This document shows positions 1 through 64,000 of a stretch of 64,000 bases of DNA, one piece after another (positions within the stretch are counted from its first letter, which is position 1; the number at the start of each line of letters is the position of its first letter). Origin of the DNA: Sphaerolaimus hirsutus (lineage: Eukaryota > Nematoda > Chromadorea > Monhysterida > Sphaerolaimidae); contig OZ038460.1 of the NCBI GenBank assembly GCA_964036195.1, positions 18,045,504 through 18,109,503 of the forward strand. Reading direction: 5' to 3'. The notes beneath the pieces are model-generated. The model was not told the DNA's origin. It searched no databases and worked only from the letters and a program-made list of their open reading frames with translations. The translations under genes were made by a program, and so were the position numbers.

Positions 1-360
1 CTTCACAAAATCGAAAAACCTTTTGTCAACTTGCCCGCCGCTGCAGTTCACACCAACTGCGACACCGGTGCCTACACCGGCCATTACTGCCGTCGACACT
101 GCTGTCGACAAATCCAAAGGTGCGTCGATCGGCACTGTCGTACTCACGTCGTCAGCCGCCATGCGCTGCACTGCTAGCTGCGCATGCTGCCGTTGCAAAT
201 TAGCCGCCACACTCGGCCGAGCGGCGTTCAGCTGCACATTCTGCATCTGCCGAATCAGTTCCGGATGCAAACTGGACAGCGGCAGCGCATTCACAGGGTG
301 CGCCCTCGTATGCCGCCCATCTGCCACCGACATCTGCTGTGCTGTCGACAGCGTTGACAT
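1..360 (-). CDS. N-terminal exon of an unknown protein with a PLDLS (CtBP-binding type) motif, partial
   Basis: Reading the minus strand from the ATG at 360-358, the frame stays open for 120 codons to the window edge, where the gene continues. The product starts MSTLSTAQQMSVADGRH and is rich in Q, A, S and V. It contains the Q-rich stretch ELIRQMQNVQLNAARP and then PIDAPLDLSTAVSTAVM. PLDLS matches the PxDLS short linear motif by which many animal transcriptional repressors bind the corepressor CtBP; that role is an inference from the motif alone. An in-frame TAA lies upstream of the ATG. A GAC/GTGAGT sequence near 148 is a good splice donor, so the exon may end there (about 71 codons), but the frame stays open for 48 more codons. 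The local sequence is GC-rich compared with the flanking DNA, as expected for coding sequence. No domain is recognised. The plus-strand ORF over the same bases is a shadow. Confidence 0.6.
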   Translation of the reverse strand, partial: MSTLSTAQQMSVADGRHTRAHPVNALPLSSLHPELIRQMQNVQLNAARPSVAANLQRQHAQLAVQRMAADDVSTTVPIDAPLDLSTAVSTAVMAGVGTGVAVGVNCSGGQVDKRFFDFVK

Positions 361-939
361 GGCGACGCAGCACAGCCAATACAGTACAGCCAGTTTTAGA
401 GAATATTAGCTGCTTTGTCTGTAAAAAATCTGCGCGGCAAGGTACTGAGAACTCGGTGTAGTAAACAGTTACCAAGTCCCCAGCACGTCCACCATGAAGA
501 GTCGTCGAAGATGTTGTTGTGAGATGTTTATTGATGATCGGGAACTCTCGTAGTATGGTGATGTTCAACATTAAATAATCAGATAAATGGAAGAACAAAC
601 ATTGTGCGAAATAAGGATCTCAACATTCCCATTTCACTTATTATTTCACTTCTCACTTCTCCACTCGCGGAACTGGCACAAGATTGTCTTTATTCCAAGA
701 TCTGATTAAGATATTATTACATGGAAATATTGATGCAAAATAGGATAGTTGTTCAGAATTTTTTTGTGGTTTTGAACTTTTTTTAAGTCAGAATTTTATG
801 GTAAAAATACCAAGAATAATTATGGGGTTCATCCTACCAACCTTTTGGACTATTGTGATCACTGTCTCAGAGACCAGCTGAATGAAAAAAATCAAAACCC
901 AACTAATCAATTTTCCAGCTAATTACTCAACTGCCAACC
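361..939. other. Intergenic region upstream of lectin copy A
   Basis: No gene is seen. From about 620 to 680 there is a fragment of the AGTGAAATG-type array element ending CACTCGCGGAACTGGCACAAG, also present at about 39780. From 680 to 939 the DNA is the conserved upstream region shared with copy B (13215-13497) and copy C (39790-40044), which probably holds the lectin promoter and 5' UTR. A TTTTCCAG acceptor-like sequence lies at 911-918, just before the start codon. Confidence 0.45.
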
Positions 940-3900
940 ATGACACCATGGCAATATATCCATGATCAAACAGCTCTTTTAATCACATTTTGCATATTTG
1001 CATTGCTAGCAGTAGCTACATTTGCTGACCTGGAGAGTGCATGCAATGGCTTGGCTGAGCCCCACCTGTATGAACACCAGGTGACAATCCCAAGCCCTGT
1101 AAAGTGTAAAGTGAAGTGAAGTGTCAAATGTGAAGTCAAGTGTCAAATGCAAAGTAAAGTGTCAAATGTAATGTAAAGTGTCAAATGTAAAGTCTAATGC
1201 AAAGTCAAATGTCAATTGTCATCTAAACTGTTTAATGTAAAGTAAACTGTTGATTGCGTAAATTTTTTTGTATCCAAATCTTATGTGAAAAAAAATTGAC
1301 TTTACTTTTGACACTTTGCATGACAATTGACACTTGAATTTGCATTTGACTTTACATTTGACACATTGCATGACAACTTTCATTTGACTTTGCTTTTGAC
1401 TACATTTGACACTTTACTTTACACTTGACAGTGCTTGGGACTGCCCCCAGAACTGCATCGTGTACCATAGCACACCGACCAAGAACTGGTGGGATGCGGC
1501 AGACTCTTGCAATGATATACCACCAGGTGATTTGACATATCTATTTTTGTTTGTGCAAGGTATATGAGAATAGGTGTTAGGTGCATCCTGGCCCCTGGGG
1601 GCTAAATTCAATTGGCTTGGCAGATTTGTCAGACAGTGCATTATGATTAGCACATGATCAACATGTTACCAGATCATTGACATTGATGTTGAGGAAAGCC
1701 ATTCATGATATACATAAAATATGCATTCAACATTGTAAAGCATTTTACACAAGGTTTCAATGGAAAATGATAGTGTTGGTATTTATTGGCAACAGCCTTA
1801 ATATATAATTTGAGTTTTTTGGTCTGGTGGTTATTCTTAAAATGTATACTACAAATGACTATCCATGCACAATTATCTTCACATTAACAGCATGCCAATC
1901 ATGGCTCACATGCAACACTCATAATGCGATTTTTCTTTTAGAAGAATTTTTATGGTTAAGTTATATTAGTTGCCATACTGTCAGCAGCAAGACAGAAACT
2001 CTACATTTTTCAAGTCTGCAGAATAGATCTGTTTTCAATTTAATTTTCAATATTTGCATAAAACTTAACAGGTTCAGACTCAGCACAAGGCCACCTACTT
2101 CATACAGTAGATGGACTCACTGTTAACCACCTGTGTGGAATAGCTCCATGTGAGTTTTCATGGGCCTGTTTTGTTCACCGTAATTTTTACCACCAAGCTT
2201 GGTTTAGGATTCCATAAATGGCCAGTTCCCCATTAGACAAAAAGTCTTTTAATGATTTGTTTAAAAAATACCTTGTTAGGCATGCCATGTGGAAATCTAT
2301 GCATACATGCAACTTTTTAGCAAAAAATATAAGAAAAACTAATATAGAAAATATTTTTTTTTATTGTTTGAAGCACCTTAACTTGAAATCTGTCAAAAAT
2401 TTGAGTTGATGTGGGCAAAAACTGTTGACTTTTGAGTCACAGCCATATTTTTCAGTCAAGTGGAGCCTTTTGACCATTTTTCAAACACTTTCTAAAAGTG
2501 CTACAAGGAATCTTACCAGGAAGTAATGCACATAACTTGACTTTACCTGCCAATTTTACCTCAACTTGAGACTCAATGTTCACTGTCTCAACTCACTGAC
2601 TGGGAATTTGTGGAGACTATGACTCAAACTTGAGTTTTGAAGAAATTGAATTTCCAGCCCTGAACCTACATTTTAGGTACTGCTTTTCATGTGGGGCTGT
2701 ACAATGTGGAGAGAAATCGTGGTGCCCGCGGCTGGTCAGTATGGTCTTGCAAAACTGTGGGAAATCTGTGAAAAAAAATGAAAATATGTATGAACTATCT
2801 TCTATTGAAATTATATTTGTTTCTCTCAAAAGCTTCCTTGTGGCATCATCCTTTTATTAAAAACTTTTTCAACTGAACAGGTACTATATGTGGAATTCAA
2901 CAACATCTACCAAAGCTGAACAGCCTCCTGAATTTTGGGTTTGGTACGGGACAGATCCAAATGAGCCCTCTCAAACAAGGAGCTTATGGATATATTGGGA
3001 TGTCAATCCGGTTCATTAAATTTTTTTCTGGCTTAAAATGAGTGATTGACAAAATAAAATGTATTTACCTAAAAATGGAGTATTCCTGATACATGGTAAT
3101 TTGGAGTTGATTTGATACTTGTTATTCTGCATGCACAACAGGTTTAGATTGACCATGAACATGGTTTCCTTTGCAGGTAAAATATGATAAAATTGCAACA
3201 CACAGTGGACCATATGCTTGCCAGTATTCCAAAAGTGCCAATGTCAAAATGGTTAGTTTGTTATCTTCAGCCAGTGATGGAAAAGCACCAGTAAAATGAC
3301 ACCGTTGTGTATTCAAAAATAGTATGCTGACTGATACACAGTACCAATCTCTTCAGCTGCAATTACAGATCAGTTGTGTTGTGAAAAAATTATGGCACAA
3401 AATTATGTGTCACACATTTTTTTGGCAAACATAAAACTATAGTCATTTCCATGTATGTTGGATGTATGTTGGTGTGTGTCCAACCTTCTTAGGGCTATAT
3501 TAAATGTAAAAATTCAATGTCAAATAAAATTTGAAGTTCCATGTGATGTTGCATGTGATGCATTCAACATTCACCAAAAAATTGGAAATGATAAAATCTA
3601 GTAGAAAAAAGTTTAAAAAATACATTCAAAGTTTGAAAATTTTAAATTGAAAAAAATCATTCTAGGAATAATAAAAATTTTTACACTTTTTCCAGGTGGT
3701 TTGTAATCTTTACTTAAGAAGAGGTTATTTAGGGGTTACTTTCTCCCAACCCAGCTCTACCTGGGTGTTGTTCGAGGGAGAAAGTTCTAGGTAAAATGGA
3801 GGCTCAAAAATGCAGGTGTTGGTGCAAAGTCATGCTGGCAAGAAGCCAAAAGTGAGCACTGGTGCACAGTTGGCCAGGGAGACTGGGGTGGGAAATGCAA

Positions 3901-4073
3901 TCTTCTGCAGGATGTCCTGTCTGAAAAAGTGGACCACATCCCTGTGCAGGGCAGTTGCATATGACAAGTATTCCAGAGTTTGCCTGCATGCGGCTGCATT
4001 AACTTATAGGTGGGATCAGTGGGAAAGTGACACAAATGGAGTGGGCTGGGAGGTTTGGCAGTTGGCCAAGTGA
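940..4073 (+). CDS. Secreted C-type-lectin-like protein, paralogue A (seven exons)
   Basis: Predicted exons are 940-1080, 1451-1526, 2072-2149, 2677-2734, 2881-3010, 3177-3251 and 3816-4073 (stop TGA), about 271 residues. Intron phases are 0,1,1,2,0,0 and match in all copies. Exon 1 encodes a signal peptide with core TALLITFCIFALLAVATFA. Exons 2-6 look like a C-type lectin-like fold: WWDAADSC, then AQGHLLHTVDGL, then FHVGLYN, GWYYMWNS, FWVWYGTDPNEPSQ, SLWIYWD and PYACQ. DPN is where EPN/QPD sugar-specificity motifs usually sit, so calcium and glycan binding is possible but not shown. Intron 1 is an introner-like transposon. Donors of exons 5 and 6 (GTTCAT, GTTAGT) are weak. The last exon is the least certain: reading on from the TTTTTCCAG acceptor at 3695 gives a shorter end with stop TAA at 3792-3794. 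Differences between copies in exons 2, 5 and the 85-codon last exon are mostly third-position, which supports coding. Confidence 0.68.
1081..1447 (+). mobile_element. Introner-like element forming intron 1 of lectin copy A
   Basis: This 367-base element starts GTGACAATCCCAAGC and ends GCTTGGGACTGCCCC. It is flanked by the 3-bp direct repeat CAG (1078-1080 and 1448-1450). Paralogue B has the undisturbed site CACCAGAACTGC at 13636-13647. The spliced intron is 1081-1450: the donor GT is the first two element bases and the acceptor AG is supplied by the downstream CAG. The ends are imperfect inverted repeats, followed inward by arrays of GTAAAGTGTCAAATG on one side and their complement on the other, so the whole intron can fold into a long hairpin. 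Confidence 0.85.
2150..2676. other. Intron 3 of lectin copy A
   Basis: Intronic sequence shared with copies B, C and D at high identity, from donor GTGAGT (2150) to acceptor CCTACATTTTAG (2676). No mobile insertion is seen in this copy. The ORFs at 2218-2409 and 2617-2860 do not fit the conserved exon frame. Confidence 0.5.
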
Positions 4074-4129
4074 AACCAGTCACTTGTTCAAGTGATCTAT
4101 TTATGTGGTTAACTGATACAGTTTTTTAT

Positions 4130-4470
4130 GTAAAAAAAAACTGAGTACCTGTTGCCAATTTGGCAAGTGATGGAAAAAAAGTGAGAGGTGAAATGCCAAG
4201 TCAAAAGTTAAGGCAACAGTAAAGTTAGAAGTGAGATATTACGTGAAAAATGTACTTAGTGTCTTTGTCACTTTCCATTTGCCTTTCAACTTTTTACTTG
4301 CCACTTGATTTCTCACTTTACTAATTCACTTTTCCTTTAACCTTTTATTAGCCATTTCACTCGACACTTCTCAATTTACTTTTGACTTGTCTTCTTAAAA
4401 AATATATATAAATATATGACTTCTTAAAAAATATATATTTCTTACTTCTTTACTTGCGGAATCAACCCGA
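4130..4470. repeat. AGTGA/CACTT array element downstream of lectin copy A
   Basis: After the gene comes GTTGCCAATTTGGCAAGTGATGG, then many short repeats of the type AAGTGAGA and GTGAAATG, then the complementary CACTTT/TTTCACTT repeats, ending ACTTGCGGAATCAACCCG. The same block follows copies B (about 19250-19545) and D (about 50330-50615). The inverted array ends suggest an old insertion that was duplicated together with the gene. Confidence 0.5.
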
Positions 4471-4893
4471 GGATTGAGATGAATGAAAAAATATTCATGA
4501 GAACATAATTTGCAACAGACTAAATGAAAATAATTGTGTTTGCGTGTATAAAAGCAATTGTCTGTATGTGATTATGCTGTGATAAACCTAACAAAAAATT
4601 TGCCGCACAAATATTTTCATATTTGCCAAGTGCCGATTCCGCAAGGGGACAAATGACAATTGTCAACTTGCAAGGGGCTAGTTAAGTCAAAAGTGCAATC
4701 AGCTTTGTTCCTCCCACGCCCAAAGACTGCAAATGAATGGAAAACGAATGTTCCATCTTTTTGGTTCACCAAATCCGCTTTCACTGCAAAAATGGGTGTG
4801 TGATGCACGCGTGAAGCGGCGCGCTTCACAAGCTTCACGAAATTTATGTACTTCGTAAAGGGTGTGGAAACGCGCCGCTTCACGCGCATCCAG

Positions 4894-5077
4894 GAGCCAA
4901 TCCCAGAGTCCAGACCCTGTAAAATGTCAAATGTCATGCAAAGTGTCAAAAGTCATGGAAAATGCCCTGCAAAATGGCAATTCGGTTGCCATTTTGCGTG
5001 GCATTTTCCATGACTTTTGACACTTTGCATGACATTTGACGTTTCACAGGGCATTTTACAGGGTCTGGGACTGCCCT
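4894..5077 (+). mobile_element. Introner-family element, variant without a GT donor
   Basis: The ends are GAGCCAATCCCAGAGTCCAGACCC and GGGTCTGGGACTGCCCT, flanked by CAG at 4891-4893 and 5078-5080. The interior is made of AAATGTCATGCAAAGTGTC units in inverted orientation around a perfect central hairpin near 4962-5035. The first bases are GAG instead of GTG, so on this reading it lacks a splice donor. It sits in a GC-rich stretch (GAAGCGGCGCG palindromes at 4810-4890). No exon is recognised around it. Confidence 0.65.
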
Positions 5078-5080
5078 CAG

Positions 5081-6506
5081 CCCGCTTCCCGACTCATCAC
5101 AAAATCATTTTTTGCTGTGTTTGAAGTGTTCAGCGAAAGCGATGAGAATAATGGGCGCGCCGCTGAAAATGTGAGTTGCGTGTTCGCAGGTGTTTTGCTC
5201 AGTTGGAACTTGAATCATTCGAAAAAATTGCAGGACTGAAATCCAGAGTTTTAAAATACCGCTATTTTTGGAAAGTGTAAGTGTAAATATAAATACCAAT
5301 TTACCCGGGTATTTCAGGTAAGTGTAAATACACTTTCGCAACTCTGCTGAAATCGTTTGAAGGGCATAGTTTGGCGTAAGTAAAAACGTTCGAACCATTT
5401 TAGAGACAACGGTCCCGGTAGATGGTTCGGCAAATTTCCGGGACTGGGGTGGTCCCAGCAGAAAAATTTCTGGTCCCGGCACTGGCTGGAATAACTGATC
5501 GCGTCTGAACGCCAGTGTGCGGTGTGCAATTGGCAATCAGCCAAGATTGTGTTTGGGTCGGATCGGGATCTGGTAACGGATGTGAACTTGGCTGTTATAT
5601 TATACCAAGTATGTATTGGATCTAATCGGATATTGTATGAAGGAGAGTAAAAAACGCAGGATTTCCGTCTGCGCCACCGATTACAGCCGCGGAATGGATT
5701 AAGCAACTGTAAATGGTCGCTAATGGCACCCGACACACTAGTTGATACATGTATGTGATGTGCTCAACCCCCACAAATTGTTTTGGCAGGCTGCCAAGTT
5801 CACATAGTTCACACATACACTTAATACACTTGCACAGTGCGAGTCTAGGGAAGTATGCGTAATGCGTCAAAACAACATGCATTAATCCCCTTTGATCTGT
5901 GCCATCACAACACCCCCAAAACAAATGACAAAGTACCCAAAATTGAATGTATGTGCCATCTGTTCGTTCACTTATCTAATTTGCTTGGAATAGATTTATG
6001 GCAATTGACGTGAGAGTCACCGAAGCCACTTGAAAGCGTCTGTTTTTCTGGGGTGGGTAAGTATACAGATTCCTTCCTTCCTTCAAATGCGCGAAATGAT
6101 AAAAACACATTCTTACTGTAAATATTTGTATGACGATTTTTATTATGTCGCTCACAGTTCAGTTTTATACACAGTGACACAGTATCTCCGATGCAAAGTA
6201 GTATTTGATTAAGCCATTTTTACATTAAAAGCCAAGTCACTTGGAAATTTATTTACCCAAGCGAAGCACAAAAGCGTTTTTCAACCAAAAACACAAAAGT
6301 CATTGCAACCAATTCCTGGTGCATTTGGTACGAGTGTTACACAAAAAATATACCTAGTAAAAAAATTACTCATCATCAGATCAGATAAAAATGTTTGCTC
6401 AGTAAAATATTTGTTTGTTGACAGCCGGTGAATTGTCATTCAAGTTGTTGTTTATTTTGTATTTCTCTGGGGTTTTTTTGTTGATCTGGTTGGGTTGAGC
6501 TGATTA
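5081..6506. other. Region with no recognised gene
   Basis: This is mostly single-copy DNA in the window. A truncated end of a hAT-like TTTACG-array element (…CACTTTCGCAACTCTG) lies at about 5265-5346. The ORFs here overlap on both strands and have no conserved partner or recognisable domain. Confidence 0.4.
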
Positions 6507-6913
6507 CCGTATTTCTCCGTTTATAACACCCGGGGGTTATACAAGATCGGAGCAATTTTCAGCGAACTTTTTGAAAACTTGTATAACACCCGGGTGTTAG
6601 GTCAATGGGGTGCTGTACATGGAATCAACATTGAATCAAACAAAACAGCAAAATAAGAGCATAAAAATTCCAGTGTTCTTTCATTTTCTAAATACAAACA
6701 TCCCTACATATTTTTGTTCCCAGCGCGCAGCTTATTCAATGGAAAAAATGCGCGTGCGTGCCGGAATTACAATGAGTGGCGCCTGACACAGTATTCAAAC
6801 CATTAAATTCGAGTCGTTTTTTGAAACCTGGCATAGCACCCCCGGGGTGCTATAAAACTATATAACACCCCGGGTGTTATGCACGGGGGGGTGCTATAAA
6901 CGGAGAAATACGG
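6507..6913. mobile_element. TA-flanked MITE, CCGTATTTCTCCGTTTATAA family
   Basis: Inverted ends CCGTATTTCTCCGTTTATA / TATAAACGGAGAAATACGG are flanked by TA (6505-6506 and 6914-6915), as expected for Tc1/mariner-type insertion. Several internal blocks of ATAACACCCCGGGTGTTAT repeat in both orientations. There is no transposase ORF. Confidence 0.75.
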
Positions 6914-6991
6914 TAGTAGGAAAATAGCATCAGATGCACTGCTCATTGCTAAATTTTGAACGGTAAACACTTTTTCACTAGATGCAACCAC

Positions 6992-7652
6992 TAGGGTGTC
7001 AAAAAAAAATTTTTACGGAAAACGGAAACGGAAACGGAAAAAATTTTTAAGCGGCCGGAAAACGGAACGGAAAACGGAAAAAAATTTGCACTTGGCGGAA
7101 AACGGAAACGGAAACGGAAAAAAAAATTCAGCGGCCGGAAAACGGAAAAAGAGGCCGGAAAAACGGAAACGGAAAAATCAAATTTGCACGGAAATGGAAA
7201 AACTTGCTGAAATTTTGCTGGAAAATGGATAAAATTTGCTGAAATTTTGCTAGAAGTGGAAAAAATTTCCAGTAATTTTGCTGGAAACAGAAAATTTTTC
7301 ACATCATTGACAATCTGCATGAATTTTTACCAGTTTGGCTGATCAGAAAACAGAAAGTTTAGCCAGAAAAGGGTAAAATGAGGCGGAAAAATGGAAAATT
7401 GAGGCAGAAAATGGAAAAAAGGCGGAAAAACTGGAAATTGAGGCGGAAAACGGAAAAAAGGCGGAAAAACTGAAAATTTAGCCGGAAAACGGAAAATGAG
7501 CCGGAAAAACGGAAACGGAAAAAAAAGTTGCCGGAAAACGGAACGGAAAACGGAAAAAAAATTTCAGCAGCCGGAAAACGGAACGGAAAACGGAAAACAT
7601 TTGCCTGCGGAAAACGGAAACGGAAAACGGAAAACGGAAATTTGACACCCTA
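6992..7652. mobile_element. hAT-like non-autonomous element with CGGAAAAC arrays
   Basis: Terminal inverted repeats TAGGGTGTCAAA / TTTGACACCCTA are flanked by a perfect 8-bp duplication GCAACCAC (6984-6991 and 7653-7660). The 661-base element is built almost entirely of CGGAAAACGGAAAC-type units pointing the same way. 8-bp duplications and a TAGGG end fit the hAT superfamily; the class call is an inference. The K/R-rich and F/S-rich ORFs across it are artefacts of the array. Confidence 0.8.
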
Positions 7653-7754
7653 GCAACCACCAAGGCAATCCCTGAATTTTTTCAATTTTGACAGACTATA
7701 GATGCCTAAGAAAGTAAAGTTTACACAATTTGAAACGAAGAACTACAACACATA

Positions 7755-8144
7755 CCGCAAATCCTCAAATAAGACCCCGCTCGAATAACTCCCCCTTGAA
7801 AAACTCTCCCCTGTTGGCGAGGTACGGTAAAAATAACTCCCTCTCGAAAAACCCTCACTTGATTGACTCCCCCCTCTGTATGAAAGGGGTACAATACAAA
7901 AATACATAAGAATATCAGCCTATGGCACCGATAGAAGATATTTACATGATGTGTATTTATGCAGTGTTAACACATCCTTTTGTTGTTGTTGGACAGTTAA
8001 ATACCTGAATTACGTGAGTTGACAGACTGCATCCATACAATAAATTACGTCCAAGTTTTCTGACGAAAAAATATCCCCCCCCTTGAATAAGTCCCCCCTC
8101 CAAAAAATAACTCCCCTGGTGGGGTCTTATTCGAGGATTTAGGG
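7755..8144. mobile_element. TA-flanked MITE, AAATCCTCGAATAAGACCCC family
   Basis: The ends are CCGCAAATCCTCAAATAAGACCCC and GGGGTCTTATTCGAGGATTTAGGG, with TA at 7753-7754 and 8145-8146. A half copy ending GGGTTTTATTCGAGGATTTAGGG remains at about 27230-27253, at the start of the homologous block upstream of copy C. Confidence 0.7.
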
Positions 8145-9522
8145 TATGTTATAAAATTGTGAACAAATAAACACATGCTTTGCCTTCCATTTATGTGCAG
8201 TGTTTTCGCAGTGATGAATTTTTGACTTTTAGAGCAAAACACAAGGAAGTTTCTGTTCCGCAAATCAGCGGCTTTCACCTTTTTTCATCAAACCTGTTTT
8301 AGATATACCCGGCAAGCCGCATGCTATGCATTTCTGAAGGAAACACTACCATGACGTCGTTGGTAAAAAAATTCATAAATTTCGTGAAAATCAATTTTTT
8401 TAGTACCTAATTGTCATTCTTTGTGAAAGTGCCATGACTTGTTTTCATTAGTCGAGTATACGTATTTTTTGAGTAAACAAATACATTTTAACAACTCCGG
8501 TCAAATCGACTAGTAACATTGAAACATTGAAACGTCTACTGACAATTGTGCGAGATAATGATACAGGGTACATAAAGGCTAAATGGCTGTCACATCATGA
8601 AAATAAACGGTTTGTCTTCTGCGACATATTTGAGCTAATGTCTCGAATGCGGTGTAACCATTGGTGACGGCGTATTCCTCCCGCATTTGACACGCTATTC
8701 TCGGTGAAGCTGACACGGTATATAAATAGTTTACTTGCACCAGACTAGTGATGGAATGGCGCCATTTGAGAATGCCAAAGGCACCATACCATGGCGCTTC
8801 TGTGGTGCCTGCCTGGCATGCAGTCCTAAAAGGGCGCCAAAATGGCCCCAACTTTGTTTCAGGTAGAGTTGCAAAAACAATAAAAAATAAGTGCATCAGA
8901 AGTCGATTTTTGACTGAAAATATGGCACCCAGCCCCATATTTCTTTAATGATAATGGCGCTTGCAAATGGCGCCATTGGTGCCTGGCGCCAATTTTTCTG
9001 GCGCTTTTGCATCACTAGACCGGATAACTGCCATTTAGGTACATTTAAATTAAGGATTACCTAAATAGTGTCTAAAATATCAATTTTCGTTGTTTTCAGC
9101 CCCCAGGTAAACTAAAACTAAATTAATTTAATTAAGTACACAAAGGCTAAACAGCCACATCATGAAAGCTAACGATTTATTTTCTGCGATATTCATGGGT
9201 CAGTAGGAAACCAATGTAACCATTGGTGACGACAGAATAGCTCCCACATTTGACACATGGCTTTTTTTGAATGAAGCTGACCACGGTTGGCAAAATCTCA
9301 GCAATAAAAAGATTAAAAAAATAAAATGGTAAATTTCAAAATAAAAATAAAGATTGTATAAAATTTCGAATTTTTGTGAAGATTTTGTAAAATTCTATAC
9401 CAATTCATATTTTTTGTAAAATAATTTTTATCGTGGTGCTGAGTTTCTACCTGTTTATTTGTGTAATTGGTGTCTGGTTGTTGTTCATTATTGTGATTGA
9501 TAAAAAAAATTACTCGGCAGAC
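8145..9522. repeat. Segmental duplication block upstream of copy B
   Basis: The order of sequence here (ATAAAATTGTGAACAAATAA, then GGCAAGCCGCATGCTATGCA, then TTGTCATTCTTTGTGAAAG, then AGCCACATCATGAAAGC, then GTAATTGGTGTCTGG) is repeated from 27250 to 31020 upstream of copy C, interrupted there by extra insertions. A partial third copy lies at 33040-33860 plus 37540-37690. No gene is seen. The block carries the empty target site of an introner element at 9474-9476. Confidence 0.65.
8746..9017. mobile_element. hAT-like GGCGCC-array element, short copy
   Basis: It starts TAGTGATGGAATGGCGCC and ends GGCGCTTTTGCATCACTA, the same ends as the elements at 25891 and 44600. The flanks CACCAGAC and GACCGGAT match at 5 of 8 bases, a decayed duplication. 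Related copies sit at the homologous places near 29083-30340 and 33450-33738. Confidence 0.6.
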
Positions 9523-11137
9523 TAGGCTTGGAAGAAAAACTTTGTTTTTTTTTAACTCGATGTTTTTAAATAAAACGTTTAAAAAAACGTTTTTTTTAAA
9601 GCTCCCAGATATGACCTTTTGTCAACATATATAGGTATATCAGACAGTGGCAATACTCTGTGATGTTATAAGTGACCATATAACGGCTGTTGAGCCATGG
9701 GATAGCATTATAAGTGGTGTTTTGTGTCAAAAATGAGCATTTTTTGTCGATACATTCGTATATCACCTTATAGTCAAATGTTCGTGACTTCAGGTAAAGT
9801 TTGGCACGGAATAGTGATGAAACAATGTTATAAAGGGAGGTCGTTACTTTGGGAGTGAAGTTACACACTGTGGAGGTACATGGAAGCACATTACCTCTAT
9901 ATTATATAGTACACCAACATATAAACTTATTAACCAGAGTTGGAAAAACGTATTTATGTTTACCCGAAATACCCGGTTATTTGGGTATTTATATTCACAT
10001 TTACGTTTACGTTTTCCAAAAATACCATTACGTTTTGTTACGTTTTCCTGACCAAAATACCCAGTTACTTGGGAAAACGTAAAAATTCCGATATTTAGTA
10101 GTTGTGCCCGTGCCCTCGGACGGAACTGCATATTTCCATGAATTCTCTACAGATAATGATGCGTGAGCACTTAAAATGATCAGAATGATGTGGCGATCGC
10201 TTTAGTGCAGCGATTAGAATGATTACAAACAATACCTCAAATATTTAATACAGTCCAATACATAGCCACTTTTGTTTACTGACTGTAGTCAATGCCACAC
10301 ATAAAAATGTAGCTGTATACATTTATGATAAAAAATTCAACACAATTTTAGGTATGGCAGATGTCATAGAATATTTTACAAACAGTTTTTAAAGTCACAA
10401 TGCACTGAAATGGTGCTGTAGAGTGTCCGTTTAGGCATGCTGGGCTTTTGAAATTTGGTAAAAGGATCCATTTGGGCTACCCGCTACGGAAACATTTGAG
10501 CGAGTTATTTATCAGATTGAATTACAAAAAGGTGTAACGTTTGCTCAATTTTGATCTTTATATCATTGTTGTTTGTGTTAGATTATCATTTGTTATAGTT
10601 GTCTGACTTGATGTAGTTCATTATGGTGAGCATTTAGCCCTACAACATAAAATATTGTATGGAAATCGGTGATTGACCCATATAAAGCTGAAAATAATGG
10701 TGTTTTTCAAAGCGAAGTGACAAATACTACACATAAAATTTTTACGTTTACGTTTTTATTTACGTATTCCTTGGTATTTTAAAAATACCTTATGTTTTAG
10801 TATTTATACTTTTGATTTGGAAAAGGTATTTACGTTTATGTTTACGTTTTCCAAAAATACCAGTATTTGTACAACTCTGTTATTAACCCATGGTAGCACA
10901 TATAAATGGATACTTTGATACTAAAAATGCCACAAAACCAATGAAAACAACCACAATGTCAATTTGTGTGTGAAATTGCGCGCTTGCGCGCAAAAATTTT
11001 GTAAAATACCTAGTGCTTAGTACTAAAAATTTCAGTCGATGTTTTTTTATTAAAAAAACATTTCGGACGTCATGTTTTTTATAAAAAAACAACGTTTTTT
11101 GTTAAAAAAACGTTTAAAAAAACATCGGCCAACCCTA
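9523..11137. mobile_element. hAT-like element (TAGG-TTGG ends) carrying a nested hAT-like element
   Basis: The ends TAGGCTTGG and CCAACCCTA are flanked by CGGCAGAC (9515-9522) and CGGCGGAC (11138-11145), an 8-bp duplication with one mismatch. Subterminal arrays are of AAAAAACGTTTTTTT type. The 945-base element at 9935-10879 is inserted inside, leaving about 660 bases of original element. A second copy of the interior lies at about 11860-12535. Confidence 0.7.
9935..10879. mobile_element. hAT-like element with TTTACG arrays (CAGAGTTG ends)
   Basis: Ends CAGAGTTGG / CAACTCTG are flanked by a perfect 8-bp duplication TTATTAAC (9927-9934, 10880-10887). About 150 bases at each end are arrays of TATTTACGTTTACG units; the middle (10120-10700) is non-repetitive and resembles 21195-21370. 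No transposase ORF is present, so it would depend on another element for movement. Confidence 0.85.
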
Positions 11138-11203
11138 CGGCGGACAGGACCCCCCCGACAGGAGAACGAGTCAGTGATTCGGTCCTTGGTTACAAATGAG
11201 GTA

Positions 11204-12685
11204 CCGTATTTCCTCGAAATACCCCCCCCCTCGAAACACCCCCGTCTCGAAATACCCCTCCCCCTCGAAATACCCCTGTCTCGAAATACCCCCCCCCCCT
11301 CAAAATGCAGACTATCAAATAATTACCCACCTCCTCGAAATACCCCCCCCCCCACCAAATTGCGTGTACAGAGAATGGGGGATGGTCCGGCCGTAAAGTA
11401 AACCCGGCCGTAAAGTAGAGGGTGCTACTTTCGGCCGGGCATCATTACGGCAGAGTTTTTTAAAGTACTGAACTTTTTTCAAAGTAAACGTAAACGTAAA
11501 GTATTTTATTTTTAGTCACACCTGAATACAGAAAACGTAAAGTAACAATTTCCTACTTTTATGCTGTGTAAAAGGTGAGTAAACGTAAATATCTGTAAAT
11601 ACTCGTTTTCTGTACTCGCGTACTTTCAAAAAGTACGCGAGTAACTGAGTACCGGTATTTTTTCAGGAGGAAACGAAAACGTATTTAAAGAGTAAACGTA
11701 AATACGTTTGTACAACTATGCCTTACGGCCGAATTTACTTTACGGCCGGGTTTACTTTACGGCCGAGTTCTCGCCCAGAGAATGTACATGCCAAAACTGC
11801 GGTTTGTGATCTGGCAATGCGGAATATATGTTTCAGAACAGGGTTTACACCATCTACAAAAAAACGTTTTTTTAATGACCCTGTTTTTGATTTAAAAAAC
11901 GTTGTTTTTTCAAACGTTTTTTAATTTAAAACGTTTTTTTTAAAGCTCCCAGATATGGTTATGGGTCAACATATACAGGTATATCAAACAATTGCCAGTA
12001 CTTTGTGATGTTATACATAGCCACAGCATGGCTGTGGATCCATGGGATAGCATTATAAATGGTGATTTCTGTCAAAAATATCCATTTTTTGTCGACTTGT
12101 TACATCTATCACCTTTTGTCGAATGTTCGTGACTTCAAGTCAAGTTTTGCATGGAATAGCACTTATACAAGGTTATAATATCAGCCTAATCCATTGACAG
12201 TGATGGATCACACTGTAGAAGTATGTGGGAGCACATTGGCTGGATATTATATGCTACACTAACATATCATGGATTATTATGACACAATAGCATGAACAAA
12301 TGGAAGCATTCACACTAAAAATGCCCCAAAACCAATGAAAACTATCACAAGTGGTAAAGTGTATGTGAAATTGTGTGCTTGCGTGCAAAAAAATTGCAAA
12401 ATACCTAGTACAATACCTTGCAAAAGTACAAAAAATTTTGGCTGATGTTTTTTTATAAAAAAACGGTTTCGATGCCTCTGTTTTTTTGTTTAAAAAAAAA
12501 AATGGTTTTAAAAAAACACCGGCCATCCCTAGTTACAACCAACATTTTAGTACTGGGCTTTCAAAAAAATTCTGGCGACATAATAAGCCACCCCCCTCGA
12601 AATACCCCCCCCCCTCGTTTAACTCCCCCCTCAAAATTCTCACTCGAAACTAGCACCCCCCGGGGGGTATTTCGAGGATATATGG
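11204..12685. mobile_element. TA-flanked CCGTATTTCCTCG MITE with internal insertions
   Basis: Left end CCGTATTTCCTCGAAATACCCCC follows TA 11202-11203; right end GGGGGTATTTCGAGGATATATGG precedes TA 12686-12687. Inside are a GGCCGTAAAGTA / TACTTTACGGCC element with TTTACG arrays (about 11385-11775) and a hAT-like GTTTTTT-array element (about 11860-12531). Confidence 0.65.
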
Positions 12686-13497
12686 TATGTTTTGTAATTC
12701 TAACTTGAATAGACTGATTCCATTCGGTTCACAATACATTTTATTCAATCTGACTTTTCATGCGAGAACCATATGAGTTTGATTGATCGCTTCGATTGAT
12801 TGATTGATTGAACTGTTTCGCTCATTTTTCTAGTGAGATATGATAAATTTGAATGCAGCATGGAAAATAATAATGATCAAACATGCAACAAAAATTTCAC
12901 AGCAAATTATCAAGGAATTTTTCATTGGCACACATCATCACTTCAATCTCAAGTTTTCTGCAGGTTTACTACCCGTTTACAGTTTACCTAATAAGGGATG
13001 TGTTCAGAAAAAGTTATTGTCATTCAATTTGTTTCCAGGCCTGAAAGGTGTTGCACTAACAACGGCACAAAACCATTAAAAAATGTGAAATTGAAAAAAT
13101 GCCAAGTGACTGGTGAATAAATACTAAAAATCGGTGCTTTTTTATTTAGTTTTATATCACCAATATGCTTCCAATCACATCACTTATTTTGCGTTATCTA
13201 AGTTGCTGGTTATACAGATTGTCTTTATTCCAAGATCTGATTAAGAGATTATTACATGGAAATCTTGTTACAGAATAGGATAGTTGTTCAGTGAAGGATT
13301 TTTCAGTGGTTTTGAATATTTTTTTTGTTTGAATTGAATCAACATGTTATGGAATAACCATAATAATTATCAGGTTCATTCTTGCAAAGTTGTGGACTGT
13401 GGTCTCAAAGTTGTGGACTGTCTCAGAAGAGTTCAGCTAATGGTAAATGATCAAATTCAACCATTCAAATTTCCAGCCAATTGATCAACTGCCAACC
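12686..13497. other. Upstream region of lectin copy B
   Basis: No gene is seen. Segments are shared with the region upstream of copy C: 12820-12955 with 31060-31190, and 13100-13200 with 38920-39000. From 13215 on it is the shared lectin 5' flank. At 13207 the copy lacks the AGTGAAATG-array element that copy C has at about 39005-39780. Confidence 0.45.
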
Positions 13498-16400
13498 ATG
13501 ACATCCTGGAAATATTACATCCATAATCAAACACAACTTTTGATAACATTTTGCATATTTGCATTGCTAGCAGCAGCTACCTTTGGTGACCTGGAGAGTG
13601 CATGCAATGGCTTGGCTGAGCCCCACCTGTATGAACACCAGAACTGCATTGTGTACCATGGCACACCCACTAAGGACTGGTGGGATGCTGCAGATTCTTG
13701 CAATGATATACCACCCAGTGAGTTGACATATTTTTTGATATATAAATTTGCATGTGAAATGTTTGTTTGTGCTGGGTAAATAGGGATAGGTGTAAGGTGC
13801 ATCCTGGCCCCTGGCCCCACATTTGATTGGGCAGGCAAATTTCTGCCCTCCGCACCCGGCACCTGACACGCCTGTCATCATGCATGCCAGGCAAAATTTT
13901 GTAAATCTAGATTCAATTGCGTCCTGCATGCCAGGCACCTGAAACACCCGACGCGCCTGCCAGGCGCGCCCTCACGAGTGCCTGACTTGCCTGAAAATTG
14001 CAAAATAAGATTTAATTGTGAGGGCATGCCTGGCAAAATTTTACAGAACATGAAAAATGTGCCCTGCATCCTCAGAGGTGCAGGGCAGGTAACTTTTCAC
14101 GTTTTCAGTTTGTCCTTTTCCATAGTGTATCCAAATATTTTTTTTGTATCCAAATATTTTTTCTCATCCATCTAAATGCATCCAAGTACATAGTGCATTG
14201 AGAAGCATCTTACACAAGGTTTCTTCAACTGTAAATAAATGAACGTGTCGGCATTTATTGGCAACAGCCTTTATATGTAATTTGATTTTTTGTCTGGTGG
14301 TAATTCTTAGGATTTGTATACTATAAAGTTATCCATGCACAATTATGTCTTCACATTAACAGCATGCCAATCATAGATCACATGCAACACTCATGTGATT
14401 TTTTTGTTGGTCTACAAAAATTTAATGTTGAGTCATAGTTGGCATGATGTCAACACCAATCCAGAAACTCTACATTTTTTAAATTTCCGGAATGTATGTA
14501 TTTTCAATAAAGTCATATTTGCATAAAAATAAACAGGTTCAGACTCAGCACAAGGCCACCTGCTTCATACAGTGGAAGCACTCACTGTTAACCACCTGTG
14601 TGCAATAGCTCCATGTAAGTTTTCATGGCTCTGTTTTGTTCACCCAAAATCCTAAACCCACCAAAGTTGGTTTAGGATTCCACAAATGGCCAGTACCCAA
14701 CTAAAACGTCTTTTAATGACTTGTTAACAAAATCCTTAGGTGTTTGGCATTATACAATATTGTATGATGAGCCATTCAACAATAAAATCCTACATAATTG
14801 TGTGTGCCATGTGAATTTAGCAAAAAAAAAGATATGAAGAACTAATATAGAAAAATATTCATTTATTTTGGGCATGATTGTTTGAAGCACCACAACAACT
14901 CGAACTCTGCCAAAATTTGAGTTGATGTGGGAAAAAAGTTTGACTTTTGAGTCACAGCCATATTTTTCAGTCAAGTGGAGCCTTTTGACCATTTTTCATC
15001 TAGAGTCATTAGTTGAGTCAAGTTCAAGCCCTATGCACGTAGGGTGTCAAACATTTTTTTCCGGAAAACAGAGATCAAAAATGTTTTGCACTTGCCAGAA
15101 AAAGGAAATCACAAAAAAATTTGTACTTGGCGGAAAACGGAAACTGAAAATTTTTTGGCACCTACCGGAAAACGGAAAATGGAAAAATTAAAACCCGGAA
15201 AGCAAAACTGAAACAGAAAAATTTGTTGAAGTTCTGCCAGAAACGGAAAAAATTGCTCAAATTTTAACGGAAACAGGAAAAATTTGCAGAAATTTCCAGT
15301 TTGGCTGAATCAGAAAACAACATTTAGCTGGAAAAGGTGGAAAGGTGGAGAGAAAAACAAAAAGAAAATTTAGCCAGAAAACAGAAAAATGGCGGAAAAA
15401 AAGAACATTTAGCCAGAAAAGCGGAAACAGAAAATAATTTCAGCGTCCGTAACATGGAGATGGAAAAAATTCAGCGGGTCGGCAAACGGAAACGAAATTT
15501 TTTTGCCTGTGGAAAACGGAAAGTTGACAGACACACTATATGCAAGGGCAGAAGTGAAAGCATTGATACAGCAAACAGTGTCTATAAGTTCTGCAAGGAA
15601 TCTTACCAGAAAGTGATGAACTCAACTTGACTTCTGACTGGAGATTTTGCCTCAACTTGACACTCAGTGTTTGCTGTCTCAACTCACTGACTTGACTGGA
15701 AATTTGTGGAGGCTATGACTCAAACTTGAGTTTTAAAGACATTGAATTTCAGGTTCTGAACCTACATTTTAGGTACTGCTTTTCATGTGGGGCTGTACAA
15801 TGTGGAGAGAAATCGTGGTGCCCGCGGCTGGTGAGTATGGGCTTGCAAAGATGCGGGAAATCTGTGAAATTTGGATGAAAATATGTATACTCGGCTGACC
15901 GCATGCTATGCATTTTTCTGAAGGAAACACTCCGTCATGACGTCATCGTTAATAATTAGAATAAAAATAATTCCAGCAAAAAAAACATGACGGGAAAAAA
16001 AACATTCCTCGTTTGTACGCGACTCCGCCTTTTTCTTTTTAAAAATGTATTTTAAATTTAAAAATTTAAATTTAAAAACGCCATTTAAAAATTTCCTTTC
16101 CTTTTCCAGCTCGCGCGTTATCGACCAAGAAATAAATAATTTTGGGCGCATACTTTGCGGTCCGCCGAGTATATGTATAAACTACCTTCTATATACCGTA
16201 TTTCCTCGAAATACCCCCCTTTGAATTAACCCCCCCTCAAATTACCCCCAGGGGCCAGATTCAATTCTCCCTACAGATTTGTAGGGTAGGGCAGGGCGTA
16301 TGCCCGATAGATTTTTTAAACTTCAGCCGCATCGACGCACATGCACCGAGAGCAAAGCGGTTTGTAAAATATACGAAACCATCCCTTAACGTCGCCGATA

Positions 16401-19182
16401 TTGCAATATGACGTATATTGCTTCGATTTTGGCCCGGAAATTACTATTTCGTCATTTCTTGGCCGTCTGCCAATTCGCTTTTTATTTTATTTTGTCGGGC
16501 GGGTTACTCGCATAAGTCGCGCTTTGGTGTAGTCAGGTGGTCACTTTTTTAGTGTTCACTGTCTGCAACCGAAACCAGCGACAAGAAAGAAATGCATGCA
16601 CGAGCGTACAAAAGCGTGACTTATGCGAGTAACCCGCCCGACAAAATAAAAAAAGCGAATTTACAGACGGCCAAGAAATGACGAAATAGTGATTTCCGGG
16701 CCAAAATCGAAGCGATATACGTCATATTGCAATATCGGCGACCTTAAGGGATAGTCTCGTGTATTTTACAAACCGCCTTGCTCTCAGTGCAAGTGCGTCG
16801 ATGCGGCTGAACTTCAAAAACTCTATCGGGCGTACGCCCTACCCTACAAATCTGTAGGGAGTATTAAATCTGGCCCCAGTTGTTTTCGAGCTGAGGAAAA
16901 AAAAACCCCTCGAAATACCCCCCCCCCTCTGGAATAAGGTACATCATGTATGCAAGGAACATGATGTATTTATTGCGACCATTTTACATCGCAGTTATAC
17001 GTACACGCTAGTTTGTGTAGCGATGTACGTTTACGTCCATGTTATGTCCCTACATACCCTATTTGGTCACGTTTATTACCGGTTTGGGGTATGTAAAAGC
17101 ATATTCTTTAGTATGACCTTCCCGAAAATTTATGACGAAATAATAAACCGCCCCCTCGAATAAGCCCCCCCTCGAAATACACCCCTCAAAATTTCCACTC
17201 TGAAAAATAAACCCCCTGAGGGTGTTTCGAGGAAATACGGTAAATTATATTTGTTTCACTAAAAAGCTTCTTTGTGGCATCATTGTTTTATGCATAGCTT
17301 TTTGAATTTGACAGGTACTACATGTGGAATTCAACAAGATCTACCGAAGTGGAACAGCCTCCAGAGTTTTGGTCTTGGTCATGGCCAGACCCAAATGAGC
17401 CCTCCCAAACAAGGAGCTTATGGATATATTGGGCTGGCTCTGTGGTTCATTCTATTTTTTCCAGCTTAAACTAAGTGATTGAGTAAATAAAATGTATAAA
17501 TAAAACCTGAGAATTTGTACAAATGCTTGTACAGATTGTACAAATGGAGATGCTTTCACAACACATTTTTGGCAATTACTAACAATAGAAACCCTATGAA
17601 GGAAAGTGTCCAAATCAGTGTCCTTAAATCAGTCTCCAAATATAAAAATATTCTTCCAAAGATTGTCCATAAATTTTCAAATTTATTACCGTATTACCTC
17701 GAATTATTCCCCCCCCCCCTTGAATTAACCCCCCCCTCGAAATACCCCCCCTAAAATTCGGCTGAGGAAATAATAACCCCCCCCCTCGAAATACCCCCCC
17801 TAACATTGAGTGTAAAGAGAACGTACATGACAAATACTGCAGTTTGTGATTTGTACAATGCAGAACACACGTTAAAACTGATGATTGAGTGACGTTATGG
17901 AAGGGTTTATATGTATATACAGTTATGTATACCTATAAATACATATACATCTATGTAATTGTTCGATTTTTCTATGTCCGAGTATGGGGAATTTCCGAAA
18001 ATTTCTGGCGAAATAATAGACCCCCCCCCCTCGAATAAACCCCCCCTCGAATTATCCCCCCCTCAAATTTTGCTGGCGAAATAATAAACCCCCAGGGGGT
18101 ATTTCGAGGTAATACGGTATTTGAAAAAATATTCTTTGCCTTTTTAGGTATATTTTTTGCCAGGTCCTGAATCTATAATTGCTGACCACTTTGAAAATGC
18201 TTGTATTTGATAGTTGTTCTTCTGCTTGAAAAAGAGGTTTATATTGACAGGGAGCATGGTTACTTTTGCAGGTAAAATATGATGTAATTGCAACACACAG
18301 TGGACCATATGCTTGCCAGTATTCCAAAAGTGCCAATGTCAAAATGGTTTGTTATCTTCAGCCAGTAATGGAAAAGCACCAGTAAAATCACTAAAAATGA
18401 CACCATAGTGCATTCAAAAAATGAGTGCTGACTAGTACACAGTTCCAATCTCTTAAGCTGCAATTACAGCTCAGTTGTGTTGTGTAAAAGTATGGCACAA
18501 AATTTTGTGTCACAAATTTTTTTTGCCAAACCTAAAACGGTTGTCATTTCCTTGAATGTAATGTTGTAAATAATTTCAATAAAAATAATGTAAAAAATAA
18601 TGTAATGTAATGTTGGTGTCCCTCTTATAGCTATATTAATAGTCAAAAATCAATGTCAAATAAAATCTGAAGTTCCATCAATTGGTCATTGGATGTGATG
18701 TATTCAACATACACCACAAAGAACCACACAGACACATTCAGTTTGAAAAGTTTAAATTCAAAAAGTTTTGTTGCAGAAAAAATAAATTTAAACACTTTTT
18801 CCAGATGGTTTGCAATCATTACTTATGAGGCGGCTATTTGAGGTGTCACTTTCTTCCCACCCAGCATCCTGGGTGTTTTTCAAGGGGGAAAAGTTCAAAG
18901 TAACATGGTGGCTCAAAAACGCAGGTGTTGGTGCAAAGTTATGCTGGCAAGAAGCCAAAAGTGAGCACCGGTGCACAGTTGGCCATGGAGACTGGGGTGG
19001 GAAATGCAATTTTCTGCAGGATGTCCTGTCTGAAAAAGTGGACTGCATCCCTGTGCAGGGCGGTCGCCTATGACAAGTATTCCAGAGTTTGCCTCCATTC
19101 AGCCACATTAACTCAGAGGTGGGACATGTGGGAGAGTGACACCAGTGGAGTTGGCTGGGAGGTTTGGCAGTTGGCTAAGTGA
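13498..19182 (+). CDS. Secreted C-type-lectin-like protein, paralogue B (introner-free exon 1)
   Basis: Exons 13498-13717, 14537-14614, 15773-15830, 17315-17444, 18272-18346 and 18925-19182 give about 272 residues. Exon 1 here is the fusion of exons 1 and 2 of the other copies: EPHLYEHQNCIVYHGTPTKD is read through without a break, so this copy keeps the state without intron 1. The signal peptide core is LLITFCIFALLAAATF. Other motifs are DWWDAADSC, AQGHLLHTVEAL, FHVGLYN, EFWSWSWPDPNEPSQ and PYACQ. Many differences from copy A are synonymous, so both have been under selection. Introns 2-5 are swollen by mobile elements (15040, 15889, 16196, 17699). Near 18800-18910 this copy has several one-base indels relative to A, C and D, so the region just before the last exon is not coding here. 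The upstream in-frame ATG at 13447 is not conserved; 13498 is chosen because it matches copies A and C. Confidence 0.66.
13790..14100. repeat. GCCAGGC/CACCTGAC array insertion in intron 1 of copy B
   Basis: Compared with copies A and D, this intron contains an extra block rich in GCATGCCAGGCA, CACCTGACACGCC and GAGGGCATGCC units, with CCTGGCCCC and GTGCAGGGCAGG near its edges. Related arrays occur at 23260-23480 and 27060-27230. It is probably another array-type mobile element; clear ends were not found. Confidence 0.4.
15040..15538. mobile_element. hAT-like CGGAAAAC-array element in intron of copy B
   Basis: Ends TAGGGTGTCAA / TTGACAGACACACTA are flanked by TATGCACG (15032-15039) and TATGCAAG (15539-15546), 7 of 8 identical. 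It is a second, more decayed copy of the family at 6992. Copies A, C and D lack it in the same intron. Confidence 0.7.
15889..16170. mobile_element. ACTCGGC-ended MITE in intron of copy B
   Basis: Inverted ends ACTCGGCTGACCGC / GCGGTCCGCCGAGT are flanked by ATATGTAT (15881-15888, 16171-16178). The site is undisturbed in copy A (AAATATGTATGAACTA). Related sequences with TACTCGGC ends occur near 8310, 27415 and 46577. Confidence 0.65.
16196..17240. mobile_element. TA-flanked CCGTATTTCCTCG MITE containing a fold-back element
   Basis: Ends CCGTATTTCCTCGAAATACCCCC / GTGTTTCGAGGAAATACGG are flanked by TA (16194-16195, 17241-17242). The 16251-16877 fold-back sits inside it. It lies in the intron before exon 5 of copy B. 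Confidence 0.75.
16251..16877. repeat. Long fold-back element (inverted arms of about 250 bases)
   Basis: It begins GGGGCCAGATTCAATTCTCC and ends GGGAGTATTAAATCTGGCCCC. The left arm (CCTACAGATTTGTAGGG through TTGTCGGGCGGGTTACTCGCATAAG) is mirrored by 16618-16877 with few mismatches, with a short unique loop near 16520-16610. No ORF of interest is present. Confidence 0.75.
17699..18117. mobile_element. TA-flanked CCGTATTACCTCG MITE in intron 5 of copy B
   Basis: Ends CCGTATTACCTCGAATTATTCC / GGTATTTCGAGGTAATACGG are flanked by TA (17697-17698, 18118-18119). Subterminal blocks are C-rich at the left and contain CTCGAATAAACC-type units at the right. Confidence 0.75.
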
Positions 19183-20073
19183 AACCAGTCACTTGTTCAA
19201 GTGATCTATTTATGTGGTTAACTGATACAGCTTTTGATAAAAACATAATGACTGGTGCCAATTTGGCAAGTGATGGAATAAAAAAAAAGTGAGAGGTGAA
19301 ATGCCAAGTCAAAAGTTAAGGCAACAGTAATATTAGAAGTGAGATATTACGTGAAAAATGTGCATAGTGTCTTTGTCACTTTCCATTTGCCTTTCAACTT
19401 TTTACTTGCCACTTGATTTCCCACTTTACTAATTTACTTTTCTTTTAACCTTTTTTTAGCCATTTCACTCGACACTTCTCAATTTACTTTTGACCTGTCG
19501 CTTCTTAATAAATATATATTTTTTACTTCTCTACTTGCGGAATCAACCAGAGTTGCGAAAGCGTATTTACGCTTACCCGAAATACCCGGGTAAATGGGTA
19601 TTTATACTTACGCTTACGCTTTCGTAAAATACCCATATGGTTTTTTACGCTTTCCCAGCCAAATTACCCAGGTACTAAAAGCGTAAAAAACGTTTCACAC
19701 GGTCCAGTTTCATGCTTTAAAAAAGTGTGAAACAACAAAAAGGAAATGAACGAAAACGCGTACAAAAAACTGACTGCGTGTGTGCAGTATCACACTAAAA
19801 ACAGCGGCAAATGTACACAATTATGTTGAAATACAATAAATGTCTCGTTAAACTTCTCTTGCCTAGCAATATCGTAGCTTCACATTAGGAATTTTGGGGC
19901 TGAAAATGTATTGCGAAAACTGTCGCTGAGAGCTTTATTTTGAAACAGTTCACTGAACAAAAACAGACAGAATCCGGGATGCATTACCTTTGCCGCCACG
20001 GTATCTGAGTGAGTATATATTCACCTGGTATGCATATTTACTCGATTGTGAATGCATACAGATACTTAATGTA

Positions 20074-20766
20074 CCGTATTTCCTCGAAATACCCCCCCCC
20101 CTCGAAATACCCCCCTCAAAATGGGCACTATGAATTTGTGGTCCGGGAAATGCATAACAGACGTTCAAAACACTTACTGTGTTACGTTTGAACATCGTTT
20201 ATACCATCTACATCCTTATATAGCCGGAATTAGAGCTCAGCGTCGATTCGACGTGAAATGATGACGTAAAATGACGTCGTGAAATTAATTACACGAGTGT
20301 GGATCATGCTACGGGTCTACAATTTTCTAAGGATAATATATGAATCAATACCTTAATCGTGTCCAATACTGAGTGTTATCAGCCACAACTAGAGCGAATT
20401 GCAAGCAACCGTTGACGTGAAATGTAAAATTAGTTCCCTGACGTAAAATGATAAAAATTGAATTTTTCAATTCGCTCTAGTTGTGGCTGATAACACTCAG
20501 TATTGGACACGACACGATTAAGGTATTGATTCATATATTATCCTTAGAAAATTGTAGACCCGTAGCATGATCCACACTCGTGTAATTAATTTCATGATGT
20601 CATTTTACGTCGTCATTTCACGTCGAATCAACGCTGAGCTCTAATTCCGGCTTATAAGGCTGTAAAAACTTATAAATGGTGGTTATTGTTGCATTTTTCA
20701 CGCTTTTCTCTCAAAATTTTCACTTATGAAAAAATAAACCCCCGGGGGTAATTCAAGGAAATATGG
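20074..20766. mobile_element. TA-flanked CCGTATTTCCTCG MITE, nested
   Basis: Left end CCGTATTTCCTCGAAATACCCCC follows TA 20072-20073; right end GGTAATTCAAGGAAATATGG precedes TA 20767-20768. Its non-repetitive core (CATAACAGACGTTCAAAACA…) also occurs in the copy at 31332-31592, which lacks the inner fold-back. Confidence 0.8.
20222..20652. repeat. Fold-back element AGCCGG…CCGGCT, innermost of a triple nest
   Basis: About 190 bases of AGCCGGAATTAGAGCTCAGC… are mirrored by …GCTGAGCTCTAATTCCGGCT with few mismatches. The copy at 31332-31592 has the empty site CATCCTTATATAAGGCTG, against CATCCTTATATA and TTATAAGGCTG at the two edges here. This implies a short 3-4 bp duplication (TAT or TATA). Confidence 0.8.
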
Positions 20767-21035
20767 TATAATAAGTATGCAACTGTGTACTTATTTAATG
20801 TGTACTTATGTACTTATTTGAATTCATCTAATAGTGAAAACAAGGGTTTTTCTGACGCAAGAGCACTTTCTAGAAGAAATTTACGCTTACGCTTTATTTT
20901 ACGCTTTCCTAGGTATTTTAAAAATACCTTAAGCTTACAGTATCCATACTCAAAAATGGGAAAGTGTATTTACGCTCATGCTTACGTTTTCCAAAAATAC
21001 CGGTATTTGAACAACTCTGGAATCAACCCGAGGAT

Positions 21036-21150
21036 TGAGTAGTGATGTTAAAGGCACCGGGAAAAATAGCACCGCACCGGCACCGGTGCCGAATGGGGCA
21101 CCGGCGGGTTGCCTGCCGGTGCTAGCACCGAAAGGCACCGCACCGGGCTG
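21036..21150. mobile_element. GGCACC-array relative of the TAGTGATG elements, partial
   Basis: It begins TAGTGATGTTAAAGGCACCGGG at the place where copy A continues GATTGAGATGAATG, then holds GCACCGGCACCGGTGCC-type units. It has the same terminal TAGTGATG as the GGCGCC-array elements but a different array motif. No matching right end was found. Confidence 0.45.
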
Positions 21151-21392
21151 GAATTTCTGTAGTAAATATTGGGCAGTTTCTCAGTGGTCTCACCTTTGGA
21201 AGTGCATATTTCCATGAATTTTCAACTGATTTTGATGGTTGAGCACTTAAAATGATCAGAATGATATGGCAATAAATTTTTTGAAGCAATTACAATGATT
21301 ACAAATGAAAGATAAAATATTTAATTCACTACAATGTCCATAGCCACTATTGTCTACTGATCGGAGTCGTTGCTGTACAGAGAATGAAACTA

Positions 21393-21805
21393 CCGTAAAT
21401 GCTCTATTAGGACGACCCCCCCTCCGATAAAGCGACCTCTCCAATAGTACGACCCCCTTTGGCACGTTGTCTAAGTATAATGCGACCCTCTCCAATAATG
21501 CGACCCCCAAAGAAAAATAAAAAACAAAAAACGGACCTAAGAAAATGATGTCGCAATCTTCGGACGCTGCTAATTCGGCAAATTTTGCCGGAAATTTAGC
21601 AAATTTTGTGGCTTTGTGGGGATTATTGCTTTACAATATTATTTTACGATGCCATGCTCATACGAGTTAAAAGAACAGTTGAGTTGTTGAGGTGTCGAAA
21701 AATGCAATCCGACCCTCTCCAATAAAGCGACCCCTCCAATAATGCGACCCTCAAAAATGTACTGAAAACAATAAACCGACAGTCGCCTTATTGGAGCATT
21801 TACGG
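21393..21805. mobile_element. TA-flanked MITE, CCGTAAATGCTC family
   Basis: Ends CCGTAAATGCTCTATTAGG / CCTTATTGGAGCATTTACGG are flanked by TA (21391-21392, 21806-21807). Repeated units AATAAAGCGACC and CCAATAATGCGACCC fill the ends. It is the intact reference for the copy at 34583-37386. Confidence 0.8.
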
Positions 21806-23888
21806 TATCTCTGTCATAAACCGACAACAAATTTTGAACAAAAAAGTAAGATAAATATAAAATATAAAAATTATTTAAAATTCAACAAAATTTTAGATTC
21901 GCTCATCAGATCACGTATCGGGTATAATGGATTTCACAGTAAAGTTGGCCGACATTTCACCCTACAAAATCGGAGAGTTAGAATTCGCTCGTGAATAGAG
22001 CGAACAACGAAACTTGTGTCCCACGCGGACGCTAGAAATTGAAACAGAAAATCATATTAAAAGAAAAATGGACGTTTCGCCGCGTCCGTGCGTGCCACGC
22101 CCTAGTTATCTACATTTCCAACGTTGCTCGTAAAGAATTTGACCGTTCAAACTACCGTTTTACCGTTCAAACTACCGTTTTTGTTTTTATTTTATTTTTC
22201 ATTCGTTGGCTCCGTTCCAACAGAAGAGAACTTGGCAGCCGGCCAAAATTTCGAAATCCGCTATTAATATGAATAAAATAGGCTCACAATAGCTATATAA
22301 CCATGTGTATAATCAAAAATAGCGATTATGAAGGTGGAAATTAACAAGGAGATCCAAATTTTAACGATTTTTAGCTAACTTTCAGTTTTATTTATTTATT
22401 TTGTTTGTATGGGATACAGAACCCTACCAACGAGTTGGTTACGCCCTTCCCTAACAGCTCCCGAAAAGAAAAAGAAAAATCGGAGATACGTCTGAAGAAA
22501 ACTTGGCAGCCGGCCAAAAATTTCGAAATCGCCGAAAATTTAAAAAAATCGGTATATAACCATGTATAAAGATGAGAATAGCGATTATGCAGGTTGCAGT
22601 TTTCAATATGGAGCGATTTTGGGCAAGAAAAGGGGGAAAAATCGCTCATAATTTGCTACATGTAAATAAATTGTTGCAGAGCGATTTGGGGGGGGGGGGG
22701 TGAGGAGATAGTGGAGAAAAAATTTGCCTCTGGGTAGATAGATAGCTGAGAGGCATCCGGGGGCTGTCCCAGACCATGTACAAAACCCTGTAAAGTGTAA
22801 AATTCCTTGTAAAATGTCATGTGTCGGGTAAAAGACCCTCTAAAATGTCAAATGTCATGTAAAAGACACTGTAAAATGTCTATTGTAATGGAACACGTTA
22901 AAAATTGCCAAAACCACAAATGTTAATTTTTATTGTCCTAATTTCAAAAAATACTGTGCACGAATATGATGGTTGATGAAATAAAAGTGCAAAAAAATTG
23001 TGGCACCTTAGGCCATGTTTGAACACAGGACCTGTGAACTCCCAGCAGAAACACATACACATCGACCACAGGACAAGTGCTCATTCTGTCTTAGGAACCA
23101 TCATATTCAAACACTGTATTTTTTAAATTTGGACAATAAAAATCAATGTTTGTGGCCACGCTTTTTGCAATTTTCAATGTTTTTCATTACATCTGACATC
23201 CTCAGATGTTTATTTTTATCTAAATTTAAAGTTACAACCATAAATTATCCTGAACGTTTGCCCACCCTGCACCTCTTGGGCTACAGGGCAGAATATCCGT
23301 TTTCGTTTTCATTCTGCCTGGCAGACGTGCAATTGCCCTCACAATTTAATCTCGTTAGCCATTTTTTGGGCAAATCTGGCACGGGTGAGGGCACGTCTGA
23401 CAGGCGCTTGGTCGTGTCAGGCGCCGGGCAGGCGTGACGTGAATTTCATATTCAATTCTCACATTTTGTCGGGCACGTGACCGACAAAATAAAAATAAAA
23501 ATAATATTCCGCCCTCCAGCAAAATAATGATGGGCAGGAAGAAAACTAGGTTGATAAAAATCCCAATTTAGAAAAAAAAACTATGAATATTTATTAAATA
23601 GATACGCACACTTCACAATGTATCCACTGTGGATTTCGGGCCTCTTTCCTCGAATCTCAACACATTCTCAGCACACAGTGCCCCACCCCAAATACAGGTT
23701 GGCCCAAATGCATGTCAACAGTTCTTTTGCTTGCGTTGACATGTTTCACTCTTTCTGAAATGGCCAGCGAACGATTTTTAAAAGGATTTTTAGGGCATTT
23801 TTTGGACATTCGAACGGAGTCGGGACGAATTCGTACACTTTTCGCTTATTTGCGTGTCATAACATTTCCACGCAGCAAGTTTCAAAAT
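21806..23888. other. Region with no recognised gene
   Basis: Several ORFs of 60-140 codons have no conserved partner, signal or domain that I recognise. At 22490-22560 a stretch (CTTGGCAGCCGGCCAAAA) repeats part of 22230-22260. A G run is at 22688-22699. A half introner lies at 22759-22895 and a GCAGGGCA-type array at 23260-23480. Confidence 0.35.
22759..22895 (-). mobile_element. Truncated introner-family element
   Basis: One end, GGGGGCTGTCCCAGACCATG, is followed by GTAAAGTGTAAAATTCC and GTAAAATGTCAAATGTCATG units typical of the introner arrays. The opposite inverted end is not found, so it appears cut off near 22895. Strand is given by analogy with the minus-oriented copies at 30806 and 61116. 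Confidence 0.45.
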
Positions 23889-24143
23889 GATTGGGACACT
23901 TTCAATTCCGCCCTTGACTTTCAATTCCACCCATTAGAGAAGGTTGTTGTGAGAAACACATCTCACTTATCTTGCCAAATATATTTGTGAAAAAATTTTT
24001 ATAGGTAGATCTAGGCTTTGTCTTCAAAAATGAATAGATAAATTTTTTAGTAATATCAACTTGTTTAAAAGATATTGAAGTTCACCGTGTGACATATTTG
24101 TGTAAACCGAAACTGAATTCCACCCTCTAGAAAGTGTCCCAAT
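23889..24143. mobile_element. Array-type MITE with AATTCCGCCC units
   Basis: Inverted ends ATTGGGACACTTTC / GAAAGTGTCCCAAT enclose AATTCCGCCC-type repeats. A neighbouring block (24165-24500) has ends GCACACTCAAA / TTTGAGTGTGC and two direct repeats of CGCTTTCCGCCTTTTCCGAA. Target duplications are not clear. Confidence 0.45.
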
Positions 24144-24618
24144 GTTTTCTTGCCTAGATGGCACACTGCACACTCAAAAGAGTGTGGACGTTGTTCAAAC
24201 GCTTTGCGCTTTCCGCCTTTTCCGAATTAATTCGGCCCATGCACAATTCCACCATGAGTAAAAAAAGTGCGGACATTGTTCAAACACATTGCGCTTTCCG
24301 CCTTTTCCGAATTAATTCCGCCCGTGCACAATTCGAGGCAATTCCGCCATCGAAAAAGTGTTTGAACGTTTCATGTGCGGAATTGAAATCGAGGGCGGTT
24401 CAGACGTTTTTGAATTCCACCCCTGATTTTAATTCCGCCCTTTTGAATTCCGCCCTTGAAAAAGTGTTCGAACTGCAACTGAAAATTTGAGTGTGCCGTG
24501 CAACATTGTATTTCAGATACACCATAGCGTTACATAACATTCAAATTTGACATTCGAATCTTGTTCTTATCATGAACCACTAGTTTGCGCTATTCTAAAA
24601 TCTAAAATGTCCTGTCGG

Positions 24619-25789
24619 CAATGATGGAAAAAACACAGAAATTGAACACAGAAACTCGTTGAGTTTCTGTGTTTTTGTTTTACACAGAAACACGTAAACT
24701 CACAAATTTTGAAAAACTCAAAACTCAAATGAGTTTTTTTTTGGAGAACACAGAAACACAGAAACACGGAAACACAGAAAAGTTTTTTGAGTTTTTGTGT
24801 TTTTTTTAGCAAAGCGGTTGAATGCACATTTATTCAGTTAAACTAAACAAGATAAGATAAGCATCTATAGTATGTAAATATTTATGTACATAATGTATTC
24901 ATATTTTATAATGGTACAAAAAAGAAATTCAAGATGGCATGCACATCTCATGGTGGATTTGACAATTTAAGTTTTGACATTTAAGTATACAATATTACCT
25001 TGAATTAACCCCCCCCCCCTTGAATTAACTCCCCTCAAAATGGACTGGTGAAATAATAAGCCCTGCCCCCCTCGAAATACCCCCCTCTGGGATAATGTAC
25101 ATCATGTATCTGATGTACATGATGTATTTATTACTGCTAATTTGCATCGCAGCTACACATAGACTGTACTAGGAAGTGTAGCTATCTACATGTTTATTTC
25201 AAATATATCCTGTTTGTACACATTTATAACCTGTTTTGGGTACGTAAATGCCTACTATTTTCTATGATCCTTACAAAACTTTCTGATGAAATAACAATGC
25301 CATGGGGGTATTTCGAGGTAATATGGTAGTTGTAGTTCAAATCAATTCCGTAGTCTTCCATACAGTGCACATCCATTGAAGAATTTTGGAGTACTGCGTA
25401 AATTGTCATTTCTGGGCATTTTGTTGCTGGTGTTGTGATGTTGATGTCCTCATTGTGGACATTTTTATGGACTTTTTGACACTTGTTTGAATACACAAAT
25501 GTTATGTGGGGATAAAACATGTGCAAAACCAATATTTTATAAGAAAACCACTGTTTCCAGATCAAAATGCTGTAAATCAAAATTTTTGGGGGGAAAACTC
25601 AAATTTTTTGGAAAAAACTTGAGTTTTTTTAGAAAAAACTCAAAAAACTTGAGTTTTTACAAAAAACACAGAAATAAAAACAGAGTTACTCAAGTTTTTT
25701 TCAAGAAAAAAACTCAAAACACAGGTATTCATTTTTGAAAAACTCAAAACACAGAAAGTGTTTTTTTTTGGAGAACTAACCCATCGTTG
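24619..25789. mobile_element. hAT-like element with ACACAGAAAC arrays
   Basis: Ends CAATGATGG / CCATCGTTG are flanked by CCTGTCGG (24611-24618) and CCCGTCGG (25790-25797), 7 of 8 identical. Both ends are filled with ACACAGAAACACAG and AAAAACTCAAA units. A decayed CCGTATTACC MITE (about 24989-25326) is nested inside. Confidence 0.7.
24989..25326. mobile_element. Decayed TA MITE of the CCGTATTACC family
   Basis: The left end ATATTACCTTGAATTAACCCC has lost its first bases; the right end GGGGGTATTTCGAGGTAATATGG is followed by TA. The core TACATCATGTATCTGATGTACATGATGTA matches the cores at about 16930 and 37980. Confidence 0.6.
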
Positions 25790-25890
25790 CCCGTCGGAAT
25801 AAAAAAACAATGTTTTTAATTCTTCTCAATACATTGCATCATTTCCACGTTTGGTTGATTCAATGTATTGTTTATCACATGACTTGACTC

Positions 25891-26818
25891 TAGTGATGGA
25901 AAAGCGCCAGAAAAAAGGGCGCCAGGCGCCAATGGCGCCATGGCGCCATTCGGAAACTGGGCGCCAAGCGCCAAGGGCGCCACAGAAAAAGGGCGCCAAG
26001 CGCCAAGGGCGCCATGGCGCCATTCGGAAAGTGGGCGCCAGGCGCCAAGGGCGCCACGGAAAGAGGGCGCCAAGCGCCAAGGGCGCCATGGCGCCAATTG
26101 AAAAGAAGGGCGCCAGGCGCCAATGGCGCCAGAATAAAAATTCGAGTAGAATACCCTGCGTGTGCTAAAAATGCTTCTCCAGCACTGTAGTGCACACATT
26201 CACTTCTTTATTCATGTTCTCCAGGATGTAATCAGCAAAAATGAGACTAGCAACAAACTTTTGTGCAAAAACCGTACTCACACGTGATATTCAATTCAAA
26301 AACTTTGAAAAATCTCAATCGACAAAACAATGAATGCACATCAAATAGATTTCCAATATATGTTTTCTTGAAGCGGACGACAACGGAATTCCAATCATTT
26401 CAATCCGTTGATTTACGAGTTTGCAAGTTCACCGGTCTATCATGCTTAGCTTCTGATCCGTTACACGTATCTGATAAAAATTGGATGAAACGTATACATC
26501 CACTCACACCACTTTGTCTATTTTCCAGTGAGTTTTGATCATTCACAGACCCGTTTTTTCTTTTTTATTCATTCACGCAGCACTCACCTTGAAACCATGC
26601 TGGCGATTTTGGCGCCGTTTTAGGGCAGGGCGCCAGGCGCCAAGGGCGCCACGGAGAAAGGGCGCCAAGCGCCAAGGGCGCCATGGCGCCTTTCAGAAAG
26701 TGGGCGCCAGGCGCCAAGGGCGCCACAGAAAAAGGGCGCCAAGCGCCAATGGCGCCATGGCGCGGCGCCCTTTGGCGCCCTCAAATGGCGCCAGCGCCAT
26801 GGCGCCATTCCATCACTA
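25891..26818. mobile_element. hAT-like GGCGCC-array element
   Basis: Ends TAGTGATGGAAAAGCGCC / GGCGCCATTCCATCACTA are flanked by a perfect 8-bp duplication CTTGACTC (25883-25890, 26819-26826). About 230 bases at each end are dense GGCGCCAAGCGCCAAGGGCG units, including the palindrome GGCGCCATGGCGCC; the middle is AT-rich and unique. The Ala/Trp/Arg-rich ORFs over the arrays are artefacts. Confidence 0.85.
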
Positions 26819-27476
26819 CTTGACTCATCAAATTACAGTAGCCATTGTCTTTAAAGTGCCCCATGTTCAATCCGATCAGACATAAATTTTAAAAAAATCA
26901 ATACAATATGGTGTTTCAGTGGTTGCATCTTTCATTTAAGGTAATTTTCAACCAGTGTTAATTTATCCTTCTGTTTTATTGCCTATTTGTCTCCATGTGC
27001 ATTTTTCTTTTTTACTTTTTCTTTTTTCTTTTTAATATTTTCTCCCAAAAAATCCCACTTATGCCCTACACCTGACACGCATCTCCCGACAATTGAATTG
27101 CGTTTTGTCGTGTCGGGAGACTGACGTGTAGGGTAGGGCATCCGTATACAATTTGTAGGCCGGCTGCCTGATTTCGGGCGCATTACTTTCGGGTAGGGCA
27201 CATTACTCGAGAATTAAATCTGGGCCCTAGGGTTTTATTCGAGGATTTAGGGTATGTAATAAAATTGTGAACAAGTAAACACATGCTTTGCCTTCCATTT
27301 ATGTGCAGTGTTTTCACAGTGATGAATTTTTGACTTTTAGAGCAAAACACAAGGAAGTTTCTGTTACGCAAATCAGTGGCTTTCACCTTTTTTCATTAAA
27401 CCTGTTTTAGATATACTCGGCAAGCCGCATGCTATGCATTTCTGAAGGAAACGCTACCATGACATCATTGATAATA
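26819..27476. other. Region with no recognised gene
   Basis: It contains a CGTGTCGGGAGACTGACGTG / CACCTGACACGCATCTCCCG inverted block (27060-27230) related to the GCCAGGC arrays, a half MITE end at 27230-27253, and then the start of the segmental duplication (27250 onward matches 8145 onward). Confidence 0.4.
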
Positions 27477-28426
27477 AACACCTTCCCGATCAAGTCCGGC
27501 CCCCCATTTTTTATTTTACTTCTGACGTCCTATCTCCTGTTCTAGGACGCGCCAGAAGCTGGAACTTGGGGTAGATATTGGCCCTCTAGTTTGCATGAAT
27601 TGAAGGGGTCGCGGCGACCCCCTACAGGGTGGGTCGCCGAGTGCAAAAAAAATTTGCAGCTTTTTTAGTGTCCCACACAGGTCCGGCCCCCACTGATTTC
27701 TTTCACTGCGGGTGCCGTACCTCCACCTGTGGGAGGGGTATAAATCTAAAATTTTGGGGACGCGTCGCCAACACCCCTCCCCTACTATACACTGGCCAGG
27801 CGGTCTTTGGCAACTCACCACAGTGTGGGGTGCAAAGTTAAAAATTTATTAAAATGTTACTGTCCCACACAAGTACAGCATCCAATTGAATTTCAAAAAA
27901 TGGACACTTTTGTGTTGTTTTAACACTAATACGTATATGGCGACCCCCTCTATAGTGAGTCGCCGCTGCCCCATTTATTCATGCGGGGTAGTGGGGGGTT
28001 GTGCCTATATACCACCCAAGTTTTAGTTGAGGGTTGAGGGGATATACCACACAAGATTTTTTTGTCACCCACTTGGGGGAGGGGTTCATGTGGTGGGCAG
28101 TTTTAGTTCAGATAAGATATTTTTTAGAGGATATTTCATGCTTATTTCACATTGTCAACCACATTAGTGGAGATACGGAACCCGCAGTGTAAGAAATCAA
28201 CCGGGGGCCGGACCTGTGCGGGACAGTGAAAACGCTGCAAATTTTTTTCACGTATATGGCGACCCCCTCTATAGTGAGTCGCCGCTGCCCCATTTATTCA
28301 TGCGTGGTAGTGGGGGGTTGCGCCTATATACCACCCAAGTTTTAGTTTTCCACCCCTCCCGCAACCCCAGATATGGCCTGCGAAGTGAAAAAAAATAGGC
28401 GGCCGGACTTGATCGGGAAGGTGTTT
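27477..28426. mobile_element. Element with CACCTTCCCGATCAAGTCCGGCC inverted ends
   Basis: Left end AAACACCTTCCCGATCAAGT and right end ACTTGATCGGGAAGGTGTTT are inverted copies; the homologous places at about 8360 and 33085 lack it. The interior has modules such as TGTCCCACACAGGTCCGG and TATAGTGAGTCGCCGCTGCC used more than once. A truncated relative at 51364-51915 has the central module in the opposite orientation. Confidence 0.65.
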
Positions 28427-29607
28427 AAAATCATAAACTTTGCAACAAAAAAGAAACATTTCGTGAAAATCTTTTCTTTGAATTTTTTCTCGGTATTTGT
28501 CATTCTTTGTGAAAGTGTCATCACTTGTTTTCAGTAGTCGAGTACCTATACCGTATTTTTTGAGTAAATAAATACATTTTAACAACTCTGGTCAAATCGA
28601 CTAGTAACATTGAAACATTGAAATGTCTACTGACAATTGTGCAAGATGAAGATACCGATCGTCTCCAGTCACTTTACACCCTGCACGCGTGTTTCCCGCT
28701 GGAAGCGTGCCAACTAGTTTTTACGCATGCGATTTTCATATAAAAAGTTGAAAAAAGGAATCTCTGTTATAGCGCTATACACTAACATATTCACAACAAT
28801 GTTTTCATCTTTCATACAAAAATCGCATGCTTCGTCATCATTGGCACGCTTCCAACGTGAGACAAAAATGAGTGCGAGGGCAGAGTGTCATGTCCGTATA
28901 GTATACACAAAGGCCAAATGGCTGTCACATCATCGAAATAAACGGTTTGTCTTCGGCGACATTCGTGTGCTAATATGATTCTAATGTAACCATTGGTGAC
29001 GAAGAAGTGCTGCCTCCCGCATTTGACACGGTTTACTCGGTGAAGCTGACATGGTATATAAATAGTTTACTTGCACCACACTAGTGATGGAATGGCGCCA
29101 TGGCGCTGGCGTTATTTGAGGATGCCACGGGCACGCTTTTGCTGTGGTGCCTGCCTGGTATAGGTATATGCAGTTTTAAAAGGGTGCCACAATGGTGCCA
29201 CACATGCTTGTTGACATCAGCTTTTGGGTATCGATTGTGTCAACTGAGAATTTTCTGAGTTGACCCCGGAACATTTCATATGCAAACGTATGCAACTGTA
29301 TTGTGTCAACTGAAAAATTTGGGCAGTACAGATCTTTGTGTAACTGGTAGTCAACTAAAGCATGCACTAAAAAGTATTTGTTTTGTGATTAGTTGACATT
29401 TCTCAATGATTACTTTTGCCAATTGCGTCATTTTATTAGGCAAAAATTAACTTCAGTTGCTGTCTACAGATGACAAATTTCTATTGTCAAAAAGTAAACT
29501 AGTGGAGAAAAAAAACAAAAGTTTTTTTGCAAAAACACTTTCGGGGAGCGTTTTGGAAAAATTAATTGCATCATAAATAGATTTTGACTGAAAATATGGC
29601 TCCCAGC

Positions 29608-30249
29608 CAGGGTTGGCAAAATCTCAGAAATAAATAAAAATAAAATGGAAAATTGAAGAATAAGATAAAATAAAATAAAATGGAAAATTAATAAAATAAA
29701 AATACAATTTTACTAAAATTCAAGTTTTTGTACAATTTTAGTAAAATTTTACAAAAACTCAAGTGCATGTAGAATAGTATAAAAGTTTTCTATCATATTG
29801 CTTAAGTTTCTAGGTGCCAATTTGCAGAACTAGTCCCTTGTTGTTGCTTTCATTGTTGTGATTTAAAAATATTTTTTCTCAAAATTGCAATTTTTCACAT
29901 TTTTTAAATACATTTTCACCTTAAAAAGCACTAATTCATTATATTTTTCCTTGAAACCCATGAACAATTTTTTAGATAACTTCTCCTCCTTCAATATACC
30001 TATGTCGCAACCTATGTCACAAGTCATTCAAAACATTCAAACAATTTTTTTTTCATCTGCGTGCTTCAAGCATGCATTGTTTTATGGCCTTGCATGCAAG
30101 ATTCTGATTTTTTGTAAAAATTTTGTAAAATGGTTTCATTTTATTTTATTAATGAAATTTCAGAATAAAATAAAACATGAATAAAATACAATTTTAATAA
30201 AAAATAAAATACAATTTTAGTAAAAAGAATTTTACTAAAACCAACCCTG
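29608..30249. mobile_element. hAT-like element with AATAAAATAA arrays
   Basis: Ends CAGGGTTGGCAAAA / ACCAACCCTG are flanked by a perfect 8-bp duplication CTCCCAGC (29600-29607, 30250-30257). It sits inside the GGCGCC-array copy; the uninterrupted site (ATATGGCACCCAGCCCC) is seen at about 8921-8937. A fragment of the same family lies at 9290-9420, and similar arrays fill 52190-53000. Confidence 0.82.
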
Positions 30250-30805
30250 CTCCCAGCACCATTTTTCTTAGATGTTAGTGGCGCTTGCAAACGGCACCAT
30301 TGGTGCCTGGCGCCAATTTTTCTGGCGCTTTTTCTGACCAGATAACTGCCATTTGCGGTTAAATTAAGGATTACCTAGTGTCCAGAAAATATTCAATCAA
30401 TTTTCTTTGTTTTCAGCCCCCAGGTAAAACTAAAACAAAATTAATTATAATAAATACACAAAAGGTAAACAGCCATATCATGAAAGTTAACGATTTATTC
30501 CTGGGTCAGTAGGAAACCAATGTAACCATTGGTGACAACAACAGAATAGCTCCCACATTTGACACATGGCTTTTTGAATGAAGCTGACCACGGTTGGCAA
30601 AAACAAAGGAATAAAAAAATAAATAAATAAATGGAAAATTTCAAAATAAAAATTGTTGACAATTTCGAATTTTTGTAAACATTTTGTAAAATTGTATACC
30701 AATTCATATTTTTTATTTATATTCATTTATACATATTTTACTTTGTAAATTTTTTTTATCTTGTTGCTTGAGTTTCTACCTGTTTATTTGCGTAATTGGT
30801 GCCTG

Positions 30806-30997
30806 GGGGCAGTCCCAAGCCCTGTAAAGTGTAAAGTAAAGTGTCAAATGTAAAGTCAAATGCAAAGTCAAGTGTCAATCAAAACAAAAAAGAAAAGATT
30901 TTATTGCTGAACTTTGCATGAAAATTGACAGTTTACTTTGCATTTGACTTTACATTTGACACTTTACTTTACACTTTACAGGGCTTGGGATTGGCAC
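30806..30997 (-). mobile_element. Introner-family element in non-coding DNA, filled site
   Basis: On the minus strand it reads GTGCCAATCCCAAGCC … GGGCTTGGGACTGCCCC followed by CAG. The plus-strand flanks are CTG at 30803-30805 and 30998-31000. The homologous sequence at 9461-9480 (GTGTAATTGGTGTCTGGTTG) has no insertion and only one CTG, giving a direct filled/empty pair and a 3-bp duplication. It keeps GT and AG at the intron positions although no exon is evident here. Confidence 0.85.
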
Positions 30998-31331
30998 CTG
31001 GTTGTTGCTTTCATTATTCTGATTGATATCTTATATTTTTATCTGTTTGTACATTTTTCTAGTGAGATGCAGTGAGATAAATTTGAATGCAGCATGGAAA
31101 ATAATAATGATAAAACATGCAACAAAAATTTCACGGCAAATTATCAAGGAATTTTTCATAAGCACACAGCATCACTTCAATCTCAAGGCACTCAGTGCCC
31201 ATTGCATTTCTATTTGTGCTCAATTGGCCCTACACTCTACACACACTAGTTTTGACTGTGACTTGGGTGAAAACTGAAATGGCCACATGGCGACATTCAG
31301 CCTAGTCTTATTGTATGCTATAAGTGTTTTA

Positions 31332-31592
31332 CCGTATTTCCTCGAAATACCCCCCTCGAAATACCCCCCCTCAAAATGGGGACTATGAATTTGTGGTTCT
31401 TGAAATGCATAACAGACGTTCAAAACACTTACTGTGTTACGTTAGAACATCGTTTATACCATCTACATCCTTATATAAGGCTGTAAAAACTTATAAATGG
31501 TGGTTATTGTTGCATTTTTCACGTTTTTCACTCAAAATTTTCACTCTGAAAAAATAAACCCCCGGGGGGGGGGGTAATTCAAGGAAATACGG
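31332..31592. mobile_element. TA-flanked CCGTATTTCCTCG MITE
   Basis: Ends CCGTATTTCCTCGAAATACCCCC / GGTAATTCAAGGAAATACGG are flanked by TA (31330-31331, 31593-31594). It is the simple form of the element at 20074. Confidence 0.8.
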
Positions 31593-31714
31593 TAGTTATC
31601 AACTTTTCAAATTAAAAGTTTCATTAATTAAATTTACATTAAATTAAATCATTCCACCGAGATGATTAATTTGCATTTGACAAAATTTAGTTCTCACCGA
31701 GGTCACGGTGAAAA

Positions 31715-32308
31715 CCAGAGTTGTTAAAAGGTATGTACGTTTACTCGAAAAATACGCGTACGCGAGTACGCGGTAAATACATTTACATATACTTTTCAAA
31801 AAATACCGTACGCACTTGTACGCGTACACTTTCAAAGCGTACGCGTACGGAAAATGTATTTATGAAAATTCAATGTGAGTCATATTTATAAAGTAACTAC
31901 ACTGCTATGTATTTACAGAAGTGGTTCCATTGAATATTTTAGATATGCGAGGGTAGTGCCTTTAAAAATTTCAAAATTCGCAACCAAATCGAAATGGTTG
32001 TGGAGACAATGGATGTGGTAAACGAGTCGGGAGAATGATGATATTCATCTCCTAGAAAAAAGATACCTTGAAAACTATATAATCTGTCATTTGCTTATAG
32101 AAAAACATATGTTGTGCTGTACACGTATGAAAAAGTGCTCACTTATACACATTCTATGAAGAAAAGTAGTCGTTTCTACACTCATAAAAAGTACCCACAT
32201 TTACGTGTATGTACGAGTAAAAAAAAGTATTTTACGTTTTCTAATACTTTGTGGTGAGTAAAAAAAATACTTTACTTTTAAAAAAGTTCAGTAATTCTAA
32301 CAACTCTG
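31715..32308. mobile_element. hAT-like element with CGCGTACG and TTTACG arrays
   Basis: Ends CAGAGTTGTTAAAA / TTCTAACAACTCTG are inverted. The flanks GTGAAAAC and ATGCGTAT do not match, and array sequence continues to about 32430, so a second partial copy may be fused at the right side. Confidence 0.6.
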
Positions 32309-32438
32309 ATGCGTATGTGTAGAGTATTTTATTTTTACTCACCCCCTAGTACAGAAAGTGTTAAGTAATTTTTTGCACTTTTACTCGTGAGTAAATGAGA
32401 GTAAATTACTTTTTTTCCCAGAAAGCGTAAATGAGATA

Positions 32439-32827
32439 CCGTATTACCTCAAAATACCCCCATGGGAGTTTATTATTTCGCCAGCAAATTTTGAGGGGGG
32501 GGGGGTTAATTCGAGGGGGGTATATTATTTTGCCAGAAATTTTACTAAATTCCCCGTACTCAGACGTAGAAAAATACAACATTGTCAGAGGCGTATGAGT
32601 GTTTATAGGCATATACTACTGTATATATTTACACATAAACCCTTCCCTAACATCACTCAGACATCGGTTTTAGCGTGTGTTTTGCATAATACAGTTCACA
32701 CACTGTTATTTGTTGTGTACATGCTGTTTTCACTGTATTTGGGGGGGGGCATTTCGAGGGGGGTTATTTTTTCCCCAGCCATTTTGAGGGGGATTAATTC
32801 AAGGAGGGATAATTCGAGGTAATACGG
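32439..32827. mobile_element. CCGTATTACCTC MITE
   Basis: Ends CCGTATTACCTCAAAATACCCC / GGATAATTCGAGGTAATACGG are inverted. TA is present at the left (32437-32438); the right flank is AA. Confidence 0.7.
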
Positions 32828-34068
32828 AAATTTTAGCCCAGGAAAGCTTAAGAGCGAGTAAAAATAGCTTTTCTTTCTGAAAAATGTATAAGGGCAGCAT
32901 AATGAATAGACAGCTAAAATCTGTTTTTATTTCTATTAATGAGTATTCTTAATGAAAGCAGGGGTCTCGAATGAAAAAAATACTCTTATTGTACTTGAGT
33001 ACACTCAAAAAGTAAGCGTACACGCATTTCATTTTACATGCATTTCTGAATGAAACATTCCATCATGACGTCATCTGTGATAAAATCATCATCTTTGCAA
33101 CAAAAACAAAAAAAATCCGTGATAATAATATTTTTTCAGTATTTGTCATTCTTTGTGAAGGTGTCATCACTATTATTATACTCAGTAGTCGAGTATACGT
33201 ATTCGAGTAAACATAAATACATTTTTACAACACGATTAGGTAACATTGAAACGTGTACTGACAATTGTTCAAGATCAAAATACAGGGTAAAGGCCAAATG
33301 GCTGTCACATCGTGAACATAAACTGTTTGTCTTCTGCGAGGTTCGTGAGCCAATTTTTCGATGCGAATGAAACCATTGGTGACGGCCTGCCGCGCTTGAC
33401 ACGCTTTTCTCGGTGAAGCTGACAGGGCAAATAAATAGTTTACCTGCAGCAGACCAATGATGGCGCTGGCATTGTTTGAGGATGCCGAAGGCGCCACGCC
33501 ATGGCGCTATTGGCGCTTGGCGCCATTTTTCTGTGGTGCCTGCCTGGCGTGCAGTCCTAAAAAGGCGCCACAATGGCCCAACATGGTTTCATGGAGAGAT
33601 TTGCAAAAAAATTTACTGCATCAAAAATCGTTTTTGACTGATAATATGACACACAGCACCATATTCCTGCTTGATAGAGGCGCTTGCAAATGACGCCATT
33701 TATGCATGGCGCCAATTTTTCTGGCGCTTTTCCATCACTTGACCAAACGACTGCCATTTACATTTGATTAAGGATGATTACCTAGTGTCCAGAAAAAATT
33801 TAATCAATTTTCTCTGTTTTCAGCCCCAGGTAAAAAACTAAATTGATCAAATTAAGCACACATACCGTATTTCCTCGAAATACCTCAGGGGGTTTATTTT
33901 TTCAGAGTGGAAATTTGGAGGGGGTATTTCGAGGGGGGGGGGGCTTATTGGAGGCGGGGGGGGGGGGTTTATTGTTTCGTCAGAAATTTTCACGAAATTC
34001 ATAGTAAAGAGTACGCTTTTATATACACGTAATCACAAAACAGGTAATCAACGTGTTTAAGTAGGGTA

Positions 34069-34507
34069 CCGTATTTCATCGAAATACCCCCCCCCTCCTT
34101 TGACCCCCCCCCCCCCCTCTCGAGACCACTATGAAACAATCACCCCCCCCCCCTTGAAATACCCCCCCCAGATTGAGTGTAAAGAGAACGTACATGACAA
34201 ATACTGCAGTTTGTGTTCTGCGTAGTGCAAAACACACGTTAAAACAATGTCGGTGTCACGTTAGAACAGTGTACATACCATCTAGATACTAATATTAGTC
34301 TACAGAACCTTATAAATGGCGGTTTTTGTTGCATTTTTCGACGTCTGCGTACGTTTTAGACGACAATTTCGTACTTGGTTTTCAAAAAATTTCTTGTGAA
34401 ATAACAACCCCCCCCTTTTAAAATACCCCCCCCTCGTTTAACCCCCCCCCCCTCTCGGGACCACTATGAAACAATCACCCCCCGGGGGGTATTTTGAGGA
34501 AATACGG
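34069..34507. mobile_element. TA-flanked CCGTATTTCATCG MITE, nested
   Basis: Ends CCGTATTTCATCGAAATACCCC / GGTATTTTGAGGAAATACGG are flanked by TA (34067-34068, 34508-34509). Long C runs occur at both ends. Confidence 0.75.
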
Positions 34508-34695
34508 TATATTTGGACATATCAACGTCTATCACTACACAAACTAGTACATGTGTAGCTGCGATGCAAACTGCAACCAATACCATAAATGCTCTATTAG
34601 GACTCCAATAAAGCGACCTCTCCAATAGTACGACCCTCTTTGGCAGGTTGTGTTAGTATAAAGCGACCCTCTCCAATAAGATGACCCCCTCCAAT

Positions 34696-37075
34696 GGCCC
34701 CACACAAGCTGGTTTTCAAGGTTCCCTCTGTGAAAACCCATTATTTTGTTTTCAAATTCATTTAAACAGTCTGTGTAATGAGCCAAATGGCTGCCATCTT
34801 TGTTTTTTTTCTATTTTTCCTCCGGAAGAACACATATTTGAAAACTCTGGTAAAATGCTGCAGACAAAATATTTTTTTTGTCGAATAAGTACAAATTTGT
34901 AGGACAAGCTGTAAGCGGCATGTGATGCAGAAAATTATGCTTGATTTTTGGGACTGTATTGTATATTTTTAGCGCTGTTATACATATTTTTAAAAATTTA
35001 TTCATTTTCTAACTATAAATATTTTTAAAAATTCAGTTTTACATTGTATATGATATCTGTCTCAGATCCAGTTTTTTTTTCTCTTTCATTTGATACCATG
35101 TTTCACAATAGAAGTTCAAAGATGATGAAGAAATTGTGGTTATGCTTAAAACATTTAATAATTTTTTTAAATTACATCTGTGTATCTGTAATTACTGCAT
35201 TATCACAGTAAAAAGCCCTTATTTTTTCACATCGAACAAAAAAAACTGAATTCAATAACATTTCCGCAAAACAAATAATGTTATTTTTATACAATCAACT
35301 TTATAATTTTTTTAAAAATCACAAGTGCAATTCAAACAGCTGATTTTGTATGTATATGAAAGCAAAAAAAATGAACAACAAGTGAATACTGACTGCGACA
35401 ATTTCACATTCAATACACTAGCAGAAAAAAATAAAAACAATTTTATTGTATTGTTTTCAGAAATGTTTACATTTCATATTAAAATCTGTCACGAAATTTA
35501 ACACAAATGTGAACATTTTTGAAAACTCATTTAAGTTGTGATCATGAAACTTTGGCTAGTGTAAGCAACCAGTGTTGGCAATGTGCCAGCACTAAACAAC
35601 ATTAGCTATGATATCATACACCTAGTCCATATTGCCATTACTGTCACTACTCTCACACCCAAATTCATCATTCTGTCTGTACGGTTGGTCAATACAGGTT
35701 AATACAGGATGCATTTTGCATGCATGCTGCTGTTGAACACAGGTAATGTGTCCACTACAGATTAGTAATGAAACACAAATGAAATTTAATTGACATAATT
35801 ATTTACAGCACATTTCAAAACAACATTAAAATCACTGCAATACAACATGATCTCAGATGATCACCAAAAACATCCATCACAGTTCCCATGTTTCTTGCAC
35901 ATCACCCTGATCTGCATATTAATTTGCCATATTAGCAATGATGTTGATGAAAGTGTTGAATACTATCACCACATTGCCAACACTTGTGGCTTACTCTAGC
36001 CAAAGTTTCATGATCACAACTTAAAGCAGCGTTGAGCTAGAGCACCATTTGTACATCAGTACAAAATTACTGAAATTGTAACCCCCACAGTAACACAGTG
36101 GGTGAAGCTAGAGGAGTGAAATTTTGGGTGAAAACTCAAAACACCAGATATGTTAACATGTCAAAATTTTATGACCGTAGCTTACCCCTAGCGCGAATGG
36201 TGAGCACTGTCCAGGGACTTTTCAGCCCAACCATACTTTTCAAAATTGGTATTAAGTTATGGAAACTGGTGACGTCGCCTGAACGTCGCTGAAATGGCAT
36301 AATTTTTAAAAAAAATTTAGTTCATTTTACAGACACTCCAAGTTTTCTAGGAGCATACCATTCGATGCAGCATAAAATACTGCATATACTGTGTGAATTT
36401 TACATGAAACCATCCATCCAGTGGTTTTTGTAGGATTTTGGAGTAGTCTGGCAAAAATTTGAAAACTAGCAACGCTTTGCGACAATTTCTGTACATTATG
36501 TGTGTACAGCGACGCATCTTTCAAATGTGTAAATGGTTTTGAAAACTGGCACGTACAGCGACGTAGGGCGACGTCGCTTTACGTCACCGTCCATGTTCAT
36601 TTTTCAAAAATGTTTACACATTTGTTGAAATATTTTTTACATTTTACACCATCTACATAAATACTTATATAAGTCTCTAAACTATTATTTTTATTATTTT
36701 GTCGACTACTGTTGCATTTTTCTATGTCTGTATACGTCACAAACTAGGGGACGCGTACCGCAACGTTGGCGACGCGTCGCCGTACGGTTTTCAAAAATGT
36801 TCTCCAAATGTGAACTTTGTAACTTGCTAAAACCAATTTTCAATCAATTTTCACTTTTTTGAAAAATAAAATTGGAATTTGCACACATTTGTAAACTGTA
36901 CAGCGACGCCAGCGACGCGTCGCCGTACGGAGTTTTCAAAAAAGAACCGTGAAAACCAGCTTGTGTGGCCACGATGGCGGCCATTTGGCTCATTACACAG
37001 ACTGTTTAAATGAATTTGAAAACAAAATAATGGGTTTTCACAGAGGGAACCTTGAAAACCAGCTTGTGTGGGGCC
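34696..37075. mobile_element. 2.38-kb element with inverted ends of about 110 bases
   Basis: It starts GGCCCCACACAAGCTGGTTT and ends AAACCAGCTTGTGTGGGGCC. The repeats extend inward through TTCCCTCTGTGAAAACCC and AATGAGCCAAATGGC. The uninterrupted site is CTCCAATAATGCGACCC at about 21490. No ORF over 65 codons looks conserved. CAGCGACGCGTCGCCGTACGG-type repeats lie at 36540-36940. Confidence 0.72.
35535..36020. mobile_element. TTAA-flanked element, innermost of the nest
   Basis: Inverted ends GTTGTGATCATGAAACTTTG / CAAAGTTTCATGATCACAAC extend about 50 bases and are flanked by TTAA (35531-35534, 36021-36024). TTAA duplication is typical of piggyBac and some other families, but the ends do not start with the usual CCC, so the class is open. 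Confidence 0.7.
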
Positions 37076-37720
37076 AATATGGCGACCCCCAAAGTAAAAT
37101 AAAAACAAAAAACAGGAGTAAGAAAATGATGTCGCAATCTTCGGATGCTGCTAATTCGGCAAATTCAGCCGCAATTTTTGCAAATTTTGTGGCTTTGTGG
37201 TGATTTTTGCTTTACAATATTGTTTCACGATGCCATGCTCATACGAGTTCAATGAACAGTTGAGTTGTTGAGGTGTCGAAAAATACAATGCAACCCTCTC
37301 TAATAAAGCGACCCCTCCAATAATACGACCCCGAAAAATGTGCTGAAAATAATAAACCAACAGTCGCCTTATTGGAGCATTTACGGTATATACATAGTGT
37401 ACACTGCATACATCATGTACATAATTCCAGACGGGGGTATTTCGAGGGGGGGTTTATTGTTTCCCCAGCCCAAAAACACCTGGGGGTATTTCGAGGGGGG
37501 GGGGGATAATTCAAGGGTGTAAATCAAGAAAATACGGTAGGTAAACAGCCATATCATGAAACTTGAGGATTTGCGTACTGCGATATCTCTGGGACAGTAG
37601 GACACCAATGTAACCATTGGTGACGAATGACGATAGAATAGCTGCCACAATATGACACATGCTTCTTTGAAAGCATTCCTTTTATGCATGCTTTCCTTTT
37701 TGTAAATACTTACTTAAGTA

Positions 37721-38153
37721 CCGTATTACCTCGAAATACCCCCATGGGGGTTTATTATTTCGCTAGCAAAATTTGAGGGGGGTTAATTCGAGGGGGGGGG
37801 GGTTATTCGAGGGGGGGTTTTATTATTTCATCAGAAATTTTTGTAAGGACTGTAGTAAATAGTAGGCATTTGCATACCCAAAACAGGTAATAAATGTGTC
37901 CAAACAGGACATATTTGGACATAAAAACGTAGATAGCTACACAAACTAGCCTATGTGTAGCTGCAATGCAAATTAACAGTAAAATACATCATGTACATTG
38001 CATACATGACGTATTTATTATGTACATGACGTACATCATTCCGAAGGGGGGTATTTCGAGGGGGGGGGGTTTATTATTTCCCCAGCCCATTTTGAGGGGG
38101 ATTAATGCGAGGGGGGAGTTAATTCAAGGGGGGGATAATTCGAGGTAATACGG
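37721..38153. mobile_element. TA-flanked CCGTATTACCTCG MITE
   Basis: Ends CCGTATTACCTCGAAATACCCC / GGATAATTCGAGGTAATACGG are flanked by TA (37719-37720, 38154-38155). The core has ATGTACATGACGTACATCAT inverted units. Confidence 0.8.
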
Positions 38154-38420
38154 TAATAGTTTACTGCCCTTTTGCAGTTTACCGTATTTGGGATGTGTCC
38201 AGAAAAAGTTTACCTAAAAGTTTAAAAGTTTCCAGCCCTGGAAGGTTTTACGCTAACAATGCCACAAAACCGCAAAACATGTTAAATTGAAAAATGCAAT
38301 ACTTAAATTGTAAGTTTACTGAATACCTAAATGTTAAAATTTTTGGCTGCAGATTGAAAAAAACCCAGACTCAATGCTTGCATTTGAAAAAACCCCAGAC
38401 TCAATGCGAGACCAAAAAAT

Positions 38421-38913
38421 CATAGTTGTTAAAACGTATTTACGTTTACTCGATAAATACGGATACTCGAGTAGTGCGTAAATACGTTAACGTTTCCTCC
38501 CGAAAAAAATACCTGTACTCACTCGTGTACTTTTTGAAAGTACGCGAGTACAGAAAACGTATTTCAAATGGGCTTTTCCAAGGCATAAATGAAAAAAAAG
38601 AGAAAAGCTAAAAATGGGGATATAATATCCAAAATGGCATAAAAATAGGCAAAAACACATGAACTAGTGAATTTGAGGGTCAAAAAGCTAGAAAATTAGT
38701 GATTATGAGTGAAAATTGAGGCAAATTTTTTCAGAATACCTGCTTTTACGTTTTCAAGGGACAAAAGTAATTTACCCACATTTACTTATGAGTAATAGTA
38801 AAAAATAAATACTTTACGTTTTCTATACTCAACTGTGAGTAAAAAATAAATACTTTACATGTACGTTTACTTTCCTTTCCGTTTACTAAAGTTCAGTACT
38901 TTTAACAACTCTG
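38421..38913. mobile_element. hAT-like TTTACG-array element
   Basis: Ends CATAGTTGTTAAAACG / TTTTAACAACTCTG are flanked by a perfect 8-bp duplication CAAAAAAT (38413-38420, 38914-38921). It belongs to the CAGAGTTG family. Confidence 0.78.
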
Positions 38914-39007
38914 CAAAAAATCAGTGCTTTTTGCTTTAGTTTTATATCACCAACGTGTTTCAATCACATCACTTATTATGCTTAATCTAAGTTGCTGGTT
39001 ATCCAGG

Positions 39008-39780
39008 GGCGAAGTGAAATGAAAGGTCAATTGAGAAGTAAAATGAGAACTGAATAGCGAAGAGAAAAGCAAAGTGAAATGAGAAGTGAAAAGCAAAATG
39101 AAAGGAGAAGTGAAATGTGAAGTGAAAAAATAAAATGAATAAAACGTAAAGGATCAATTCTGTCTTAGACAGCAATGTTTCTGATAATGGTTACTGTATT
39201 ACCTCGAAATACCCCCATGGGGGTTTATTAATTCGCCAGCAAAATTTGAGGGGGGTTAATTCGAGGGCGGGTTTTATTATTTCGTCAGAAATTTTCGCGA
39301 AATTCATAGTAAAGAATACCCTTCTTCATACACAAAAATGGTAATCAACATAAGAAAGTAGGTCATATTTGGGCTATAGGTGTACATCTGTACACAAATG
39401 AGCGCAAAAGTGTCACTGCAATCCAAATTAGTAGTAATAAATACATCATGTACATTGCATACGCAATGTCCATCATTCAGGAGGGGGGGTATTTTGGGGG
39501 GGGGGTTTATTATTTCCCCAGCCCATTTTGAGGGGGCGTTAATTCGAGGGGGGGGGTTAATTCAAGGGGGGATAATTCGATGTAATACGATATGATGATT
39601 TAGTGGGAAACGTGCCGATTTTTGCTTGCGTCGGAAGTTTGGAATTGAAAGTTAAACCCTATTCAAAAAACTTCATGTCAAAATTTCACTTCGCGTTTCA
39701 CGTCTCGTTTCACTTCACTTTTTAATTCTCACTTCCCATTTCACTTTTCATTTCACTTCTAACTTCTCCACTCGCGGAAC
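39008..39780. mobile_element. GAAGTGAAATG-array element containing a TA MITE
   Basis: Copy B has the continuous sequence GGTTATACAGATTGTCTTTATTCC (13208 onward); here GGTTATCCAG and CAAGATTGTCTTTATTCC are separated by arrays of GAGAAGTGAAATGA and their complement. Copy A keeps the right half (about 620-685). The nested MITE is 39194-39590. Confidence 0.55.
39194..39590. mobile_element. TA-flanked CCGTATTACCTCG-type MITE
   Basis: The slightly decayed ends CTGTATTACCTCGAAATACCCC / GGATAATTCGATGTAATACGA are flanked by TA (39192-39193, 39591-39592). Confidence 0.7.
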
Positions 39781-40044
39781 TGGCACAAGATTGTCTTTAT
39801 TCCAAGATCTGATAAAGATATTATTTCATGGAAATATTGATGCAAAATAGGATAGTTGTTCAGATTTTTTTTGTGGTTTTGAATTTTTTAAGTCTGAATT
39901 TTATGGTGAAAATACCAAGAATAATTATGGGGTTCATCCTTCCAACGTTTTGGACTATTGTGATCACTGTCTCAGAGACCAGCTGAATGAAAAAAATCAA
40001 AACACAACTAATCAATTTTCCAGCTAATTACTCAACCGCCAACC

Positions 40045-43000
40045 ATGACACCATGGCAATATATCCATGATCAAACAGCTCTTTTAATCACATTTTGCAT
40101 ACTTGCATTGCTAGCAGCAGCTACATTTGGTGACCTGGAGAGTGCATGCAATGGCTTGGCTGAGCCTCACCTGTATGAACACCAGGTAACAATCCCAAGC
40201 CCTGTAAAGTGTAAAGTGAAGTTAAGTGTCAAATGTGAAGTCAAGTGTCAAATGCAAAGTAAAGTGTCAAATGTAAAGTAAAGTGTCAAATGTAAAGTCT
40301 AATGCAAAGTCAAATGTCAATTGTCATGCAAACTGTTTAATGTAAAGTAAAGTGTTGATTGCGTATCCAAATTTTTTGTATCCAAATCTTATGTCGAAAA
40401 AAAAATTGACTTTACTTTTGACACTTTGCACGACAATTGAAACTTGAATTTGCATTTGACTTTACATTTGACACATTGCATGACAACTTTCATTTGACAC
40501 TTTACACTTGACAGTGCTTGGGACTGCCCCCAGAACTGCATCGTGTACCATAGCACACCCACCAAGAACTGGTGGGATGCTGCAGATTCTTGTAATGATA
40601 TACCACCAGGTGAGTTGACATATATACTGCGGTTACTTTACACCCTGCTGGAAGTGTGCCAACGATGGTTAAAGCGTCCGAGTTTCATAAAAAGATGACA
40701 AAATTGATTGTTGTTATAATGTTTTTCATAAACATATTCACATCGATGAATTTTTTTCATATTTTTACGGAAATCGCATGATTTAATAATCATTGGCACG
40801 CTTCCAACACGAGACATAAATCAGTGTGAGGGCAGAGTATCACGTACGCCGAGTATACCTATTTTTGTTTGTGCAAGGTATATGAGAATAGGTGTTAGGT
40901 GCATCCTGGCCCATGGATGCTAAATTCAATTGGCCTGGCAGATTTGTCAGACAGTGCATTATGATTAGCAGATAATCAACATGTTACCACATTCATATTG
41001 AGGAAAGCCATTCATGATATACATAAAATATGCATTCAACGTTGTAAAGCATTTTACGCAAGGTTTCAACGGAAAATGATAGTGTTGGTATTATTGGCAA
41101 CAGCCTTTATAAATTAATTGAGTTTTTTTTGGTTAGGTGGTTATTCTTAAGATGTATTTATACTAAATACAAATGTCTATCCATGCACAATTATGTCTTC
41201 ACATTAACAGCATGCCAATCATGGCTCATATGCAACACTCATAATGCAATTTTTCTTTTACAAGAATTTTATGGTTAAGTTATATTACCGTATTTCCTCG
41301 AAATACCCCCGGGGGGTTTATTGTTTCAGAGTGAGAATTTTGAGGGGGGGTTAAACGAGGGGGGGGGTATTTCGAGGGGGGGGTTTATTATTTCGTCAGA
41401 AATTTTTTGAAATCCCAGTACTAAAATGTCGTCTGAAACGTACGCAGACGACGAAAAATGCAACAAAAATCGCCATTTATAAGACTCTAAAGACATTTAT
41501 AAGAGTGTAGATGTACAAATACTGTTCTCACATAACAGAGTCATCGTTTTTAACGTGTGTTCTGCGTTGCCCGGATGACAAACCGCAGCCTTTGTCATTT
41601 ACGTTCTCTATACACTGAATTTGGGGGGGGGGGGTATTTCGAGGGGGGGGTTTATAAGTTCATAGTGTCCATTTTGAGGGGGGGTATTTCGAGGGGGGGG
41701 GGTATTTCGAGGGGGGGGGGTATTTCGAGGAAATACGGTAGTTGCCATACTGTCAGCACCAAGACAGAAACTCTACATTTTTCAAGTCTGCAGAATAGAT
41801 CTGTTTTCAATTTAATTTTCAATATTTGCATAAAACTTCACAGGTTCAGACTCAGCACAAGGCCACTTACTTCATACAGTAGATGGACTCACTGTTCAGC
41901 ATCTGTGTGGAATAGCTCCATGTGAGTTTTCATGGGCCTGTTTTGTTCACCGAAAAAATTTACCACCAAGCTTGGTTTAGGATTCCATAAATGGCCAGTT
42001 CCCCATTAGACAAAAAGTCTTTTTATGATTTGTTTAAAAAAATGCTTGAGGTGTTAGGCATGCCATGTGGAAATCTATGCATACATGCAATTGTTTAGCA
42101 AAAAATATAGGAAAAACTAATATAGAAAATATTATTTTTTTTGTTTGAAGCACCTTAACTTGAAATCTGTCAAAAATTTGAGTTGATGTGGGCAAAAACT
42201 GTTGACTTTTGAGTCACAGCCATATTTTTTCAGTCAAGTGGAGCCTTTTGACCATTTTTCAAACACTGTCTAAAAGTGCTACAAGGAATCTTACCAGGAA
42301 GTAATGCACCTAACTTGACTTTACCTGCCAATTTTACCTCAACTTGAGACTCAATGTTCACTGTCTCAACTCACTGAGTTGACTGGGAATTTGTGGAGAC
42401 CATGACTCAAACTTGAGTTTTGAAGAAATTGAATTTCCATCCCTGAACCTACATTTTAGGTATTGGTTTTCATGTGGGGCTGTACAATGTGGAGAGAAAT
42501 CGTGGTGCCCGCGGCTGGTGAGTATGGTCTTGCAAAACTGTGGGAAATCTGTGAAAAAAAATGCAAATATGTATGAACTATCTTCTATTGAAATTATATT
42601 TGTTTCTCGCAAAAGCTTCCTTGTGGCATCATCCTTTTATTAAAAACTTTTTCAACTGAACAGGTACTATATGTGGAATTCAACAACATCCACCAATGTT
42701 GAACAGCCTCCTGAATTTTGGGTTTGGTCAGGGCCAGATCCAAATGAGCCCTCTCAAACAAGGAGCTTATGGATACATTGGGATGGCAATTCGGTTAATT
42801 CTATTTTTTCATCTTAAAATAAGTGATTGGCAAAATAAAATGTATTTACCTAAAAATGAGTATTCCTGATACATGGTAATTTGGAGTTGATTTGATAGTT
42901 GTTATTCTGCTTGCACAACAGGTTTAGATTGACTATGAACATGGTTTCCTTTGCAGGGTGGTAAGTATGATATAATTGCAACAAACAGTGGATCATACAC

Positions 43001-43858
43001 TTGCCAGTATTCCAAAAGTGCCAATGTCAAAATGGTTAGCTTGTTATCTTCAGCCAGTGATGGAAAAGCACCAGTAAAATGACACCATTGTGTATTCAAA
43101 AATAGGATGCTGACTGATACACAGTACCAATCTCTTCAGCTGCAATTACAGCTCAGTTGTGTTGTGAAAAAATTATGGCACAAAATTATGTGTCACAAAT
43201 TTTTTTGGCAAACATAAAACTATAGTCATTCCCATGTATGTTGGATGTATGTTGGTGTGTGTCCAACCTTCTTAGGGCTATATTAAATGTAAAAATTCAA
43301 TGTCAAATAAAATTTGAAGTTCCATGTGATGTTGCATGTGATGCATTCAACATTCACCAAAAAATTGGAAATGATAAAATCTAGTAGAAAAAAAGTTAAA
43401 AAAATACATCCAAAGTTTGAAAATTTTAAATTGAAAAAAAATCATTGTAGGAATAATAAAAATTTTAACACTTTTTCCAGGTGTTTTGTAATCTTTACTT
43501 AAGAAGAGGTTATTTAGGGGTTACTTTCTCCCAACCCAGCTCTACCTGGGTGTTGTTCAAGGGAGAAAGTTCAAGGTAAAATGGTGGCTCAAAAATGCAG
43601 GTGTTGGTGCAAAGTTATGCTGGCAAGAAGCCAAAAGTGAGCACTGGTGCACAGTTGGCCAGGGAGACTGGGGTGGGAAATGCAATCTTCTGCAGGATGT
43701 CGTGTCTGAAAAAGTGGACCACATCCCTGTGCAGGGCAGTTGCATATGACAAGTATTCCAGAGTTTGCCTGCATGCGGCTGCATTAACTTATAGGTGGGA
43801 TCAGTGGGAAAGTGACACGAATGGAGTGGGCTGGGAGGTTTGGCAGTTGGCTAAATGA
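40045..43858 (+). CDS. Secreted C-type-lectin-like protein, paralogue C (seven exons)
   Basis: Exons 40045-40185, 40534-40609, 41844-41921, 42460-42517, 42664-42793, 42957-43034 and 43601-43858 give about 272 residues. The signal core is ALLITFCILALLAAATF. Exon 6 starts one codon earlier than in A and B (GGKYDIIATNSGSYTCQ). Exon 4 reads CIGFHVGLYNVERNRGARG, closer to the usual lectin FxxGL pattern than A. Intron 1 is the introner element, intron 2 has an ACTCGG-type insertion (40623-40855) and a CCGTATTT MITE (41288-41738). The in-frame TAA that would end an alternative last exon is kept here too, just before the conserved 85-codon final exon. Exon 5 and 6 donors are GTTAAT and GTTAGC, both weak. 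Like copy A, it probably encodes a small secreted protein, with immunity or adhesion as guesses from the fold only. Confidence 0.68.
40186..40530 (+). mobile_element. Introner-like element forming intron 1 of lectin copy C
   Basis: It is the same insertion site and phase as in copy A: CAG at 40183-40185, element GTAACAATCCCAAGCCC … GTGCTTGGGACTGCCCC, then CAG 40531-40533 and the AAC codon. The intron is 40186-40533. It is about 22 bases shorter than in copy A, through indels in the GTCAAATG arrays. Confidence 0.85.
40623..40855. mobile_element. TACTGCGGTTACTTTACACC element in intron 2 of copy C
   Basis: It is absent from copies A and D, where GACATA runs straight into CCTATTTTTG. The left end is TACTGCGGTTACTTTACACC, the right end GTACGCCGAGTA, with TA-rich flanks. 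Relatives are at 28655-28910 and 44277-44522 (GTTACTTTACACCCTGCACG). Confidence 0.65.
41288..41738. mobile_element. TA-flanked CCGTATTTCCTCG MITE in intron 2 of copy C
   Basis: Ends CCGTATTTCCTCGAAATACCCC / GGGTATTTCGAGGAAATACGG are flanked by TA (41286-41287, 41739-41740). Copy A has the empty site AAGTTATATTAGTTGCC, so the TA duplication is confirmed. Confidence 0.85.
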
Positions 43859-43974
43859 AGTCAGTCAGTTGTTCAAGTGATCTATTTATGTGGTTAACTG
43901 ATACAGTTTTTCATATAAAAAAAACTGAGTAACTGTTGCCAATTTGGCAAGTGATGGAATAAAAAAAGTGAGAG

Positions 43975-44235
43975 GTGAAAGAGTCTGCACTGCTCGGCAT
44001 CTAAACCTGCATGGCATCTGGACCCGCGTAGCATGGATTTCTGCCTGCTTGGCATCTAGACCCGCTTGGCCTCTATCGTCCCATAGATGGATGCCAAGCA
44101 GGCTACATGCCGGCACATGCCATGCGGTCTCCATGCCGTGTGGGTGTAGATGCCAAGCAGGCTGAACCCCCCCCCCACACACATCCACGAGACGGCACAT
44201 GCATGCATCTGACCCCCCCCCCCCCCCCCCCCGCA
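43975..44235. repeat. GGCATCTA/GATGCC inverted array and poly-C run
   Basis: It replaces the usual 3' flank after GTGAGAGGTGAAA. Units CTGCTTGGCATCTAGACCCG and their complement GATGCCAAGCAGGC occur in both orientations. A run of C occupies about 44212-44232. Confidence 0.5.
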
Positions 44236-44599
44236 GCCGATTTTAGGCTTTGAATGTGCATTTCATTATACTTATACTCTGGTTACTTTACACCCTGCAC
44301 GCGTGGTTCCCGCTGGGAGTGTGCCAACGATGGTTAGCGCGTGCGAGTTTCATAAAAGGTGACAAAATTGATTGTTGGTATAATGTTATTAATTTACATA
44401 CTCACATCGATGAATTTTTTCATCTTTTTACGGAAATCGCGTGACTTAACAATCATTGGCACGCTTCCAACACAAGACATAAATAAGTGCGACGGCAGAG
44501 TATCATGTACGCCGAGTATACTATTGATGCCGTGCCTTTTATATTTTGCATTTCAAATTAATCGATTTAGATAGTATTAGTAGATTAGGTAGTCTCGAC

Positions 44600-45659
44600 T
44601 AGTGATGTAAAAAGCGCCAGAGTTTCGGCGCCAAGCGCCAAAAGCGCCATGGCGCTTTTCCCATTGCGGCGCCAAGCGCCAGTGGCGCCACACGATTTTA
44701 GCGCCAAGCGCCAAAAGCGCCATGGCGCTTTTCCAGACCTTAGCGCCAAGCGCCAATGGCGCCAGAGGACAATGGCGCCAAGCGCCAATAGCGCCAGCGC
44801 CGAAAATTTCTTGGTCGATTTTTAATTAGCGATGTATTTACATCAATATTTTAAGTTACATGGTATATGGATCAAACTGGATGCACAATGGATCGAACTA
44901 AATACACAAAGCTGTTCCTCAACTTGATAAATAAAGCTGATCGAAAATTTCTGCAAAAAATTTACTCTTAGTGAATGCGAGTACCGTATATCCCAAATAA
45001 GACCCCAGTCATTATTTCATCAGAAGTTTTGGAGGGAGTAGTCAAGGGGGTGTTCTTCTAGGGGGTGTTATGTTTTCCTCGGAACTGGCACTTTATTCAT
45101 TGTAAATATGAATGCATTCCATAAACTCATGTAATTCGGGTATTTGATAGTTCAACGTCAACAAAAACAAGGTGTCCATGCAAAACTTTGTCTTCATTGG
45201 CATCCAAATCATTCAAATACACATTGTGGATATAGGTACATATCAAATACCCAGATGGGGGAGAAATTCTAAAAATGAATGTCAGAAAAATAAATGTGAT
45301 ATGATAGATAGAATGCAAATAAAGTGTACATTCAGCATGCTATATAAGACAGTTTTATTCTGAATGCAGAAAGTTTCAGTAAGTTACTCTTTTCAAGTAA
45401 ATGAAGTTGTGCTATTTATATTTATACAATAAAATTTGGATGTTTGAACCTGGCGCTTTTTAAAGTGTGAGCGCCAAGCGCCAATGGCGCCACGGCATAA
45501 TAGCGCCAAGCGCCAAAAGCGCCATGGCGCTTTTGGAGGTCTCGGCGCCAAGCGCCAATGGCGCGACTGCAAAAAGGCGCCAAGCGCCAAAAGCGCCATG
45601 GTGCTTTTGGGTTTGGCGCTAGCGCCAGGCGCCAGCGCCATGGCGCTTTTACATCACTA
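44600..45659. mobile_element. hAT-like GGCGCC-array element, long copy
   Basis: Ends TAGTGATGTAAAAAGCGCC / GGCGCTTTTACATCACTA are flanked by a perfect 8-bp duplication GTCTCGAC (44592-44599, 45660-45667). Each end has about 200 bases of GCGCCAAGCGCCAAAAGCGC units; the centre is AT-rich and unique and includes a decayed MITE (about 44990-45085). Confidence 0.87.
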
Positions 45660-45667
45660 GTCTCGAC

Positions 45668-47166
45668 ATAGCTGCAGCTTAGCGGAGTTGACATTATTAA
45701 ATTGAAGAAAGGAAAAAATGGTTACAAATCAAGCACAAAAAATTGTTAGGAATTCCAATTGAATGATAAATGTTCAAAACCAAGATAAATACCTTATTGG
45801 ACTATGGCACATAAATGACACTCTGTTAGATCCGCAACAAATATCTCAAGACAAATTTACTTTGAGCAGTGCCTCTGTGGGGCTTGTACATGCAGGGTGG
45901 TCCAGAAAACTGTTCAGTCACACATAAATTCAGTTTCACACAAATGATTAAAAATATTTCCATAAATATTGTATGTATTTATGTAGGTATTTATATTCAA
46001 AACAATTTTTTGTCTAAATTTTTATCTCAATATCAGCTCTCAAAATATTGGCTCTCAAAAAGTTTGAAAATCAAAATTTCTCTCTTAGATGCCAACATTT
46101 TACAGGATGGCCCATATATATTTAAACTTATGTTTGTTTTTCAAGATAATGTTTTTTTAAAGGAGCACACAGGACACTGTAAAATGTCCTGTAAAATACC
46201 ATGTAAAATGACAAATGTCATGCAAAGTGTGAAATTTATGTAAAATGTAATGGGAAATCGCTTCAAAATATAGGTAAAGATATATATCTACATTTCCCAG
46301 TGCATTTTACATGTCTCTCAACTTTGCAAGTTCATTTTGGGCCACCATGCATGCACATGGCGCACCGCTCAAAGTAAAGTTCTGCTCTGTGATCTGCGGA
46401 TCAACGTAATAAAGTAAAAAATTGGCCGATAAAAATTGCTAAAAAATATGGGGTTTTCAGCATGACATGTCGATCGATCATGTGAATATCATGTGAACAT
46501 CATGTGAAACATTAAGCAGCGCCCAGCGATGATCAGATAATTTTTGTGTGATTTATTTGTGATGCTATTTCAGACATACTCGGCGCTCGGCGGACATCAC
46601 ACTTAGTATGGAAATCTACTGTTCCCCATCTGAATAATGAATCAAAAGTTATAAAGTTTTTCATCTCATAATGTTTCCTTTTTACCATGGAATAATTTAT
46701 TCCTTAATTTATCACAAGCTATTATTCATTAAATTGTGGTAAGATTCCGCGCATACTTTACGGTCCGCTGAGTATGCATAAATACATGAATGGCAAACCA
46801 AAAGCCCAAAGGTTCAGAAAATCGAACATTCGTTAATGTTCACCGACCTATGTGGCTACTCGCAGCACCTTTGTGTTTGCCGCCAGATCCCTCCCTGCGC
46901 TGCGAACTTGTTCCCGCACACACGCATGCTACCGCAATTAAGATTGCGCCTTGGCACAATGGCGCCGGCAATTTACTACCGAAATTTGAAAAAACTCAAA
47001 AAACTTGGAATTTGAAATCAGCTTTGAATGCATTTGAATTTACTGGAATGAAACTTGCTTACCAAAATGCTGAAGTTTAAAAATGACTCATGCCGATAAC
47101 CACTGTAGTGTATTTTCAAAGCTGAAATATAAATCTCAAACTTTTTTATATTTTGATAATGAACTA
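45668..47166. other. Region between the GGCGCC element and copy D
   Basis: No clear gene is seen. An introner-like array (GTAAAATGTCCTGTAAAATACC … CATTTTACATG) lies at 46167-46310 without recognisable ends. A TACTCGG / CTGAGTA MITE-like block lies at about 46577-46773. Confidence 0.35.
46790..47080 (+). CDS. Hypothetical 96-codon ORF, doubtful
   Basis: An ATG-to-TAA frame of 96 codons with varied composition (ANQKPKGSENRTFVNVHRP at the start, KLAYQNAEV at the end). It has no signal peptide, no recognised domain and no second copy in the window. It could be a single-exon gene, an exon or chance; nothing around it decides. Confidence 0.2.
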   Translation: MANQKPKGSENRTFVNVHRPMWLLAAPLCLPPDPSLRCELVPAHTHATAIKIAPWHNGAGNLLPKFEKTQKTWNLKSALNAFEFTGMKLAYQNAEV

Positions 47167-47231
47167 CCGTATTTCCTCAAAATACCCCCCCTCGAAATAC
47201 CCCCCCCCTCGTTTGACCCCCCCCCCCCTCT
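47167..47231. mobile_element. Left end of a CCGTATTTCCTC MITE, cut by the assembly gap
   Basis: CCGTATTTCCTCAAAATACCCCC follows TA 47165-47166 and runs into the N block; the right end is not seen. C-rich MITE ends probably caused the gap. Confidence 0.65.
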
Positions 47232-47431
47232 NNNNNNNNNNNNNNNNNNNNNNNNNNNNNNNNNNNNNNNNNNNNNNNNNNNNNNNNNNNNNNNNNNNNN
47301 NNNNNNNNNNNNNNNNNNNNNNNNNNNNNNNNNNNNNNNNNNNNNNNNNNNNNNNNNNNNNNNNNNNNNNNNNNNNNNNNNNNNNNNNNNNNNNNNNNNN
47401 NNNNNNNNNNNNNNNNNNNNNNNNNNNNNNN
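47232..47431. other. Assembly gap (200 N)
   Basis: A run of exactly 200 N, a size commonly used for gaps of unknown length. The 5' part of lectin copy D (promoter, exon 1 and the left half of its introner) should lie here. Confidence 0.98.
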
Positions 47432-47624
47432 AATCTTACGTTTTGTGTATCCAAATCTTATGTCGGAACAAATTGACTTTACTTTTGACACTTTGATTGA
47501 CAATTGACACTTGAATTTGCATTTGACTTTACATTTGACACATTGCATGACAGCTTTCATTTGACTTTGCTTTTGACTACATTTGACACTTTACTTTACA
47601 CTTGACAGTGCTTGGGACTGCCCC
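47432..47624 (+). mobile_element. Introner-like element of lectin copy D, right half
   Basis: GACTTTACATTTGACAC-type arrays end in GTGCTTGGGACTGCCCC, followed by CAG (47625-47627) and the AAC codon of exon 2, as in copies A and C. The left half is in the gap. Confidence 0.75.
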
Positions 47625-47627
47625 CAG

Positions 47628-50259
47628 AACTGCATCGTGTACCATAGCACACCCACCAAGAACTGGTGGGATGCTGCAGATTCTTGCAATGATATACCAC
47701 CAGGTGAGTTGACATACCTATTTTTGTCTGTGCAAGGTATATGAGAATTGGTGTTAGGTGCATCCTGGCCCCTGGATGCTAAATTCAATTGGCTTGGCAG
47801 ATTTGTCAGACAGTGCATTATGATTAGCACATGATCAACATGTTACCAGATCATTGACATTGATGTTGAGGAAAGCCATTCATGATATACATAAAATATG
47901 CATTCAACGTTGTAAACCATTTTACACAAGGTTTCAATGGAAAATGATAGTGTTGGTATTTATTGGCAACAGCCTTAATATATAATTTGAGTTTTTTGGT
48001 CTGGTGGTTATTCTTAAAATGTATACTACAAATGACTATCCATGCACAATTATGTCTTTACATTAACAGCATGCCAATCACGGCTCACATGCAACACTCA
48101 TAATGCGATTTTTCTTTTAGAAGAATTTTATGGTTAAGTTATAGTTGCCATACTGTCAGCAGCAAGACAGAAACTCTACATTCTTCAAGTCTGCAGAATA
48201 GATGTGTTTTCAATTTAATTTTCAATATTTGCATAAAATGTAACAGGTTCAGACTCAGAACAAGGCCACCTACTTCATACAGTAAATGGACTCACTGTTC
48301 AGCATCTGTGTGGAATAGCTCCATGTGAGTTCTCATGGGCCTGTTTTGTTCACCGAAAAATTTTACCACCAAGCTTGGTTTAGGATTCCAAAAATGGCCA
48401 GTTCCCCATTAGACAAAAAGTTTTTTTATGATTTGTTTAAAAAAATACCTGAGGTGTTAGGCATGCCATGTGGAAATCTATGCATACATGCAATTTTTTT
48501 GCAAAAAATATAGGAAAAACTAATATAGAAAATATTTTTTTTTTATTGTTTGAAGCACCTTAACTTGAAATCTGTCAAGAATTTGAGTTGATGTGGGCAA
48601 AAACAGTTGACTTTTGAGTCACAGCCATGTTTTTCAGTCAAGTGGAGCCATTTGACCATTTTTCAAACACTGTCTAAAAGTGCTACAAGGAATCTTACCA
48701 GGAAGTAATGCACCTAGGTAACTTGACTTTACCTGCCAAGTTTACCTCAACTGGAGACTCAATGTTCACTGTCTCAACTCACTGAGTTGACTGGGAATTT
48801 GTGGAGACTATGACTCAAACTTGAGTTTTGAAGAAATTGAATTTCCAGCCCTGAACCTACATTTTAGGTACTGCTTTTCATGTGGGGCTGTACAATGTGG
48901 AGAGAAATCGTGGTGCCCGCGGCTGGTGAGTATGGTCTTGCAAAACTGTGGGAAATCTGTGAAAAATAAATTAAAATATGAACTAGTATGAACTATCTTC
49001 TATTGAAATTATTTTTGTTTCTCTCAAAAGCTTCCTTGTGGCATCATCCTTTTTTTAAAAACTTTTTCAACTGAACAGGTACTATATGTGGAATTCAACA
49101 ACATCCACCAATGTTGAACAGCCTCCTGAATTTTGGGTTTGGTCAGGGCCAGATCCAAATGAGTCCTCTCTAACAAGGAGCTTATGGATCGTTTGGGATG
49201 GCACTTGGGTTAATTCTATTTTTTCATCTTAAAATAAGTGATTGACAAAATAAAATGTATTTACCTAAAAATGAGTATTCTTGATACATGGTAATTTGGA
49301 GTTGATTTGATAGTTGTTATTCTGCTTGCACAACAGGTTTAGATTGACCATGAACATGGTTTCCTTTGCAGGGTGGTAAGTATGATAAAATTGCAACACA
49401 CTCTGGATCATACACTTGCCAGTATTCCAAAAGTGCCAATGTCAAAATGGTTAGTTTGTTATCTTCAGCCAGTGATGGAAAAGCACCAGTAAAATGACAC
49501 CGTTGTGTATTCAAAAATAGTATGCTGACTGATACACAGTACCAATCTCTTCAGCTGCAATTACAGCTCAGTTGTGTTGTGGAAAAATTATGGCACAAAA
49601 TTATGTGTCACAAATTTTTTTGGCAAACATAAAACTATAGTCATTTCCATGTATGTTGGATGTATGTTGGTGTGTGTCCAACCTTCTTAGGGCTATATTA
49701 AATGTAAAAATTCAATGTCAAATAAAATTTGAAGTTCCATGTGATGCATTCAACATTCACCAAAAAATTGGAAATGATAAAATCTAGTAGAAAAAAGTTA
49801 AAAAAATACATTCAAAGATTGAAAATTTTAAATTGAAAAAAATCATTGTAGGAATAATAAAAATTTTAACACTTTTTCCAGGTGGTTTGTAATCTTTACA
49901 TAAGAAGAGGTTATTTAGGGGTTACTTTCTCCCAACCCAGCTCTACCTGGGTGTTGTTCAAGGGAGAAAGTTCAAGGTAAAATGGTGGCTCAAAAATGCA
50001 GGTGTTGGTGCAAAGTTATGCTGGCAAGAAGCCAAAAGTGAGCACTGGTGCACAGTTGACCAGGGAGACCGGGGTGGGAAATGCAATCTTCTGCAGGATG
50101 TCGTGTCTGAAAAAGTGGACCACATCCCTGTGCAGGGCAGTTGCATATGACAAGTATTCCAGAGTTTGCCTGCATGCGGCTGCATTAACATATAGGTGGG
50201 AGCAGTGGGAAAGTGACACGAATGGAGTGGGCTGGGAGGTTTGGCAGTTGGCCAAGTGA
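47628..50259 (+). CDS. Secreted C-type-lectin-like protein, paralogue D (exon 1 missing in gap)
   Basis: Exons 47628-47703, 48247-48324, 48868-48925, 49079-49208, 49372-49449 and 50002-50259 are seen, 678 coding bases. Motifs are NWWDAADSC, EQGHLLHTVNGL, FHVGLYN, EFWVWSGPDPNESSLTRS, WIVWDGTW and SGSYTCQ. Donors are mostly GTGAGT; exons 5 and 6 use GTTAAT and GTTAGT. The last exon keeps the 85-codon frame ending EVWQLAK, with an A-for-T change (TTGACC) and several silent changes. It is the copy least altered by mobile insertions. The signal peptide exon is presumably hidden in the N gap, so whether the gene is complete cannot be judged. Confidence 0.66.
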
Positions 50260-50329
50260 AACCAGTCACTTGTTCAAGTAATCTATTTATGTGGTTAACT
50301 GATACAGTTTTTCATATAAAAAAACTGAG

Positions 50330-50615
50330 TACCTGTTGCCAATTTGGCAAGTGATGGAAAAAAAGTGAGGTGAAATGCCAAGTCAAAAGTTAAGGCAACA
50401 GTAAAGTTAGAAGTGAGATATTACGTGAAAAATGTACTTAGTGTCTTTGTCACTTTCCATTTGCCTTTCAACTTTTTACTTGCCACTTGATTTCCCACTT
50501 TACTAATTCACTTTTCCTTTAACCTTTTATTAGCCATTTCACTCGACACTTCTCAATTTGCTTTTGACTTGTCGCTTCTTAATAAAAATATATTTTTTAC
50601 TTCTTTACTTGCGGA
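50330..50615. repeat. AGTGA/CACTT array downstream of copy D
   Basis: It is the same block as after copies A and B, ending ACTTGCGGAATCAACCCGAGG without the hAT insertion present after copy B. Similarity to copy A ends at about 50720 (GCAATTGTCTGTA). Confidence 0.55.
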
Positions 50616-50901
50616 ATCAACCCGAGGATTGAGATGAATGAAAAAATAATCTGGAGAACATAATTTACAACAGTAAAAATGAAAATAATTGTGTTTGCGT
50701 GTATAAAAGCAATTGTCTGTAGTAGTGAGTGCCTAGCACTAACAGCGCACAAACTACACCCTTTTTTGAGAAATGGAACACACAAACCCATTTATAAAAT
50801 TTTTTAAAATAATTTTTACAAATATTACACAAAAGTGTTACACACAAATATTACACACAAATATTACAACATTATTACACGCGGCGTTACAATAAAATCA
50901 T

Positions 50902-51046
50902 GTTACAGCGAAACCAACCTACCTTATTGTAACTAAAATTATTACACTCGTGCATGTTACAGCGAAACACCTTATTACACTCGCGCACGTTACAGCGAAA
51001 CATTGTTGCTGTAAAATTATTACAGCAAACAGCGGCATAGTATAAA
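50902..51046 (+). promoter_or_regulatory. Promoter-like region: three GTTACAGCGAAAC repeats and a TATA box
   Basis: GTTACAGCGAAAC occurs at 50902-50914, 50956-50968 and 50989-51001, among many ATTACAC units, followed by TATAAA at 51041-51046 and an ATG 34 bases later. The spacing fits a core promoter for the 51080 frame; activity is inferred. Confidence 0.45.
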
Positions 51047-51079
51047 ATGGGACCTTTTTGATATGATCACAATAAAATT

Positions 51080-51229
51080 ATGGAAGACACGCAAAGCTAC
51101 CAGCTCGTCGATAGCCCGCAGCAGCCAGGAGAACAAATACCACCAGACAACCTGTCATCAGATGAGGAAGAGTTTGATGAAAACAAAACCAACAACGAGG
51201 AAGCCGACGACATCACACTCAAAATTTGA
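51080..51229 (+). CDS. Short acidic ORF, possible first exon
   Basis: A 49-codon frame with start MEDTQSYQLVDSPQQPGEQI, followed by an acidic stretch LSSDEEEFDENKTNNEEADD and stop TGA. It lies 34 bases after a TATA box. The pattern SSDEEEFDEN resembles SSEEDEIDEN in the exon at 54613 and its mirror at 56634, so the three may be first exons of one gene or transposon family. Acidic serine-rich N-termini are common in some transposases and nuclear proteins, but no function can be assigned. Confidence 0.4.
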   Translation: MEDTQSYQLVDSPQQPGEQIPPDNLSSDEEEFDENKTNNEEADDITLKI

Positions 51230-51363
51230 AATTCACCCCCAGCAAATTTTCTTATGAAGGCATTTTGAGGTAAGGTTTTTTACACAATTTGAAACCTTTA
51301 ACCCTCCTCTATAAATCATTGTAAACCAGCAGTTCAAGTATCTAATAAAAAAAAGTTGTAAAA

Positions 51364-51915
51364 AGTGATGTTTTTGTCACCCACTTGGGGAAGGGGTTCA
51401 TGTGGTGGCCAGTTTTAGAGGATATTTCATGCTTATTTCACATTGTCAACCACATTAGTGTTAAAACAACACAAAAGTGTCCATTTTTTGAAATTCAATT
51501 GGATAGTGGACTTGTGTGGGACAGTAACATTTTAATAAATTTTAAACTTTGCACCCCACACTGTGGTGAGTTGCCAAAAACCGCCTCGCCAGTGTATAGT
51601 AGGGGAGGGGTGTTGGTGACACATCCCCAAAAATTAGATCTATACCCCTCCCACAGCTGGAGATATGGGTCCCGCAGTGTAAGAAATCAACTGGGAGCCG
51701 GACCTGTGAGGGGCAGTGAAAACGCTGCAAACTTTTTTCACATATATGGCGAACCCTCTATAGTGAGTCGCCGCTGCCCCATTTATTCATGTGGGGTAGT
51801 GGAGGGTTGCGCCTATATACCACCCAAGTTTTAGTTTTCCACCCCTCCCACAACCGGAGATATGGCCTGCGAAGTGAAAAAAAAAAATAGGCGGCCGGAC
51901 TTGATCGGGAAGGTG
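51364..51915. mobile_element. Truncated relative of the 27477 element
   Basis: It ends AGGCGGCCGGACTTGATCGGGAAGGTG and carries the TGTGGGACAGT and TATAGTGAGTCGCCGCTGCC modules. The left inverted end is missing. The module AACTTTGCACCCCACACTGTGG runs opposite to its copy at about 27815. Confidence 0.6.
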
Positions 51916-52189
51916 TTTACTACTTAAGGTATTCATTTGTAATTACATATCCGCGAAATTCTTCAAAAACAATTATTTATCTTATTAAAAATATACAAAG
52001 AAAACCCGAAGTAAATATTAACCCCAAAAATATGAATACCGTAGCAATTATCCAGGACAGTTGTTCAGAAACACTTTTAACCACCCAGCAGAATACCAGG
52101 GCCTTTGGACCTATTGTCTAATTGGTGTGCTCTACACTCGTTCGCATGGTAGATGAGTGAGCGTGCTTTAAATAGCATGTTAAGTTTTA

Positions 52190-53000
52190 AGAAAAATAAA
52201 AATAAAATAAAATTTTAATAAAAATAAAATGAAAATAGAATAAAATTTTAATAAAAATGAAAAAAAAGTTTAGTAAAAATAATTTTACTTAAATTAATAC
52301 TGGTGAAATAAAAAATAAAAATAAAATAAAAATAAAATTTTAATAAAAAAATTAATATTTTAATAAAAGTTTAGTAAAAAGAATTTTACTTAAATCAATC
52401 CTGGTCATGAAAAAAACAATAAAATAAAAATAAAATTTTAATAAAATCACACCATTTGCAATACAAATACGCGTGCGCGGTGTGGTGGAAATGCGTGTGC
52501 GCGTGTAACTGCATGTATTTATCTATACATGATTGTATATTTTTCGGTGCCTGCATGATCAGCACCATGGTAGATGAGTGAGCGTGCTTTAAATAGCATG
52601 TTAAGTTTTTAAGAAAAATTGAAGAATAAAATAAAGTGTAAAATTGAAGAATAAAATAAAAAATAAAATAAAAATAAAAATGTTGAAGAATAAAATAAAA
52701 ATAATTTTACTTAAATTAATACTGGTCGGTCACAAAATATAATAAAAAAAATAAAAATAAAATTAAAATAAAATGTTGAAGAATAAAATAAAAATAATTT
52801 TACTTAAATTAATACTGGTCACAAAATATAATAAAAAATAAAAATAAAATTAAAATAAAATGTTGAAGAATAAAATAAAAATAGAATAAAATTTTAATAA
52901 AAATGTTGAAGAATAAAGTATAAAGAATTTTACTTAAATCAATCCTGGTCACAAAATAAAATAAAAAAAATCAAATAAAAATAAAATTTTTGTAAAACAC
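52190..53000. repeat. AATAAAATAA / AATTTTACTTAAAT arrays
   Basis: Low-complexity AATAAAATAAAA blocks are separated by AATTTTACTTAAATYAATCCTGGTC units that resemble the end of the hAT-like element at 29608. GAGTGAGCGTGCTTTAAATAGCATG occurs twice (about 52154 and 52577). No gene is seen. Confidence 0.5.
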
Positions 53001-53007
53001 ATACAAA

Positions 53008-53950
53008 CCCATATCACAGTATGTTTCCCTACACAGGCCGCAGCACCCATATCAGTTTGTCTCCCTACACGTACCCGCGAGTGCAGATCACATGTCGCGT
53101 TTGCAATACACATACGCGTTCCCGGTGGGTGTGGTGTGGTGTGGTGGACATGCGTGTGCGCGTGTAACTACATGTATATTTTCTGTGCCTGCATGTTCAC
53201 CACCACGGTACATGTGTGAGCGCGCTCTAAATAGTATGTAAATTTTTTAATTTGAAATAATTCAAATTGTTGTTTCCATTAGTTGTGTTTTATTAAGTTG
53301 ATAAAAATCTCGTTATGCATATAGTGATATGTGAGACATTCAGTTAATTGATGGCAACAATTTTTTGTTTATACCTGTTAAATAGTATGTGACAAATTAA
53401 CAAATATACATCTATTTACAAATAAAAAAATAATAAAATATGTAAAATAAATTGTATAGACATGTTTGACTAATTAGTGATACTAAAATTATCTATAATG
53501 GTACCCTGACAAACCCCATGTAGTAAATATGTAGTTAATCTGCTGAATAAAATTGCTATTATGTAAACACACTGAAAAAACTCTTCACTGTTGCCAAATA
53601 AAACATGAAATAGAATGTTAAATGTTAGTTAAAATGAAATGAAATTTGAAATTCATACAAAAAATTTTCCACAGAAACAGAAAATTTAATAACATTCAGG
53701 AAACTAAAAAATACATTCCAAGTGCCCCTTGAATTAAACTAGCTCAGAAAAACCACCTAGGTCTGAGTGACTTGCCGAAACAATAACATCCCCTAACAAC
53801 AATCTAGAATGACATGCATTTCCACCACACCGGGTACGCGTATGTGTATTGCAAACGCGACATGTGATCTGCACTCATGGGCATGTGTAGGGAGACAAAC
53901 TGTGATATGGGCGCTGCAGCATGTGTAGGGAGACATACTGTGATATGGGC
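53008..53950. mobile_element. Element with inverted ends of about 130 bases (CATATCACAGTATG…)
   Basis: CATATCACAGTATGTTTCCC, then CAGTTTGTCTCCCTACAC, then GCAGATCACATGTCGCGTTTG at the left are mirrored at 53815-53955 in reverse. The AT-rich middle has no convincing ORF. Target duplication was not resolved. Confidence 0.5.
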
Positions 53951-54612
53951 TGTATGTTAAATGATATCTACCCCTCTGAAACGCGTAGAGTTTCCGGCAC
54001 GTTTATTCTACCAAATCGGAGTCGCTTTAAGCATGTGTCACTAAAGTGTTTACACATGGAAACACCCCCAGAAATGTGTCAATCAGTTTGTATGTAATTG
54101 CACACACTAGTTGACTAACGGAATTAGTATAATCGGGAGCTTATAATTAGTTTGCTATGTATTTGAGTTTGCCGCAGCTGTGAATTGTTTAAATGTTTGC
54201 CACCAATGGTAGTTGACAGAGACCTGATTCTAGTAAACTCAAATTCATTTGAAGCCAATATATGAGTTTTTAAATCTACGTTTAATGGCAGTAAACTACT
54301 GTACACAGCTCCAAAATACCTCCTCACCTGATTTAATAATTAAAATCATATTGCGTGCAACTTCCCTTTTTTATACACACACAGTGAAATATACTTTAAC
54401 ACATGCCGCGCCGCGTAGTAATTTTTTTATTTTATTACAGCGCAATATCGAACGCGTAGTAATTTTTTTATGATGTCACAGCCAGCGTAACGTTTTGTGT
54501 AATGCGGCGGCGGCGGCGGCGGCGGCGTGTGGTGTAAAATTGTTACACTAATACAGCGCGGTGTAGTGAGGACAGCTTTTCTTTTGGTGGTAAGGTTTCC
54601 CAGCATAATGTC

Positions 54613-54666
54613 ATGGCAGAATTTTCATCGGAGGAGGACGAAATTGATGAAAATCGAGCATGCAAG
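54613..54666 (+). CDS. Putative acidic first exon, left palindrome arm
   Basis: ATG codes MAEFSSEEDEIDENRACK and then meets a GTATTC donor. A TTACAC-rich and GCG-repeat region upstream looks promoter-like. The mirror copy at 56578-56634 differs by one whole codon and one residue change, keeping the frame. No downstream exon could be assigned. Confidence 0.4.
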
Positions 54667-56577
54667 GTATTCAGAACAATGATTATGTTGTTCACATTTG
54701 GTGTTGTTTGAATTGATGCACCGATAACTGGGACTCGTGTTTCACTACCTACTGAAAATGTTCAAATGAATGTGGAAAAAATAGTACAGCGCTCTTCTAT
54801 CTCAAGATCTGTAAAAAATGCTCTGATTCATCATTCTCCAATCCCGAGTAAAATGGGTTTGTTTTGAATATCCACCACCACCACCGCAGCGGTGCATGCA
54901 TGGTACCCCAAAAAAAACTTTCACATGGCCAAAAATAAAAATTCAGTCAAACATCAAGTGTCTAGTATTTACACATGCATGGCATGAGGGATGTTTTCCA
55001 ATGCAACAGCTATTTCAAAATTTATCAAAAAATATTTTGAAAAATCTTCACACATCACTATTTACTCAAATATCAAGTTTTGTTAAAAAACACCAAACCA
55101 TTTTTTTCTCAGAGCTATTTACATTGTGCTACACCATGCAGACCTAGCGTGGTGTTCAAAGTAAATCTGAAATGTGTTTTGCCCGGTTTTGGCTCATTGC
55201 AAGTGTTGCAGTGGTAATGTAACTGGTTTAGGGGAGTCAGGGAAAAATATTATGTAAGTCAAAATGGTGACTTTCTCATGCAATTGTGGTGATGGTCGAT
55301 ACATCATGTCACTATGCACATCTGCCCCAGTGAAAGTTTGCAAAGTGTGGTCGGATTTATTAGCACTTTTTTGGTGTGGGAAAGTGCAAAAAAAAATGTA
55401 TCACCCTCAAGTAGTTAGTTTACAGACCAAACATTGTGGTGAACTCAAATGAGTTCAAAACAGATTTATAAGCCTCCCGCAAATTTCAGTGGTGTACTGT
55501 TTGCACTGCACCTTTGATTAAAAATAATGATTAAAAATTGCTCAAATGGTCCTACACACACTAGTTTTCAGCATGACTTCATGCAAAAACTGAAAAAAAA
55601 TTTCGATTGCAATTAAATGAACATGATTGAATGATTTGATTTTATTTCAATTAGAAATTAATCCAATGAAAGTAAAAATTTGAAAATGGCATGAAAACTA
55701 AAACACATATAGCATACAAAGAGTAGACTGAATGCTGCCATATCACCATTTCAGTTTTTGCAGCATAAAGTCATGCTCAAAACTAGTGTGTGTAGGACCA
55801 TTTGAGCAATTTTTAATCATTATTTTTATTCAAAGGTACAGTGCAGACAGTACACCAGGCACTTTCCCACACCAAAAAAGTGCTAATAAATCCAACCACA
55901 CTTTGCAAACTTTCACTGGGGCAGATGTGCATAGTGACATGATGTATCGACCATCACCACAATTGCATGAGAAAGTCACCATTTTGACTTACATAATATT
56001 TTTCCCTGACTCCCCTCAACTATTTACATTACCACTGCAACACTTGCAATGAGCCAAAACCGGGCAAAACACATTTCAGATTTACTTTGAACACCACGCT
56101 GGGTCTGCACGGTGTAGCACAATGTAAATAGCTCTGAGAAAAAATGGTTTGGTGGTAACAAAACTTGATATTTGAGTAAATAGTGATGTGTGAAGATTTT
56201 TCAAAATATTTTTTGATAAATTTTGAAATAGCTGTTGCATTGGAAAACATCCCTCATGCCATGCATGTGTAAATACTAGACACTTGATGTTTGACTGAAT
56301 TTTTATTTTTGGCCATGTGAAAGTTTTTTTTGGGGTACCATGCATGCACCGCTGCGGTGGTGGTGGTGGATATTCAAAACAAACCCATTTTACTCGGGAT
56401 TGGAGAATGATGAATCAGAGCATTTTTTACAGATCTTGAGATAGAAGAGCGCTGTACTATTTTTTCCACATTCATTTGAACATTTTCAGTAGGTAGTGAA
56501 ACACGAGTCCCAGTTATCGGTGCATCAATTCAAACAACACCAAATGTGGTGAACAACATAATCATTGTTCTGAATAC

Positions 56578-56634
56578 CTTGCATGCTCGATTTTCATCAA
56601 ATTCGTCCTCCTCCTCCGATGAAAATTCTGCCAT
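56578..56634 (-). CDS. Putative acidic first exon, right palindrome arm
   Basis: On the minus strand the ATG at 56634 gives MAEFSSEEEDEFDENRACK followed by a GTATTC donor. Relative to the left arm it has one extra E codon and F for I, so the reading frame is kept. This is the expected pattern for coding DNA, though it is only a short stretch. Confidence 0.4.
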
Positions 56635-57300
56635 GACATTATGCTGGGAAACCTTACCACCAAAAGAAAAGCTGTCCTCACTACACCACGCTGTATTAGT
56701 GTAACAATTTTACACCACACGCCGCCGCCGCCGCCGCCGCCGCCGCCGCATTACACAAAACGTTACGCTGGCTGTGACATCATAAAGAAATTACTACGCG
56801 TTCGATATTGCGCTGTAATAATATAATAAAAATTACTACGCGGCGCGGCATGTGTTAAAGTATATTTCACTGTGTGTGTATAAAAAAAAAGGGAAGTGCA
56901 CGCAATATGATTTTAATTATTTGATCAGGTCTGGAGATGTTGTTACACTGAAAAATGCTGCCGCAAAATTATTACACTACAAAATGTCAATGCGCCATAT
57001 AAAGTACCCAGGCACAACAAAATGGCATCACAAATGGTTTCCAACAGCACCTGTAAAATGTCCCCCTGTAAAATGTCAACAAATGTCCTGCAAAATGGAG
57101 GCGGCCGCCAAAAACAGTATTTTTTTTCTTTTTTTTTTGTAAAAAATGTAAAAAATGTAAAAAATGTAAAAAAGGCCCCGCCTAAAAACCTATTTTTTTA
57201 CCCTAAAACCTATTTTTTACCCCTATTTTTTACTAATTTTTTGCTATCAGCCTCCGAGGAGGAGGCTGACAGCAAAAAACACCTTTTCTTCCCCTCGCAG

Positions 57301-57406
57301 GCGCCTGCGCAAATTCGGGGTACACTTCCAAACGAGCGCCCGGTGATTGCAGCAGGAGCACACGCGGTGATTTTGTCAGTCATAAAATTAGCAGCAGCAG
57401 GCTATT
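57301..57406 (+). CDS. Possible terminal exon, doubtful
   Basis: After the good acceptor CTTTTCTTCCCCTCGCAG the frame APAQIRGTLPNERPVIAAG continues through HAVILSVIKLAAAGY to a stop TAA. It is more GC-rich than its surroundings. The opposite strand is also open (MTDKITACAPAAITGRS), so strand and reality are uncertain. Confidence 0.25.
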
Positions 57407-57743
57407 AATTGAATTTGTAGTATCAAAATTAAGCTATCAATGCATCCGTGTAACTGTTTTCCGACCATGTACCTACCTACACCTTTCCGCCTCTGTTTCC
57501 GTGAAGGGCTGCGCATTGATACCCTTTTCCAAAGGACATTCCGATGATATTTCATGTTGTTATCAAATGTGGTGGTGGTGGTGGAGGTCGGCGGCGGATA
57601 TAAATGCACTGAAAATGAAGATAAAAAAAAAACAAAGCTCCATGATGTGAGCATCTCGATATAATGCACATGGTGGATAAATGCCAAAAAAGTGTAAAAT
57701 GCCTAAAAGTGAAATGATGCACCAATTACAGTTTAAATGGTGG

Positions 57744-57886
57744 GATTGTGGGAATCAGAATAGGTTTCGGAATAACATTTGACGGAATGGGGGGATTGGG
57801 ATTGAGTTTCGGGATATTTTGGGGTCGGAATCGGGATTTTGGGATGGGGTTTTGGGATATTTCAGTGATCATCAGAATCGGGATTT

Positions 57887-57920
<34 letters not shown>

Positions 57921-57921
57921 T
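57744..57921. repeat. GGGATTGGGAATCGG array and CAG trinucleotide run
   Basis: Units like GGGATTGTGGGAATCAGAAT are the complement of the array at 63640-63935. A CAG run occupies 57886-57921. The ORFs over it reflect the repeats. Confidence 0.65.
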
Positions 57922-58469
57922 TTCAGCAACTACTGATCCCGTTTGAACTGTAATTGATGCTGCAAAAAATAGCACACTGGAATGAATCACTAGTACCAGC
58001 CAGGGTTCACATGATTTTTCACTACGTGCATGCGTGCACCTCTTCATCTGAACCTGAACCCTGGCCGGGGTATACTACAATGAAATGGTGCAGCAATTAG
58101 ACTTCATACAAAATTTGGGATCGGAATTGGGAATCGGGTTTTTTTTTTTGAGGAGTTTTTTCGGGTCTAATTGCTGCTGTTGCTGCAAAAAAAATATAGC
58201 ACACTGGAATGGATCACTAGCGCCAGGGTTCACATGATTTTTCATACTACTACTACTACTATTACTACATCTCTTGAAAAAAAAGCACCCTTCATGTGAA
58301 CCCTGGTATGTACCTTTAAGAACAAGTTCAAAGGCGCAAAAAACATGGCAAATTGGGTAAATTTGGATGTCAACTAAATTCGTGTCAACTAAATGGGTAA
58401 ATGTGGCTACACGCGGCGATGGATGTCAACAGCATATGACACCTTACAATAGCGCGCTGAAATGAATCA

Positions 58470-60020
58470 CTGGTATGGGGGGGAGGAAAAACTGGTACAC
58501 AACGCAACTGCAAATCACATAAGTGTTACAGACAAAAATTCATAGAGTTACAAAGATTTGATGTTAAAATAGAGTTACGCTACAAAGATTTGATGTTAAA
58601 ATATCAGAAAAAAATAATGAACTTGAGCTACTAAATCACACACTGATGTTTATTTGTCGTCTGTCTGGTTCAATTCTAGTACTTTGCCTTTTTTTTTTGC
58701 GGTGGCGGTCCCTATTCAAAAAAAAGTGTACCTTCTATTAGAAGGAATATGGTATTTGTGATTTGCAGTTGCGTTGTGCCCACCACAAAATCGAAGGTAC
58801 CACGCGACCTACAAAGAAAAAACGCCGCCCCTATGGCAAACCGCGCCAGATGGCGCACACACAAAAAAAAAACTATGCATAGTGCAGCGCACTATTCCGC
58901 ATGTAAACCCATTCCGCATGTTAACCCGGAAACAGCTATTATACATCCAAATGATGAAAATAGGAGGTAATAAAACACATGACCTAGTTATTTTGAAGAA
59001 GACGGCGGTCGTGAAAATTTTGAGAGTAAAATTTTGAGGGTAAAATTTCAAAAAAGCCAGGCAATTTGGGTGATCGGGGTAGATAGATAGCTGGGCAGTT
59101 TGGTGTACAGACATTTTTTCTTTCCCTGCAGGTATAATATGTCTATAATGGGGGGGTCTACATGCAAAATGGGTTTACATGCAGAATGGACCCCTGCGCG
59201 CAGTATCGGCAAACAGTACACGCGATGGATGTCAACTGAATTTGTGGAAATCTGACTATGACACCTTACAATAGTGTACTGAAATGAATCATTGGTATGG
59301 GGGGGAAAAACTGGTGCACAACGCAACTGCAAATCACATATCTTTTGACACACACACACACACACACACAAGTGAGTGTTACAGACAAAAATTCATAGAC
59401 TGACGCTACAAAGATTTGATGTTAAAATATCAGAAAAATAATGAAATTGAGCTACTAAATCACACACTGATGTTTATTTGTCGTCTGGTTCAATTCTAGC
59501 ACTTTACCTTTTTTTTTGCGGTGGCGGTCCCTATTCAAAAAAGTGTACCTTCTATTAGAAGGAATATGGTATTTGTGATTTGCAGTTGCGTTGTGCCCAC
59601 CACAAAATGGAAGGCACCACGTGACCTACAAAGAAAAGTCGCACCAGATGGCGCACACACAAAAAACTACGCACACATTCCGCATGTAAACCCATTCCGC
59701 ATGTTGACCCGGAACACATTTAATTATACATCCAAATGATGAAAATAGGAGGTAATAAAACACATGACCTAGTTATTTTGAAGGTTTTGAGAGTAAAATT
59801 TTGAGAGTAAAATTTTGAGGGTAAAATTTTACTCTCCAGATAGCCAGGCAATTTGTGTGTTCGGGGTAGATAGATAGCTGGGTGGTTTGGGGTACAGACA
59901 TTTTTTCTTTCCCTGCAGGTATAATATGTCTATAATGGGGGGGTCTACATGCAAAATGGGTTTACATGCAGAATGGACCCCTGTGCGCAGTACCAGCAAA
60001 AATAAAAGGCACCCTATGGC
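58470..60020. repeat. Tandem duplication of about 0.75 kb
   Basis: The sequence from ACGCAACTGCAAATCACAT through GGTTTACATGCAGAATGGACC occurs at about 58500-59205 and again at 59325-59985 with indels. Each unit has CACAACGCAACTGCAAATCACA and its inverted copy. The ORFs starting MVFVICSCVVPTTK in both units differ by frame-breaking indels, so coding is unlikely. A CA repeat is at 59349-59369. Confidence 0.6.
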
Positions 60021-60059
60021 ACGCGCAAACTGCGCCCGCTGGCTCGCGCACAAAAAAAA

Positions 60060-60255
60060 AAACTACATACAGCGCCCATAGGGGGCGAAAAAAGGTCACA
60101 CCTCCTGCCGCCAGCCACCGCCAAAAAACGCCGCCGCCAAAAAAAACGTCGCCGCCAAAAAAACGCCGCCGCCAAAAACGCCCGCCGCCAAAAACGCCCG
60201 CCGCCAAAAACGCAACCGCCGCCGCCGCCGCCGCCGCCGCCACCGCCGCCGCCCG
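60060..60255. repeat. GCCGCCGCCAAAAACGCC array
   Basis: AAAAACGCCGCCGCC and CCGCCGCCGCC units produce the alanine-rich and lysine/proline-rich ORFs on both strands. It lies just downstream of the minus-strand gene and probably is not coding. Confidence 0.6.
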
Positions 60256-60353
60256 CCCGCCAACGCTCGCACTCAGACCGCTGCTGCGACAGGGTACTTG
60301 TTGTAGCGGTTGTTTGGAAATGATTTTAATATCTTTTAAACTACTGAACCCAC

Positions 60354-63300
60354 TGGATCCAAACTCGGCCTCAGCGCCCGCCTCTGCGCCGCGCACGACC
60401 CTAGCGGGGCGGCTGCAGCTGGCATACACATCGGAGATGGTGTGGTGCGATGTGTCGGTGTCCATCGTGCGATCAGGGCTGAACCGCATCATGTCGGATG
60501 GGTCGGGCACATACCCGCGCCTGCCGCGGATGGCGCCGGGGCCCAAATCACACATCTCGTAGAGTTTCGCTGTTTAGTGGGGTGGGAAAGTTTGGAGAGT
60601 TTTGAAAAATTTTGCTGACATTTTCACATTTTTTTGCACACATTTTTGCAGGGTTTTGGAGGGTTTTTTGGAAAAATTATAGATGATTTTGAAAGATTTT
60701 GGGAAGGTTTTATGAAAATTTACTACAACTACCGACGTCCCCTAATTTGTCCGAGGGAACACCCGATAACACCCCTCACATCTACGCGGGCGTGCAAATC
60801 GCCGTCAATGCTGTTCCTGGCATCAGGCCGGGGGGGTTGAAGATGCTCCCCCCAACATACCGAAATCTGACGCTCATTTCACAAAAAATTTTTCGAGAGG
60901 AATGTGTCACGCATTTCGGCTTTTTACAGTACTACTTTAGATCCAACATCTATGCTACATACCTTACAAATAGCCAAAAATGCGTGACACATTCCTCTCG
61001 AAAAAAATTTTGTGAATAAAGCACCTGCCAGGGCCCTGTCGCGTGGCGGGATGACGGGTAGGGGCGGTCTAGCCGGAGGGTCCTGAGCCTGGGGGTCCTG
61101 AGCCGGGGTGTTCTGGGGCAGTCCCAAACACTGCAATTAAAGTGTCAAATGTCATGTAAAATGTTGTTGTTGTTGTTGTTGTTGTTGTTGATCGAAAAAA
61201 GAATAAGATTTAAACTCTTTGGATGACATTTCAAATGACATTTTACATGACATTTGACACTTTAATTGCAGTGTTTGGGATTGTCACCTGAGCGCTGCTG
61301 GGGCCCTGAGTTGGTACGCCGGGCGTGCGGCGAGTCAGCTTGCCCCCCGTGAAAAACTGAAATGTTTGTTGTTGTTGTTGTTGTGAAAGAGTACAGATAA
61401 AGAAGAATTTTACATTTTTTGAATTCAAGAATGAGTAAAATTTTTTATAACCACTATGTCTGTCAACTCACATCAAAAATCCACTTGATGGCAGCCACGA
61501 AAATGATCATGGCCAACTTTGTGCCGGCCATATAGCATTATCCTCCATTTTGTAATACCAGTCATTCATATATGACTCGATGCGCCTGCTGCTGACCATG
61601 AGGCGGCGCGCATCTTGATGAGCCGATCGGATTTGGCCATCAAGCGCTCCAACTGCGTTTATGTAAAGTGATGGTGTGCTTTGGTTGAAGACTAGGGATG
61701 GTTGTCATTTTTTTTTTAAAAATTGAATTTTTAATCCTACCCTCCATGCGTCCTTTGCATGATGGTTGAACGCACAGCTGCGCATGCGCCTGCTATTCTG
61801 ATGTTTGCCTAGCAGCAAGTGTCACTACTACTACTAATTGTGATAGGTTGTTAGGGGGATTTGCTACTTGAACTTGCTGCTAGGCAAACATCAGAATAGC
61901 AGGCGCATGCGCAGCTGTGCGTTCAACCATCATGCAAAGGACGCATGGAGGGTAGGATTAAAAATTTGATAAAATATTTGTTAAATATTTATTTATTAAC
62001 GATAAAATATTTGTTAAATATTTATTTATTAAACCATTGAGTCAACAGTAAAAAGTTTTTTGTTTAAAAAAAAATATTTATTTATTCAACCATTGGGTCA
62101 ACAGTAAAAAGTTTTTTTGTTTAAAAAAAAAATATTTATTTATTCAACCATTGGGTCAACAGTAAAAAGTTTTTTTGTTTTAAAAAAATATTTATTTTTT
62201 AAACCATTGAGTCAACAGTAAAAAAGTTTTTAGAAATTGTTTAAAAAAATATTTATTACAAATTTTGTATTTTTTAAATCAAGGATTTGAAAAAACTGCT
62301 GTTCAACCAACCACCCCTATACATTGTATTAGTTGTTGTGTTATTAGTACCTATGAGTACCTTGTCCACCACCTCCTCATGAAGAATAACACCCCCATCA
62401 GCGGGAGTGCCGTACTCCTCCAAAATGGATTTAGCACTTTGCACAACAGATGCAAAGTGGGGGGTTGCCGGGGGGTTCACAGCGGTCGTCGTGCTAAAAC
62501 ACCGAACACCAAACTCAAAATTTGTTATTCAATGTCAGGTGGTTGAAAAAAATCAACACTGATCAACTCACACTTTTGTGGATGGTGCAAAATCACGACA
62601 AAGGTTCCTAAAATAGCTCGGATCGTCCAAAACCGTGCGCACAGCTTTGTAAAATTCTTTGATACTGACCGGGGTTGTGCTCTCAATTGTAGTCAAAAAC
62701 GGGGTAACTGTGCCGTTGGGTGGGGAGGGAGGAATCTACATATAGATAGCTGAAGTATAGCATTTGTCATTATATTACCAACCAACCAACCAACATTCAA
62801 AACATACCCAAATAATCCGTGGAGTGCAGGGGGGTGGGGTAGAGCAGGTTGGGTGGGGTGGGCAGGGGCACTTGCTAGCGCACATTTTGCATTCACACGA
62901 CATGGATTTGATTCTACACCAGCTTTCGTCACCTTTCGGTGACCGCACCATCCATACGGGTTTGTTGATCGGTGTCGTGAAATCAGTAGTACTGGTACCG
63001 GTGGTTACTGACATGGTAGTAGTAGTAGTAGTAGTTGTGTCAGTAGGGGGGTGTAAGCTTGTCAACTTACCACTCAGAGCGGGTGGCTGTATGCCATTAA
63101 AATAAGTTTTTATCGCGGCGGCCAAAAACTTTCATTCATATGCATACATGCAAAAAAAAAAGAGTGCAGAATGCAGAAAAAATGCAAAAATTTTTACTGT
63201 GTAGCTAGCTAGCTATGAATAACAGGTGCTGCTGTTTTGCCTACCCTTTGCATATACACTTATGAATATTTATAATCACCCATAAAAATACCCACCATCT

Positions 63301-63554
63301 GAGTGGTGCGCACAAAATCTGCGGTGGGGCCGCTGTCAATCGTCGTGTCCGCGATCGAACCCTGAGTTTACATATCTTTTTTGCACTTTTAGGAATCACA
63401 CATTTTTCATAAAATTTTTTCATAAAAATTGGTACCCACCTTGACTAGACACTTGTAAGTCAGCAGGTATGGAAACTTTTTCTTGACAGGCTCGCAAAGT
63501 TTCCTGTCATCAGTCGAGATGATGAGGTGGCGAATCTTGATGGCCATACCGTAG
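60354..63554 (-). CDS. Multi-exon gene of unknown function, partial, with two frame breaks
   Basis: Predicted exons in gene order: 63440-63554 (IKIRHLIISTDDRKLCEPV), 63296-63361 (GSIADTTIDSGPTADFVRTT), 63071-63130, an exon around 62895-63010 (KPVWMVRSPKGDESWC), 62572-62735 (SIKEFYKAVRTVLDDPSYFR), 62361-62493 (FASVVQSAKSILEEYGTPA), 61472-61652, 61288-61356, 61025-61112 and 60354-60569. Phases chain well (0,0,1,…,2,0,0,0,1). Exon 61472-61652 needs two frame changes to join LERLMAKSDRLIK, RRIESYMNDWYYKMEDN and LAMIIFVAAIKWIFDFF, the last a possible membrane segment; this means sequence errors, missed mini-introns or a decayed gene. The tail is proline-rich (AQDPQAQDPPARPPLPVIPP). The intron 61113-61287 is an introner element. 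The join after the KPVWMV exon is unresolved. No family is recognised. Confidence 0.55.
60878..61016. mobile_element. Short MITE with 38-base inverted ends, inside an intron
   Basis: TTCACAAAAAATTTTTCGAGAGGAATGTGTCACGC and its mirror GCGTGACACATTCCTCTCGAAAAAAATTTTGTGAA enclose about 60 unique bases. On the minus strand it begins 8 bases inside the intron that starts with donor GTGCTT at 61024. Target duplication is unclear. Confidence 0.75.
61116..61287 (-). mobile_element. Introner-like element forming an intron of the minus-strand gene
   Basis: On the minus strand the gene reads AGCGCTCAG, then GTGACAATCCCAAACACTGC … GCAGTGTTTGGGACTGCCC, then CAG AACACC. CAG is duplicated (plus-strand CTG at 61288-61290 and 61113-61115). 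The intron (61287-61113) is phase 0 between a CAG and an AAC codon, joining GPSSAQ to NTPAQDP. A GTT run (about 61163-61190) sits in the loop. The first 11 bases are identical to those of the copy A introner. Confidence 0.85.
61726..61967. repeat. Fold-back MITE of about 240 bases
   Basis: AATTTTTAATCCTACCCTCC … GCAGCAAGT is mirrored by ACTTGCTGCTAGGC … GGAGGGTAGGATTAAAAATT, with arms of about 95 bases and a loop near 61820-61870. It lies in the intron between exons 62361-62493 and 61472-61652 of the minus-strand gene. Confidence 0.8.
61965..62265. repeat. Tandem repeat of about 60 bases
   Basis: Units AACCATTGGGTCAACAGTAAAAAGTTTTTT plus TAAAAAAATATTTATTTATT are repeated about four times after two shorter AAAATATTTGTTAAATATTT units. 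The position is intronic. Confidence 0.8.
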
Positions 63555-63639
63555 CTGCAGAGAGGTGTCATTTTTTAGTCGGTTAGATTTTTGAAAAAGA
63601 ACATTCCATCCCCAGAAAGCTGAAATCCCAAAATACTAA

Positions 63640-63935
63640 TCCCAAAAATCCCAACACTGATCCCATGAACCCGACCCCGATCTCATTCCGATCCCGTAAA
63701 CGTGATCCTGATTGATTCCCCAAAACCTCCATGTTGATTCTAACAACCCCCTTTCCGATTCAGAAAACCATTCCGATTCCCAATCCCGATACGGAAACCT
63801 GTTCCGATTCCCAAAATCCCAACCCCAATCCCGATACGGAAACCCGTTCCGATTCCCAAAATCCCAGTCCCAATCCCGATCCCGATTCCCAAAATCCCGG
63901 TCCCAATCCCGATTCCGATGATCACTGAAATATCC
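63640..63935. repeat. CCCGATTCC / CCCAAAATCCC degenerate array
   Basis: Short units such as CCGATTCCCAAAATCCCA and CCAATCCCGATACGGAAACC are repeated in tandem. Both strands give repetitive ORFs (SDSQNPNPNPDTE on plus), which are artefacts. Confidence 0.75.
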
Positions 63936-64000
63936 CAACCCCATAAAATCTCTGATCTCATTTGTATCCTACACACAGGCACAAATATTCTCACTCAGTC

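Follow-up and report, generated by a model that had tools for sequence, protein, structure and literature searches.

A short DNA transposon with a GT at one end probably acts as an intron where it has landed at a CAG in the sense of the host gene, and its copies would then make up a new family of introners. The sites that point to this lie in copies A to D of a lectin-like gene in the window, the 64,000-nucleotide stretch of DNA that we analysed (G000:C16:18045504-18109503, in a genome of 348.5 Mb); a further filled copy, E (C16:17986226-17986618, 393 bp), lies 59 kb ahead of the window start. In A and C, the element stands between CAG and AAC with the CAG duplicated on each side (Table 1), and copy B has a single CAG within CACCAGAACTGC, which is continuous over 13636-13647. 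When the element is retained, copy A reaches a stop after 12 codons; when CAG is joined to AAC, the reading frame is that of copy B. Copy D is a partial observation because the left part of its element lies under 200 N (47232-47431). D and E are identical across 1497/1497 aligned bases, with 193/193 in the element, and one of the two may have arisen by recent duplication or be duplicated only in the assembly. A sequence-only reading of the window had reported filled sites in A and C, an empty site in B and the right half of an element in D, all of which we confirmed. Its account of the anatomy, a GT end, a CCCC end and a CAG duplication supplying the acceptor AG, is also correct as far as the sequence goes, and splicing would be the prediction from it.

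Table 1. Features of the filled and empty sites and of two family copies elsewhere in the window.
Feature	Position in window	Strand	Remark
Target-site copy 1 (CAG), copy A	1078..1080	+	last bases of the exon ahead of the putative donor
Element in copy A, GTGACAATCCCAAGC...GCTTGGGACTGCCCC, predicted new intron body	1081..1447	+	367 bp
Target-site copy 2 (CAG), copy A	1448..1450	+	predicted splice acceptor
Copy A first coding exon, 3' end ...CACCAG	940..1080	+	gene model
Copy A exon 3' of element, begins AACTGC	1451..1526	+	gene model
Copy B exon without break	13498..13717	+	empty-site CAG 13639-13641
Copy C first coding exon	40045..40185	+	gene model
Element in copy C, begins GTAACAATCCC	40186..40530	+	345 bp; CAG 40183-40185 and 40531-40533
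Copy C exon 3' of element	40534..40609	+	gene model
Copy D, right part of element, 193 bases	47432..47624	+	CAG 47625-47627
Copy D exon 3' of element	47628..47703	+	sequence
Family copy outside lectin-like genes, CAG, GTGCCAATCCC...GGGACTGCCCC, CAG on minus strand	30806..30997	-	192 bp
Family copy outside lectin-like genes, CAG, GT...CCC, CAG	about 61115..61287	-	173 bp; plus-strand CTG 61113-61115 and 61288-61290

The lectin-like gene models were drawn by eye from conserved exon ends. Copy A has six exons (558 nt) in an open frame with every intron GT-AG, and so has copy C (561 nt); exons 2-5 of D and 1-2 of E are also open, D being read over exons 2-5 only, with its last exon in a different frame at the chosen exon end. 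The name lectin is a by-eye label only. A Pfam search with the spliced protein of copy C matched no family, and a homologue search with the spliced lectin-like protein (about 5.8 billion proteins, 81 candidates scored) found none at E≤0.001. Differences in exons versus introns were 31/558 versus 60/1369 between A and C, 30/416 versus 58/1378 between A and D, and 16/419 versus 93/1378 between C and D. Exons thus showed no consistent extra conservation, their differences being lower in C-D and not in A-C or A-D, so these rates give no demonstration of constraint after the insertion. Exons 1-5 of A and C are separated by 8 synonymous and 15 non-synonymous differences. Another repeat, TACCGTATTTCCTCGAAATACCCCC..., G-/C-rich, has several copies in the window (e.g., 31330-31590, 41290-41740, and 16200-16940), some of them in or next to the lectin-like genes.

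By its structure, the element is a non-autonomous, MITE-like DNA transposon that has unequal ends and duplicates a 3-bp CWG target site (target-site duplication, TSD). Its end motif occurs 9 times in the window versus 1.63 expected, a count that 0 of 100 shuffles reached. Across the genome, BLAST with element A gave at least 106 matches on both strands, a lower bound from 40 scored of 3135 first-look candidates; exact matches numbered 355 for CAG+GTGGCAATCCCAAGC and 354 for CTG+GTGGCAATCCCAAGC, and reversed-pattern controls had 0 matches genome-wide. CWG is thus the target, with CAG and CTG next to the GT end equally often and no orientation preference. The two ends, GTGGCAATCCC and GGGGCAGTCCC, begin with GT and GGGG, respectively. 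Among 21 copies with both ends recognised, taken from the window and BLAST-fetched loci and not selected for the GT end, the pairs were GT/GG in 19, GT/AG in 2 and GG/GG in 0; over all loci collected up to that point, the 61 pairs were 57 GT/GG, 2 GT/AG, 1 GT/GA, and 1 GT/GT. Looser ends delimited 71 copies (48 from CAG-search loci, 21 from BLAST loci, and 2 from the window), and CWG flanked 60 of these on both sides, as CAG/CAG (41), CAG/CTG (11), CTG/CTG (5), or CTG/CAG (3). The W was equal in 46 of the 60 and unequal in 14 (e.g., L040, L062, and L019), which simple duplication does not account for; at a guess, it might be due to gene conversion or to heteroduplex repair. The 36 short copies (185-230 bp) lie 0-5% from their plurality consensus, with four exceptions at 15-25%, and the family consensus folds as almost one long inverted repeat.

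At 5063-5077 and 22760-22774 of the window, ends (GTCTGGGACTGCCC) resemble those of a related subfamily and may be the partner of GTGCCAGTCCCAGAC elements at L014 and L019. Elsewhere, in G000:C2:29541000-29640000 (L100-L103), family copies with a near-identical left flank lie within 100 kb, a stretch that resembles a segmental or tandem array carrying the element.

How could such an element be spliced? An insertion at a gene-sense CAG with the GT end 3' of the first CAG would read, with exon borders as slashes, CAG/GT...TTTAC or TTGAC...C-rich...CCCCCAG/exon. The element would then supply the donor, branch-point-like motifs and a C-rich tract, and the second CAG would supply the acceptor. The TTTAC or TTGAC by the right end, about 22 bases ahead of the acceptor, may serve as the branch point. 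Splicing to the end of the second CAG would give back precisely the reading frame that preceded the insertion. Against this reading, the donor GTGGCA matches the donor consensus GTRAGT only weakly; an extra AG (in TTTACAG or TTGACAG) stands 19 bases 5' of the acceptor, the use of which would shift the frame. Only one of the four gene/target configurations, sense and CAG, directly gives a spliceable layout, so that the earlier description of the element as spliceable may hold for gene-sense CAG insertions and does not extend directly to the other configurations. In the lectin-like cluster, element E begins with GTGGCACTCCC, similar to the family end GTGGCAATCCC, and A and C begin with GTGACA and GTAACA; it is possible that these two copies drifted toward a better donor. 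Mobilisation by a NuwaI-type DDE transposase would fit the TSD and the end sequence.

The same family interrupted other genes independently, as the junctions show. We listed 100 of the 355 CAG places and read 71 of them in batches of 30, 21, and 20; a right end was found at 41/50 loci of the first two batches and 15/20 of the third (in which L094 and L095 look like one duplicated segment), the remainder not being joinable. At 3 of the 71 places, MRPL16, PPIP5K, and a trypsin-like gene, the joined flanks had database support across the junction, and all three are in gene sense, CAG being fixed by the choice of sample. Scaled to the 355 exact-end copies, this would correspond to roughly 15 introns, a figure with a broad error that takes no account of diverged copies. 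In MRPL16 (L043, near C1:13423870), PF00252 matched across the junction with E 1.8e-13, and the alignment to mammalian MRPL16 is gap-free there; the new intron position is indicated by the protein alignment only. This element copy has 0 differences from the consensus over 192 bases, and may therefore be too young for a judgement on whether the gene is intact. In the trypsin-like gene (L090), PF00089 matched across the junction with E 1e-4, over its cut-off, and a structure search with the piece had no match.

PPIP5K is the cleanest second case among these predicted introns. On C2 (L093, junction C2:24311537/24311812), the exon is split at ...IYYPS/TVGAG..., and the joined piece aligns gap-free to PPIP5K2 of PDB (E 1.2e-32), a Pfam search with it giving no match. 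The exon query matched C2 in two pieces that flank the element (residues 1-39 and 37-85), whereas in the paralog on C7, residues 5-52 matched as one 48-codon piece (63% identity, no stop), and the DNA there spans the site with an equal number of codons; the rest of the query follows there after a gap at a different position. PF18086 matched at two places in the genome, C7 (in two pieces, with internal stops that may be introns) and C2, beside the exon described here. The borders of the C2 exon are a pyrimidine-rich AG and AAG/GTGGGT. Empty homologous sites are thus present for copy B of the lectin-like genes and the C7 paralog of PPIP5K.

Outside the 71-place sample, C2H2 zinc fingers on C16 carry a 171-bp CAG/CAG copy and a 354-bp CTG/CAG copy, both in frame, the unequal W of the latter yielding a usable AG. 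At this locus (G000:C16:17499493-17505300; L019, L089), at least three family members interrupt in frame, the third being a 982-bp CTG/CTG insertion that begins with GTGCCACTCCCAGACC and is in frame with the fingers. Since this copy has no AG at its 3' TSD, the locus may be broken or spliced otherwise. Counting the lectin-like copies A, C, and E, PPIP5K, MRPL16, the trypsin-like gene, and the zinc-finger junctions, similarity reaches both boundaries of the putative introns. The genome-wide search named as a check by the sequence-only reading thus returned hundreds of copies, a few of them in other conserved genes with frame-exact junctions. Its proposal that insertions make introns is favoured by these junctions in some genes, but most sampled copies lie outside recognisable coding sequence, so the element is in the first place an ordinary MITE.

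Several candidates were left uncounted. L053 resembled an insertion into coding sequence, but downstream of it the frame reads by eye as BEL/Pao gag-like with a stop; Pfam matches were below cut-off only, and another search gave nothing better than E 0.66. L070, a receptor-like C-terminus by eye, had no structure match and Pfam matches only below cut-off, and L014 (lectin-like by eye) and L081 had no Pfam match. An antisense family copy was also seen at L077 (C2:9510800-9513800), shortly past a TTC30-like exon and apparently in its intron by eye.

We compared flanks joined in the sense and antisense directions. Among ten sense joins picked by length and look, including one that stems from the CTG/CTG copy L078, three exceeded the Pfam cut-off (two zinc-finger, one L16), as did one of two further sense joins. 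Of the eleven longest antisense joins, ten gave 0 Pfam matches above cut-off and two weak ones below; the eleventh, L078, had already gone into the sense set. Because the two sets were chosen by different rules, the comparison is a control and not a significance test. Spanning open frames of at least 100 residues were found in 26/100 sense versus 15/89 antisense joins, only a mild difference, and a score based on amino-acid composition failed to tell sense joins from antisense ones (43 versus 36 open of 88).

Was the intron gained in the lectin-like cluster, or lost from copy B? In the DNA 3' of the site, A, C, D, and E differ from B by 19-21%, versus 5.8% for A-C, 3.4% for A-D, 6.0% for C-D, and 0/1497 for D-E; 5' of the site, the distance is 3.4% between A and C and about 20% from either of them to B. 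The 5' distances with E (35-37%) were left out of the comparison because the stretch ahead of its first exon is probably non-homologous. With B as an outgroup at 19-21% and A, C, and D only 3-6% apart, a gain after the B split is simplest, in agreement with the earlier proposal of a gain in the ancestor of A, C, and D. The elements of A, C, and E are 3-6% apart, on par with their host introns, which argues that the intron was inherited and not gained repeatedly. An intron older than the B split, which B then lost to precise excision or to gene conversion by a copy with an empty site, would fit the absence of a footprint in B, and precise excision is known for PIF/Harbinger elements. It requires two events, however, versus one for a gain, and with B as the outgroup, we regard it as very improbable. 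These comparisons support one insertion in the cluster, after the B split and before the split of A, C, D, and E, followed by inheritance of what would be a new intron.

Any clean insertion leaves the frame continuous once the element and one TSD are removed, and such continuity is by itself no proof of splicing. The insertions could thus go unspliced and the host genes or copies be broken, the frame-exact junctions merely reflecting clean transposition. The stop met in copy A would fit this, as would the lectin-like exons of A-C and A-D diverging at least as much as the introns, the consensus-identical MRPL16 copy, and two hits on coding sequence, one at a neutral site in a degenerate BEL/Pao-like retroelement copy (read by eye) and one lacking a spliceable layout, the zinc-finger CTG/CTG insertion. 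Yet the PPIP5K exon is intact and holds an element with a right end that deviates from the consensus, and the three database-supported sample cases share gene sense (with CAG by sample choice). The lectin-like exons (six in A and C, 2-5 in D, 1-2 in E) are also open after 3-6% divergence since the insertion, which is moderate evidence only. On balance, we find unspliced insertions unlikely. A MITE may also have merely landed within pre-existing introns, as MITEs often do, and the majority of sampled copies lie outside recognisable coding sequence, with the antisense copy near the TTC30-like exon apparently intronic. In A, C, and E, however, each end of the element falls exactly at an exon end, and copy B and the PPIP5K C7 paralog are intronless at the site, which leaves this explanation a negligible probability. 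Insertion at gene-sense CAG with the element itself acting as the intron is thus the reading that we prefer.

The system resembles known introners. PMC9860276 describes short copies of non-autonomous DNA transposons that serve as introns, with TSD and TIR, mostly precise insertion, and one splice site carried by the element while the other is recruited from the TSD; according to its Fig. 2C legend, the Chrysochromulina introner carries the 5' site and co-opts the 3' site. Since the same splice-site strategy occurs there in another lineage, the kind is already known. The elements described here differ in the 3-bp CWG TSD, the counted symmetry of CAG and CTG (spliceable and unspliceable) targets, and the host, which by its MRPL16 and PPIP5K similarity and its gene style looks like an animal, intron status being predicted. 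Boundary-to-boundary similarity and empty sites were both found, consistent with the introner identity suggested in the earlier reading. What is new to us is this family, its CWG symmetry, and its probable animal host. No paper among the matches listed in open-licence PMC joined NuwaI or Harbinger with introners. Gozashti et al. reportedly described in 2025 how horizontally transmitted transposons give rise to introns, and their catalogue may already include the family.

Short length, TIRs, a 3-bp TSD, and high copy number are shared with Tourist-like MITEs of PIF/Harbinger, of which the target is TWA and for which we know of no systematic splice-site end. The 5'-CWG-3' TSD is that of the NuwaI group of PHIS (PIF/Harbinger-like) elements, which are found in animals and whose first TIR bases are usually GGG (PMC4482050); the main text of that paper uses the word 'intron' 0 times. 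Here, one end has GGGG and the other GTGG. As the latter lacks GGG and no transposase is linked, NuwaI membership is likely rather than proven. An autonomous NuwaI partner would carry a DDE transposase and a Myb/SANT ORF. A search found 163 genome matches to DDE_Tnp_4, none of them linked to family ends, and on C1, by-eye comparison of the listed places found no CAG place within 10 kb of a listed transposase. Most listed matches cover 147 positions in about 633 bp and contain in-frame stops. The extra 192 bp, a common MITE length, raised the element as an intron of the transposase itself, but L110 has no family ends, and its transposase interruptions look like ordinary introns (one copy, by eye).

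More tentatively, and with more doubt than confidence, an active NuwaI-type MITE may be making introns at scale in an animal, its GT end being fixed because spliceable insertions survive. If so, equal targeting of CAG and CTG would let insertions at CTG or in antisense serve as an internal control for selection on new introns, and the consensus-identical MRPL16 copy would be a very recent intron gain, possibly still polymorphic. Reports of introners in animals are rare: a survey of 835 animal and land-plant genomes (PMC9860276) has them in only two groups. For this family, more than one unrelated gene shows the insertion site, the putative donor and acceptor, and the empty state with base precision. 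Since CAG and CTG are hit equally, the fates of spliceable and unspliceable insertions are comparable within one family, and the tolerance of new introns would become directly countable.
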